A stretch of DNA of 64,000 nt from Sipunculus nudus (lineage: Eukaryota > Annelida > Sipuncula > Golfingiida > Sipunculidae): assembly GCA_026874595.1 (NCBI GenBank), contig CM049315.1, positions 19,613,664 through 19,677,663 on the forward strand, given 5' to 3'. Both the position numbers and the translations under genes were made by a program. Under the pieces are notes generated by a model that saw nothing but the letters and a program-made list of their open reading frames with translations, searched no databases and had not been told where the DNA came from. Positions 1 to 64,000 of this stretch are shown piece by piece. How positions within the stretch are numbered: the stretch's first letter is position 1; every line of letters begins with the position of its first letter.

Positions 1-2431
1 GAGTATAACAATCCTTCCACGTATAAAGATACAATCAGACTAATTTTAAGGATCAAATAAAACGATCGGCAACGTCGGGTAATATCTTTCTACATGGGAG
101 TTAAGAGCATCGAAACGCCATCCCGCCATCTCGTTAGAAAATTCTCCGCTAATTCTGCTGCTCCCTGCGAGTTCACAGGTAAAAGTTTAAGAAGTCCTCC
201 GTTCTCGCATCTACCGTGTCATACTCAGTTACATACGGAAGTTATTTGTGAACGCAGACTCATTATATGAAGCGCGGAATGTGGTAAAAAATGGAAGAAT
301 AATTTTTGCCTGTAACATAAAGGCATTCTGGAAAGAAAACAATATTATGATGTAATCAATAGTTGACTTTGGTAATCAAGCGCTTGAAAGTGGCAGCAAA
401 CCGACTGACTTTCGATAAAACTCGATGATCGGCCCACCACTAGCAAATGAGTACTTGTATATCTGATATATGAATTTCTGGTTTAAATCATGTTAATAGA
501 GATACAATAGGCCACTTACGGCCAGTTTTGCCACAATAGAGAGGTGCCCTTATTAGGGAGATTATAGATTTTGGAACCTACTTTCAAGGGATTGCCCGTG
601 AGTGGCCATAAATAGGAGGTGCCCTTTGTACAGATGTGCCCTTAAGAAGAGGTTCCACTGTATATCTAATATATCACAAATTAACCCATTCATCTCTATC
701 AGGTAAAGTGCGGCCAGTGCAAGAAAGCAGAGTTATACTTTTAATAACATGGTGCAAAAAATTTGTTGAAATTTTGTGTGGAAGATGGGGTCTGTAGAGA
801 GATTCCTGCAATGACTTGGCTGACTGAAGTGTCTATTAGTGTGTGTATTGGCTGAGGTATGTGCATGCAATGTACACGCTCCATAGATGATAGTATCAGC
901 CACCACAAGGTCATGCAAGCCTACAGGTTTACTCACTGAACTGAGTAAATATCTGGTGTTTTTGAGGAAGTCTGTTCTCCAAATTTATATTTATACATAG
1001 ATAATGTTACAGCAATAGTCATGCAGGGCCTGTATGTTGTTAGAGCTTTATATTCCATGCAGATATATGATACAGTATTATCCTGTCATTGTGTAAGAGC
1101 TACATGCTAGTAATACATCATTTATAAATTGCACATACATATCATAAATATCAATTGGCATGTCCGGTCACAAAATGATATAGCAACAAGAAATCTGGTA
1201 TCAAAATTTTGTTCGCCAAAATAAGAACATACTCAGAGCAGGGCCTTATTCAGTATTGAATTAGAATTAAAGAGAAAATCTTATGAATTAGCATAGAATT
1301 GAAATTTATTAAGGTGGAATGAATTGGAAAAAAAGTTCAGAGGCTCAGATGAATTCAAATGATGAATGTCAACTACGGTAAGGTTCCAGGTCTACTGTTT
1401 TCTTAAGTTTTGCTCAGTAAGCCCCCCCCCCCCCCCCCTCCATAGGATGGGGTTGATGATTATGAATTTCTATTTCCATATTTGGGTTAAAAATAACTGT
1501 GGGTGGACCCACATAGTAAAAAAGGATCAAGATAAAAATAATAGTTGTTTCTTCTACCATTTTCTGTTTGTGCTAGATCTCCAATATGGCTGATTTTCAG
1601 AAGCAGTTTATAACAAAAGTAAAAAAAATCAGGTTGACTCAAGTGTTGTCAACTAGGGTGGACAAAAATGACCAGTTTCTGAGGAAATTTCTTGGCAAAT
1701 GTCAGATATTATCCAGGTGTCTGATATATGCAGGGTCTACTCTGTGTTGATAGGCATTTTAACTAAGGTTGTTATGTACAGTGTATCATAAGGTTGTTAC
1801 AGTGTATCATAAGGTTGTTACAGTGTATCATAAGGTTGTTACAGTGTATCATAAGATTGTTACAGTGTATCATAAGGTTGTTACAGTGTATCATAATATA
1901 AGGTTGTTACAGTGTATCATAAGGTTGTTACAGTGTATCATAAGGTTGTTAAAATGTATCATAAGGTTGTTAAAATGTATCATCAGATGTCCTTGTATTG
2001 ACATGAAGACGATGTTTGATCACCTGGTGAGAAGTGATAGCTGACATATTAAAGAGTCTCAGCACCGTGTAAGACAGGTGAAGTGTCATCAGTAAAGAAA
2101 GAATCAAAGACAATATTTTTTTGGCTAATCCTTGGTCTGGAAATAAATATTTTGAATATAAGCTTATTCACATTTCCCTGTATAAGGGAAAATTTGGCTT
2201 TAAATCCAAACTATGATAGATTATACATGAATCATAACATGTATAATATTAATGCCAATATATTGGATAGTATCCTATCCCTGAGTATGTATCATTCCTG
2301 CACTAATTTTAACAATATCATGTTAATATCCTAAGACTCTGTATCATTGGCCAATCTGCAGTAACTGATCAAATCTTGCAGTATCATGTGTATGTAAATT
2401 TTTAGTGATATTCTTTTGGTTTGATTTACAG
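1..2431 (+). other. Probable intron 1 / upstream DNA, no first exon found
   Basis: The first visible coding exon starts at 2432 in phase 0. I searched the preceding 2.4 kb for an open segment resembling the family N-terminus (a Trp-rich stretch followed by Asp-Lys-Asn) that ends on a GT donor in phase 0, and found none. The stretch is AT-rich, with a poly(C) run near 1421-1439 and a 21-bp minisatellite (see separate entry). The first coding exon most likely lies before the window. Confidence 0.5.
1764..1985 (+). repeat. 21-bp minisatellite
   Basis: About ten head-to-tail copies of a 21-bp unit (core GGTTGTTACAGTGTATCATAA), the last ones slightly diverged. Because 21 is divisible by 3 it reads as a repeated seven-residue ORF (VYHKVVT), which I take as a by-product. 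It lies in the presumed first intron. Confidence 0.9.
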
Positions 2432-2531
2432 AATGCCAAGACACGAGCAGAGATCGAGGGACTTGTACAGCAACATGATGTGGACGCTCTGCGCCATCGG
2501 CTCTGTCACAGAATGGAGTTTGGCACTGCAG
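2432..2531 (+). CDS. PGM2: PGM2-family exon, N-terminal (residues 1-34)
   Basis: The acceptor is TTTACAG and the donor GCAG|GTATTTTG. The exon opens in phase 0 with NAKTRAEIEGLV and ends on RMEFGTAG, the hallmark start of domain 1 in PGM2 proteins. The last base is the first base of the Gly codon shared with the next exon. Reading continues intronically to 2635, but only the part up to 2531 matches the family. Confidence 0.93.
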
Positions 2532-2980
2532 GTATTTTGTTAAACCTCCTCCCGGGGCATTTAATGAACACTGTGGGCATGCATCCAGGTTCTGATTTTT
2601 TCAGGGGAAAGATTGTTTTTATTATTCCTTGTTAATACTGGGGTGATTTATAACAATTTTTAAGTGTTCTTTATTCACTTAATTGCAGTAAAGTTTATAA
2701 GATCAGTATTGTTACAAATTATTCAGGCACAGGATTGCTGGACAAACTATAATTTCAGGGAAATTTTTCAAATTTAATTTGAAATTGAAGTTTTATTTTT
2801 GAAAACTTAAAAAAAGTTTTGAAAGTTTTATTGAAGTTTTGACACTTTGGAGGTCATGTGAAAAATATGAGTGTTCTGTTTTCAGCTGTGTCATAAATAA
2901 CAGAACTGAAGCATTAATGATTAAGAATGTTTTGGTGATGACTTTAAAAGATTGAAGTACATGATGTTTGAATTCTTCAG

Positions 2981-3048
2981 GTCTTCGATCTAAGATGGGA
3001 GCTGGAAATTCCATGATGAATGATCTTACCATCATCCAAACTACACAG
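2981..3048 (+). CDS. PGM2: PGM2-family exon (residues 34-56)
   Basis: The acceptor is TTCTTCAG and the donor ACACAG|GTAACT. It encodes LRSKMGAGNSMMNDLTIIQ, equivalent to the human LRAAMGPGISRMNDLTIIQ segment that forms the early domain-1 active-site strand. Entry is in phase 1 and exit in phase 0. Confidence 0.95.
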
Positions 3049-4066
3049 GTAACTATAAAATGACATTCACCTAGGTTTATCTGGTAACGATGACATTATT
3101 GTTACCTATGTGACACAGGTAAATGTGAAAACTGCCCATTGAACAGGGTTGGGTGGCATTTTCTCATATTAAATGTTTAGCTTAAAGCTAGCTATACACC
3201 TACCTTTACTTTAGAATTTATGTGATTTCTGGCATACTCTGCTTACACATTAATGAACTGTTGGTAATTCCTGTTGAGAATAGTTCATATATATGACTCT
3301 GTAATGGATTAATGAGCTTGTTGATATACAAGCTTTTTGTAAACAAGGTACCAGTGCAATGTTGACAAACAGAAAAACCATCACATCTGGTATGTGCGGA
3401 AGCTGAATGGTCATTAGTTACAAAATGGCCTTTGCAAAACTCTGGTTCATCTGACTTGCTGCTAGATGTCCTTGTGTATTGTGTTTATATTATTTTGGTG
3501 GCCCCCCCCCATATAAGCACATGAATATCAACAAAATAGAGAGCTTGTTCGTGGAAAGATCTGCATTTTCTGGCCTATTTTTATAAATGATTCAATTGAT
3601 TTTCTTTAATTAATAGGTGTCAGATATCAGAATAGGTGCCTAAATATATAGTAACAAATAATGGTAGTATGTTTTATGTTATACCTGTGGCTATGAATGT
3701 CTGGACCTTGCATCCAGTAGGATTTAAGTCAGACAGATGAAGCATTTACATGCTGTTATCATTGCTGCCAACCTGATTATATTATTAATCAAATTAAATC
3801 ATGCATATAATCATGTGACCAGGTGACAGAGTTATATTAATTTGAGATATTGGGGTTTATTGTTGTGACGAGTTTTCACCATTAACAGGGCACAATTTGT
3901 AACTGTGGAACTAGAAACTACAAACTTCAAATTGACAAACTAGGTCAGGACTAGGATTGATCCTCATAAGAAAAATTGTATGATCAAATGCCATAATCTA
4001 TCAGAAAAAGTAAGACCACCATGCAGTGATCTTATCTTATCTGAATCATTTCTGCTTTGGAACCAG

Positions 4067-4155
4067 GGTTTCTGGAAATACATTGAGAAGACAAGTCCAG
4101 ATGTGAAGGAGCATGGAGTGGCCATAGGCCATGATGCTAGATACAACAGTAAAAG
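4067..4155 (+). CDS. PGM2: PGM2-family exon (residues 57-86)
   Basis: The acceptor is GGAACCAG and the donor AAAAG|GTCAGT. It encodes GFWKYIEK and then VAIGHDARYNSKR, matching the human stretch with VISFDARAHPSS. Asp-Ala-Arg is the conserved part. Exit is in phase 2, and the Arg codon is completed in the next exon. Confidence 0.93.
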
Positions 4156-4530
4156 GTCAGTATATACAGGCATTAACAAAATTTTAGCAGTTATTAATAT
4201 TATTATTAACATGATGATTGACAGTATTAATATAGTGCTTAATCTGGAATAAAATCCTATGCTGAAGTGCTGTACAGTAAAAGGCATGAAATCTACAGTA
4301 AAATGTACAATATCAGGAAAAGTAAGACTTACAAAATTTATTTGCATATAAGAATTTAAATATAGTATGATTTAAAGAAGTGTGTTTTCAACAGTGAATT
4401 GAAAGTAACTAAAGAATCTGCACATTTTCAATGTCAGGTAAATTATTCTATAATGCCAGAGTGACTATCCTAAAACATTTCTCCCTTAATGTAACAGTCC
4501 TGGCTGTCTGTGTTGCCAACTAACCTTTTT

Positions 4531-4930
4531 TTAGCCCAGCTGACTGAAAGTTGTATGAGCCATAGTAGTCACTCTTTGTCCGTTGTTTGTTTGTCCATCC
4601 AGCCATCTGTTAACAGGCACAAATCATAACCACTGGACCTTGAAACTCCATTGAAGTCCATAAAAATCTCACTGGACACCTAAAATTATGTCACTGAGAA
4701 CTATATTCTTTGAGTTACAGAGCCTGTTAAAAATTAAAAAATTCATGCTAAGGCTCCAGTATCTAAATAAATAATATATTGATTTTCATGATTATTTCCA
4801 TGCATATTGATCATGAATTCTTTCATCAGTTCCTGAAGGCTGGTGGTGCCACCTAAATTTTTTTCTCATTTTTTGCCATTATTTTTTCTATTTTTGAGAC
4901 CGTTAAATGAAGCAGTCTTAAGTTTTATCC
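4531..4930 (+). mobile_element. Helentron-like family A, truncated 5' piece
   Basis: It begins TTTAGCCCAGCTGACTGAAAG and continues with a TCTTTGTCCGT-rich stretch, CACAAATCATAACCACTGGACC and GCTGGTGGTGCCACCT, the same order of modules as the copy at 12461. No 3' hairpin end follows, so it is a fragment. The right boundary is approximate. Confidence 0.6.
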
Positions 4931-5149
4931 ATATGGCCTAGAATCATCTGAAGTAACATCCATTATGTATCCATTATGCCAAAAATCTTTTAAACCAACA
5001 TCCAAGGCTGGTGGGACCCTCATATTAATAAGGTCAACCATTTACATGTGGCCCCCGTCTTTTCACTTCTTTAGCTTAGCTCGAAGTATTTAAGCTTTGA
5101 CTATGGGGAAGGTGATCAAATCTGTTTTTTTTTTTTTATGTGATTTTAG

Positions 5150-5234
5150 GTTTGCAGCTCTTGCTGCAACCATCTTCTTGAACCAAAATGTTCCAGTGTA
5201 CCTGTTTTCTGAAATTTGTCCGACACCTTTTGTG
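5150..5234 (+). CDS. PGM2: PGM2-family exon (residues 86-114)
   Basis: The acceptor is TGATTTTAG after a T-tract and the donor GTG|GTAAGT. It encodes FAALAATIFLNQNVPVYLF and then SEICPTPFV, equivalent to human FARLAATTFISQGIPVYLF and the TPTPFV turn. Exit is in phase 0. Confidence 0.95.
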
Positions 5235-5778
5235 GTAAGTTTTTTCTCCTAACCTTGGCTGTCAAAAGAGTTTCAGGAATTGTTATCAGATGCCCAGGAA
5301 AAAATTTGACATTACCATCAAGAGTCTTAACATAGTTTAAGAGATACAAAGACTGCAGTTTCTCTGTTCATGCTGTTGTTACAAATATTTCAAACAGCTT
5401 ATTACATATCACCTGACTTTCAACTGTCATTTTACTTAATTGCATATATTGTAAATTAGTTTTGTATTTTATCGAATGTAAGAGACTTATTTAAGATCAT
5501 GTGTTCATGATAATCTCAGAATGGTTCGTATTTATTTTCTCTTTTTTTCACAGAATCTGCCAAAAAATGCATAACAACTAATGGTGGAAACTGTTAATAT
5601 TGCTGTATGTTAAACAAAGTGAACTGTTACCACACTGGTTACCTGTGTGGATCAAACAAGTCACCCTATAGTTTATTGTGCACTGATTGAATCCCCAGTG
5701 TTTATGAAAAACCATGTGATGTGTAACAGATATAGTTGATCCATTAAAAGCCAACCACATTAAACATATTTTTTTCAG

Positions 5779-5862
5779 CCATTTTGTGTCACAAAATATG
5801 GTTGTGATTGGGGCATCATGGTGACTGCCTCACATAATCCAAAAGATGACAATGGTTACAAG
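5779..5862 (+). CDS. PGM2: PGM2-family exon with catalytic phosphoserine (residues 115-142)
   Basis: The acceptor is TTTTTTCAG and the donor AAG|GTATGT. This 28-codon exon carries TASHNPK at 5824-5844, the loop whose Ser (residue 132 of the visible product) is phosphorylated in the reaction cycle. It then reads DDNGYK. All expected loop residues are present, so the product should be catalytically competent at this site. Confidence 0.97.
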
Positions 5863-6621
5863 GTATGTGTGCATTTATACTTTGAACAAGCAAATTTGTG
5901 GAATTTATGTCCTCTGCTTCTGCCCCTTGTTATCCCCTGCTTACCCTATCAATATTTTTTAGTTTTTATTGTCCCCTGAAGATGTCTCCACATGTCATAA
6001 TTTTTTTGTTGTGAATTAGGAATCAAAGGGGAATTTTTTGTTTTGTTTTGGAGCTGCTGATCATAAGTTTTGGAACAGAAACTAAAAAAAAACAATCCCT
6101 ATTAAGGTATGCATGAGAAAAATCTTAGACCCTAATTTGTATGAAATCAGATAATATTTAGGAAAGTTATCGCACAGAAATGAAAACTTGATGGACGGAC
6201 AGACAGAAAGACAGCTAGATAGACAGACAGACAAACCCAAATCATTGTTCCACCGTTCCAAGAAGAGGGGAACAAAAAAAAGTATCACCAAGTATACTGC
6301 ATGGCTTTCTATGCTTTAAAACCTATTATAAAGTATACTGCATTCTTATGCAGAGTGACTTGTCTTGGTATCTGTTTTTATAACTAAAACATCACCCAGA
6401 ATAGATGTATCAGTAAACAAGAATCTTTGTTAAAATAGAATATTAAAGTTACTAACCTTGATAAAAACCTGGGCAGATGTGTAAAAGTTACCACCTTCAT
6501 TCACTTGCCTCCCAGATATTTTTTAGTTTTTATAAAATTCTCAGTAATTTATTAAATCTACTTTTGGAATTATTTGTGCTCAAATGTACAACCAGCATAC
6601 AGTGTTTCATATTTTTTCCAG

Positions 6622-6645
6622 GTATATTACAAAACTGGTGCTCAG
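6622..6645 (+). CDS. PGM2: PGM2-family 24-nt micro-exon (residues 143-150)
   Basis: The sequence TTTTTTCCAG|24 nt|GTAAGA encodes VYYKTGAQ. The conserved family sequence VYWDNGAQ needs exactly these eight residues between GYK and IISPHDKGI. Both boundaries are phase 0, so the exon is frame-neutral if skipped. Its identity rests on this match plus strong splice sites on both sides. Confidence 0.93.
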
Positions 6646-7242
6646 GTAAGAATATTAGTTTCTTTATTGCTTCATGTTGTATTTAAAATATTTTTTAAAT
6701 TTTTCATGGACCAGTCCTTAAATATTTTTTTCAGTACCACTTTTCCATTAGGCTGCTGAAGGATTTCCAACATTATGTATTTACTGAGAATCAGGACGGT
6801 GTTGATTGTTTAGGCTGCTGTAAGGTTTTATAAATTGAAATAAAAAAATTTAGCCAAAAGCAATGTAATAACACTGCTACTTAGAGTATAGAAATATTTA
6901 TAATAATAGGAAATTAGGGATTTTAAATGGAAATCCAACATTATAAAAGAAAATCCAGGATTTAAAAGGAACTATAATAAATTGTAGAAGTTGACTCTTC
7001 AAATGTATTGTGCTACTTATAAAAAGAATATAAAGTTTTCTTGATTTATGATCCTGTGTTGAATTATTATTTATCAGAATGTAATACCAAACTTATAAGA
7101 AAGAAAGGAAATATTCAAAGCAGGGTTTATTCCTTTGTCTTATTGTCAAAATGGGAATGTAGGCTCTAATGCTACAATTGTTTCAGTCATTTCATTTCCT
7201 TAAGGCAAGAAATATAACGATTTATGAATGATTATATTTTAG

Positions 7243-7412
7243 ATCATTCCACCTCATGATAAAGGCATTGCTGAACAGATCGAGAAGAACTTAGCACCCT
7301 GGCCAGACTCATGGAACACAGAGGTCGTAGAAGGTCACACACTCAGGAAAGACCCTTACCAGGCAGTATTCTCCAGCTACATGGAGGGGCTTCATAAACT
7401 TTGTAATTTCAA
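7243..7412 (+). CDS. PGM2: PGM2-family exon (residues 151-207)
   Basis: The acceptor is ATTATATTTTAG and the donor TTTCAA|GTGGGT. It encodes IIPPHDKGIAEQIEKNLAPWP, then a variable linker (EVVEGHTLRKDPYQAV) and YMEGLHKLCNFK. HDKGI and the APWP turn match PGM2. It is the longest coding exon seen. Exit is in phase 2. Confidence 0.94.
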
Positions 7413-7830
7413 GTGGGTAACTTGGTGGTTTAAATTATTTTTTACCTGTGTCACATCAATTCTTATATCATTTATTGATATAGGGGAGCACAAACAGTGA
7501 TTAGAAAAATTTGTTTTGGACGGTTCACATAATACAAACACAGATGTCTTTAGCTCAATTCTTAAGTAAAGTACTTTAGAGTATGAATAAAAAAATGAAA
7601 GACAATTTGAATTTTGTTGAGAACCCTCAACTTATTGAAATTTAAAATGTGAATTAACATATTTTTAGTTGTGATATTTTTGGACAGATGGCTAAGACTA
7701 TTATTTAGTGGAAATTGATGTTATGATTATAAAACACAAAACTACACCAAAATATATTGGCTACTTCAATGATTGTAGTAATAAAATAAAAAATATGTCA
7801 ATTAAGAAGTAGTAATATATGAACAGTATT

Positions 7831-9122
7831 TTTAGCTCAGCTGAAGTCATCTGAGCTATAGTGATGTTCCTTCGTCCATCAGCTGTCTGTTTGGTTGTTC
7901 ATTAACAAGGCACATATTGAAACTGTTGGACCTACAAATCCAATATTCAACATACAGTTAGATGTCCCAAAGTTCTCCTCCCAAACCGAAAAACTGGGTC
8001 ATTGTGACTTTGTTCCTTTGAGAAATTAAGGGAAAACCTTAGTTTAAAAAAAAGTCTATTGTTATACATCAAAACTACCCAATATGAAAACCACTGGTGT
8101 TAATGTATTTATGTTTGACATAACTAATCCTGCTTATAGTTCCTATGCACATCCCAAATATTAGGCCAATATTACTTAAGTTGTTGAAGTTATGGGCTCA
8201 AACATAATGCACTTTTGTCAAAAATTAGGAAATATATTCACTAACCTAACAAGATAATTTGATGAACCTAGAGACTTTTTTCAACAAATTATAACATATC
8301 TTTTAAGGATTTACCTTTATTTAATCAATATTTAATTGTATTCTAGAAATTAAAAAAGAATTTCTGTAATTTTGATAAATTTATAATCAAAACGCCAAAA
8401 ACGGTACCTTAAATTTGGCCCAGCTTTGACCATGGCACATTTTTTTTTCTTCTAAACACTATTTCATTTTCACATTATGTAAAAAATTAGGAATTAATCT
8501 TTTAAAATCTGAAATTTGAAAATAAAAGATAAAAATTAGGCTAGAAATTGAATTTTTATTTGGAAGCTTTATTGTATTGACTTGCATTGTCAATCCCTAG
8601 GAAGCCCACTTTTGGTCACTTCAGCCCTGCCTGGGTAACCTTATATTACTTAATAAATGCAACACTGGTTGAGCACCCTTGCTGTCACAGGTGTACAGTA
8701 ATTCTCATATTACCGCCCCCACCCAACCACAACACACAGCAGTATTCACCAAGCATATTGCAATAATTGTTATGGTTTTAACTGAATTTTCTTAATTGTA
8801 AAGCTATTTTCACTCCAATGTACCAAAATGCTTCAGATAGTAATTCAAGGACTAATCCAGGGGTAATGTAGCATGTGTAAAGAAATTAATTTCCTTTTAA
8901 ACAATTTTTAACAAATTAAAATATAATTAAACCTATCAGGGTGCAAAAATTATAATATAGGAGCCAAATTCTTGATAAATAAAGGCACAATTGAGAATTG
9001 TGAATTGAAAAGTTTTATTTTCAGATATTTATTGTTTTGTTATCAAATATATTTTTTTGGTAAAAAAAAATAAATATACTTTTCCAAATTTCATCTGAGT
9101 GACGTGACCAACAGGTCCCTTG
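7831..9122 (+). mobile_element. Helentron-like family A copy 1
   Basis: It starts TTTAGCTCAGCTGA, has a GTCATCTGAGCTATAG hairpin partner, then a TCCGTC/TGTCTG stretch, and ends GAGTGACGTGACC..GGTCCCTTG followed by T. The 3' terminus pairs (GACC/GGTC) as in the other copies. Its 3' half is similar to that of the copy ending at 19416. No coding capacity is seen. Confidence 0.75.
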
Positions 9123-9383
9123 TTGTTGTTTTAGAAGAAATCAAAGTGACCATGCATTCATTCTATACTGTGATGAAGTACATGTAGTTTTACTAATCAG
9201 TATGTGAATATGACTGAACAGTGTGGTTGGCTCAGACTATAGATGTGAGGCCACACCTAGTCCTCACCAGTCAACCGGTGCATGAAGTTTGGGCAGTTCT
9301 GTTCATATATTCATGACTTTAGGTGAAACACTACCACAAAGACAAATATGTAAAGATTTAATGTTGTGTGTCTTTTCCTGCAG

Positions 9384-9507
9384 ACAGCTGAACATGAACA
9401 CCAGCCTCAACTTTACATACACAGCTATGCATGGTGTGGGTTATGCTGCTGTACAAGAAGCTGCCAAAGTCTTCAACTTCAGGCCATTTATCCCTGTCAA
9501 AGAACAG
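9384..9507 (+). CDS. PGM2: PGM2-family exon (residues 207-248)
   Basis: The acceptor is TTTTCCTGCAG and the donor GAACAG|GTAATT. It encodes TYTAMHGVGYAAVQEAAKVF, equivalent to the human VHTSVHGVGHSFVQSAFKAF, and then VKEQ. The His-Gly-Val-Gly motif opens domain 2. The first base completes a Lys codon. Confidence 0.94.
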
Positions 9508-9663
9508 GTAATTACATCATTAAATATAAAATCACTCACTAAGATCACTAAATGACCACTCATGAGACACTCAACCATACTGAGCTGCAATAAGTTCCTC
9601 TGTAAAAGAACCTTTAATGAAATACTTTGGAAGTGGTTATTTTGGCATGTCTGAATTCTCTAA

Positions 9664-11621
9664 TTTTTAGCTCAGCTGACAATAAGTCATCTGAGCTGTA
9701 GACGTGGTCCTTTGACCGTCATCCGTCTGGCCGTCCGTTAACTGGGCATGTTTAATAACCGATGGACCTGTGAATCCAAAATTTTGCTTACAGTTAGATA
9801 TTCCCAAAATCTCATATAATACTGATAATTGGGTCACTAGGACTTTGTTCCTTCGAAATATTAAGAAAAAAACTCCGTTTTCCATTAAAAAGTCATTGTT
9901 ACACTTCAAAGCTGCCTAAAATCAAACCACTGATCTATTTTTGATCATATTTAGTTTTCATATTCTTCCATACATTTTCTATTGACTTACCAAAAATTAG
10001 GTCAGAATTGTTTTTAAGTTATGGGCCCAAGTATATTGCAATTTTTTAAAACTCAGGAAATATATTTACACACTTAACATGAGAATTGCTGAAGCTGGAG
10101 ACTTTTTTTCAGGGACATAACTTTATTAAATCAGGATTTAATTGTGGGCTCCAGACCAATTGAATTACAGACTTACTCAAAATCAAATATGGCCAACAGA
10201 CTACATTCTGTGATTTTCTGTTGCACACATTATTTCAGACATATCTTCTTTAATATCATTTGATCCAGTAGGATTTTTTTCCCTCATGCATATGGATAAA
10301 AACCTGTTTTTGTTTTGTCATATTTTTCAAATTTAACTGAACTTTAAAAATAATCAATAGAAAAGAAGTTTGACAGTTGATGAGTAACACTAACAGGGAC
10401 ATTACCTTGCAGTTACTGATGTTTTATGGATTTTGTATGGATGGATGAAAATGTATTCCAAGTAACACCATTGAGTCACCTATGGTATTTTTCTTTTCAA
10501 TTTTAACAATGAAAAAAAAAATAATTTAATAATATTGTTCTATACAATTAGGGATTATATGAAGGAAATTAATGATTGACAAAGATGCAGTTGATAATAT
10601 AAATCTAAATTCCCAGGTCTTTTCCAAGTGTTTCAGCTTGTTAATTTATATTTATTTCAAATTTAAAAAAGGTAAAATATGTCAAAATTTTTAAATTTTA
10701 CTCGGACAAGTATTGATTAAAGATGTCAATATGTTTCACTAATGACATTCAGACACATGGCTTTTTTACACATATAAGGGTTTCATGGCTGAGATACTTC
10801 AAATTTTTTTCTGATACATATTTTTAAATAAAAAATTTGAATATGACAAAAAAATCAGATCTTAGACAAGTTCTCATAATGATTTCTGTAATGTTAATAA
10901 TCGTCATAAGACTCTTGCTATGTCTAGTGAAAATTGATGTGAACGTAGTCCAAAGTGAATATTATAGTTTTATTTTTGAACATAAATAAAATTCATAAAA
11001 CCAGGTACTTATGATCATTATTTAAATTTTCGATATTTGTTTATTCTGGATTCTTAAGAACTTTGTTTGGCTGAAACTGAATAAATACCAGACATGGTGC
11101 ATTACTTTGCAAATGTAATTGAATGCAAATATGAATATGTACTCCATAATTTTATGTAAAACTAAAAGGATAGGAATACAGGTAAAAATGAAAATGTTTG
11201 AATACAAATGCATTCATGAATATATTCTATAATTTTAATAATCATTTATTTGGACAATATTATTAAAAAATCTTTAATGAAAAAAACATGATACTGTTAT
11301 TATAAAAATATATATATTATATATACATAAATAGTTTAACTTTTCAAATAATTCTGCTGCAATGTAGGTAAAGTTTTATGGCCAAGTCAAAACCTATGTG
11401 ATAATAGCACACCATTTCCAACTGTAAATAATATTAATGACATCAGTCCTCTTCCCTGTCTCCAAGGATATCATCAAAATCTTACATAACTTGAGTTAAA
11501 CACCATCAACTCATAATATAGCTTATATTACCTCACAAAACCAGCCTTTGCCTACCTCCTCTTCCAAATCATTTTTTGTGATCATATATAACAGCTGAGT
11601 GCCGTGACCCATGGGTCTCTG
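9664..11621 (+). mobile_element. Helentron-like family A copy 2
   Basis: The 5' end is TTTTTAGCTCAGCTGA with the ATCTGAGCT partner and a GTCCGT-rich stretch. The 3' end is ACAGCTGAGTGCCGTGACCCATGGGTCTCTG followed by TTT. Segments at about 10150-10290 resemble core units of family B, so the families exchange modules. The 3' part (about 10350-11621) is shared with the copy ending at 25164. Confidence 0.78.
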
Positions 11622-11876
11622 TTTATTGCTGCCTTAATTAATTTGTCAGTTCCTGCAAGGATTGCCCTGAAATATGATGTGATCTTTGATATTTGAAAGA
11701 TATTCTACATGTATAAGCTGGATGGTGCTATAATTACATTGAACTGGTTGTAAAAAATATTTTCAGCCGTGTCTGCTTAGAATACACACACGCTCATTAT
11801 AAATTAGGCCAGCTGAGTGTTATGACAACAAGTCTCACACATTGCTTTTGAAAAATGTTTTGCATTTTCTAACCAG

Positions 11877-11942
11877 GTGGAACCTGACCCTGCATTCCCA
11901 ACTGTGGTGTTTCCAAATCCAGAGGAGGGGAGAAGTGCTCTG
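11877..11942 (+). CDS. PGM2: PGM2-family exon (residues 249-270)
   Basis: The acceptor is CTAACCAG and the donor CTG|GTGAGT. This 22-codon exon encodes VEPDPAFPTVVFPNPEEGRS, matching human DPDPEFPTVKYPNPEEGKG, the linker before the metal loop. Both ends are phase 0. Confidence 0.95.
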
Positions 11943-12460
11943 GTGAGTTCAGGGATTATTGTGCATCCTTCTCTTACGTTTTAACTGGATCATAGATCGA
12001 AATTACTGCTTTTCAATGTAAGTTTTCTTTAATTAAATTTTCTCAGTATTCAACCTCTAAACAAAAAGCCAAGGAGAGTACATGGGAAGTGACTATACAT
12101 AACTATTACCATGAGTAAAGGTGGCTGAATATTCATAAAAAGCATTGTTTGTGTTACTGTCATGGACATGCATATAAAAATTAAGGGATAAGAATTGTGT
12201 TTTCCTCAAACTTACTTAACAACAACTTCTGCAAACTGAACCATACATCATAATTATGCCATATCTTGTCTGGGTCCATTGGACACCGTTACTGATGCCT
12301 TTGAGCTAGTGGTCTGGTAGGGCTCCATATCACTGGGTTCGTCTGGTGCATGGACATGTTTTCAAAATTGTTTCCATTAGTATCCCTAGAAAATTGTCCT
12401 CATTTTATTGAACCTAGAGAGTACAGCACTACTTCTTACCTGTATGCACTTTTAGGTCTT

Positions 12461-15126
12461 TTTAGCTCAGCTGACTGAAAGTCATCCGAGCTATAGCGTT
12501 CACTCTTTGTCCGTCTGTCCGTCCGTTAACCAGGCACAAATTGTAACCGCTGGACCTAGAACCTTGTAACTTGGGATTCTGAGAGGTCCATGAAAAATCT
12601 CCTTGGAAACCAGAAATTAGGTCTCTGTTACCCATATCCTTCGAGCTATGGGGCCCCAAACACCCCCAAGAATAGTAAAAAATTTCATACAAAAACTTCA
12701 ATATCTCAATAACTACATCACTGATGGTCATGATTTTTGGCATACATATTGATCATGAGATGTTCCATCAGTTCCTGCAGACCGGTGGCGCCACCTGTAT
12801 TGTTCGATTTTTTTACGATTTTTTCCTCTAATTTTGAGACCTTTAAGGATGCTGTCATCTGTTAAAGTGGCACAAATCGTAACGACTGGACCTAGAATCT
12901 TCATTCTCAACACACCGAGAGACCTATGAAAAGTCTCCATGGAAACCTGAAATTAGGTCTCTGTTACCCATATCCTTCAAGCTATGGGGCCCCAAAGTAC
13001 CCCCCAGAATAGTAAAAAATTTCATACAAAAACTTCAATATCTCATTAACTACATCACTGATGGTCATGATTTTTGGCATACATATTGATCATGAGATGT
13101 TTCATCAGTTTCTGCAGACTGGTGGCGCCACCTGTATTTTTCAATTTTTACAAATTGTTTTCTCTATTTTTGAGACCTTTAAGGATGCTGTCATCTGTTA
13201 ACGTGGCACAAATCATAAGGACTGGACATAGAATCTTCATTCTTGACACACGGGAGACCCATGAAAAGTCTACATGGAAACCTGAAAGAAGGTCTCTGTT
13301 ACCCATAGTCTTTAAGCTGTATGGCTCCAAACCCCCCCCCCCCCCCCCCCCAGAAAAATGGAAAATTTGCTACAAAAACTGCAGTATCTCAATAACTACA
13401 ACACGATTTTTCCGAAACCTACACCAATTATTGTGTCACATGTGAACTGGTGCCTAACCAATTTGCATTGACCTCTGACCTTTCCTCTCTGCCCAGCGTC
13501 CATTTGTGCGTCTGTTTCCACACATAAACCCTCATATCTCGGGAACCGTTTGACCGATCATAAATAAAATTTATACAAATGTAGCCCTTTCAGAAGCGGA
13601 TCCAGAGGGGGGGTCCAGGGGGTCCGGACCCCCCCCTTTTTCACCCGAAGCAACCTTTTTTAAGGGGTTTTAGACGTTATTTTGCGCCCTGGACCCCCCT
13701 TTTTCCAGACTGATGGCCTTTTTTTTAGGAATTTCATTAGTCCTCCTGGGTTGGACCCTCCCTTTTCCTAAATCTTGGATCCGCCCCTGCCTTTGATAGC
13801 TTTATAACATACACAAAAAATGGTGGCGCCACCTGTAACCATGTTTGCACAGTGTCCATCTGTTCATCTGCCTTGGGACAAAATCACTCATATCTCTGCA
13901 GTGAATTGACTAATTCACCTGAAATTCGGCATGCGTATACATCCTGGATAGCTTTCTTGATTTTATGACAGGTGGCGCCACCTGCATTCACGTTCACGCT
14001 GCAGACATCCAAGCTCATATCTCGGGAACCCTTTGACCAATCAGGAAATAAAATTTATGCAAATGTAGCCCTTGGATAGCTTTATAACATACACAAAAAA
14101 TGGTGGCGCCACCTGTAACCATGTTTGCACAGTGTCCATCTGTTCATCTGCCTTGGGTTAATATCACTCATATCTCTGCAGTGAATTGACTAATTCACCT
14201 GAAATTCGGCATGCATATACATCCTGGATAGCTTTCTTGATTTTATGACAGGTGGCGCCACCTACATTCACGTTCACGCTGATGACATCCAAGCTCATAT
14301 CTCGGGAACCATTTGACCGATCAGGAAATAAAATTTATACAAATGTAGCCCTTTGATAGCTTTATAACATACACAAAAATGGTGGCACCACATGTAACCA
14401 TGTTTGCACAGCGTCTGTCTGTTTGTCTGCCATGGGATAATGTCACTCATATCTTGGCAGTGGTTTGACGTGTCTGCCTAAAATTTTGCAGCTTTATACA
14501 TCCTGGATAGCTTTCTTGATTTTATGGCAGGTGGCGCCACCTACATTCTAGTTTTAAGCTGCAGACATCCAAGCTCATATCTCAGGAACCGTTTGAATGA
14601 TTGGGCCAAAATTTTGCATGTGTATAGATCTCACATAGGTCTTTATCATATGCAAAACTGGAGGGGCCACCTGCAACCATTTTTGCACATTTTGCACAGA
14701 GTCTGTCTGTTTGTCTGCTGTGGGCTAAAATCACTCATATACATGTAGTGGTTTGACTTTTTTGCCTAAAATTTCGCATATGTATACAACTTGAACAGCT
14801 TTCTGGATTTGTGGTAGGTGGCACAACCTACATACACATTTAGGCTGCAGACATCCTTGCCACTCAATCCATGCCTCACTTCACCCATTCCACTCTGATT
14901 TTGGTGGATACACCTAGTCACTTGTTGGCTACCCATATTCTGGTTTTTAAAGTTTACACATTTTTTCTCTATTTTTGAGATATATAAATACAGACTTAAT
15001 CTTGGCCTGTTGGTTAATCTGTTTGATGCTTCAGTTGAATGAGTATATACTACCATTCTGATGATAAAATTTCCTTTTGCGAATCTCTTCCCAGTCAGCT
15101 GAGCGTCATGACCCATGGGTCACTTG
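12461..15126 (+). mobile_element. Helentron-like family A, long copy with two tandem cores
   Basis: The 5' end is TTTAGCTCAGCTGACTGAAAG and the 3' end GTCAGCTGAGCG..GACCCATGGGTCACTTG followed by T. The interior holds two tandem blocks. Three units of about 335-340 bp lie at roughly 12520-13440, marked by GGTCTCTGTTACCC at 12614, 12953 and 13290. Four to five units of about 284 bp lie at roughly 13480-14880, marked by repeated GGTGGCGCCACC palindromes. It also hosts a MITE (13591-13789). A poly(C) run near 13329-13351 interrupts the third unit. Confidence 0.78.
13591..13789. mobile_element. Small TIR element (MITE), 199 bp, 5-bp target duplication
   Basis: The ends CAGAAGCGGATCCAGAG and TCTTGGATCCGCCCCTG are imperfect inverted repeats. 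The element is flanked on both sides by CCTTT. The neighbouring tandem unit at about 14341-14360 reads GTAGCCCTTTGATAGC without the insert, so the empty site is visible in the same window. The interior is G- and C-tract rich with a GGGTCCGGACCCC palindrome. There is no coding capacity. CAGGGGCGGATCC-type ends are widespread in animal MITEs. Superfamily is not assigned because 5 bp differs from the 8 bp expected for hAT. Confidence 0.8.
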
Positions 15127-15267
15127 TTTTCAATACTAGTCATTTACTCTTGAGTTTTGGCTTAATCAGATGTTGGCCTGCCAGAAAGAGGACTGCAGGC
15201 CTGCAAAATCACTCTTTCCTAAAAGAGTCACTCTTTTTTTTGAGGATTTCTTGAAAAATGATGCTAA

Positions 15268-16674
15268 TTAGGGCCCCGCTTGACAAGGGGTGCCCAATAG
15301 TGATGACCATGTCAGTCCGTCCTTCCGTCCATCCATCCTTCCGTCAGTGACACTTTCTTTCGCACGCGATAACTCAACAACAACATATTGTTGATTGGTA
15401 CCTATTAGGGCTCCATACCTATCAAATTACAGACCTGTCGAAATTCAAATATGCCCACTGATTTTCTTTCGCATGGGATAACTCAACAACAACATACTGC
15501 AGCTTTCCAAAATTCACAGGGATGATTGGTACCTATGAGGGCTCCAGACCTTTCGAATTACAGACTTGTCGGAATTCAAATATGGCCACCACAGCCCAAT
15601 CGCTGATTTTCCTCCGCACCCAATAACACAACAACAACATACTACAGCTTTCCCAAATTCACAGGGATGATTGGTACCTATGAGGGCACCAGACCTATTG
15701 AATTACAGACCTGTCGGAATTTAAATATGGCCGCCACAGCACAATCGCTGATTTTATTTTACACGTGATAACTCAACACCACCATACTGCAGCTTTCCCA
15801 AATTCACAGGGATGATTGGTACCTATGTTGTCTCCAAACCTATCGAATTACAGACTTGTCGGAATTCAAATATGGCTGCCACAGCCCAATCGCTGATTTT
15901 CTTTCGCACGTGATAACTCAACAACAACATACTGCAGCTTTCCCAAATTCACAGGGTTGTTGGTACCTATGAGGGCTCCAGACCTATTGAATTACAGACT
16001 TGTCAGAATTTAAATATGGCCGCCACAGCCCAATTGCTGATTTTCTTATGGACGCAATAACTACTCAACAACAACATACTGCAGCTTTCTCAAATTCGCA
16101 GGGGATGATTGGTACCTATGAGGGCTCCAAACCTATAGAATAACAAGCCTGTTGGAATTCCAATATGGCCGCCACAGCCCAATTGCTGATTTTCTTTCAT
16201 GTGTGATAACTCAACAACAACCTCCTACAGCTTTCCCAAATTCACAGGGATGATTGGTACCTGTAAGGGCTCCAGACCTTTTGAATTACAGACCTGTTGG
16301 AATTTCAATATGGCTGCCACTGTCCAATTGCTGATTATCTTTCATGCGTGATAACTAAACAACAACATACTCCAGCTTTTCCAAATTTACAGGGATCGTT
16401 GGTCCCTATGAGGGCTCCAGACCTATTGAATTACAGACTTGCTCAAAATCAAATATGGCTTACATACTAATTCGGTGATTTTCTATTGCACACATAATTT
16501 CAGACATATCTTCTTTTATCCAGTATGATTTTTTCCTTCATGGATATTGATAAAAACCTGTTTCTGTTTGTGATAAATTTTCAAATTTAATTTAATTTTT
16601 CACCCATATATAAACTAGTCCAGCACTAGCAGAAACGCAGGGCCCTCTGAGGACCATAATCCGACCACATCTAG
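15268..16674 (+). mobile_element. Helentron-like / pearl-like family B copy 1
   Basis: It starts TTAGGGCCCCGCTTGACAAG and soon reads GGGGTGCCC, a hairpin with the start. It then has a GTCCGTCCTTCC stretch and about eight tandem units of roughly 147-150 bp (landmarks CAGCTTTCCCAAATTCACAG and GATTGGTACCTATGAGGG). It ends CGCAGGGCCCTC..GGACCATAATCC..ACATCTAG followed by T. The termini contain the inverted pair AGGGCCC..GGGCCCT, and the 3' end is CTAG. This fits Helitron-class (Helentron-associated) structure. Confidence 0.82.
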
Positions 16675-17059
16675 TTACTCTTTATTCCTCTTTTTTTCAT
16701 GAAAGAATTCCAACATACACTATTTCTCTCATGCTTTAACAGTCCAGTAAGAACAAGACTGGGACATTTGCAATATTTTTTTGTGTGCAAATGTCCAGCA
16801 TGTGTCACAACATGTGGAAAATGTCCTTCATGCAGGGGATGTGCACCTTGTATGTTTCTGACTTTGGGAAACAATATGCGTTGAAATATATACACAATTG
16901 TGGTTTGTGAAGCATATCTTTGTTCAGTTTGTGACAAAAAATGAGGAATCAACACTAATTTTACATTGAACATTGTTATACACACTACAGGTGGTTCTGT
17001 TGCCTCTGAGGTTGCCATGAGTTTATGAATATTCATTGATTTTTTTTTTCACTTGTCAG

Positions 17060-17157
17060 GACCTGTCCATCAAAACTGCAGAGGAGAATAACAGCACTGT
17101 GATACTGGCCAACGATCCGGACGCCGACCGTCTGGCCCTCGCTGAGAAACAACCAAG
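17060..17157 (+). CDS. PGM2: PGM2-family exon with metal-binding loop (residues 271-303)
   Basis: The acceptor is TCACTTGTCAG and the donor CCAAG|GTAAAC. It encodes [26 protein letters not shown] lies at 17114-17131, and its aspartates hold the catalytic magnesium. Human PGM2 reads [19 protein letters not shown]. Exit is in phase 2 (AG|), which is compatible with both copies of exon 11. Confidence 0.97.
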
Positions 17158-17531
17158 GTAAACATGTATGTCTTACAGATTACTGTTCATGTACAAAAGG
17201 TTCATGGCAAAACTCAGTGGTTAGAGCACTTACCGGTAAGTTTATCTAAAGGAAAATATTTTAATACTGTCTGTAGTGAAGATGGTTAAAACTGCTGAAA
17301 ACGGTGAATTTTTAAACTGAGCCAGAGAATCTGGCATGACTTTAACTGTTGTGACTTCTTGAGTACTCCTTACATGTGCATACATAACCTAGAGGTATTA
17401 GAAATAATATTATTCATTTACAACCAGTTATTGTAAATACTGTCACCAGATGGAGCCACCTACATGCTCTGGTTTAGTATCAGACCTTTGTTGTATGATC
17501 ACAGATAGCTCATATATTCATATACACATAA

Positions 17532-19416
17532 TTTTGAGCTCAGCTGACTATAAGTCATCTGAGCTATAGTCATGGTCCATTGTCTGTTGTCTGTCCGTCT
17601 GTCCATAGATGTGTCAAGTTTTGAAACCGTAAGACCTAGGAATCCAAAATAATGTTAGATGTCCCCAAGATCTCCTACCAAGCTGAAAACTGGGTCTGTG
17701 CGACTTCGTTCCTTTGAGAAATTAAGGAAATACTTAATTTTGTATTAAAAACCTATTTTCACACTTCAGGACTGCCTAATATCAAAACCACTCATCTGTT
17801 TTTCCTCATATTTACCATAAATATTCCTTCATATAGTTCCTATATACATGCCTGAAATTGAGTCTATTAAGTATAATTTCTTTAAGTTATGGGCCCAAAC
17901 ATAATGGACTTTGTAAAAAAATCAGGAAAAAATATTTACTTAAAATGAAAAATTTTTGAACTAGAGTCTATTTTCCAAGTATATACTATGTTTAAGTAAG
18001 ATTCAATTGTTTACCCAAAATTAGATCTGAATTTTGTAATTTTTTTAAGTTATTAGCATAAACATAAAATCAGTACCTTCAGTTTTGCCCAACTTTGACC
18101 GTGCCACATTTTTTTCCTGTAAGTAACATTGATTTAATTTTCACAGCATGTAAACAGAAGTATTTAATTTGTTTAAATCTGTAATTTGAAAATAAAAGCT
18201 TGAAAATTAGGCTAGTTATTGATTTTTTTCTTGAGGCTCTATTGTAGTCATTTGCTTTGATTACAGATTGCAGATGCAGGGCCTCACTCCAGGTCACTGG
18301 AAGTCAGCTATGCCAGGGTTTCTGATTTGTTACAGTCACTGGGGGAGATCCCCTGCTGTGACAGGTGTACAGTTATTCTCATATCACCACCCCTTCCCCC
18401 CCCCCCCCCCCCCCGCAGACCCAACCCACCAAGTGTTATGCAGTAATTGTTATTGTTTTCACTGTATCTCCTCAATTGTAATGCTGCTTCCACTCCAATA
18501 TACAAAAATTTTTCCTTGAAAAAGTAATTCAAGGTGTAATCCAGAAGATGCCATGTTGTGTCACTGTAGCATTTTAAAGAAATCAATTTTTTTTTATGAT
18601 TTTAACAAATATAATTTAACCCATCAGTATGCTTAAATTTATAAAATATGAAGCAGATTTAGGATAAATAAAGACACAATTTAAAATTGTGAAATCTAAG
18701 TCAAGTATTTTTTTTAGATATTTATCGTTTTGCAGATTTAAAAGGTATGTTTTTGTGGTAAAAAATAAATAAACATTTGTATGCATGATGTGGTGTTATC
18801 TGACGAGATTGAGATTTATGACGATGCAATTGAGAATTATGAATCAACTTTTATATTCAGATATATATGTTATATTGGAAATGTATAGAAATATAAACTT
18901 ATGAAAAAAAAATTGATGTGATAAAAAAATCAGGATCTAATACAAACATTTGTTCATTATTTTCCTGCCTCAGCAGAATTGGAGATCAGGCTTTATTTGT
19001 CCTGTATGTTTGTTGTAAATTAGTTATATTTTAACTGTATACATTTCATAAAATAAAAAATGCATATATATTTAATAATATATATTATACCAAAAAAAAT
19101 AGATTCAATTGATCAAATGTGTAAACTACTGAAATGTCAACAGTTAATCAAAAAGCCAACTAATGATCATGGTAATAGTACAGATCATTTGTTCACAAAC
19201 TGCTCACATGCTTCAGTTTCAGCATTAGGAAACACATGGTCAGGTCACAAAATATTATTTGCAGCAATTTCTTACTCATCAATACAAACCAATCATATAA
19301 ACCAACCATGGCCTATATTACCTCTCCCTTTTACACTTTATCTCCATTTGATATTATTTTAGATTTTTACCTTCAAGGTCAACTTCAGCTGAGCACAGTG
19401 ACCCATGGGTCCCTTG
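17532..19416 (+). mobile_element. Helentron-like family A copy 3
   Basis: The 5' end is TTTTGAGCTCAGCTGACTATAAG with the ATCTGAGCT partner and a TCTGTCCGTC stretch. The 3' end is CAGCTGAGCACAGTGACCCATGGGTCCCTTG followed by TTT, a perfect 12-bp palindrome before CTTG. It contains a poly(C) tract (about 18396-18415). It is about 1.9 kb with no coding capacity. Confidence 0.8.
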
Positions 19417-20087
19417 TTTCCATCTTTGTACAATATAAGGACCTTAAATTCTAGCTTATATGTCAACATCACATTTATGTTGAGGTGAATTTTTCATGGG
19501 AGAAATCAGGGGATAATATTCTGAAACCACAGAATTTGGACAACAAATGATAACCCATGTAAAGCATCAGTTACAAGTTGCATCTAAAAATACACTTGCA
19601 TTGTTGAGTGGCCATAACCGTCCAAACCCTTTCTATGTATTAAAGGTAATATCCAAAGTTTGGGAGAGTTGAAGGGGACATGTCTGCCATACAACAATGC
19701 CTTTTGTCATGGTTAACTCACACACTGATTTAGAATTATATAATAAGAACAAGATTATCAAAGTCAAACTGTCCGTGGCAGAAATATTAGCAAATTTGCA
19801 CATCTTGACTGAGCTTCCAGATTCACAAGAAGGGATTTTAGGGAAGGGGGAGAATGTCGCTGGAGACAGTCCTTAACTTGTATATTTGCTAGATCATTTG
19901 TAAGAGGTTAATGAGCTTAGTCAACAAATATTAAAAATTTATTATTTATTCATTTGGTAAATTAATCAGGATTATTGCAAAGTTGCTGCATGAGATCCTT
20001 ACTTCTCAGTCGCGGATGGCTGTGAACACAGTGTGATTTATATGCGCATAATATATAGGGTATGAGAGACCATGGCTATCATTTCAG

Positions 20088-20188
20088 TGGCAGCTGGAAG
20101 TGCTTCACGGGTAATGAGACTGGCACACTCTTGTGCTGGTGGATGTGTTTTTTACAAACCATGCAAAACCACCGTCACAAATACAGTG
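20088..20188 (+). CDS. PGM2: PGM2-family exon 11a (alternative version)
   Basis: The acceptor is ATCATTTCAG and the donor CAGTG|GTAAGA. It encodes SGSWKCFTGNETGTLL then CWWMCFLQ, corresponding to human SGEWRVFSGNELGALL. It opens in phase 2 and leaves in phase 1, exactly as does the second version at 29746. Its 101 nt against 95 gives two more codons. It is open throughout. The usual Gly of LLGWW is Cys here. Including both versions would disturb the frame (1 nt left over against 2 needed), so only one can be used per mRNA. Confidence 0.85.
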
Positions 20189-20402
20189 GTAAGAGGCGCC
20201 CCCTGCAGGTGAAGGACACTAAACCTTTCCTTAACTTGCAATTTTGGGGCACAAAACCCCTCCTAAACACTGTGTGTACATTTACATTAAATTAATTTTT
20301 CTTTTACATTGCATACAAGATTACTTATGCTTTGTTTGTTATTGCTTGCCGAAAAATTTTTAATTTCAGCAAATAATTTGGTCAGTTCCATATGTCTGTT
20401 TG

Positions 20403-21936
20403 TTGCTAGCCAGAAATCTTCGATTTTGGCAGGCATGTTCGTCAGTTCTGTATGTCACTTGTCTGTCTGTTTGTTTTTATTTGTTTGATTGTCTACACTG
20501 TCCTGGCCACAGTTTTGCAGCAATAGCTTTGAATCTCGTACAGTTGGTATATAATCATTATCCCTCAGAGCCAATTGTTTTTGGTTAACATTGCTTCATG
20601 GTTTAAGGTAAAAAAAAAAGGTATGGAAAATTGTTTTTGCTTGATAACTTTGTCAAATATTATCATAGTGACATAAATTGTAGCTGGTTATGTTCATCGG
20701 ATATTCCCGTTTTTCCTGCTGCACAAGCTCTTCATTCTTCTGTTGCCATGGTAACACATTTAAGGGTTAAAGCTTGATAATTTGAAAATATTCATGTTAT
20801 TTTTTCTATGTCAGGTTTCAATCTTTGTAATGTTCAGACCACTTGATTTGATAAATTGCAAGTCTCGACAGATCTCCCACCATATCTTGTCAGATGAGAA
20901 AAAAAAGAGATTTATCAGAAATGTGTATAGTCGGCAATTTTTTAAGCTAGACAGGTCTAGTTTTCTGCATTTTGTAACATTTAGCCAGCTTGACATAACA
21001 GAACTGCTAATCGCACCAAAAGTCGCACCTTATCTCATCTAATGAGAAAAAAAAAAAGATTTCACAGAAATGCTTATAACTGGGCGACTCATAAAGCTAG
21101 ACAGGTTTAGTTTTCAGCATTTAGTAACATTTTGTCAGCTCGACATGATTAATTGCAAGTTTCAACAGATCTAGCACCAAACATTTAAGTGCTTGCAAGG
21201 TCTTAGTTTTCTGGATTCAGTAACATTCCACAAGCTACTGTGGTTGCCTTTTTGTTCGCGAGGATTTTATTTTCGCGATATTCGCGAATGTGATATAATC
21301 GCGAATATGAAACCCTCGGGAATAAGCTGCCCTTTTATTGAGGATGAACAAGAGGATATTATGCATCTGCAGGTTCTGCACAAATGAATTCGTTATCACA
21401 CCTCTGGAAACATAGTTTGTAAATCAACAACATAATCTGTGGACGGTATCACCACCTTCTCATGCAAACACTCAATGATAAATGTCAAAACATCGATTAT
21501 GAAACAGGTTATAATACTATGACTATAACAGTAATGAGCTAGGTATTATGGGATTTATATTTATTTTATTATAAATGTAAATATTAATGTACATAGATTT
21601 CATAGATTGTGGCGCAATCACGAAAAAGGAACATTCAAAATTAAGAAATAGCGAAATTTCAGCCTCACCAATATGAAGCCAACCACAGTATACTTAACAT
21701 ATCTGCACACCTCGCATGGTTCTCATTAAATAAGAATTTACAAAATAATGGCAAGTTTTGACACTAGAAAGGTCAGCAGCTATACATGTCAACATACATA
21801 AACTTATTATTTGTTTCTGCTTCCAACAACATTGCTCATTCATATGACTGTTTCAACATCTTCCCCTGTCTGTCAGTCTCTCCCTCTGTCTGTTTTATTT
21901 CAATTTCTGGCAAGCGCTTGACCTCTGGTCATCTGG
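20403..21936 (+). mobile_element. Helentron-like family C, inner copy
   Basis: The 5' end is GCTAGCCAGAAATCTTCG with partner TTTTGGCAGGC, then a GTCTGTCTGTTTG stretch. The 3' end is TTTCTGGCAAGCGCTTGACC..GGTCATCTGG. Two diverged units of about 160 bp lie at 20870-21180 (landmark AAGCTAGACAGGT). The TA-type MITE at 21236 sits inside. Confidence 0.65.
21236..21690. mobile_element. TA-flanked MITE with CTGTGGTTG ends, copy 1
   Basis: The ends TACTGTGGTTGCC and GGC..CAACCACAGTA (AAGCCAACCACAGTA) are inverted repeats with TA at both outer edges, as in Tc1/mariner-type insertions. The subterminal part is rich in TTCGCGA/TCGCGAA. It is about 455 bp with no transposase reading frame. A relative lies at 63108. 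Confidence 0.75.
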
Positions 21937-22020
21937 TTATTTTATGTCTTGTTTATTTGTTTGTCTGCACTCCACTGGCTATGATCTTGTTGCAATCAAC
22001 TTGAAACCTATTTGATTGAG

Positions 22021-25000
22021 TTTAATTAGCTCAGCTGACTCTAAGTTATCTGAGCTATAGAAATGGTCCTTTTTCCGTAGTCCCTCTGGCAGGCTCGCCA
22101 TCCTTTAACAGGGCACATTTTGAAATAGTTGGACGTACAAATCCAAAATTTAGCATTCAGTAAGATGTCCCTAAAATCTCCTTCCATACTGAAACTTGGG
22201 TCGCTAGGACTTTATTCCTTTGAGATATTAAGGAAACATTAAGGATTTGGATCTTTATATTCAAAAGTGATAAAATATTAAGATCTAATGTAAGTGCATA
22301 TTAACATGTTAAGATTTAATAAGATATAAGTACTTTGTAGCATTTCATTCATATCTCTTAAAGAAGGATGGGCCTTGATATGAATAACACTGATAACTTA
22401 ATCAGGAATATTGGGCAAACTTCCATGGTATTAATTTTTAGCTCATATGAACATATATTTAACCATTGAAAACTTTTTTAATACAAACATTTTTAGCTCA
22501 GCTGACTATAAGTGATCTGAGCTATAGTCGTGGTCCATTGTCCGTCGTCCGTCTGTCTGTCTGTCTGTCCGTCCGTCTGTCCGGATGTCCGTCCGTAAGA
22601 CTGGCACATTTCAACACCATTGGACCTACGAATTTGAAACTTGCCATACAGTTAGATGTCCCAAAAATCTCCTACCATGCTGAAAATTGGGTCAATAGGA
22701 CTTCGTTCCTTCGAGATATTAAGGAAAAACCTTAATTTTTTATCAGAAATCTATTTTCACACTTCAGGACTGCCTAATATCAAAACCACTCATCTGGTTT
22801 TCTTCATATTTACCATAAATATTCCTCTATATAGTTCCTATGTACATGTTAGAAATTAAGTCAGTATTATTTAATTTAAAAAAGTTATGGGCCAAAACAT
22901 AATGGACTTTGTAAAAAAATCAGGAAAGATATTTGGTCACTTAAGACTAAAAGTGTTAAAGGTAGGGACTTTTTTCAGTAATACAACTTTAATTGATCAA
23001 AATTAAATTGTATACCAAAAATTAGATCAAAATCTGTTAAATTTTTTTAAATATTGGCAAAAATATAAAATTGGTACCTTAAATTTTGCCCAAGTTAGAC
23101 CATGGCACGTTTTTTTTCCTGTTAGTACTGTGGATTTAATTTTCACAGCATGTTTTTGTTAGCATTTTGTCTGTTAACACCAAAAATTTGAAACCAGTTG
23201 ATCAAAAACTGTAGATTTTATTCAAGTTTTCAAGCACCATGTCACATCAAGTTTACATCAAGCTAGTGTTATGCAGTTTGCTAGAGCTCAGCTCCCCAGC
23301 TTTAAGTTCCTTAAGTTTAGCATACAGTTAGATGTCTCCAAAATCCCCTACCATGCCAAGAATTTTATCACTAGGACTTAATTACTTCGAAATATAAATG
23401 AAAAACTTCATTTTTCCATTAAAAACCCATTGTTACACTAAGACTGCCTAATATCAAAACCACTGATCTGACTTTGATCATATATAATATGCATATTTTT
23501 CTATACATTTGCTATGCACATGCCAGAAATGAGGTCAGTATTGTGTAATTGTTTGAAGTTATGGGCCCAAACATAATGCACTTTTTAATAAATCAAGAAA
23601 TATATTTACTCCCTTAACAAGAGGATTGCTGAAGCTAGAGATTTTTTGTCAGGGATGTAACATTATTTAATCAAGATTCAATTGAATACCAAAAATAAGT
23701 TCTGAATTTTTCAAATTTTATAAGTTATTAGTATAAATATAAAATTAGTACCTTAAATTTTGCCCAACTTTGACCATGGCACGTTTGTTTCCTGAGAGCA
23801 CTGTTGATATAATTTTCATATCATGCACACATAAGGATTTCATCTTTGTAGGTTAGAAAGCTGAAAGAAATTGGCCAAATATTGTAGCTCTTATTAATGT
23901 TTATATGAGACCATGTCAGACCCAGGCTTAATCCAACCCCTCTTCAGTCACCTGTATGTTGACCTTGTTGACCTTTCATCAGATTAAGAATGCTTGAGTG
24001 AAGCATACACTGGGGCAGCCAGGCAGCTAATGCCCAGCAACAGTTGATACAGGTGTCCAACCCAACTCATCTAGTGGTTGTTTTGAAAAACAACATAACA
24101 ATAAACAATAAATTAATAATTTTGTATTGGTTTTTTTTATAACAAATTAAAGAAAAATTAATAGAAAAGGAATTTGTTAGTTGATGAGTAACAGAAAATT
24201 AACTTGCAGTTACTGATGATTTAAGAATCTAGTATGGATGGATAGAATGTCAATGTCAATGTTAGTCCAAATAACACCATGCAGTCACCTATGGTATTTT
24301 TCAGTGAAATTTTAATGATAAGAAAATAAATCATATTATTCATTACTAATCATTAGGGATCATATGAAGGAAATTAATGTTAGACAAAGATGCAGTTGAT
24401 AATATTAATCTAGATTCCTACTGTGTCTAGTGTGTAGATTGATGTGAAAGTAGTCCAAAGTGAATATATTACATAATTGTCATTCATTTTTGTAATATAA
24501 ATAAAAGCCATAAAACCAGGTACTCATGATCATTATTTAAATTTGTGAATTTTGTATATTCTGGATTCTCAACATCTTTGTTTGGCTGAAACTGAATAAA
24601 TACTAGACATGGTGCGAATGCTTTGCAGATGTATTTGAATACGAATATGAATATGTACTGCATTAAAAAATTTTATTGCATTTATAGAATCGGAATTCAG
24701 GTAAAAATGAAAGTATTTGAATACCAGGTGCAGATACTTTGAAAATGTATTCATGAATGCATTCATGAATATATTCTATAATATTATTTCAGTAATCATT
24801 TCAGTTATATTTTATTTTAAAAAATCATATGATTTTCTTATTATTTTTTTTTAATAAAAATTATATTGGCACAATATTTGTTATTAAATTTTAATAAATA
24901 GTCTTTTATAATATGTGCTGCTTATAAGTTATATAGCCAAGTCAAAATCTGTGTGACAACAGCACTCCATTTGTTAATAAAATAAATGAAATCAATCCTC

Positions 25001-25556
25001 TTCCCTGTCTCCAGAGATACTATCAAAATCATACATAAGCTAAACACCAACAACTCATAATAAAGCTTATATTTATTACCACACAAAACAAGCATGTGCC
25101 TCTTTCCCAAATCATATATTTTATCATATATAACAGCTGAGCGCTGTGACCCATGGGTCCCTTGTTTTGTTTATGAAATGTATCCTTTCATGCAACACTT
25201 AGGCCCATTTTTTCCTTATTGCATCAGTAAATGGTTTCAGGCCACAAATTTTGTTTATTACTCATTGCAAATGCAATTTATACATCATTTGCTTGTTTTA
25301 ACATGCTTATTATATTTTTGTTTATGCTTATTTGAATTTTTTACAGCTTGATATTTCAGTTGATAAATTAATGTTTATTACTATACTTTAGCTCATGTCC
25401 ATTATTCTGTAATTTACAGGGTTTCATTTTAGCAGGGCCATTTCTTCTGAGCTTACCAAATGCTAATATATATGAAATACCAAAAGAAATAAGTATATTT
25501 TGTATTTGCTAAAATTTTCAAAAATTCAGCTGAGTGACATGACCCATGGGTCCCTT
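22021..25556 (+). mobile_element. Helentron-like family A, outer copy split by another A copy
   Basis: A 5' end (TTAGCTCAGCTGACTCTAAG with ATCTGAGCT) lies at 22027. Its body stops about 450 bp later, where a second complete A element begins at 22491. A spare 3' end (CAGCTGAGTGACATGACCCATGGGTCCCTTG) sits at 25527-25556. Pairing the two gives one element interrupted by another. This is inference from order. Confidence 0.5.
22491..25164 (+). mobile_element. Helentron-like family A, inner copy
   Basis: The 5' end is TTTTAGCTCAGCTGACTATAAG with GATCTGAGCT, then about 50 bp of GTCCGTCTGTC repeats. The 3' end is ACAGCTGAGCGCTGTGACCCATGGGTCCCTTG followed by TTTT. The segment from about 24165 to the end is the counterpart of 10350-11621. 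A second internal start-like stretch near 23283 suggests an internal duplication. Confidence 0.75.
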
Positions 25557-26065
25557 GTTTTAATAGGTCAAATTTAAAGAAGGGTCATCAATACATGTCA
25601 AAATCCTATTTCCCTCATAGTTTTGGCAATATTTGTCCTATTTCCACAAACTAGGCTCATTTCCTTCCTCTTCCTTATCGCTCATTTGTTTGACTGTTTC
25701 CATATTATTTCTGGCAAGCGCTCACCCTGCGGTCATCTAGTGTTTTTCAGTTTACCATAAAACATTTAAATTGTTCATGGTAATTATATATAGATGATTA
25801 TTTTTATTTTTTCTTCTTTGTGTATGATTGACCCAGCTGAGTAAAAAATAAAGAAACTTGTTAAATTTTTTAAGTTAATTATTGAAATTTGTCATCATTA
25901 ATATCTCTACCCATGTTCTATTCATATAGATATCTATGTTAAGACAAATCCTATTTATTTTGCAGATGACCATTTATGGAATTTTTTTATTATGTTAACA
26001 TCTTGTGACAAAATGTACGCTTAAAAACTTGTGAAAAAAAATTTAATAGCATTTTGTTGTACTTG

Positions 26066-28403
26066 TTGCTTGCCGGAATCAAAGATTTCGGCAAGCATAT
26101 TGGTCAGTTGCGTATGTCTGTTTGTCTGTTTGTCTGTTTGTCTGTTTGTCTGTTTGTTTGTCATCACTCTCCTGGCCACAATTTTGCCACAATCACCTTG
26201 AAACTTACAGGGATAATGGAAAACAAAATTTCTAGGTGCCCTATTGTTTTTGGTTAATATAGGTCAACGATTAAGGTCAAGGTCATCGAAAAACCTCGAA
26301 ATTTTATTTTCCTCATAACTTAGTCAAAAATGGTCGTATCAACCTCATTCTAAGATCATTTTGTTCGTCTTTCATTTCCCCATATCATGGTATGATCAAG
26401 TTTTGTTGACTTTGTGTCACCTTGTCAGTATGTCTGTCTGTTCCTCTGTTGTTGTCAATTTTGACAACGGCCTTGATGTTCTGTCTGACATTTAGTACAG
26501 TACAGGCCACAATTTTGCAGCAATCACCTTGAAACTTTCAGAGATGATGAAGAATTAATTTTATAAGTGCCCTATTGTTTTTGGTCAAAATAGGACAAAG
26601 GTAAAGGTCAAGGTCAATAAAACTTCTCAAAACGGTTTTTTCTTCATATCTTTGTGACTATTTGTCGTATCTACTTCAACGATAGCTCATTTTAATCGTC
26701 ATTCCAAGGCCTGTCATCTGGTGTGTAGCTGATTCAAATTTGCCGTAACCATAGTTACAAATTTTGGGGGAAAATCATGATATTCGAAAATAAGGGGTCT
26801 TATTTTTCAAACTTTGTCAATTTTAAAGCTAGAATGATCTAGTTTTTTGCATCAAGTAGCATTCAACTAGTACTACAAGATTTTATTACAAGTCTTGCAG
26901 TATCTCGTAAAATATCTCGTGAATAGAGATATTTCGAGATTTCATTCATCTTGCGCCAAAGGCCACATTATTGCAGGAATCTTTTTGAAACTGACATATT
27001 ATAAGTCCTACACTAGTATCTCGAAATTGTTTTTTCATTTTTTGAATAGGGCCGCTAGGGGGCGCTGGATGCGAACCTCCCGAACATATCATATTTTGGC
27101 CATATCTCCAAAATTTTAAGCCTCAATAACATAAACTACAGCTTATTTTCTTCCTCTGGGTCTTCTCCATAACCTAGTGTAGTCATCTGGTCACACTTTT
27201 GTGACACTTTGTCAGTGTGTCTGTCTGTTTGTCAGTTGTCCTCAAATTCGCCTGCTTGCTCTTGCGTCTCACATATAGCATTCTACAGGCCACAGTTTTG
27301 AAAGAATCCTTTTGAAACTATAACATCTTAAGTCTTACACTAATATCTCTAGACCAATTTTTCATTTTCCGGATATGGCCGCTAGGGGGCGCTGAACTCG
27401 AACCTCTCCCAACATATCATGCTTTGGCAATATCTCCAAAACTATAAACCTCAGTAACATAAACTGTAGCTTTTTTCTTCCTTTGGGTCTTCTCCATAAC
27501 CTGGAGTAGTCATCTGGACTCAATCTTGAATCACTTTGTCAGTGTTTTCGTCTGTTTGTCAGTTGTCCTCAAATTCGCCTGCTTGTTGGTTCTTGCGTCT
27601 CACATATAGCATTCTATAGGCCACAGTTTTGACGGAATCCTTTTGAAACTATTACATCTTATGTCTTACACTAATTTCTAAAAATTAATTTTTCATTTTC
27701 CTGATATGGCCACTAGTGGGCGCTGCACACGACCCTCACACACATACCATTGTATTGGCCATATCTCTACACCCAAAGCCTCAGTTACATAAGCTATAGC
27801 TTATTTTCTTCCTTTGAGTCTTCTCCATAATCTGATTAAGGCATATGGTTTCAATCTTCTGTCACTTTGTCAGTGTGTCCATCTGTTTGTCCGTTATCCT
27901 CAAAGTCGCCTGCTTGCTGGTTCTTACGCCTTACATATAGCATTCTACAGGCCACAGCTTTGACGGAAACCTTTTGAAACTGGGACATCTCATGTCATAT
28001 ACTAATAATACGAATCGCATTTGTCGTCTTCGGAATATGTCTGCTAGAGGGCGCTACAGTCGAGCCTCCCAAGTATATCATTAATTCGCCATACCTCCAA
28101 AACTATAAATCTAAATTACATAAATTATAACTCATTTTCTTCCTTTGAATCTTCTCAATCACCAGGTTATGTCATCTGGTGTCAATCTTGTCTCACAAAG
28201 TCAGTATGTCTGTCTGTTCGTCTTTTATTGTCAGCTTTGCCTGCTTGCCTGTTCTTTTGTCTCATATGACATTCTACGGGCCACATATTCTCAGCAATGT
28301 CCCTGAGAGTCATTCCATTAATAGAAAACTGACAATATGTTCTGTCTGTCCGTCTGTGTTTTACTTCCGATTTCCGGCAAGCGTTCGACCTATGGTCGTC
28401 TAG
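26066..28403 (+). mobile_element. Helentron-like family C, complete copy with 328-bp tandem core
   Basis: It starts TTGCTTGCCGGAATC, with GATTTCGGCAAGC pairing back as a hairpin, then (GTCTGTTT)n. The core has about four units of 325-330 bp with landmarks GTCAGTGTGTCTGTCTG, CATTCTACAGGCCACAG and CGCTAGGGGGCGCT. It ends GATTTCCGGCAAGCGTTCGACCTATGGTCGTCTAG followed by TTT, where CGACC/GGTCG is the 3' hairpin and CTAG the terminus. GCTTGCCGGAA and TTCCGGCAAGC form an 11-bp inverted pair. No replicase or helicase frame is present, so it is non-autonomous. Confidence 0.82.
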
Positions 28404-28930
28404 TTTAAAAATCTTTTTTATTACTATAAGATTTATAAGTTATGACAAATCCTATTTATCTTGCTAGATGACCATCATTGGACTTTTTTAACTTTTATCG
28501 TTTATGAACAAAAAAATCCTTTAAAAAATTCACTTTTTTAGTTTTTAGTATTTTTTTGTACCGATTATCATCTTTTGATTAAATTAAAATTATAATGCTC
28601 ACACAAAAGATTTTGCCTAAAACTGGAGGGAATTGATGTATGGCCATCATTGGTTTTAATGTCATGTATTATACTCTGTACAATATGTTGATTGATCTAA
28701 TAGCATGCTGAAGGAATGATTTATTTCTTTTACCCATTCTTTGAAGGCCATGTTTTAATGGCTTTGTTGAAATACATGTGTATTTCAATGTATCTTGTAA
28801 GTGTACTGTATATACCTACTGTTCATGTAAGTCTGGTCATTGTTTGTTATATTGTACTGTTTATTGTACCTTCTGCACAAAATATCTACATCACATAATG
28901 AATTTTTGGCACATTGCATACTGTGATGTA

Positions 28931-29610
28931 GTTGAGACCAATTTAAAGACTGAGACCATGGGATCTTAGACTGCAAGACTGAGACCATGGGATCAGAAAC
29001 TGCAAGACTGAGACCATGGGATCTGAGATTGCAAGACTGAGACCATAGGATCTTAGACTGCAAGACTGAGACCATGGGATCAGAGACTGCAAGACTGAGA
29101 CCATGGGATCTGAGACTGCAAGACTGAGACCATGGGATCTGAGACTGCAAGACTGAGACCATTGGATCTGAGACTGCAAGACTGAAACCATGGGTTCTGA
29201 GACTGCAAGACTTTGACCATGGGATCTGAGACTGCAAGATTGAGACCATGGGATCTAAGACTGCAAGACTGAGACAATGGGATCAGAAACTGCAAGACTG
29301 AGACCATGGGATCTGAGACTGCAAGACTGAAACCATTGGATCTGAGACTGCAAGACTGAGACCATGGGATCTGAGACTGCAAGACTGAAACCATTGGATC
29401 TGAGACTGCAAGACTGAGACCATGGGATCTGAGACTGCAAGACTGAAACCTTTGGTTCTGAGACTGCTAGGCTTTGACCATGGGATCTGAGACTGCAAGA
29501 CTGAGACCATGGGATCTGAGACTGCAAGACTGATACCATGGAATCTGAGACTGCAAGACTAAGACCATTGGATCAGAGGCTGAGACTGCAAGACTGAAAC
29601 CATTGGATCC
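28931..29610 (+). repeat. 29-bp minisatellite array (about 23 copies)
   Basis: Tandem copies of a 29-bp unit built from GAGACTGCAAGACTGAGACC and ATGGGATCT, with scattered single changes. It ends 135 bp before exon 11b. The minus strand of the unit has no stop in any frame, so three overlapping long ORFs (up to 154 codons) appear there. I regard these as by-products of the repeat. Confidence 0.95.
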
Positions 29611-29745
29611 AGACATGAAAATCCAGATTTGAAGATTCTTGAGATAGACACACCCATGTGATACAAAAATTTGTTGTTTTTTTTCCTGACTTTTTCATCA
29701 TACATAAGCATTATGGTTCCTATTTTGTGACTCTTCATACTTCAG

Positions 29746-29840
29746 TGGTTCGTGGCATGTGTTTAGCGGGAATGAAACAGGAGCCCTTCTAGGTTGGTGG
29801 GCTTGGCTCAAGTATAGCCAGAACAGTAGGACTACACAGG
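29746..29840 (+). CDS. PGM2: PGM2-family exon 11b (alternative version, more canonical)
   Basis: The acceptor is CATACTTCAG and the donor CACAGG|GTAAGC. It encodes SGSWHVFSGNETGALLGWW then AWLKYSQN, closer to vertebrate PGM2 (VFSGNELGALLGWW) than 11a. Entry is in phase 2 and exit in phase 1, interchangeable with exon 11a. Most identical residues shared with 11a use different synonymous codons, so both copies look old and protein-constrained. This is likely the default exon. Confidence 0.92.
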
Positions 29841-29944
29841 GTAAGCTTGATTTTGAACCTTATATTACTGGTAATACTATAGGTTTCTTGTCATCTATAT
29901 ATTGTAGAATTTTCTTTATTTTTGTTTTATTACTATTGCTCCCT

Positions 29945-31180
29945 CTACAATCAACATGGTGTTCCAGGAGAAGTGTGTTGAGCAACAGAAGCCTCTCTTC
30001 ATGGTATTTGTCCACCTCACCAAGGCTTTTGATTATGTCAGTCAGTCTGATCTCCTGTTGCTGTCCTCTGAAGATGGTAAAAACCATTGAGTTTCATAAC
30101 AACCTGAGGGCAGTAGTTCAGTTCAAAGGCTCTCGATCAGAAGGGTTCCTGATAGTGTGGAGTTAAGCAAGGATGTGTTCCTGCCATTACACTGTTTGGT
30201 GTGTTTTTCTCCGCCCTCTTATGCTGTGCTTTCCTTTATGCTGCAGGTGTACTACTGTTTAACCGCAGCTCCAGCAAACTGTTTAACCTGGCTAGACAAT
30301 GTGCTTAAACCAAAGTGCAAAGGGTAATTGTGTGTGAGCTATGGTATGCAGATGCTGCTGCCTTTGTGTCTCACTCAGAAACAGATCTACAAGCAATGTG
30401 CTCAGCCTTTGCAACTGCATGTGAGGAATTTGGCCTGAGAATAAGCATTAAGAAGACAGTGGTCCTAGCTAATCCAGCCTCACTGTCACCTATCATCAAG
30501 ATAAACAATGTCGTTTTTGCACTGGTAAATAAGTTCACATATTTAAACTGTACTGTAAACAGCACCAACAGCATGGAAGAAAATTGAACATGTGCATCGG
30601 CAAGGCCTCCACCATCTTTGGCAATGGCAGATTGAGCAAGCAGGTGTGGAACAAAAAGCACCTTTCTCTGTTGCTAAAAGTCAAGGTTTCCTCCTAAGCA
30701 CTCTTCTTGTTTTCAAGTGAGGCATGGCCAAGTTACTACAAACATGAACACAGGTTAAACTCCTCCCACATTCACTGTCTTTGCCAAATCATGGGCGTGA
30801 CCTGGAAAGATCATGTCCAAAATTCAGTCATGCTGGAGAAAACATTATCCTCTGATTTGTTTACACTGCTAGGCTCCCACTGCCTTCGCTGAGCTGGAAT
30901 GTATGTCCAGAGGATGACACCAACCTACCGAAAGCAATCTCTTTAGATTGAGAACTGACTAATGCTCAAAGGCTAAGAGGAAGGCCCTGCCTAAGGTACA
31001 AAGATGCCCTGAAACATGATATGGCTGCATTCCAAATCGATGCTGACAACTGGGAGAATATAGCCACCAACAGATATTCCTGGTGCTTTGCCATCACTGA
31101 AGGATAGAAGACCTCCCAGGCTTCTTACCTGGACTCACTGGAGGAGAGATGCTTGAAGCTTCATTCTGATCGTTGCCTGT
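29945..31180 (+). pseudogene. Decayed non-LTR retrotransposon (LINE) reverse transcriptase
   Basis: Pieces in several frames follow the order of a LINE RT. VFQEKCVEQQKPLF and FVHLTKAFDYVS (motif A, usual Asp replaced by His) lie near 29960-30040. GVKQGCVLP is recognisable across a stop near 30165. Then come LWYADAAAFVSHSETDLQ (usual YADD now YADA, about 30339) and LRISIKKTVVLANPAS. SEAWPSYYKHEHRL and the C-terminal region with a DNWENIATNRYSWC match follow near 31045. Both catalytic positions are changed and there are several stops and frameshifts, so it is dead. The 5' end is missing. The clade is not assigned. Confidence 0.85.
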
Positions 31181-31886
31181 GACACAAAGAGCCATAAGAT
31201 TACATTCATTGTATCATATACTGTCTTTAATGTAAATAATGTTTGTCTTATGCGTCTTTCTGTTTCAATGTATATTTTCCAATGAATCTTTTATGATACA
31301 TAAGGAATATTAAATTTGTTTTGTATTTTGACTTAAATGATACTTTTTCCATTATTTTGTGCATTTTTTATTGAAATTTAAGTAAACATACAGCATATTG
31401 CATGTGTTTATTGCAGTTACAAAAAAACATGTGTATAAATGAATACCTATTTAAATGTGTTAGACATCAGCCTAACTGCAATTAAGCTTTATGTATTTAA
31501 AGTACTGATTTTAAAAAATCTTTTGAAAAGAATGATACATTCTGATAAAGGATTTAAACTTATGTAGATCTGATAAGATAATTATTCAGATATCGATAAA
31601 TATTAGTAAAATGATGGATGATGGACTATAACACTTTATGTTGGCATAAATTTACATATTTGCATTGTTTAACCAGGACTGGTTCATTTGTCCAGATACA
31701 ATGTTCCCTCCTATTGTTGCATCATGTTTAAAGCTCATATTTCCCTCATTCTGGAATGCGCCAGACTGTACATATTGCTACCATACTAATGAATTGTTAT
31801 TAATCAGATATATTATTTATTCAAGTTTATGATGGTAGGAGGTAGTATTTCATGACATGTACATATTAAGTCTGTCATTCAGTCAA

Positions 31887-31890
<4 letters not shown>

Positions 31891-31956
<66 letters not shown>
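31891..31956. repeat. (AT)n microsatellite
   Basis: An uninterrupted AT dinucleotide run of about 66 bp inside the intron before exon 12. The rest of 31181-32372 is AT-rich, with nothing else I can support. Confidence 0.95.
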
Positions 31957-31964
<8 letters not shown>

Positions 31965-32372
31965 TATGTGAAATTTTATGGATTTATCATTCAGAGTTTA
32001 CCAAGTAATCAGGGATATGCTATAACACTTACGTCACTCACATTACTCACAACAACAATGTATGTAACATTGTAGTATAAAGAAAAACATGGTTTTAGTC
32101 AGTTTTATTTCCATTCTTTATTGATATAGTAAATTGATGATAATCATTTAATGTAATCAGTAGTGCATTAATTGCATCAAGATCGCTGATGAGCTGGAAG
32201 CTGTTTTTCTCCCCGGTCAATGCGAAATTATTTTCATAATACATGCAGATCTAATTCTTAACTTTAATACATGTATTTTAGACTGAATTGAATTGTTTCT
32301 ACTGTCAGTTTGCATCTTCATCTACTATTTTGACCAGAATTATAGGATTGAAACATTATTCTTCTTTATCAG

Positions 32373-32455
32373 GCAAGGATGTGTACACACTGGCCAGTAC
32401 TGTCTCTTCCAAAATACTACGCTCAATATCTGTAAAGGAAGGATTTAACTTTGTG
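32373..32455 (+). CDS. PGM2: PGM2-family exon 12 (residues 337-364)
   Basis: The acceptor is TTCTTTATCAG and the donor GTG|GTGAGT. It encodes KDVYTLASTVSSKILRSISV then KEGFNFV, matching human STVSSKILRAIALKEGFHF. It opens in phase 1 (G|GC), the phase left by either exon 11 version. Confidence 0.96.
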
Positions 32456-34050
32456 GTGAGTAACCTCTGCTTGTTCAACTGCTTCTTTCATCACTGTTAT
32501 TGTGAGGTATATGGTAAATGACATAATGAGTGAGCCCACTGTAATAAGCCCCCGTGAAAATTTTAGGGCTTTCTTTGAGAAAACTGATGGAATGCGCCAT
32601 ACTCACCTAAAAAACTCATGGCAGTACTTAAGGTCACTGTTATTTTCCCGCCTCACTTGATGATGTTGATGGTGTGAAATTATGTTAAGGTTTCCAAAGC
32701 CCATAAATATTGGCCCACTGCATATTTCCTCTAAACTGTTTGGATATGATTTATCTCTTAGACCTTTTCTTTGACCATGTTAACAGAGCATTTTTTTCGA
32801 AAACTTAGACTGTTACAGAGCTTCACAGTTGTTTGAGCCGATGGAAATGCTTAGCCAACGCATAAGTCATTAAGTCAGTGACTGTTATGTCTTATGTGCA
32901 GCTCCCCTGGATATATCATGGTGCGTTAATTCTTTGGAAATAACTAAAAATGTGTCACCTCATAAGACCATCAGTGAATATAAGTTTAAACATTGTGCCC
33001 TCACTAGCTGTCAACAGTCTGAATGCAAAAAATAGAAATGGGCTTGTGTGTATCATGAGGTTTAACAGAAATTTCTTGATTGTTGTGTCTGTAAACCTAC
33101 ATACACATATTAAATTCAAGCATTCTACTGAATGTATGGGAAAAAACTTGTCTTTTTTTGAGCCCCGGCCCTGAGGAACATACTCAAAAAAGTATTGGGT
33201 AAAGTTATCTGCTTCATTGCTCTGCAAGTTAAGAAAAGACTCACAGAGTTTGTCGAACAGCATTTCTGACGTGTTAGAAATTGCGTTGGTTTAGGGGATA
33301 TATTGATAATTAAAATGGGAAGATGGCTTGTTTGGGTTATTGGCATCTGTTTCTGGGATTTTCAATCCTGTGATTTGTGGTAGATGGCTTCCCACCTTCA
33401 ATCTGAATGTGTTGGCTGGTTTATATTAGCTGTAGATATATTTACTATTCAGGTATCATGCTTATATAATATGTTGGTATTTAGATGACAAATACTCAAA
33501 ATATATTGTTTGGATTAGTGATTAATTTAATTTATACTTTATACAGTCATCATTTGGGCTCTTTTTCTTCCCTGGATTGCAATGAATGTTCTGTGATGTC
33601 AGTCAAAAGTGTCAAAATTAGCTTATAGTAGGACGTGACGCATCTGGAATGTAGTAGTCCCAGGGTACCAAAAATGCTTGTTCAAAATCAATTTTTAGAG
33701 CGCTGGGGCACTCATTCCGTCAAATACTGTATGACATTTTGAATAATTTTTGAGAATTGAAGTTTAGCGTTTCTCTTGCATTTGGTATTGAAGTTAAAAA
33801 ATAGAAGTTAAGCTTTTATGATTCAATTAAATTATTAATTATTCATTACTTATTACATATTCTTATAATGATAAGTCCCACTCACATGTAAGACCTTAGA
33901 TTTGTTGTAATAGGACATGCTGTCTTTTGTACATAGTCTTAACAGAGTTTGCTATAACTGTTGAAATATGATAAATTTTCACATTTTAACAAATAGGAAT
34001 AATGAATTACTGATCTATTAACACTGATGGACAGCTGTTTTGTTGCCTAG
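32456..34050 (+). other. Intron 12, no feature recognised
   Basis: 1.6 kb between two well-supported exons. Read on both strands, it shows only short ORFs in AT-rich sequence. I see no repeat family ends, RNA gene or exon-like segment. Confidence 0.5.
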
Positions 34051-34144
34051 GAAACCTTAACCGGCTTCAAGTGGATGGGAAGCAAGGCATATGAACTGAT
34101 CCAGCAGGGGAAGACTGTCATCTTTGCGTTTGAGGAAGCAATAG
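34051..34144 (+). CDS. PGM2: PGM2-family exon 13 with sugar-contact motif (residues 365-396)
   Basis: The acceptor is TTGCCTAG and the donor AATAG|GTATGT. It encodes ETLTGFKWMGSKAYELIQQG then KTVIFAFEEAIG. FEEAIG is the domain-3 loop that contacts the sugar, and GFKWMG is diagnostic of PGM2 and PGM2L1. Exit is in phase 1. Confidence 0.96.
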
Positions 34145-34229
34145 GTATGTGTAAAAAATAATGTGGTATTAGTGTAAAAAAATCAACTCTTACTGTCTCT
34201 GTTGTTCTAATGCCTCCAAACGTTCAGTC

Positions 34230-34372
34230 AGTTAATGATTGGGTATTTCTTGATGAGGCACACTCAGTTAGTCCTATATCATGATTGGGTATTTCTTGAA
34301 GAGGCACACTCTGTTAGTCATATATCATGATTGGGTATTTCTGGAAGAGGCACACTCTGTAAGTCATATATG
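34230..34372 (+). repeat. 46-bp tandem repeat, three copies
   Basis: Three consecutive copies of a unit beginning ATGATTGGGTATTTCTTG and containing GAGGCACACTC. They start about 90 bp after exon 13. Confidence 0.85.
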
Positions 34373-34883
34373 AGTTTCATCCTCCAAGTTTTTGGTGATT
34401 ACATATAATAATAAAGTCTGTTGTCCAGTTAAGAAGTTAGAGAATCTTCATTGCCCTCTTTCCTTTAATCTGTGCCTGAAATAACAAGCAATAAAAGGGG
34501 GATATGTAATTTAAACAAGGGTCTAGAGGCACAAATAGTCCCCTGCCGTATGTTTAACTCAGAAAGTGTGGCATAAGTGGTGGGGCAGGACAGACAGAAG
34601 CAGAACATTTTTGTAATCCTCCCTCCTTACAGAAGGGGACCAATAAACAGAAAGGGTAACAAATATCAATAGAAACTACTATTAGGCCTTCCACTGAAGA
34701 AGTCAAACTCTAAGTTACAAAAAAAAAACCTCAATATTGCCATTAACATGCCCTTGTTAACAAAATTAGGCATAGGGCCTGTGAAAGTTTCCAGGGAGGG
34801 CAAATGATACTACTTTCTCAAGTTGACATGATCTCTCAGTTTGGACTACAGGGAAAATTTATTTAGTTGCATTAACAGATAAT

Positions 34884-36411
34884 TAGGGCCCCCCCTTTAA
34901 AAGCGGTGCCCTATTATCAAGCAGGGCCCTATAGTGATTACCGTTTTTGTCTGTCTGTCTGTCTGTCTTAGCATCTGTCCTTCTGTACCTCCATCCATCT
35001 GTCAGTGACACTTTCTTTTGCATGTGACATCTCAACAAGAACACGCTTTGTCTTTCTCATATTCACAGGGACAATTGATACCTATGAGGGCCGGCTCGAG
35101 ACCTATCGAATTACAGACCTGTCTGAATTCCACTATGGCTACCAGAGCACAATCGGTGATTTTCCATCACCTGTGATATCTCAGCAAGAACATTCTAGAT
35201 CTTTCTCAAATTCACAGGAATCACTGGGGCCTGTGAGAGCTCTTCAAATTACAGTCTTGTTGAAATTCCAATATTGTGACCAGACCACAATCAGAGATTT
35301 TTTGTTGCAAACATTTTCACAAACAGAAAACTTTTAATCTTTTTAAAATTCACAGGAGTGATTGGTGCCTGTAAGGACTCCATCCCTATTAAATTACAGA
35401 CCTGCTCAAAATCAAATATGGCCACCAGAGTATGATCAGAGATTTTCTGACTAGCACGTTATGACAAACAGACCACAATCGGAAATTTTCTGTCGCGCAC
35501 ATTTTCATGAACAGAATACCTTTGATATTTGTCAAATTCACAGGGATGATTAGTGTAGGGGAATGAGAACTGTCCAAAATCAAATATGGCCTCCAAAGTA
35601 AAATTGGTGATTTTGTTTTGCACACATTCTTTCAAACATATCTTCTTTAATATGATTTGAACCAGTAGATTTTAGTTCCCTCATGCACATTGATAAAAAC
35701 ATATTTCTGTGTGTCATATTTTTTTAACAGTTAATTAACTATCAACTAAACTTTTTACTCATACCTTCACTCATAGTCTTCAAGGTTTGATTTGCTACAT
35801 CAAACAACATTTTCAGGCATGAGAAATTTCAGAAAATTTCTTGATTTCAGGAAATTTAGGAATTTCCATTTCAGGAAATTTTACATTTGTCACTTATTAT
35901 CTGGCAGGACCTCCACCAATTTTCAGGAAATTTCTCTTGAGTCTGCTCTCATGCCTGCATTTTATAAATTCATATAAAGACAAATGCCTCCAAATAAACT
36001 GCCACATCTGTAAAAAAAATTAGTCTGGGCTAAAAATAATTTTTTTTTATCAATAACAAACTAATTTCAGTAATTTAAGTTGTAAATCTTCCCAGTTTTT
36101 CCACAAATTTCCTCATTAAATCATATAGTCTTCAATATTAAGAAATGTATAATCATTTATCCTCCATATTTATGTACAATTTCTCTGTCTCCATGTGTCA
36201 TGCACAGGTGGCAGTTGTGTCAGAGGATTAAAATCCTCAACAACAGTCTCCAGACATAATAAAAACAAAATATTGACATATTGAATATATTTTGTATGGA
36301 TACTTTACTCATATGTTGAATAAAATATTTCTCTCTCTCTCATATGTAAACTAGTCCATTTTGACCAGAAATGCGGGGCCCTCTTGAGGACCATTGTCAG
36401 ACCACATCTAG
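34884..36411 (+). mobile_element. Helentron-like / pearl-like family B copy 2
   Basis: It starts TTAGGGCCCCCCCTTTAAAAG with GCGGTGCCC partner and a GTCTGTCTGTCTGTC stretch. About three to four diverged core units follow (landmarks TTCACAGGGA and GAATTACAGACCTG). It ends ATGCGGGGCCCTC..GGACCATTGTC..ACATCTAG followed by TTT. The 3' module is nearly the same as that of the copy ending at 16674. Confidence 0.8.
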
Positions 36412-36542
36412 TTTGAAACTAATTGCTTTTGTTGTCAGTAAAAGTTTGATGTGAATGAACTGAAGTCATCATTTTAATCATGGCATAATATTATATTCAC
36501 TGCATATAGAGTCTGTCAATTACCTGGATATCTGATCTCTAG

Positions 36543-36672
36543 GGTTTATGTGTGGTAATAACGTGTTGGACAAAGATGGCGTCAGTGCGGCTGTAGTGTG
36601 TGCTGAGATGGCAACGTACCTGAATGATCAGGGAATCTCTATCAAGCAACAGCTGGAGAACATCTATGACAA
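36543..36672 (+). CDS. PGM2: PGM2-family exon 14 (residues 396-439)
   Basis: The acceptor is TGATCTCTAG and the donor GACAA|GTAAGT. It encodes GFMCGNNVLDKDGVSAAVV then CAEMATYLNDQGISIKQQLE. LDKDGVSAAVV is invariant in PGM2-type enzymes. FMCG and AEMATYL are nearer to vertebrate PGM2L1 than to PGM2. Exit is in phase 2. Confidence 0.96.
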
Positions 36673-38259
36673 GTAAGTCCATCGGGCATATATAATCAGG
36701 TGCAACCAAAAAGAGACATTTTTTGCTGTTGTTGGTAACATACAGTATAATTTTCAATTTGCTGAAAGAAAAGTCATCAAATGCGCTAAGGTGTGAATTG
36801 GGCATATTCATATAAATTATTGTATACAAATTTAATATAAAAATTTGAATCTGGTTCATTTCAGTTCCGTATATTAATCAGCATACAGGCAGATTCGTAA
36901 TTTGACTGTTGGACTAATTAACTGACTGTTCTTAATTAGGTTATCAAATGGATGAGTGTTGTCAACCCCATTACTCATTAACATCAAATTTTGATCTAAG
37001 CATTATGGTGCCTAGTAATGGTAAAAAAAGTAAGAGATTTTGCTCACTCTAGCAAAGGTTGATAGAATGAAAAGTAAAATGTTAATGATTTTGCCTCCAA
37101 GGTGAAAAAAAAGAAATTTACACAGAAATATCTTTAAGTTTTATCTCTTTACAATTTTCCTGGGTTTGCCCTGTACACACAGGAGGACATTATGTTTGTG
37201 AGTGTTCCATACTTGAGATATTCATGAAAGCCTTTTAAGGGAAAATGTGATGAAAATTAAACCAAAATTAATATAGGTGTACAATTATTTATACAGTGAC
37301 CTCTTTGTCTTTTAATGTACATGTTAACCAATTGCAGCGTTAAAGATTTTAAGGCAAAAGATGGATTTCTTGAGACAAACAAAAGTATCTTATGAATATT
37401 AAAAGATCCTTCAGACAAACTGTAAATCAAAGATGTGTATTACAAATATAATCAGATGATTTGAATAGTCTATCAGTATCAGATATGAAAAAGTTAATAA
37501 TTGTTTGATGTTTCATTTGGTCTTTGTCAAATTGTTAAGATTTTGCTCACATATTAAAATTATGAAAGACTTTCCATGTCCTGCTGACATAATAATTCAT
37601 ATACAAACATACCCTGTGTAGTTTTCTGTATGATGAGGTCACAAAGAGGTTATTTGCATGAATTTAACCCCAAATACATAAAGCTAACTGTCATATCAAC
37701 TAGACATCCTCTCAGGATCCCTGTACATGAACACACAAGGTTTTATATGCCCATCTAAGGCGGGCTGTAATATGGTAAAAGCAGCATCTGTCTCTTAACT
37801 CTTAGTGTCACCATGATATTTTCAAAGGATTTGTTTTGATGGATTTTCACAAAACTCACTTTAACTATTAAACAGTATATTCTATCACCCGAGTTCTGTT
37901 CTTGGCAAAATCCATGCATATTTAATGAGGTCAGAGGTCACCAGGCTTCTTTGTGGTGTTGCCGCAATTTCTTATAAGAAATATGTTGGATTTCGATGAA
38001 ACTCAACAGAATTATTGACCGCTATAATATCTTGCGTTAGTTTAATTAAGTTAAATCCAAGCATATTTAATGAGGTCAAATATCACCAGACTTTGGTGGC
38101 CTTGTGATGACTTACCAAAAATTTGTTATATTTCTGTGAAGCTCACTATACATATTTACCATAAGAATTTCTTTCCTTAATTCAATATTTAAGGAGGTCA
38201 GAGGTCAAGGAATACACCTGGCTTATTAAGGTTAACATTTATTCTTTTCCCTGTTTCAG
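36673..38259 (+). other. Intron 14 with a diverged ~150-bp repeat
   Basis: AT-rich intron. At about 37740-38220 three loosely related segments share TTTAATGAGGTCA followed by CACCAG or CAAGG, spaced about 130-150 bp. They suggest a decayed repeat element. Nothing else is supported. Confidence 0.45.
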
Positions 38260-38362
38260 GTATGGTTATCATTATTCTCTGAACTCCTACTTCATCTGTC
38301 ATGACCCTGATGTGATCAATAACATGTTTGAACGTCTTAGAAACTACTCTGCTGAAGAAAAG
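38260..38362 (+). CDS. PGM2: PGM2-family exon 15 (residues 439-473)
   Basis: The acceptor is CCCTGTTTCAG and the donor GAAAAG|GTTAGT. It encodes YGYHYSLNSYFICHD then PDVINNMFERLRNY, matching human YGYHITKASYFICHD and LFENLRNY. Exit is in phase 0. Confidence 0.95.
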
Positions 38363-38681
38363 GTTAGTTCATACACATACGTGTGTACTTTGTTCATTCA
38401 AAGTTGCCATATCTGATAAATTTGGTAGTGTCAAGTATGATTTCTTGATTTCCATGTTAAAATGATTTTGTAATTAACAAGTTATAAGGCCCCACCTTTC
38501 AAAGTATCATTGATGGTTACAAGGCATAGTTTATTCAGAAAATTTGTTTAAAATTTCAGATACTTTGGTTAACAACATTTTTATCTGTCAACAGTAAATT
38601 TGCTAGGCGTATTTCACCCATATAAACTTGTCATATTATTGACAGTAATATGTAAATGACTTTGTACTTTTATAACTGCAG

Positions 38682-38768
38682 TACCCCACCTCTTGTGGAC
38701 CATACAAAATAAAGTACATCCGTGACTTGACAACAGGATATGATAACAGGCAACCTGACAATAAAGCT
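38682..38768 (+). CDS. PGM2: PGM2-family exon 16 (residues 474-502)
   Basis: The acceptor is ATAACTGCAG and the donor GCT|GTAAGT. It encodes YPTSCGPYKIKYIRDLTTGY then DNRQPDNKA, equivalent to human IRDLTTGYDDSQPDKKA at the start of domain 4. Both ends are phase 0. Confidence 0.95.
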
Positions 38769-39686
38769 GTAAGTTATCAGTGATGTTACCATTACAGTAT
38801 CTGTGCTCTTATATATAAGGATTTTTCATTTTCTTATCTTGAGTTACAGAAACTCTTTAAATTGCTGGTTATATAATCAAACATGTTCTGCAAAATATCT
38901 ACAATGTCCGTTGTTATAAACAGAATAAGGTTACCTTCCAAGGTTTACAAAAGGATAGAACCTTTCACCTTGGCATATGTATTTAAAATACAGTCATTAA
39001 AAAACATATATTAAACCTGTAAGTTTTATTCCCTGTAGAGCATGTGATGTTTTGAGTTTTGATTATACTTTTCATAATTCCTTCAGAAGACAGAGAAATC
39101 AACATAGCTCACATTAAAATTAAAATTGAATTAAAATTAAACAAGTTTCATTTCAGCTAAATTTTAAACACATGAAATTTCCATTTAAAATCAAGATGTT
39201 ATTAGAATTTTCTGGTAACCTGTTTGAAACATGTTATAGATTTAATCCAGCAATAATTGTCAAGTAACAATATTGCCTACAGCTACACCTAGTGGCCTTG
39301 ACGTAAATTATTGTAAAATATGAATATAACATTGACACACTGAAGCAAAAGGATTTTATTTATTAGTTTGAATATGTGTTGCAGAAAATATGGCAACAGA
39401 GAATGTGAGAGTCTGTGATTGTATTTTATTACATTAATAAAACTGAGACTTGCAGTCTTTCAGTTTGGTACATATGGTGCTTCTATAATTTCATGACCAT
39501 GATTTCTATAATTTCATGACCATGGCTACATTGCTTCCAATTGCATCATATGATTCTCTTGTCATAAAAAATATATTTAATCAATAATCCCATTAAGATA
39601 ACTAATATATAGGACAAGTTTTTACTACAAGCTGCTGCCTTTTAACCACCAGTTATTTTACTTTCACTGTTTTTGATTTTCCTAAG
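38769..39686 (+). other. Intron 16, no feature recognised
   Basis: AT-rich intron of 0.9 kb. A 24-25 bp stretch (CTATAATTTCATGACCATG) is directly repeated near 39482-39523. Nothing else is supported. Confidence 0.5.
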
Positions 39687-39820
39687 ATTTTGCCAGTGAG
39701 CCCTTCAAGTCAGATGATAACCTTCACTTTTGAGAATGGCTGTGAAGCAACGCTGCGCACATCTGGTACTGAACCCAAAATTAAGTACTACACAGAATTC
39801 TGTGCTGATCCTGCTGAAGG
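39687..39820 (+). CDS. PGM2: PGM2-family exon 17 with phosphate-binding loop (residues 503-547)
   Basis: The acceptor is TTTTCCTAAG and the donor GAAGG|GTAAGT. It encodes [18 protein letters not shown] then [28 protein letters not shown] begins at 39756 and is the domain-4 loop that grips the substrate phosphate. Exit is in phase 2. Confidence 0.97.
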
Positions 39821-40375
39821 GTAAGTTACCTATAACCTGTCTGTTATAGATCACCCTGTGTCATCCCATCAAGGAGGAATATGCAACCCTCAAATGAATA
39901 GTTAGCTCTGAATAAGCATATTTAAATCATTAGCAAAAACCCTTGTTTGTGTTAGTGAATTGATGAGGCCACCTATTGTTTTCACTGTTATTATGTCTTT
40001 TTATAATTATGATGTTAAAGATGATATTAACGTGAAAACCTTAACGTGGGACACAGCTGTAAACATTTTGAAATTTAAAGCTAAAGCATACCCTGTGAAT
40101 TGTCAAAATTTATTTGTGGTCAAGCATAAAATTAAGACCTTGATGAAAATGAGTGAGAGTCAAATTGCTTGAGGGCCACAATTTATGGAAACATTCTATC
40201 TCTTATAGAATCTTGTTTACTTCACTGTTTGAATGATCTTAAATGAATTTTTGCTCAGATGTTAATAAATGTATCTTCATATAATTTATCACCTGAAATC
40301 AAATAATTATTAAATGTGGAGGAAGTATGTTTGGAGTTACAACATAAAGTCTCATCAACTTTTTATTCATTAAAG

Positions 40376-40481
40376 ACAAAGCCGAGATGATGTTAGGGCA
40401 GAGTTGAAGAAAATGGTAAACTGCATTATCGAAGAATTTTTCCAACCAGATAAAAATAAGCTGATTTGGCGAAGTCAGTGA
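40376..40481 (+). CDS. PGM2: PGM2-family last coding exon 18 (residues 547-581, stop)
   Basis: The acceptor is TTCATTAAAG. It encodes QSRDDVRAELKKMVNCIIEE then FFQPDKNKLIWRSQ and ends with TGA at 40479-40481. FFQP matches human PGM2, and the terminal LIWRS tail resembles PGM2L1. The exon continues as untranslated sequence to a strong donor at 40512. Confidence 0.95.
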
Positions 40482-40512
40482 AATTGAGCCAGCCGTTGGC
40501 CATTTGCTCAAG
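40482..40512 (+). other. PGM2: 3' UTR, first part, ending on a splice donor
   Basis: 31 bases after the stop, the sequence reads GCTCAAG|GTAAGATG, a near-consensus donor. No AATAAA follows nearby, while an acceptor and polyadenylation signal exist at 45209 and 45653. I infer a spliced 3' UTR. The stop-to-junction distance of 31 nt is below the roughly 50-55 nt usually needed to trigger nonsense-mediated decay. Confidence 0.55.
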
Positions 40513-40829
40513 GTAAGATGTATGATAGAATTAGTAAATTCATAAAAAAGTTTTGCAATACTACACTTTGTAACTGACATCAACTGGCATTATTACATTA
40601 TGAAGATTGAAGGAAAATTCCATCCTTGATATAATTCATATACGGTAAGTTTTTTAAATCATTCAGCACAAACATACTCACCTTTTTTCATCCATCTTCA
40701 GTCATAGTTAAAGAGAATATCATCCTCAGAACTAACCATTCCACCACTGACACTATACAATACCATCCTATCAATTGACACCATGCAATACCATCCTATC
40801 AATAACACCATACCATACTATCCCGGTAT

Positions 40830-41583
40830 CATGCCAGTTTGCCAATTCCCATTTTGCCGAATCCCAGAATACCGAGTCCAGTTTGCCGAATCCCAGAATG
40901 CCGAATCAGAACTTTTTTATATGAAAATCATCCGTTAATTTGATATATATTCATGTTTTTGGAGCGTCGGAGTATTCAGGGAATGAACACGACAAAAACA
41001 GTATTAAAAGGCATTGACGGAATACTAATTTCAGCGTGTACAAACAAGAAGCCCTCACCTAAATTACCGGTCTTAACAGTTACCAGTCGGCAACCCGGCT
41101 GGCAACGAGTCATGCATGATTTGTTATAGCCGACAGTTTGAGGTCCCTGCAAACAAGCGACGGTTCATGATCTTTCCCTGGTGCTGCTGACGTAATATCG
41201 TTGCTTTTTAAAGTAATGATCGTTTTAGTTATGCATATTGTTTTTTGTATGAGGTTACTACTGTTGTTTATAGTAATAACTAACAAGACACATTTAGAAC
41301 AGACAGGTCCTATGCTCGATCCTGACTTAATCTCGTCGTTTGTGAGTAAAGATCGTTTTATATTCTGCTTATTGTTTTTATTGGGTTAGTGTTGTTGTTT
41401 TTCGTAATAACCGATTCACTTAAAACAGAGATTCCTAAAAATAGTAACAGTTCATGATCGAAACTTTATAAAAAGCTTGTAGAGTAAAATAATTCAATAT
41501 CATGCGGACTTCATGTTCAACTTGTAAAAAAAAAAGAAAATGTTATGACTGTTTAAACATATTTTCTTATTGTCTCTTTCTCT

Positions 41584-41622
<39 letters not shown>

Positions 41623-41745
41623 TTTACCATTCTCGCTTTCGTCCATTCTCTCCTTCCATTGTCATCTCTATTTTTTATCGATTTCCCTATGCATCTCTCC
41701 GTTCACTATCGTTGCTTAGCGGTAGTTAATCGTTCTTTCTCTCTC

Positions 41746-41778
<33 letters not shown>

Positions 41779-42889
41779 GCGTACGAATATTGTTCTTGAT
41801 ACAATGTTTGTTCATTAAAGATCTGCTCAATTACCAAGCATGGAATGAGGTGAAGGATGCTCCGGTTACTGTTATTACAGCATTAATTACATCAAAAGGT
41901 TAACAAAAGGCCTTTGATCATAAACTATTTGTGAGCACGATCTCTACACATCTGTTTGATGTGGATAGATTCCATTTAACCAAACAAGAGTAAATGATTA
42001 ATCGAAAAGTTCATAGTCCATAGTTCCATAAATAGCAAGGTCCAAAGCTTTGAAATGTGAAAATTGTTAAAAAGTTAATAAGTTTATTTTAAAAATTGGA
42101 CTGTTATTTTCAACAAAACAATATAAATAGGTGTTAAGGGCTGTCGCCCTGGTATATGCCGCTCAGAATCATCGTCCCTTTCCACCAGTCTCATGTGTTA
42201 TGCATTATTCGGCGATTATAATACAAACATGCATGCGAGCCCTTAAACAGACAAACATCATGCGCTCATTTGAAAATTTATTTATATTGGCACATTTTAA
42301 TAGCTTTTGCCAATATTATAAAACATCTCGTCATAACCAAACGATTCCCATTTAGTCGGTCATACAGCCGATTGATTTAACCTGAGTATTAACAAGGTTC
42401 CGCTACCGTCATTTGTTTACTGCAACGGCACTCAATTGCAAAGGAGACAAAAAAGGAATGAGATTACAATAGGGGCAACACCTTTTTTTTCCAACGGACC
42501 TGTCTGTTTTTCGTCAGTATATAGGGTTGGTTATTACGATAAACAATATTAGTGACAATACACATAAACGTTCTTTTATTGAATGTCCGCCAGTGCGGGG
42601 CGTGGCAAAAAGACTGCTATGATGGCCATGACAAGTCATGCGTGACTTGTGGCATGGCGGGTTACCGACTGGTTTACCTGTACACACTGAAATTAGCATT
42701 TCGTCAACGTAATATTATACTGCTTTAATCGTTTTTACTCCATGAATACTACGATGCCATTAAACATGAAAATATATCAAATTAACGGACGATTTCATAT
42801 TAAAAAGTTAACATTGGGCAATCTGGGTTTCGGCAAACTGGACTTGGTATTCTGGGATTCGGCAAAATGGGAATCGGCAGACTGGCATG
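40830..42889. mobile_element. Foldback (long-TIR) element, 2.06 kb, inserted in satellite
   Basis: The left arm 40830-41310 and right arm 42498-42889 are imperfect inverted repeats. The outer end CATGCCAGTTTGCC pairs with GGCAGACTGGCATG. Matching blocks further in include CCGTTAATTTGATATAT, CTAATTTCAG.GTGTACA, ACCAGTCGG.AACCCG and AACAGACAGGTCC. The outer 70 bp repeat TTTGCCGAATCCCAGAAT. The middle holds (TC)n tracts and no reading frame above 75 codons. Satellite sequence flanks it on both sides. I could not define a clean target duplication. Confidence 0.85.
41587..41777. repeat. (TC)n tracts within the foldback element
   Basis: Two CT-dinucleotide runs, at about 41587-41621 and 41737-41777, separated by pyrimidine-rich sequence. 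They sit in the central, unpaired part of the foldback element. Confidence 0.9.
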
Positions 42890-45209
42890 TAACCACTATC
42901 CCACTACTGACACCACACAATACCATCCCACCACTGATACCATACCATCCCATCCCACTACTGACACCCTACAATACTATTTCACCATTCACATGATTTA
43001 ACACCATCCCACCTTTAAAACCATACAATACCATCCCAACAATACCATCCCACCACTGACATAATTTGACACCATCACACTGCTGACACCATGCTTTACC
43101 ATCCCTACATTGAAACAGTACAATAGCTTTCCACTACTGGCACAAGACAGTGCCATCCCATTACTGACACCACACAATACCATCCCACCACTGATACCAT
43201 ACCATCCCATCCCACTACTGACACCCTACAATACTATTTCACCATTCACATGATTTAACACCATCCGACCTTTATAACCATACAATACCATCCCAACAAT
43301 ACCATCCCACCACTGACATAATTTGACACCATCACACTGCTGACACCATGCTTTACCATCCCTACATTGAAACAGTACAATAGCTTTCCACTACTGGCAC
43401 AAGACAGTGCCATCCCATTACTGACACCACACAATACCATCCCACCACTGATACCATACCATCCCATCCCACTACTGACACCCTACAATACTATTTCACC
43501 ATTCACATGATTTAACACCATCCGACCTTTAAAACCATACAATACCATCCCAACAATACCATCCCACCACTGACATAATTTGACACCATCACACTGCTGA
43601 CACCATGCTTTACCATCCCTACATTGAAACAGTACAATAGCTTTCCACTACTGGCACAAGACAGTGCCATCCCATTACTGACACCACACAATACTATCCC
43701 ACCACTGATACCATACCATCCCATCCCACTACTGACACCCTACAATACTATTTCACCATTCACATGATTTAACACCATCCCACCTTTAAAACCATACAAT
43801 ACCATCCCAACAATACAATCCCACCACTGACATAATTTGACACCATCACACTGCCGACACCATGCTTTACCATCCCTACATTGAAACAGTACAATAGCTT
43901 TCCACTACTGGCACAAGACAGTGCCATCCTATTACTGACACCACACAATACCATCCCACCACTGATACCATACCATCCCATCCCACTACTGACACCCTAC
44001 AATACTATTTCACCATTCACATGATTTAACACCATCCGACCTTTAAAACCATACAATACCATCCCAACAATACCATCCCACCACTGACATAATTTGACAC
44101 CATCACACTGCTGACACCATGCTATACCATCCCTACATTGAAACAGTACAATAGCTTTCCACTACTGGCACAAGACAGTGCCATCCCACTACTGACACCA
44201 TACAATGCCAGCCCACTACTGATACCCCACAATACTATTCCACCTTTGACATTATTTAACACTTTCCAACCTTTGAAATCATGTAATACAATCCCACCAC
44301 TGACATATTTTGACATCACACCACCACTGTCACCATGCTATACCATACTACCACTTACACTATGCTATACCATCTCAACATTGAAACATGCTGCACAGTC
44401 GCTCTACAGACACCAGACCATGCCATTCCACAACTGACGCCAGACATTTCCATCCCACCACTGACACCAGACAATTCCATCCCACTACTGACACCAGACA
44501 ATGCCATCCAACCACTGACACCAGACAATGCCCTCCCAATACTGAAACCAAACAGTACAATCCCAACACTGACACCATACAATGCCATCCCACTCCTTAC
44601 ACCATACAATACAATCCCACCACTGACACTAGACAATACAAACCCACCACTGACACTAGACAATACAGTCCCACCACTGACACTAGACAATGTCATCTCA
44701 CTGCTGAAGCCATGAAATACCATTACACCTCCAATACTATAAAATACCAGTGAAATTTAGTGGGATAATAACCATGGATAATCACAATCTTAAAATAAGT
44801 TACCTGAAATGTCATAGCTGATGATAATAATATGATCCCTCTTTCAGTGATTGATATATAAACATCAAATAATAGGCAAAATAAAATAACCAAGAATTCC
44901 TGTGCATCGGTGAATATGTATTTCAGCCTATTCAGGTGAAGGTATACTGGATAATTTTATGTTTATTCAGATGTGAATTTCTACAATAACTAGAGGACCT
45001 ATTTTTCTGCTGATTTTTTACACATCTGCCATGAAAAATTTTATCATTTATGTTGGTGTAAGTTTTCATGAAGAAATTATCATTTTCTGTATGAAAAGGG
45101 TGTCAGATTTAAAGTGATTATTGAGAGCATTTCATAATTCTCACCAGTAGATACTCACAGTAAATTCTCACCAGTAAACTTATTAACTTGTGACAGCTTA
45201 TTTTTGCAG

Positions 45210-45680
45210 ACCTACACAAATGGAACAGCTCATCTTGCCTGATGGCCCAGAAATTAATGGCCAAGAAATTCCCTGGTGTTAACAGCACGCTATTTTTTCA
45301 CCACACTTTGGAAGAATATCACAGTTTTACTTAGATTATGTGAACCAAAGGTTTTTAAGAGCTTTTTTCTGTTATTATCTTGAATCTCTTTTACTTTTTT
45401 CTTTGTTGTTAATAGGGTTTAATTCTATTGATGCCCAAGACCATGTGATTTATATTAAATTGTTTTACCGGTAATTAAATCCTGATAATTAATTAGTCAT
45501 AGTCCAATGTTACACAGGCTGTTACGGTTATTATGCACCCAGATAGAACTGTATGTGTAATTGGTTTAATTTATCTTTCTAATGTTTGTTGGTTGTGGTT
45601 ACTTTTGATGCCCTTATCGGGCATAACATATTGTATTCACTCATATGGGTGAAATAAAAGAGGTCAGTGTGTGCTTTGTC
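45210..45680 (+). other. PGM2: Inferred 3' UTR terminal exon with poly(A) signal
   Basis: The acceptor CTTATTTTTGCAG ends at 45209. The following sequence has no long reading frame and reaches AATAAA at 45653-45658, followed by a GT-rich stretch (GTCAGTGTGTGCTTTG). This arrangement fits a terminal non-coding exon for the PGM2-family gene. Transcript evidence would decide. Confidence 0.5.
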
Positions 45681-48003
45681 GTGTTTCACAAGATGTCATA
45701 CTTAAAGTGTGCCATTTGAAATATTAGTTTTATATTGTATCTGTTGTCAGTGCTTTAAAAATGCTTTCCCTGGAGATTACTTGGACTATTCATTAACAAC
45801 ATATTTTCTCAATAGTTAACACATGGTATGTTAGAAAATGGGATATAAAAACATACCTGTGGCACAGTGCTGAAATGTATTTCAGTAGGTATGGTGCCCC
45901 ATGGTGTATCATTAGGATATTTTTTTTTTGCAGATTCCCATTTCACTTTAACATGTTAGTGGATAAAAACTGATGTTAAAGTCAGATGATAAATGGTGCT
46001 TCAGAAGACATAGACAGCTTGAATGTTAACCTTTTTTCATATACTTTATATATAGAGTTAATATTCCACTTAGTATTGAAGATTATTACAACTACGCAAC
46101 TGTACAGTTGAATCATCAGATTTGTTATATTATACAAGTTATTTTCTGTTGTTAAGGAAAATAGAAAATTCATAAATGAAAGTTTAGACTTGCCTGAGAT
46201 ACACTGCCATGTGTGAATTTAGGTTATGTTTATGTTGATATGATTTCAACCGGAGAAAGCATTTTTGTATACCTGAGAAACCGTATTCACTTAGTGTAAT
46301 TTTAACAGCTACTAAATGCTTCAGTCAAAGGTGACTTAAATCTTTTTGTTTGGATGTGTATTTGTGTATCAAGGAAACTTAATATGTTTGAACATACCAC
46401 CGATACTTGAAGTACTTAACATGAAATTTTTCACTTATTTTTTTCAGGGAAGTCAGTGATTCTCGAAAGTTTGAATGCCATGCGTTAAAATAAGTCATAA
46501 ATTGAAAATGAAATTTAATTAATTGGATGAAATTTAATTCCTGTAATTTTGTTTCTTGAATGGTTCTCCCCTTTGCCTGAAACATTGTTTTATGGTCCAC
46601 TGTTTTTTCACCACTGCCCCAGGAACACTGTGTTTAAAATGGGGTTACTGCATACTGATCTCGTTTAAAAATAAAAATTAAACAAATCTGGGTAAAGTAA
46701 AATTATTTGATCTATCTGCTAATGCTAAAGCAAGGTTGGTAAATAGCCCATGGCAAATTTGTATTTAACTAGGGTTAAATTTAACTTTTGTATACTTAAG
46801 ATTTTCCAATTTTGCAATTATTTCATATAAATAAGAACAAATACGCACTATTTTGTTCTGTACATTAGACCTGATGAATAATAATTTTTCATATGAATAT
46901 ATTTTCAGAAATAAAGAGTCAGCTACTACTTTTACTATGAAACCATAGGTACCTCACTGTTCACCGTGTTGATCATAATATAATAGTGTAGATTGGTATT
47001 TAATTATATAATATTTAAACAGATATATAACATAATATACAGTATATTATAATGTTAGAATACTTCCTGGTGTAATTTTGATATGAATTGACGTACAATC
47101 ATTGTACTATTCAATGTAATGTAGGTAAAAGGCATATACTACATTCAAAGGTCATTAACTATTGAACGATATGATTTTCTCTCACTTTTTGTCACCATAC
47201 AGTGTCTATTATCTCTAGTATGGCCAGTGTTCATCCTTGACAGTCATAACAGTGTTTTTGTTTAGGATTATAGTTACTTATCAGTGCACCATTGCTTGCC
47301 TTTGAAGTCACTCAATCTGTCATATAACAAGAATTTTCAAGTTTTGCTGAAGCTTGCAGACAACAGAATGATTGCAATAATTGGAAAATATTTAAAAAAA
47401 TGTATTCACTTGTAGCCATAGGTTCCTTAATTATATCAAAATATAGACCTGAAAATGGTATATAGATGTTTACACATACAGTATTATGGAAATATGTATT
47501 GGCTCCCAAACAGTTTTCAGGTATGTATATTAATATAATATATACATGTATATTTATGATTTTAATTTACTTCAAACTTAATTTACCTTTTTGAAGCTTA
47601 TGTATTGTAGTTTGTTAAGGAATCATTTTGTTTTCTTACAAAATTCATAATCTTGTGATTACAGGAGCACAGTGTTGCTTCTTTGTTCTGTTGTAAGATC
47701 AGAAATTGCTTTATTCCCTGAAATGTATTTTCATGTATATATCTGTTTCACACAGTTACTTACGATTCATTTTGGATCATTGTTTATGTATTGTAATCTC
47801 ATAACGTTTACGGTGTACCTAGAGTGATTAGTCTATTTAATCTTAATGATGCGATCTCACAAAATGGTGCCATGCTTAAAATAAAGCAGAGATAGTTGTA
47901 GTAATATATAATTAGAATAATAGAAAATGTTGATTAAAAGACACTAAACTTTTAACTTTGATATAAAGTCCAATTTACAATCATGGTGTGATCAACAGGC
48001 CAT
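45681..48003. other. Gene-poor AT-rich stretch
   Basis: Read on both strands. There are only short ORFs, scattered A/T tracts and no repeat-family termini. I see nothing to annotate. Confidence 0.5.
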
Positions 48004-48086
<83 letters not shown>

Positions 48087-48312
48087 ATGATCTTTTTATG
48101 TCATTCGGTTGTTGGCACAGTATTTTTGATAGAAAAAATCCAAAAATAGACATTTTTCACGAGCACTTAGCTTGTATCAATCATCTGATATGTCTGATAC
48201 AATTGAGACAGAACTGAAGGTTGAGTCCGAGTCAAATGACATGAAATGGAACCAATGCGTCCTATATACAGAAATCTCACTGTGAAAGACGCGTTATGTG
48301 AATAATATATGC

Positions 48313-48359
<47 letters not shown>
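48004..48359. repeat. Two (AT)n arrays flanking a 235-bp unique spacer
   Basis: AT runs at about 48004-48081 and 48317-48359. The spacer between them contains TGTATCAATCATCTGATATG followed by TCTGATACAAT, a short imperfect inverted repeat. Confidence 0.85.
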
Positions 48360-48361
<2 letters not shown>

Positions 48362-51266
48362 CTGAGTAATATTTTAGATTTCCATGTTTCATCAGTCACT
48401 TATCTACCCTTTACATATAAACGGTTAAGTTCGTGTTTATCATAACTAAATAGTCACATGACTATGTCAACAGTCCAGTCAACAGTTGAACGACAATATT
48501 GACAAAACATTAAGGGATGGGGGACCAAATTCGCTGAATGAAAAATGTCATTGGAAATTAAATATTTTGGTGTTCGTCAAAAGGTAGCATAGCTGCTTGC
48601 AACTCTGTTGATACCTAGACATACCTGTTAGCCTCTACAAGACGAATGTTATGATCGGATAATCGCAAAAAAAATTTTATAACGTCGAATATTGGTAAAT
48701 TTCAGAGGAAATAAAAAAAGATACAAGCCAAACATATGCTCATGAAAAAAGTCTTATTTGTAAAATTCTTCCTTTGACTGTCTCGGAACAGTCAGTCAAT
48801 TGCAGGTGCCGGGTGGTACCAGTCAGATCGAAAACGTCTATGGTTGTTATTAAAAAAGGCAAGTCGCCTATTTTGAGAGGGGTATTATTAGATTAATATT
48901 ATTATTGAAATAAGTATGTATAATATTTAAAAAATTTTCACATGGAAACTATTTATACACCGTTTGTAGACATAGTTCGTTGTTCTGGTACAGTCAGTTT
49001 ACAGAGTAAATATGATATTAGAATTATCGAGACGTCTAAATTGTTAGAAATAGAGAAAAAAAAAAATGATTTTGGTGTATTGAGTGTCCTTTGGAGCTCG
49101 GTATGCAGACTTTCGATAAAGCTTAATGCGGATTCTCGTAAGTATCTATATTCTTTTATTGTCTTAGAATCATATGTTTTTGGGAGGTGGGAGTGCACGT
49201 GAGGTGATCTCTTGTCCAGTGAATTTGGTTTCACCTTAACCACTGTGGTTATTCACAATAAATGATAAAACATATATGGCGTTGTTTTGTTTTCAAGAAT
49301 GCACTTTCGTGTGTTACCATGGGAATAATCAGAATTTATAAAGTTTCAAATTCTCCACCTTATAAATCTACTCCAGAAAGATGAGTTGTTAAACTTGTCT
49401 TTAAGAACGTATCAGAATTAAGATGAGACTGGAAATTCAGTATGATTAATCAGTTAATCTGTCTATTTTGGGTTAAAACCCATATATCAGGGGTGGTTGG
49501 ACATATCGGGCTGAAAGTTTTCGTGTACACAGATCTTGCCTGGCTTCATTCTGTATAATATAGGACAACACATGTGGCGCCATCTTCGTGTAACATATTA
49601 TTTATAAAATCCAGAAATTCTAGCATATCTAAGATACTAGCATGGTTACATGAGGTTTCAATTATCGCATAAACTTTTTTATGTGAAATCTGTGACTCGT
49701 TAACTCTTGATTACTTGTTGTAAATGGAATAAAGTTTTCGAAATTGATATCGCGTAACAGATGACATTTACATGCATAAACATGACATTTTTTTATCGTT
49801 TGCAAATTGCTTTGATACGGTAATATTTAACAGCAGATATTTAGTGTTCATTCCTCTAAGAAGGATTAACGGAATTTTCCGAACTTTGCATTATTATTAA
49901 GTCACATGAACTGGTGCCTAATGGTTTCCTTAAACTCACTTTTTGTCTCCATTGTGATGCCAGTATTAATATTCTATATTACTTCAAGAGTCTCATGGAG
50001 GCCCTATAACATCTGTCTATTTTGGGTGAAAACCCATATATCAGGGGTGATTGGACATACCGGGCTGAAAGTTTGGGCGTACACAGATCTTGCCTTGCTT
50101 CATTCTGTATAATATAGGACAACACACGTGGCGCCATCTTCAATTAATTTGCCTGGCGTCCATTTTGTGCGTCTGTTTTGGGTGAATATCACACATTTCC
50201 GGAGGGTGATGCCCGTAGATCTTCGTTAAGTTTATCTTGTTCTTAAGACAGTGGGCTCCACATATAAGCATATTCGCGTCCATCCGCGTGTCTATTTTGA
50301 GTGAAAATCGCATCTCCATCATGGTCACCAGTATCCGCTGAAAATTACTCTTTTAATTAACATAAAGCGCTTAAAAATAAAATATAAAACATATGAGAAA
50401 TGTGTGCTTAAGCTACGCAATTTAAAATATTATAATTACAATTCCTCCAAAGCTTTTTTTAAAAGAAATGTCTTATTTCTTAAAAGACGGAGCTGAACTG
50501 TAAGATCAGAATAAGGTCGGATGGGGAGATAGTCGAATGAATGAATGTATAGAAATATTTTTCGTCTTTGTACAAAATACATTTTTTTCTTCTATATATT
50601 TACAAATTTTCACAGAATATTGTTGGAGGTGTGTCATGAAGTAAGACTTAGTTTAATTAATTAATAATATTTACTAAATAAAGACGTCCCATTTTCAGAC
50701 GTATAGTGTGTTTTCCGATTCGTGCTTTCATTGTAAAGATGAGTTATTAGCGAATCTCAAAATGCAACTACATCGGCCAACAGAAAAAAAGGATTGTTGA
50801 AAATTATGCACCAATATATTATGCCCACAGGGATGTCTAATATCACATAACAGCATCAGTTACTATTTACATCAGGTGCACATTACATCTGGTGCACATC
50901 AGCATCTCCAATTGGCTATCTTCTATTATCAAGTTAAAAATTTTTTGAATATCAGCATCGCCTAAACAATACGTAATAAGCAGTTGTATTTATGCTTCAC
51001 CACGTTACACCAACAGTATTGTCCAACTCCAACCTCATCAGAACACTGAAAGCATGAGTGTAACAATTTAAATCAGATACTCATTATATTTAGCAGAATG
51101 GCAGAATATTTAACTGGATATTGTTCCAAGATTCGTTAAGCCTTTTTGATACAATAAAAATGCATACAGTGGAATTTCCCAAAGTGCTGAGATATAACGT
51201 TTATTTTTTAGAAGATAGAAGATAGAAGGTACAATAGCATTTTATTAATTTCATTTATATTTGCAT
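48360..51266. other. Intergenic stretch with a duplicated ~135-bp segment
   Basis: A segment with landmarks TCTATTTTGGGT, AACCCATATATCAGGGGTG and ACACAGATCTTGCC occurs at about 49457-49590 and again at about 50012-50145, about 90% alike by eye. Nearby pieces (CATGAACTGGTGCCTAA, GCGTCCATTTTGTGCGTCTG) recall family A core sequence at 13430-13510. Other parts show no feature. Confidence 0.55.
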
Positions 51267-51954
51267 TTGAACTCTTGTTGTCATGCTAGCTAGGGGCTTT
51301 CTCGCCTGCCGGATTTCACGTGTACACCATGGTGTGTAGAGGCACGGCGATGTTTTTCTAGATGATTCCTGTAACGCGTGTTTACTGTGTATTTTGTTAG
51401 ACTGTTCGAGAAGTGGAAAATTCTCGGCTTGAGGTGAAAAGGTATATAAAGGGGCTGTATTTTAGAGCCGACAGAGAGCAGCAGAGAGGATTTCCAGCCG
51501 GCGCAGAAGCTTGTGTTAATTTCTGGGACCTTATCCGACGTGTGCGGCAATTATAGATTTTCTTCAGACTCTTGTTTGGACTTCAGTTTACTTTTGGGAT
51601 TGTTACAAGAGCTTTACATGGGACTGTCATTCTCCGAGAGTATACATTTAAAGAACTTATCGTTGTGACGGTGGTGGTATTCAGGTACACTTTGTGTATT
51701 TTACTGTGTGATTATATTGATTTGTTGTTATACCGCTGTTTTACTGTATAATTGTATTGATTTATGTATTGTTATGTTAGGGTTGTTTTAAGAATAAATT
51801 ATGGTTATTTGTTAACAAAAAACCACTGACTTCTTTATTCACTCCCCTAGACATTTCACGCTGCCTAGTGTTACAGAATCTGATTTTTTTATCTCCATTA
51901 CAAAATTTGTGTTCATCACGCATACGTGATCTGTTTATATTAGGTTCCGTAACA
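51267..51954 (+). repeat. 5' LTR of the Gmr1-like fossil
   Basis: It matches the 3' LTR from CTAGCTAGGGGCTTTCTCGC through to TTAGGTTCCGTAACA. A TATATAAA lies at about 51442 and an AATAAA at about 51793. Confidence 0.92.
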
Positions 51955-54900
51955 TAAAATTGGGGGCTCGTCTCAGATGCTTAATAGTTTTGACAATTTA
52001 TTAGACCTTGACCTGGACATTGTGCTATCATACATTATTTACAAGATTACATATTGTTTACAGTACATTGTTTACAGGATTTATCTCTGTGTTTTTTTGT
52101 TATTATTTTAACATCTTGACATGGCAGATTTCAAATCTGAGACATTTGTTGTCGATCCCGACCCTAATCAACTTGAACAGTTGTCAAAAGAACAGTTGTT
52201 GCGTTTGGGACAACACTTATGGCTAAATGTGAAAAAAAAACATTGAAAAAGCCTGATATCCTTGCTACAATCATGCAAGATTTAGTTAGCAAAGGTTTAT
52301 TTGAAGAGACTGAAGTTGAAACATAAAAATGACAGCCTTGGTCTGCAATTAGAATTAAAAAAGTTGGAAATGCAACATGAGCTAGCATTAAAAGAGAGGG
52401 AAGAACGGTTAGATAGAGAAAGACTAGAAAAAGTAATAGAAAGAGAAAGACTAGAAAAAGAAAAGGAAATTGAGTTAAAACGACTGGAGTTAGAAAGACT
52501 TAAACTAGTTCATAGTCTAAGTGCAACCCCAACTCACAGTTTTGATGTTACTAATCACATTAGACTTGTCCCACCTTTTCAAGAAAAAGAGGTTGATAAA
52601 TATTTCTTACACTTTAAGAAGGTAGCTGAAAATTTAAAATGGCCTAAGGAAAATTGGACCATGCTGTTACAAAGTTTATTGACTGGCAAGGCCAGAAAAA
52701 TTTTACAGAGCTTTCAATAGAAGCTGCTGCTGACTTTGACCTGGTAAAACGGTTAATCTTAAAAGGTTATGAGTTAGCTCCGGAGGCTTACCGCCATAAT
52801 TTCAGAAATTGGGAAAAGCGCAAAGAACAGACCTACGTCGAATTTGCTAGGACAAAAGAGCAGTTGTTTGATCGCTGGTGTAGTTCTAAAAATGTAATGA
52901 AAGATTATGACAATTTGCGCCAGTTGATTTTGCTTGAGGAATTTAAGCGCTGCATTAACGCAGATCTTAAAACTTTTTTTTGATGAGAAAAGTCCTGAAA
53001 CACTTGACATTGCTGCTCAATTAGCTGATGATTATTCATTAACACACAAAATGTCCTTTACTAGCAAATCAAACCAGTCATTCACAAACAAGAACGTAAA
53101 TCAGTATGGTCAAAAGAAGTTTAAAGCGCAGTCACCCAGTACTAGTAGACCTGATAGTTCAGCAAAGTCCATTGCTACATCTCAGTCCACGTCCACTGTG
53201 TCTAAGTCCAACAAAGACTAGTCATTTTCAAAGAAAATCTGTAATTACTGCAAGAAGGAAGGTCATCTAATATCTGACTGCTGGAAACTTGCAAATAAAC
53301 CAAATAGCAAACCTTCTGGTATTGTTTCAAAATCTATGCATAGCATAGTACAAGAGGCAGGCTCTTTTCATGTAAATAAGGGGTACAACTCCTTTTTTGA
53401 CTCCAATAAAGAGTTTGTTGCTACGGAGGCCCAAGTGCCGCCTGAATCCAAAGAAGAATCAGTCGCTTGCGGGGTAAAATCTCAGTTGATTCCTGCGAGG
53501 AATTAAATAAGGCCAGGTCCTTTCAAGACTCCTGCGAGGAGTATTCTCTGGATAAGGCTAAGTCCTTTTATGACTCTTGCGAGAGTATTTCAAATGAGGC
53601 CAGGTCCTCTTATAACAAACAGAAGTTTGTTTCTGCTGAGGAAAATTCCTCTGTTGACTCCCTTGAGGAGTTTGATGATAAAAAGGAAGGAGATTCCTCA
53701 AATGACTCAGAGAAAGAGTTTATGACTGACACTGTCAATGTCAGTTCTTTGTTTGATAAGGTTGAGGTAGTAGATTCCTCTCTTGACTCTGAAGTGGAGT
53801 TATTTGAGCCATTCATACATGATGGTTTTTTAACAATTTCAAGTGTATATCAGATTCTACCCCTGTTAGAATTTTGAGTGACACTGGTTCAGGCCAGAAT
53901 TTCATGTTAGCAAACACTTTGTCATTTTCTAATAGGTCCTTTACTGGTGCACATGCACTTGTTAATGGTGTGTTTTCAGACAGGCACACTTCAATTCCGC
54001 TTCACAGTATCCATTTAAAGTCAGATTTGATTTCCGGGAATATTATTGTGGGCATAAGAACTACTTTACCCTTTAAAGGAATTCAGTTTCTACTAGGCAA
54101 TGATGTTGCAGGTGACAAAGTACAGCCTGTACCAATAGTGACTTGATCAGGACACTGATCTGGAAAGTCAGGAAATTCCTGGTTTGTATCCTTCATGTGC
54201 TGTAACTAGATCTATGGCCAAGAAAAACACACATGAGGAAAATGGTCCAGATAATAACACTCTGGGAGTCGCTAGTGACTCGTCTTAAGACTCGCCCGTA
54301 CAGGATGCAGCATTCTCAAGGTCAGAATATATAACGGAACAGCATAAGGACCCTGATATTTCATGTTTGTTTCCCAGGGCAGTTTCTAAAGATGAGCTAT
54401 CACAGAACCAAGTTTGTTTCTATGTCAAAAATGGAGTGCTTATGCGTAAATGGCGACCACCTGATGTATGCGCTGATGATGAGTGGGCCATCAATCATCA
54501 AATAGTAATGCCCAAAGCTTTCGCAGTGAAGTTCTAAGCATGGCACATGAGGCTCCTTTGTCTGGCAATTTAGGTATAAATAAAACTTATCAGAAAGTTA
54601 GTACACACTTCTATTGGCCTTACCTCAGGAAAGATGTTGTACAACATTGTAAATCATGCCATACATGCCAGATGGTAGGCAAGCCCTATCAGAATTCCCC
54701 TAAGTTTATGTTACTTAATCAGTCAGGCCTATCATTGTCTTCAGTGATCACAATCCCCTCACGTTCATGAACAAGTTGAAGTGTAAAAATCAAAGATTGT
54801 TGAGATGGAGTTTGTTCTTACAGGATTACAATCTTGACATCATACACATTAAAGGGAAAGATAATGTACTTGCTGATTGCTTATCGAGATGTTTATGAAA

Positions 54901-55030
54901 TGTTGTAAACAGAATGTTTATGTAATGTTGTAAATAAGATGATTTTTGGGATGTTGTAAACATTTAGTGATTGTGATCGCAAAAAGAAAGTTTTCCGTGA
55001 AAACTTTCTTTTTTCTTACAGGAGGGGGAG

Positions 55031-55815
55031 TGTTACAGGTGCACTTTTTATTGTATGACACGGGCGTAACTCGTGTTGTGGCACTCGTGTCTGGCCGCGT
55101 ATTGCATTCTGTGTTTAATCCGTGCGGTTGAACTCTCGTTGTTATGCTAGCTAGGGGCTTTCTCGCCTGCCGGAGATCACGTGTACACCATGGTGTGTAG
55201 AGGCACGGCGATGTTTTTCTAGATGGTTCCTGTAACGCGTGTTTACTGTGTATTATGTTAGACTGTTCGAGAAGTGGAAAATTCTCGGCTTGAGGTGAAA
55301 AGGTATATAAAGAGGCTGTGTTTTAGAGCCGACAGAGAGCAGCAGAGAAGATTTTCAGCGGACGCAGAAGCGTGTGTCAGTGTGTGGGACCTTATCCGAC
55401 GTGTGCGGCAATTATAGATTTTCTTCAGACTCTTGTTTGGACTTCAGTTTACTTTTGGGATTGTTACAAGAGCTTTACATGGGACTGTCATTCTCCGAGA
55501 GTATACATTTAAAGAACTTATCGTTGTGACGGTGGTGGTATTCAGGTAATGTGCACTTTGTGTATTTTACTATGTGATTGTATTGATTTGTTGCTATACC
55601 GCTGTTTTACTGTATAATTGTATTGATTTAGTGTATTGTAATGTTAGGGTTGTTTTAAGAATAAATTATGGTTATTTGTTAACAAAAAAACACTGACTTC
55701 TTTATTAATTCCCTAGACATTTCACGCAGTGTTACAGAATCTGATTTTTTTATCTCCATTACAAAATTTGTGTTCATCACGCATACGTGATCTGTTTATA
55801 TTAGGTTCCGTAACA
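55031..55815 (+). repeat. 3' LTR of the Gmr1-like fossil
   Basis: It begins TGTTACAGGTGC directly after a purine tract and ends GGTTCCGTAACA. By eye it differs from the 5' LTR at roughly two dozen positions plus a few short gaps. Confidence 0.92.
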
Positions 55816-56645
55816 AAATGCAAAGCTACTGGTACCTCTGCATTTAAATGCAAATGCGACATTTTCAAATGCATTTTCATTTGAACCCAACCCTGATAAG
55901 AAGGCCCTGCTTGAACCCGCTTAATCCGCCACTTGTATGTCGTCTGTCTCTCTCCCCCTCAGACGTTTGCCTGAAGGTCACAGAGCACTTGTGTTAACGA
56001 ATGCTAACAGTTTATTAGCTGTCTTGTTATGGTACTAAACTAAATCCTATAGTTATATGCCAGTGGGTAAACTACAAACGCCTTAGTCTCATTACATGTT
56101 TGTTCGGGGTCATTTGAGCGAGAGTCTCAAATCCTGAACACACGCGTCGTTTACCCAGGGTGTCTTGACAAAAGTGCAGACATCTTGATTGTCCCTGTTA
56201 TACAAGCTAGTCAATTGACTGCCAGAGTGGCATGCTATCTTAAATCGAGAACCACACTTTAAATTTCTATGAGAATGCAAATAATTTCGTAATTTTTTGC
56301 GTCTCACGGCTGCAGTAAAATTTTCATGTAAAACAAACCAGACCGATCGTGAGATATGCTGATGTACTTTCTAAAACCACAACTAATTTCTTCGAAAAAA
56401 TACGTTATATCTCAGCATATTGGGAAATTCCCCTGTATTTTTTTTATTTCTTACAGCATACAAGCATGTATATCCCACAGGTTATAGGGACAACAGCCAA
56501 CTTGTGCGAGGCACAGGAACTGATTGGTGACCATGGAGATGAGATTCACACTTTGTATGTCCACATGTATTCTGTTGTGTTAATTGTTCAATCGAAGTTT
56601 AATCTTATAAGATTAATGGGTGTTTACAATATATATCTCATAACA

Positions 56646-56700
56646 ATGGACGGATACCCGTGGCAGTACGGTTTCCGGTATAACTTGTATCACGACTCAA
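56646..56700 (+). CDS. Candidate small gene, exon 1 (ATG)
   Basis: ATG in a good context (ACAATGG) opens 18 codons, MDGYPWQYGFRYNLYHDS, and leaves in phase 1 at CTCAA|GTAGGT. It joins in frame to 57666. I do not recognise the protein. It is aromatic-rich with no signal peptide. An upstream open segment with splice-like edges (56461-56553, IPQVIGTTANLCEAQELIG) might be an earlier exon of the same gene, but its phase does not join cleanly. Further evidence is given under the last exon. Confidence 0.35.
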
Positions 56701-57665
56701 GTAGGTCTATACCAGTCCAACATAAATGCTTTATACAAGGCAAACCTCTTGAAGCAATATGGTACAATTAATCTACCGGCGATAATATGCAAACTCAAAC
56801 ACGAATATTCAATTTAGTTCAAACTTAATTTATAGCAAAAAAAAATTACGTGTACTATTTAACAAATCTCTTTAATGATACTGCCGCTCGTCCAAATCAA
56901 AGGTTGAATTCACAGCTTGTGAACATTTGACCTATTATGGACTTTTTAAGTCTACACAGATTAAAAATTTAGCCTTACAGACGTGAATACAAATGTCTTG
57001 GCATGACTAAATCATAGATATTAGGTGTATACTTGTATACAAAAAAGTGAATAAAATACTGATAATATATATCCTAGCATATGATAATATATATTTTTTA
57101 TTTGATATGAATGGTAAGAACATGCAACATCTTCTTGACTCACAGGTTTGCATCTCATTTAGGCATGGAAATGTCACTGTAATATAATTCATATGTAAAG
57201 TTGAACCAAAGTAATCCGTTGTATGAATATAAATATTACAATATCAGCATGTTACATATCAACAAATTATTAATATTTATGTGTCCTAGACGAACAATTC
57301 TAACTGCAGTACGATGAAGATATTCTTTTAGTTCAGGACAAAAGAGTTTAAGTAATCAGTTCTCTGTTAAATAATGTTTTCTTTGGAATGTTTTACAGAC
57401 CCGTCATTTTAAGCCCCCCCCCCCCCATCCGAAAAATATATTGAACTTTTTAAATAAGCTGATATTCATTGAGATTTTTTAAGTAATCAGCAAACTGTTT
57501 TCTGAATACAACCATCTCTCTAACTCTTCTTGAAATAGAAGATTAGGGAAGATTATTATAAAGAAAATTCGATGTAAATAGTTCAGAGTGTGCGATGGTT
57601 AACGACAAATATATATATACAATTGTGTTAAATTGGTCACTTCTTCAATTAAATCTAGGTTCTAG

Positions 57666-57773
57666 GAGTTCAGCATGTGGGACGCTTCTCTTCAAACCAA
57701 GACTGCATACAGGGGTATACTGTGCACGTCCCCTACAACAACATTCACAAATGGCAGAACAGACTGAACCTGG
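57666..57773 (+). CDS. Candidate small gene, exon 2
   Basis: The acceptor is AGGTTCTAG (an alternative acceptor lies 7 bp upstream) and the donor CCTGG|GTAACG. In the joining frame it reads VQHVGRFSSNQDCIQGYTV then HVPYNNIHKWQNRLNL, a composition rich in N, Q, H and Y that looks protein-like. Entry is in phase 1 and exit in phase 1. A different frame here gives a 60-codon ORF, which I judge a shadow. Confidence 0.4.
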
Positions 57774-57931
57774 GTAACGCCCATGTTGATCAAATGTTTA
57801 TTGAAAGTAAAATGGACATTACAGTCATATAGCCTGAAATGGGGATTTACGTCACAACTTTGGACTTAGATATCCATATTTAAGTAAATACAGGGTTCCG
57901 TTCAGGAATCGGAATATTCCATTGTTGACAG

Positions 57932-58017
57932 CCAGACCGCCCGGGCCAGGAGGACCTGTACATATCAAGTCCCGGTACTTTGTTCCCGGGGCCAATGTCC
58001 TACCCTTCAAGTCATAG
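57932..58017 (+). CDS. Candidate small gene, last exon with stop
   Basis: The acceptor is CCATTGTTGACAG. It reads ARPPGPGGPVHIKSRYFVPG then ANVLPFKS and TAG. The phase matches exon 2, across a 158-bp intron. Spliced, the three exons give an 82-residue protein. Local GC content is higher than in the flanks. It could belong to a longer gene with exons upstream. The family is unknown to me, and its short, basic, Pro/Tyr/Asn-rich character with Pro-Gly turns is all that can be said. Confidence 0.4.
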
Positions 58018-58309
58018 TTCGTACCAGGGTTTATTCAACCCTTTATATGGATATTATGTTGTGTCTCTTTACTGTGTGTGTCCTCATATATCAGGTGTCT
58101 AACAAGTTCAGCAGTCTTGAATTCTGCTGTGGTCAAACCTTTGCGTGTTCCCCTGTATCCTAAATGCCCTTCCATACGTTCGGCCCTGTTATATTACATA
58201 CATGGCTTCTTTCAAGTTCTTTGTCAGAGGTATGGAGTATGATTGTTTGATTTTATATACTAGTGTTCCGTCAAAGCGGAAAAGTTAAATGCGAGCACGT
58301 TTAAATGTC

Positions 58310-60115
58310 AACTATAACTATATTTATTTCATATAGCGCAATTTTTACACGTATGTTTCAAATGCGCTTTACAACTAAAACATCATAATTAAAAATAGAA
58401 CCATATTTTTACGAAATTATCAATGACACTGAAAAGTTAAATAGTTATATCTGTAAAAATATTATAAAAATATTAAGGTATAGTATTTTACCTTAAAAAA
58501 AGTAAGCTTTAATGTCCTTCTTAAATTGTTCAATATGTGATATTGCTTTCAGTTCATCTGGAATGCTATTCCATAGCTCTTGACCACAAACACTGAAAGA
58601 TCGCGAAGCAAATGTTTCCGTTTTGTAGAAGGTACTACGAGCCTTCTTACACCCCTGTCAGATCTAAGCCCTAATCTGCCTGGTTTCTGTACCTCTATCA
58701 ATTTCTTAAGGTAATCTGGTGCAGTTCCTTCTAAACATTTGAAAACAACGGTCAAGACTTTATGTTCTATGTGAGCACGAATAGGTAACCAGTGTAATGC
58801 CCTACCAGCTTCAGTTCCACTTTCGTATTTTTCCTTGGTTAATACTAATTTTGCACACGTAGCTTTTTAAATGATCTCTCTGGTAAGCCAAATAAAATTC
58901 CATTGCAATAGTCAAGGTGAGACAGGACTAGTCCACGAACTAATGAGTGAGTTGCTTCCATAGTGAGTATGGATCTGATCTGCTTAATTCTATGAATATT
59001 ATGCACTGCAGTTCTACATTTCAGTGAAATGTGATGTTTGAAACTTAGCTGCTTGTCCAGCCAAGCTCCCAAATAGTTAATAGTATCTGAAAGTTCAACG
59101 TGTTCTGTATTTACATTTAGCTGAGATAAGGTGCACTTGGATAACTGTCCATTGTTACCAAACATAATGAATTCTGTCTTGGAACTATTCATTTTTAGTC
59201 TGTTTGAGTCCATCCACGTTTAAATGTCTTTCGCACAAGTTTCCAGTTTTCGGATGGTGGCGTTCTCTGCTTGACGACTGTTAGCATTGAGAGAACACTT
59301 AATGGCATGGTCATCTGCATATCAATGAAGTTGGATGTGTCCTGGAATAACTTCCTGTATTGTACTGGCATACGCCAGGTAAAGGATTGGCCCTGCACAA
59401 CTTCCTTGGGGAACCGAAAAAGTTAGGTCCATATTCCTTGAAAATTTCTCATCTATTTCACTTTACATGAGCTGGGTCTTAGGTAACTGTCAAACCATTC
59501 CAGAACTTTTCCATTTATACCGAATTTATTGTATAGCACTTTTAATAAAACTGAGTGATCAACCGTGTCAAAGGCAGCTGACAGATCTATTGCCATCATT
59601 GCTGTAAATTCCTGACGTTCCATCGCCCATAACATGTCGTTAGTCAGTTTGATTAGTGTAGTTTCACACGAGTAATTTGCTCTGTATGCTGATTGATAAT
59701 CAGGCATTAATTCTTGGCTCTTAGTATATTGATTAAAATTCAGACATGGCTGCTTTCTCGAGTACCTTTGATAAAAATGGTAAATTACTCACAGGTCTGT
59801 AATTTGAAGATATTAATTCAAGACCAATTTTTTTAGAAGGGGGCGTACTATAGCCTCCTTCCAATTTCTGGGAAATCTCCCTTCATCAAATGAAATGTTA
59901 ATAATGTCTGTTAATTTGCTGATCACTGCTGAAAGCATTTCCTTCAGAAGAACAGTTGGCAGTGCATCTGTTTCACAGCTCTTACTTGGCAAACTATTGA
60001 GGCCTGAAGTTATTTAAAGATTTTACATCTTTTCTTGTAGGCTGATATTGTGGAAATACCTTTTGGCAGTGGATTGTCATTATTTACACCTGTAATCTCA
60101 GTGACAAGCTTGTAC
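58310..60115 (-). pseudogene. 5'-truncated LINE (CR1/L2/Rex-like) reverse transcriptase
   Basis: Reading on the minus strand, the order is a segment with RPVSNLPFLSKVLEKAAM (about 59790), DYQSAYRANYSCETTLIKLT, and MAIDLSAAFDTVDHSVLL (motif A intact, about 59600). PQGSCAGP (about 59410) and YADDHAIK (motif C intact, about 59320) follow. Then come SKTEFIMFGNN, INYLGAWLDKQLSFKHHI, LVLSHLDYCNGILFGLP, and near 58550 GQELWNSIPDELKAI-like and FKKDIKAYFF tails. The 3' end near 58320 has GCGCTATATGAAATAAATA, typical of CR1/L2-like tails. There are frameshifts between the motif A, C and thumb segments, so it is inactive. The 5' half is absent and it abuts an AT microsatellite. Confidence 0.88.
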
Positions 60116-60116
60116 A

Positions 60117-60120
<4 letters not shown>

Positions 60121-60172
<52 letters not shown>
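60121..60172. repeat. (AT)n microsatellite
   Basis: A pure AT run at the truncated 5' side of the minus-strand LINE. Confidence 0.95.
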
Positions 60173-60176
<4 letters not shown>

Positions 60177-62203
60177 ATCAGGCGTGATCCAGGATTTGCA
60201 GGGAGGGGTCAACGGGTGTAATGCATAAATATGTCTAAAAAGGGTCGTTGGTTAAGAGCGGGGGGTGGGGGGTCTCGACCCCCGAAATCCCCCGTCATGC
60301 ATACGATTTGTCTAAAAAAAAAATGAATATCAACTTCGCGAAATCAATGTGTTAATTAATTCTTGCAGAAGTTGGGTTGTCATATAGTAAAAACAAACAC
60401 TTAATTTAATATATTAAGTGATTGTGCTACATACTGGATATATATACAAGCCAGTTTTATTATCCATGACAGGGGTGGATCCTATCCTAAAAATTATCAT
60501 TTAAAATACATACATATTGAAACCCCATATAATGGTGTAAAATATTCTGTAATATTTCATGATTACGGTGACTCTTGATATCGGATGCATGTTGAAAAGG
60601 AGATTATTAATCCCATGTTCCCAAACTACACACCGGACTTTTTGAGTGAGTTGCTGACGATGCTATATAAGACATACATATATAATTAAAGGCAAAAAGA
60701 GTTAGTGATTAGTATTCGATATTCGTTACATTATTCTGCTACTGCTTTTCAGACCACACTGGTGCATCTTTTCAGAAACTAGCATATAATTAAAGTTCAC
60801 GAGGTTGAACGAGCCCGTTAACAAATAACCTTGGGCTGCATGGAGCTGAGTGTATTAACCGGAATTTATTAATCTCATTACTATAAGTTAATGGTTAAAA
60901 GATAAATATTAAAAAATCTGCTGTGGGGTTTATCATTTATACCTCGCGGTAACAAGTACCGCCAGAGTGCAAGTTATAGAGTCCACGTGGGTCTGTCCCA
61001 CGTGTACTGGCTATTTGGGCATTGGCTCAGTCATAATGTATGTGGATACCTTGACCTGGCCTGCTCTTCGTTTACCCTTATAAAAAATATGTATTGGACT
61101 TGAACGTTTATTTTCAAGACTCTTTGAAGGCCCGGACGAATAACGTTGCTTAAGTTTATAAACCAAACCGTAATCTAGAACACTTGTAAATAATGGCAAC
61201 AGGACCTTTACCTCCCGGACAATTAACTCCCGAGACAATTACCCCCCCCCCCCCGAACGATTATTACACCCTAGACAATAACCCCAGTACAATTAAACCC
61301 CCTGTCCGTTATACCCCAGCCCCGAATCAATAACGTGTTGGAGGTAACAGTTTTCCCTCTGACGAGTGCTCATCCAGTGCCCTGAATATTCATGTCCAAA
61401 GGCGTTAAGAGTTTGCATACACCCGTTCAAACAAGAATTCCAATCGCCTTAAACAAATTATATAGGGCCTACGTAATTTTTAATGGGACTTAACAGGAAA
61501 AAGTGAGAAAATTATTAAAGTAAATGCTAGAAAATAAGAAGAAGACTTAGTATAACAAACTTTCACCCGCTTGGTGTATTTATTGGACACCCAGAATCCG
61601 TCCACATGTACAGCCAGAATTTGTTTATGACTTTTTCTTATACAAGGATGTACAATCATGTATATTTTGCCCAGGGAGGGAAACTTGTCTTTATGCGGAG
61701 ATTCCAACCTGTTTTAAGAGACTTTTATCGACGAACAAACAGTGAATATCTTTTGACTCTATTTTATTTAGATAAGCTTACATTTTATATCATAAGACCA
61801 TAAATGAGGAAAAACAGCTTACCGGGTTCCACGTATGCTTTTTGACTTCCAGGAATTAAACGTGATCATCATGATTGAAAAACAAAATGGTTATATATCT
61901 CTTGCTAAATGTTGTGATGACGTTTCTTTGAAATTGGGGCTATATTAAATGACTCGAGAAAAGATGATGAATTAAATGTCACATGTGATTACAATATATA
62001 TTTGTAATATGCTTTTTAAAGAGATGTTTGGACATGGCTTGTGTACAGATAGATTCTTTACAGAAAACTAATCAATTCCATGAATGGGAAAGAATATTTG
62101 ACTAATTTGTACATTAAAGATACACATAAATTGACATAGGAAAACGTTTATGCTTTCAGATTATCTTTTCAATCACCCCCTATTTTACGTTACATATTTG
62201 ATA

Positions 62204-62208
<5 letters not shown>
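60173..62208. other. Intergenic stretch, no gene supported
   Basis: It contains G- and C-tract fragments (GGGGGTGGGGGGTCTCGACC near 60262; C-rich CCCCGAACGATTAT.ACCC repeats at 61215-61320). An open segment after GCCCAG at 61672 (GGKLVFMRRFQPVLRDFYRR) has one splice-like edge but no supported partner. Otherwise nothing is recognised. Confidence 0.4.
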
Positions 62209-62267
<59 letters not shown>

Positions 62268-62285
62268 AATATATATATATATAAA
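62209..62285. repeat. (AT)n microsatellite
   Basis: An AT run with a few TTTATA interruptions. Confidence 0.93.
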
Positions 62286-63107
62286 TTATATATTAAATTA
62301 AGGTAAGTTGCCAGGAAAGAACGAAATAAGTGCATAACAAAGCACATGGAGGTAAATGCGAATTCCAAATTATTTAAAATAATTTTTCATTTTTATTAAA
62401 TTCAATAATTGAGAAACAATTTGTTTTACCATTCAAACGTTGAGGGAGCAGATTTTATTTCTAATTCATGCAGGCCTGGATGGAATGGACTGCCTGTAGA
62501 GTTTGTGAACGTATTTTTGAGTTTGGTGATCGAACTTTTACCACATAGATGAGGAAATTTAGACCTAATAAGACACAGCCATGATAACATGACACTCAGG
62601 CCTTCTGAAATAAACTGATAGGGGCCGGCCTAAGGTACTCAAAAATCGACGTTTGGAGTGGCAGGCTGCCGCTAAATAAAACATAGATCCAGAACTTCCA
62701 TGACAAGAACCGAAGTTTTACAACCTTCGCGGGGTATGTGACCAATTAACATGTTGTCTAAATAGGTTGGCAACATTAATATGATATTTGCATTTTTAAG
62801 AATACATTCATTTTCACAATAAACGAAAAATCAACAATTTATATATATATTTTTATGTTACCAAATACACTGAACTTCATCGAAGGGACGGGTTGTGAAG
62901 AAAAAAGAAATTTTCTCTGATACTGATATCACTGAATTTATATGTTTTGGGTTCTTTCTTAATTATTTAGTTTTACCGAAGTCATAACCTTCTTTGACCT
63001 ACGAGGGTGTGACACCAAACTACGAGGCCTTCCAATCCATATGGCCAGGCACCATATACATGCAGCAGGCTGCGTCCTACGCTGATATGATGTTTAATTT
63101 ATACTAA

Positions 63108-63553
63108 TATTGAGGTTGGCTTTTTGTGCGAATTCGCGATATTCGCGAAGGGAAAATTATCGCGAAAATAAAATCCACGTGAACACAACGCCGCATCTGC
63201 ACATATGAACTGTAATTTAATTATCCCATATCCTCAATGGCGTCTATTGTATATTGTGTCGGTAGCGTCAATATTAGCACACACAGTATGTTACCCGTAA
63301 TATAAAGAGTGGTTGTTTAAATAATATCAATTCTTTTGTATATTTATTACATTTACATGAAAGATATCCCACCTGTGTTTTGTTTGTGCAATTGTTAAGA
63401 TGTTGCGTACATATAAGTTAATTGATATAATAATGCTCATGTAAATTGTGTAATGCTGTATGGTATATCGCGAAAATGAAACAATCTATGATGTAAAACT
63501 ATGAAGCGAAAATCGCGGATATTAAACCTCGTGAATATAAAACCAGCCATAGT
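63108..63553. mobile_element. TA-flanked MITE with GAGGTTGGC ends, copy 2
   Basis: The ends TATTGAGGTTGGCTTTTTG and AAACCAGCCATAGTA are diverged inverted repeats with TA edges. The subterminal parts hold TTCGCGATATTCGCGAA and GCGAAAATCGCGG blocks, as in the copy at 21236. The middle shares GCATCTGCA. It is about 446 bp with no reading frame. Confidence 0.7.
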
Positions 63554-64000
63554 AGCTTGTAATCTCAACATTCAGGTTAAAACGATTTATTCATAGAAGA
63601 AAAAAAAATCTAGTACATGTAAATAATTTAAAAAGAGGGGTCGTTCAGACTCGGTTCAGTGCAAGTCTTATTTAGCAGAGTATAGGGTTTGTCCGCCTGA
63701 TGGCGATATGTTATGTGTAAGACCCCCATGGTCGGTCTGTCTGTCAGAAACTTTACGGACAAAGTATTGGTCGAATGTTGCTTGACACTTAATGGAGATA
63801 TATATATCGCCGAGTACTTCTGATTAAGCGTCTTCATTACTGAAAAGGGTGATTTCGCCCAAAGCTTAGCTCTTCAAATTTGTTCTTATATCGTTTTTAA
63901 TCAACGTAAAATTATTGGGAAATACAGAATGTATGATGATTTTTTTGTTGTTGGGTGCTTTGATGTTTGTCATCGCATACAACTAATATGTATTAAAAGT

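What the first reader, a model, noticed from the sequence alone, without database searches (positions are those of the whole stretch)
20088..29840. Duplicated exon in the PGM2-family gene, probably mutually exclusive alternative splicing
Two exons (20088-20188 and 29746-29840) encode versions of the same segment, SGSW..F.GNETG..LL.WW, just after the metal loop. Both have good splice sites and no stops, and both have identical entry and exit phases (2 in, 1 out). Using both would break the frame. Shared residues are mostly encoded by different synonymous codons, which points to old duplication with protein-level constraint. Copy 11a replaces the Gly of LLGWW by Cys and differs in the following helix, so the two isoforms could differ in activity or stability. 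I know of no described alternative exon at this place in the family.
Basis: partly seen in the sequence, partly recalled or inferred. Interest (0 to 1): 0.78.

Follow-up and report, generated by a model that had tools for sequence, protein, structure and literature searches.

The report
Duplicated alternative exon in PGM2
A sugar-phosphate enzyme gene of a probable bivalve carries two old, protein-constrained versions of one exon next to its metal-binding site, and reading-frame rules allow only one at a time, so the animal probably makes two versions of the enzyme by swapping exons; no RNA evidence was available.

Summary
The window carries 18 of the 19 coding-exon positions of a PGM2-family gene; position 12 exists twice, 12a (20088-20188, 101 nt) and 12b (29746-29840, 95 nt). 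Exactly one gives full proteins of 607 or 605 residues; both or neither gives an early stop. In the alignable core 13 of 18 residues agree, yet 9 of the 10 agreeing codons that could differ synonymously do differ; omega is 0.02-0.03 and omega = 1 is rejected (2dlnL 21-24). 12a fits the conserved positions of 42 bacterial relatives, and DNA search of the 1.43 Gb assembly found only itself. As positive control, coq-2 of this genome carries a pair that I take for the published exclusive exons 6e/6a, with the same signature. Against: the 12a acceptor is the weakest in the gene; no RNA or related animal genome could be examined; recent loss of 12a use is not excluded. Searches found no report of this pair, but a skipped exon is reported in mouse Pgm2, place not seen. 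Best reading: an ancient mutually exclusive exon pair beside the metal loop; a new member of a known kind.

The parts
20088..20188 (+). Exon 12a (diverged copy), 101 nt, SGSWKCFTGNETGTLLCWWMCFLQTMQNHRHKYSG
   Evidence: genome searches found no other good copy
29746..29840 (+). Exon 12b (canonical copy), 95 nt, SGSWHVFSGNETGALLGWWAWLKYSQNSRTTQG
17060..17157 (+). Exon 11, shared upstream exon with metal loop DPDADR; its donor is the second weakest of the 17 other donors
32373..32455 (+). Exon 13, shared downstream exon
2432..2531 (+). Exon 2 (exon 1 lies outside the window, about 28.4 kb before it, in locus L009)
2981..3048 (+). Exon 3
4067..4155 (+). Exon 4
5150..5234 (+). Exon 5
5779..5862 (+). 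Exon 6, holds TASHNP (the catalytic serine loop, name recalled)
6622..6645 (+). Exon 7 (24 nt)
7243..7416 (+). Exon 8
9388..9507 (+). Exon 9
11877..11942 (+). Exon 10
   Evidence: start corrected by one base in 32
34051..34144 (+). Exon 14, sugar-binding loop FAFEEA
36543..36672 (+). Exon 15
38260..38362 (+). Exon 16
38682..38768 (+). Exon 17
39687..39820 (+). Exon 18
40376..40481 (+). Exon 19, last coding exon with stop

Best explanation
Exons 12a and 12b are an ancient tandem exon duplication inside a PGM2-family gene, kept as mutually exclusive alternatives. Each message takes one copy. Both lengths leave remainder 2 on division by 3, so exactly one copy keeps the frame; messages with both or neither meet a stop in exon 12b or 13, several junctions before the end, and would be expected to be destroyed by nonsense-mediated decay. 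The choice swaps 33 or 35 residues from just after the metal loop to the first part of domain III, and so would tune the enzyme beside its active site. Shown: copies, phases, frame logic, protein-level constraint. Inferred: splicing of both, decay of wrong forms, change of activity.
For: Frame logic. Core: 13 of 18 residues identical; of these 10 have synonymous alternatives and 9 of the 10 use different codons; differences fall in 14 of 18 third positions against 9 of 36 first and second positions (Fisher p 0.00035). Codon model: omega 0.017-0.020 and 0.027, 2dlnL against omega = 1 of 21-24. None of 6625 stop-free neutral simulations (20000 run, 13375 gained a stop) kept 13 of 18 residues; maximum 10. 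Family: 12a has the Gly present in 42 of 42 bacterial relatives, Asn where 41 of 42 have Asn or Asp, Gly where 35 of 42 have Gly, and Lys where 27 of 42 have Arg or Lys and 12b has His. DNA search of the assembly with 12a and flanks found only itself. Of the 14 other exons that the recalled probe detected, none showed a second copy in the window. Positive control: in the same genome coq-2 holds two like exons, taken for 6e/6a, of 131 and 134 nt (both remainder 2), omega 0.025, 2dlnL 30.
Against: No transcript was seen. The 12a acceptor is the weakest of the gene, and 449 of 972 AG sites in 12-32 kb score as high (364 of 972 for 12b); within 60 nt the only yUnAy motif is at -47, and AGs lie at -31, -23 and -21. 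The tails after WW cannot be aligned with confidence and were left out. At three sites 12b and not 12a has the residue common among relatives; the Cys of LLCWW is in 0 of 42. No competing RNA pairing was found near the exons, so no active exclusion mechanism is shown. Flanks of the coq-2 control pair are marginally alike (10 and 15 of 200 shuffles reach the score), those of PGM2 are not (57 and 75 of 200). The codon test tolerates a short recent neutral period of 12a.
Confidence: 0.7

Rival explanations
1. 12a was once a working alternative exon but recently fell out of use; it is a young relic that has not yet gathered stops.
For: Weakest acceptor of the gene; with 6 neutral substitutions in the 54-nt core, 58% of simulations still stay open with at least 13 of 18 residues, 28% with 8, 9% with 10; codon likelihood falls only slowly with a short neutral phase.
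Against: Open frame over all 33 codons and intact AG/GT borders; the donor is good: only 13 of 1036 GT sites in 12-32 kb, true donors included, score as high.
Confidence: 0.15
2. 12a is mainly a regulatory (poison) exon: adding it to 12b brings a stop and lowers enzyme level.
For: Inclusion of both gives a stop at 29790.
Against: A poison exon needs no conserved residues; 12a shows strong protein-level constraint and fits the family.
Confidence: 0.07
3. 12a is the remnant of a second, tandem PGM2 gene or of an insertion, unconnected with splicing of this gene.
For: Intron flanks of the copies are not alike, so they do not show that the exon was copied here. A wider search for PGM2 paralogues in the genome did not complete.
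Against: No second copy of the 14 other exons detected by the probe; 12a lies on the same strand between exons 11 and 13 with matching phases; no other good copy in the genome.
Confidence: 0.05
4. 12a is a chance open stretch or an assembly artefact.
For: None found.
Against: E 2.5e-4 in the window with a recalled human probe, E 0.007 against 12b in 1.43 Gb; stop-free neutral simulations never reach the likeness.
Confidence: 0.01

Closest known systems
coq-2 exons 6a/6e of nematodes, flatworms, annelids and molluscs (PMC7434440, passages seen)
   Same: Two homologous internal exons of almost equal length, exactly one used. In this genome the copy that I take for 6e lies upstream of the one taken for 6a, as diverged 12a lies upstream of 12b; same codon signature.
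   Different: Splicing and function of coq-2 are proven there by RNA and by exon deletion; unrelated enzyme; copies about 3.4 kb apart here against 9.6 kb in PGM2.
AOX exon 10 of the oyster Crassostrea virginica (PMC5589949, abstract seen)
   Same: Mollusc metabolic enzyme; first copy diverged, second copy conserved; one copy per message.
   Different: Last exon; messages proven; shift under air exposure shown. In this genome I saw only one hit for the end of the AOX profile.
PGM1 tandem duplicated exon (PMC9741552, passages; PMC5570346, passages)
   Same: Same enzyme superfamily; duplicated exon used as alternatives, one form in fast muscle.
   Different: Another gene; recalled and from no call: the PGM1 exons are first exons. 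In PMC9741552 the term PGM occurs three times, for PGM1 and PGM5 only.
Novel skipped exon in mouse Pgm2 (PMC8975553, passages)
   Same: An alternative exon in a gene of this name, included more in glutamatergic neurons.
   Different: Described as a skipped exon, not as one of a pair; its place in the gene was not in the passages that I saw, and mouse Pgm1/Pgm2 names have been exchanged in the past (recalled).

Membership tests
PGM2-type phosphosugar mutase (alpha-D-phosphohexomutase superfamily) | Domains I-III of the superfamily above the curated cut-off | tested here: met
   PF02878, PF02879, PF02880 all above cut-off for both isoforms
PGM2-type phosphosugar mutase (alpha-D-phosphohexomutase superfamily) | PGM2/2L1 metal loop DPDADR and sugar loop FAFEE without following Ser (PGM2 rather than 2L1) | tested here: met
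   DPDADR and FAFEEA in the assembled protein; criteria from passages of PMC5570346
PGM2-type phosphosugar mutase (alpha-D-phosphohexomutase superfamily) | Phosphopentomutase activity | not testable with these tools
   needs assay
Mutually exclusive tandem-duplicated exons | Homologous neighbouring exons at one place of the gene, same phases | tested here: met
Mutually exclusive tandem-duplicated exons | Use of both or neither breaks the frame | tested here: met
Mutually exclusive tandem-duplicated exons | Both copies under protein-level constraint | tested here: met
   with a reservation for the last stretch of time and for the unaligned tails
Mutually exclusive tandem-duplicated exons | Messages holding each copy, none or few holding both | not testable with these tools
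   no RNA data
Mutually exclusive tandem-duplicated exons | Usable splice sites on both copies | tested here: inconclusive
   AG/GT present; donors ordinary; both acceptors weak, 12a weakest
Exclusive exons ruled by competing RNA pairing | Docking and selector stretches that can pair | tested here: inconclusive
   Of 15 flank pairs (300 nt each, 40 single-base shuffles) the strongest is z -2.0; of 65 inverted repeats in 17-33 kb the 25 longest were shown, 24 of them in one AT array
Exclusive exons ruled by steric or U2/U12 incompatibility | Very short gap between copies or U12-type sites | tested here: not met
   gap of 9557 nt; GTAAGA and GTAAGC donors

The most novel reading that the evidence does not exclude
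The swap gives two functionally distinct PGM2 enzymes, and belongs with the coq-2 pair to a set of exon switches by which a facultatively anaerobic, symbiont-bearing mollusc resets central metabolism without new genes; 12a would change substrate choice (pentose against hexose phosphate or bisphosphate synthesis) at the domain II/III junction.
Probability: 0.12. Interest if true: 0.7.

Novelty: new member of a known kind. Interest (0 to 1): 0.45.

Why it matters
If both exons are used, one gene yields two forms of a phosphosugar mutase that differ next to the metal site. That gives a natural experiment on what the domain II/III junction does in PGM2, for which PMC5570346 listed no crystal structure in 2017 (passages), and adds another metabolic enzyme, after coq-2 and AOX, to those varied by exon swapping in molluscs.

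Tried and rejected
Genome-wide look for other 12a-like places: two weak hits (L004 with a stop, L005 without) show no further PGM2 sequence in their 3-kb loci and were judged chance. Flank likeness as a clock: 57 of 200 and 75 of 200 shuffles reached the observed score. Competing RNA pairing: nothing found, weak test. AOX as a control: no doubled end exon seen. The two exon peptides against solved structures: no hit for either; isoform b gave 27. First scan of bacterial genomes with isoform b: 5 pattern matches, no relative; the second, with a three-row alignment (one row recalled), gave 42 loci, and 42 of 42 cover the segment. Paper searches for PGM2 or phosphoglucomutase with exclusive or duplicated exons or with bivalves (listings, 9 papers in all, none in 74 and 75) showed nothing on this exon pair; one listed paper, on mouse Pgm2, was looked into. 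Searches on exclusive exons in molluscs gave the precedents cited (listings).

Full report
What was checked. With a human PGM2 sequence recalled from memory as a probe, and by reading frames in the gaps, I located the other exons and rebuilt the gene: 19 coding-exon positions, of which 18 lie in the window from 2432 to 40481, counting the doubled one once; exon 1 lies about 28 kb before the window. The protein is 55% identical to the recalled human PGM2 (329 of 597 columns). Both isoforms match the three domains of the phosphoglucomutase superfamily. The protein has the DPDADR metal loop and the FAFEEA sugar loop which, by the passages I saw of PMC5570346, point to PGM2 rather than PGM2L1.

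Frame logic. Exon 12a has 101 nt, exon 12b 95 nt. One copy alone gives 607 or 605 residues to the normal stop. Both copies give a stop at 29790; neither gives a stop at 32446. Exclusivity is thus enforced at least at the level of usable messages. That wrong messages decay is inferred.

Constraint. In the 18 alignable codons after the split serine, 13 residues agree. Ten of these have synonymous alternatives and nine use another codon, including a serine written AGC in one copy and TCG in the other. Differences sit in 14 of 18 third positions and 9 of 36 others. A codon model gives omega 0.017-0.020 with omega = 1 rejected at 2dlnL 21.9-23.9 (three kappa values, base frequencies of the gene), or omega 0.027 and 20.9 with other base frequencies, and 0.021 and 22.5 without the serine. 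The time estimate runs to its bound, so only 'old' can be said. A model with 12a neutral all its life and 12b at omega 0.05 fits worse (lnL -134.0 against -126.6 at kappa 1.5), but a short neutral end phase is not rejected. In 20000 neutral simulations 13375 gained a stop and none of the 6625 others kept 13 of 18 residues (maximum 10).

Family view. In 42 of 42 bacterial relatives fetched by an alignment search the segment can be read, one of them (L041) with a poor alignment. The Gly of GN is present in 42 of 42, Asn or Asp after it in 41, the next conserved Gly in 35 (Ala in 7). 12a keeps all of these. It has Lys where 27 of 42 have Arg or Lys and 12b has His, and Thr where 9 have Thr and 4 Ser. 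On the other side 12b has the Val, the Ala (21 of 42, Thr 3) and the Gly of LLGWW (Gly 15, Leu 10, Ala 8, Ser 2, gap 7, Cys 0) where 12a departs. In the solved archaeal relative 2f7l the aligned stretch reads GDRSGTLLSYW, with Thr where 12a has Thr and Ser where 12a has Cys. So each copy keeps some residues of the relatives that the other lacks, as expected if both evolved long under constraint. The Pfam hits place the exon between the end of domain II (residue 326) and the early part of domain III (hit starts at residue 361 for isoform a and 358 for b, profile position 18 and 17), right after the metal loop.

Positive control. PMC7434440 (passages) shows that coq-2 exons 6a and 6e are mutually exclusive in helminths, annelids and molluscs. 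I found a coq-2 gene on the same contig of this assembly, fetched it and found two like exons: C10:12260552-12260682 and C10:12257067-12257200, minus strand, 131 and 134 nt, both remainder 2. I take the upstream one for 6e and the downstream one for 6a by their place and likeness to a recalled human COQ2; I did not compare them with the published exons. In 35 aligned codons 23 residues agree, 13 of 19 free codons differ, omega 0.025, 2dlnL 30. I left out the unalignable middle of that pair (35 of 43 and 44 codons used), as I left out the tails of the PGM2 pair (18 of 33 and 31). The PGM2 pair therefore looks like a pair of a proven kind in the same genome. That coq-2 is spliced so in this species was not tested. 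One difference: the flanks of the coq-2 copies are marginally alike (10 and 15 of 200 shuffles reach the score), those of the PGM2 copies are not (57 and 75 of 200).

Splice sites. A small matrix from the other exons of this gene (17 donors, 17 acceptors) puts the 12a donor above 5 of 17 and the 12b donor above 8 of 17; the 12a acceptor is below all 17, and the 12b acceptor is above only 1; the exon 11 donor is the second weakest of its 17. The acceptor matrix discriminates poorly: 449 of 972 AGs in 12-32 kb reach the score of 12a and 364 that of 12b. Weak sites around both copies are common in regulated exons (established knowledge, not tested), but for 12a alone they also fit decline.

How exclusion could work. 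Steric hindrance is unlikely with 9.6 kb between the copies; donors are of the ordinary type; I saw no competing pairing. The likeliest is choice by splicing factors at weak sites plus removal of wrong messages. This is inference.

Novelty. Exclusive duplicated exons are a known kind. I found no such pair described for PGM2 in my searches of the held library, which lacks most subscription journals. PGM1 of the same superfamily has one. Human PGM2 has alternative transcripts that are called mostly truncations (PMC5570346, passage), and a novel skipped exon is reported in mouse Pgm2 (PMC8975553, passages); its place was not in the passages that I saw. Hence: new member of a known kind. The odds stay as in the first version; the mouse exon is of another type as described.

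Host. The assembly has 1.43 Gb in 153 contigs. It also holds bacterial-looking contigs with near-identical genes. Together with AOX and the coq-2 pair this fits a symbiont-bearing bivalve, but the species was not identified.

Noticed in passing
G000 contigs C61-C90 (loci L061-L083): The host assembly holds many small contigs with intact intronless UbiA genes: 12 places of one kind (best aligned stretches of the 3.7-kb loci 98.7-99.8% alike, none identical) and at least 12 of a second kind (11 fetched, 96.5-99.3% alike); seven contigs carry both. They look like about a dozen co-existing strains of one bacterial symbiont (inference).
   Followed up: partly
L084 complement 8052-8182 and 4567-4700 (G000:C10:12260552-12260682 and 12257067-12257200, minus strand): coq-2 of the host carries two like exons, taken for 6e and 6a, which suggests that the animal can make rhodoquinone (inference).
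   Followed up: yes
intron of coq-2, positions about 6226-8200 of the reverse complement of L084+L085: A minisatellite of about 47-nt units runs up to a coq-2 exon, and its units resemble the acceptor and start of that exon when translated.
   Followed up: no
L018 (JADFKH010000038.1): A contig of a bacterial MAG encodes an uninterrupted PGM2 with 51% identity to this animal protein, against about 27-36% for the other 41 relatives: possible gene transfer or mis-binned sequence.
   Followed up: no
window 29970-30040: Just after exon 12b the intron reads like a fragment of a LINE-type reverse transcriptase (FMVFVHLTKAFDYV), read by eye; the likeness is recalled, not searched.
   Followed up: no
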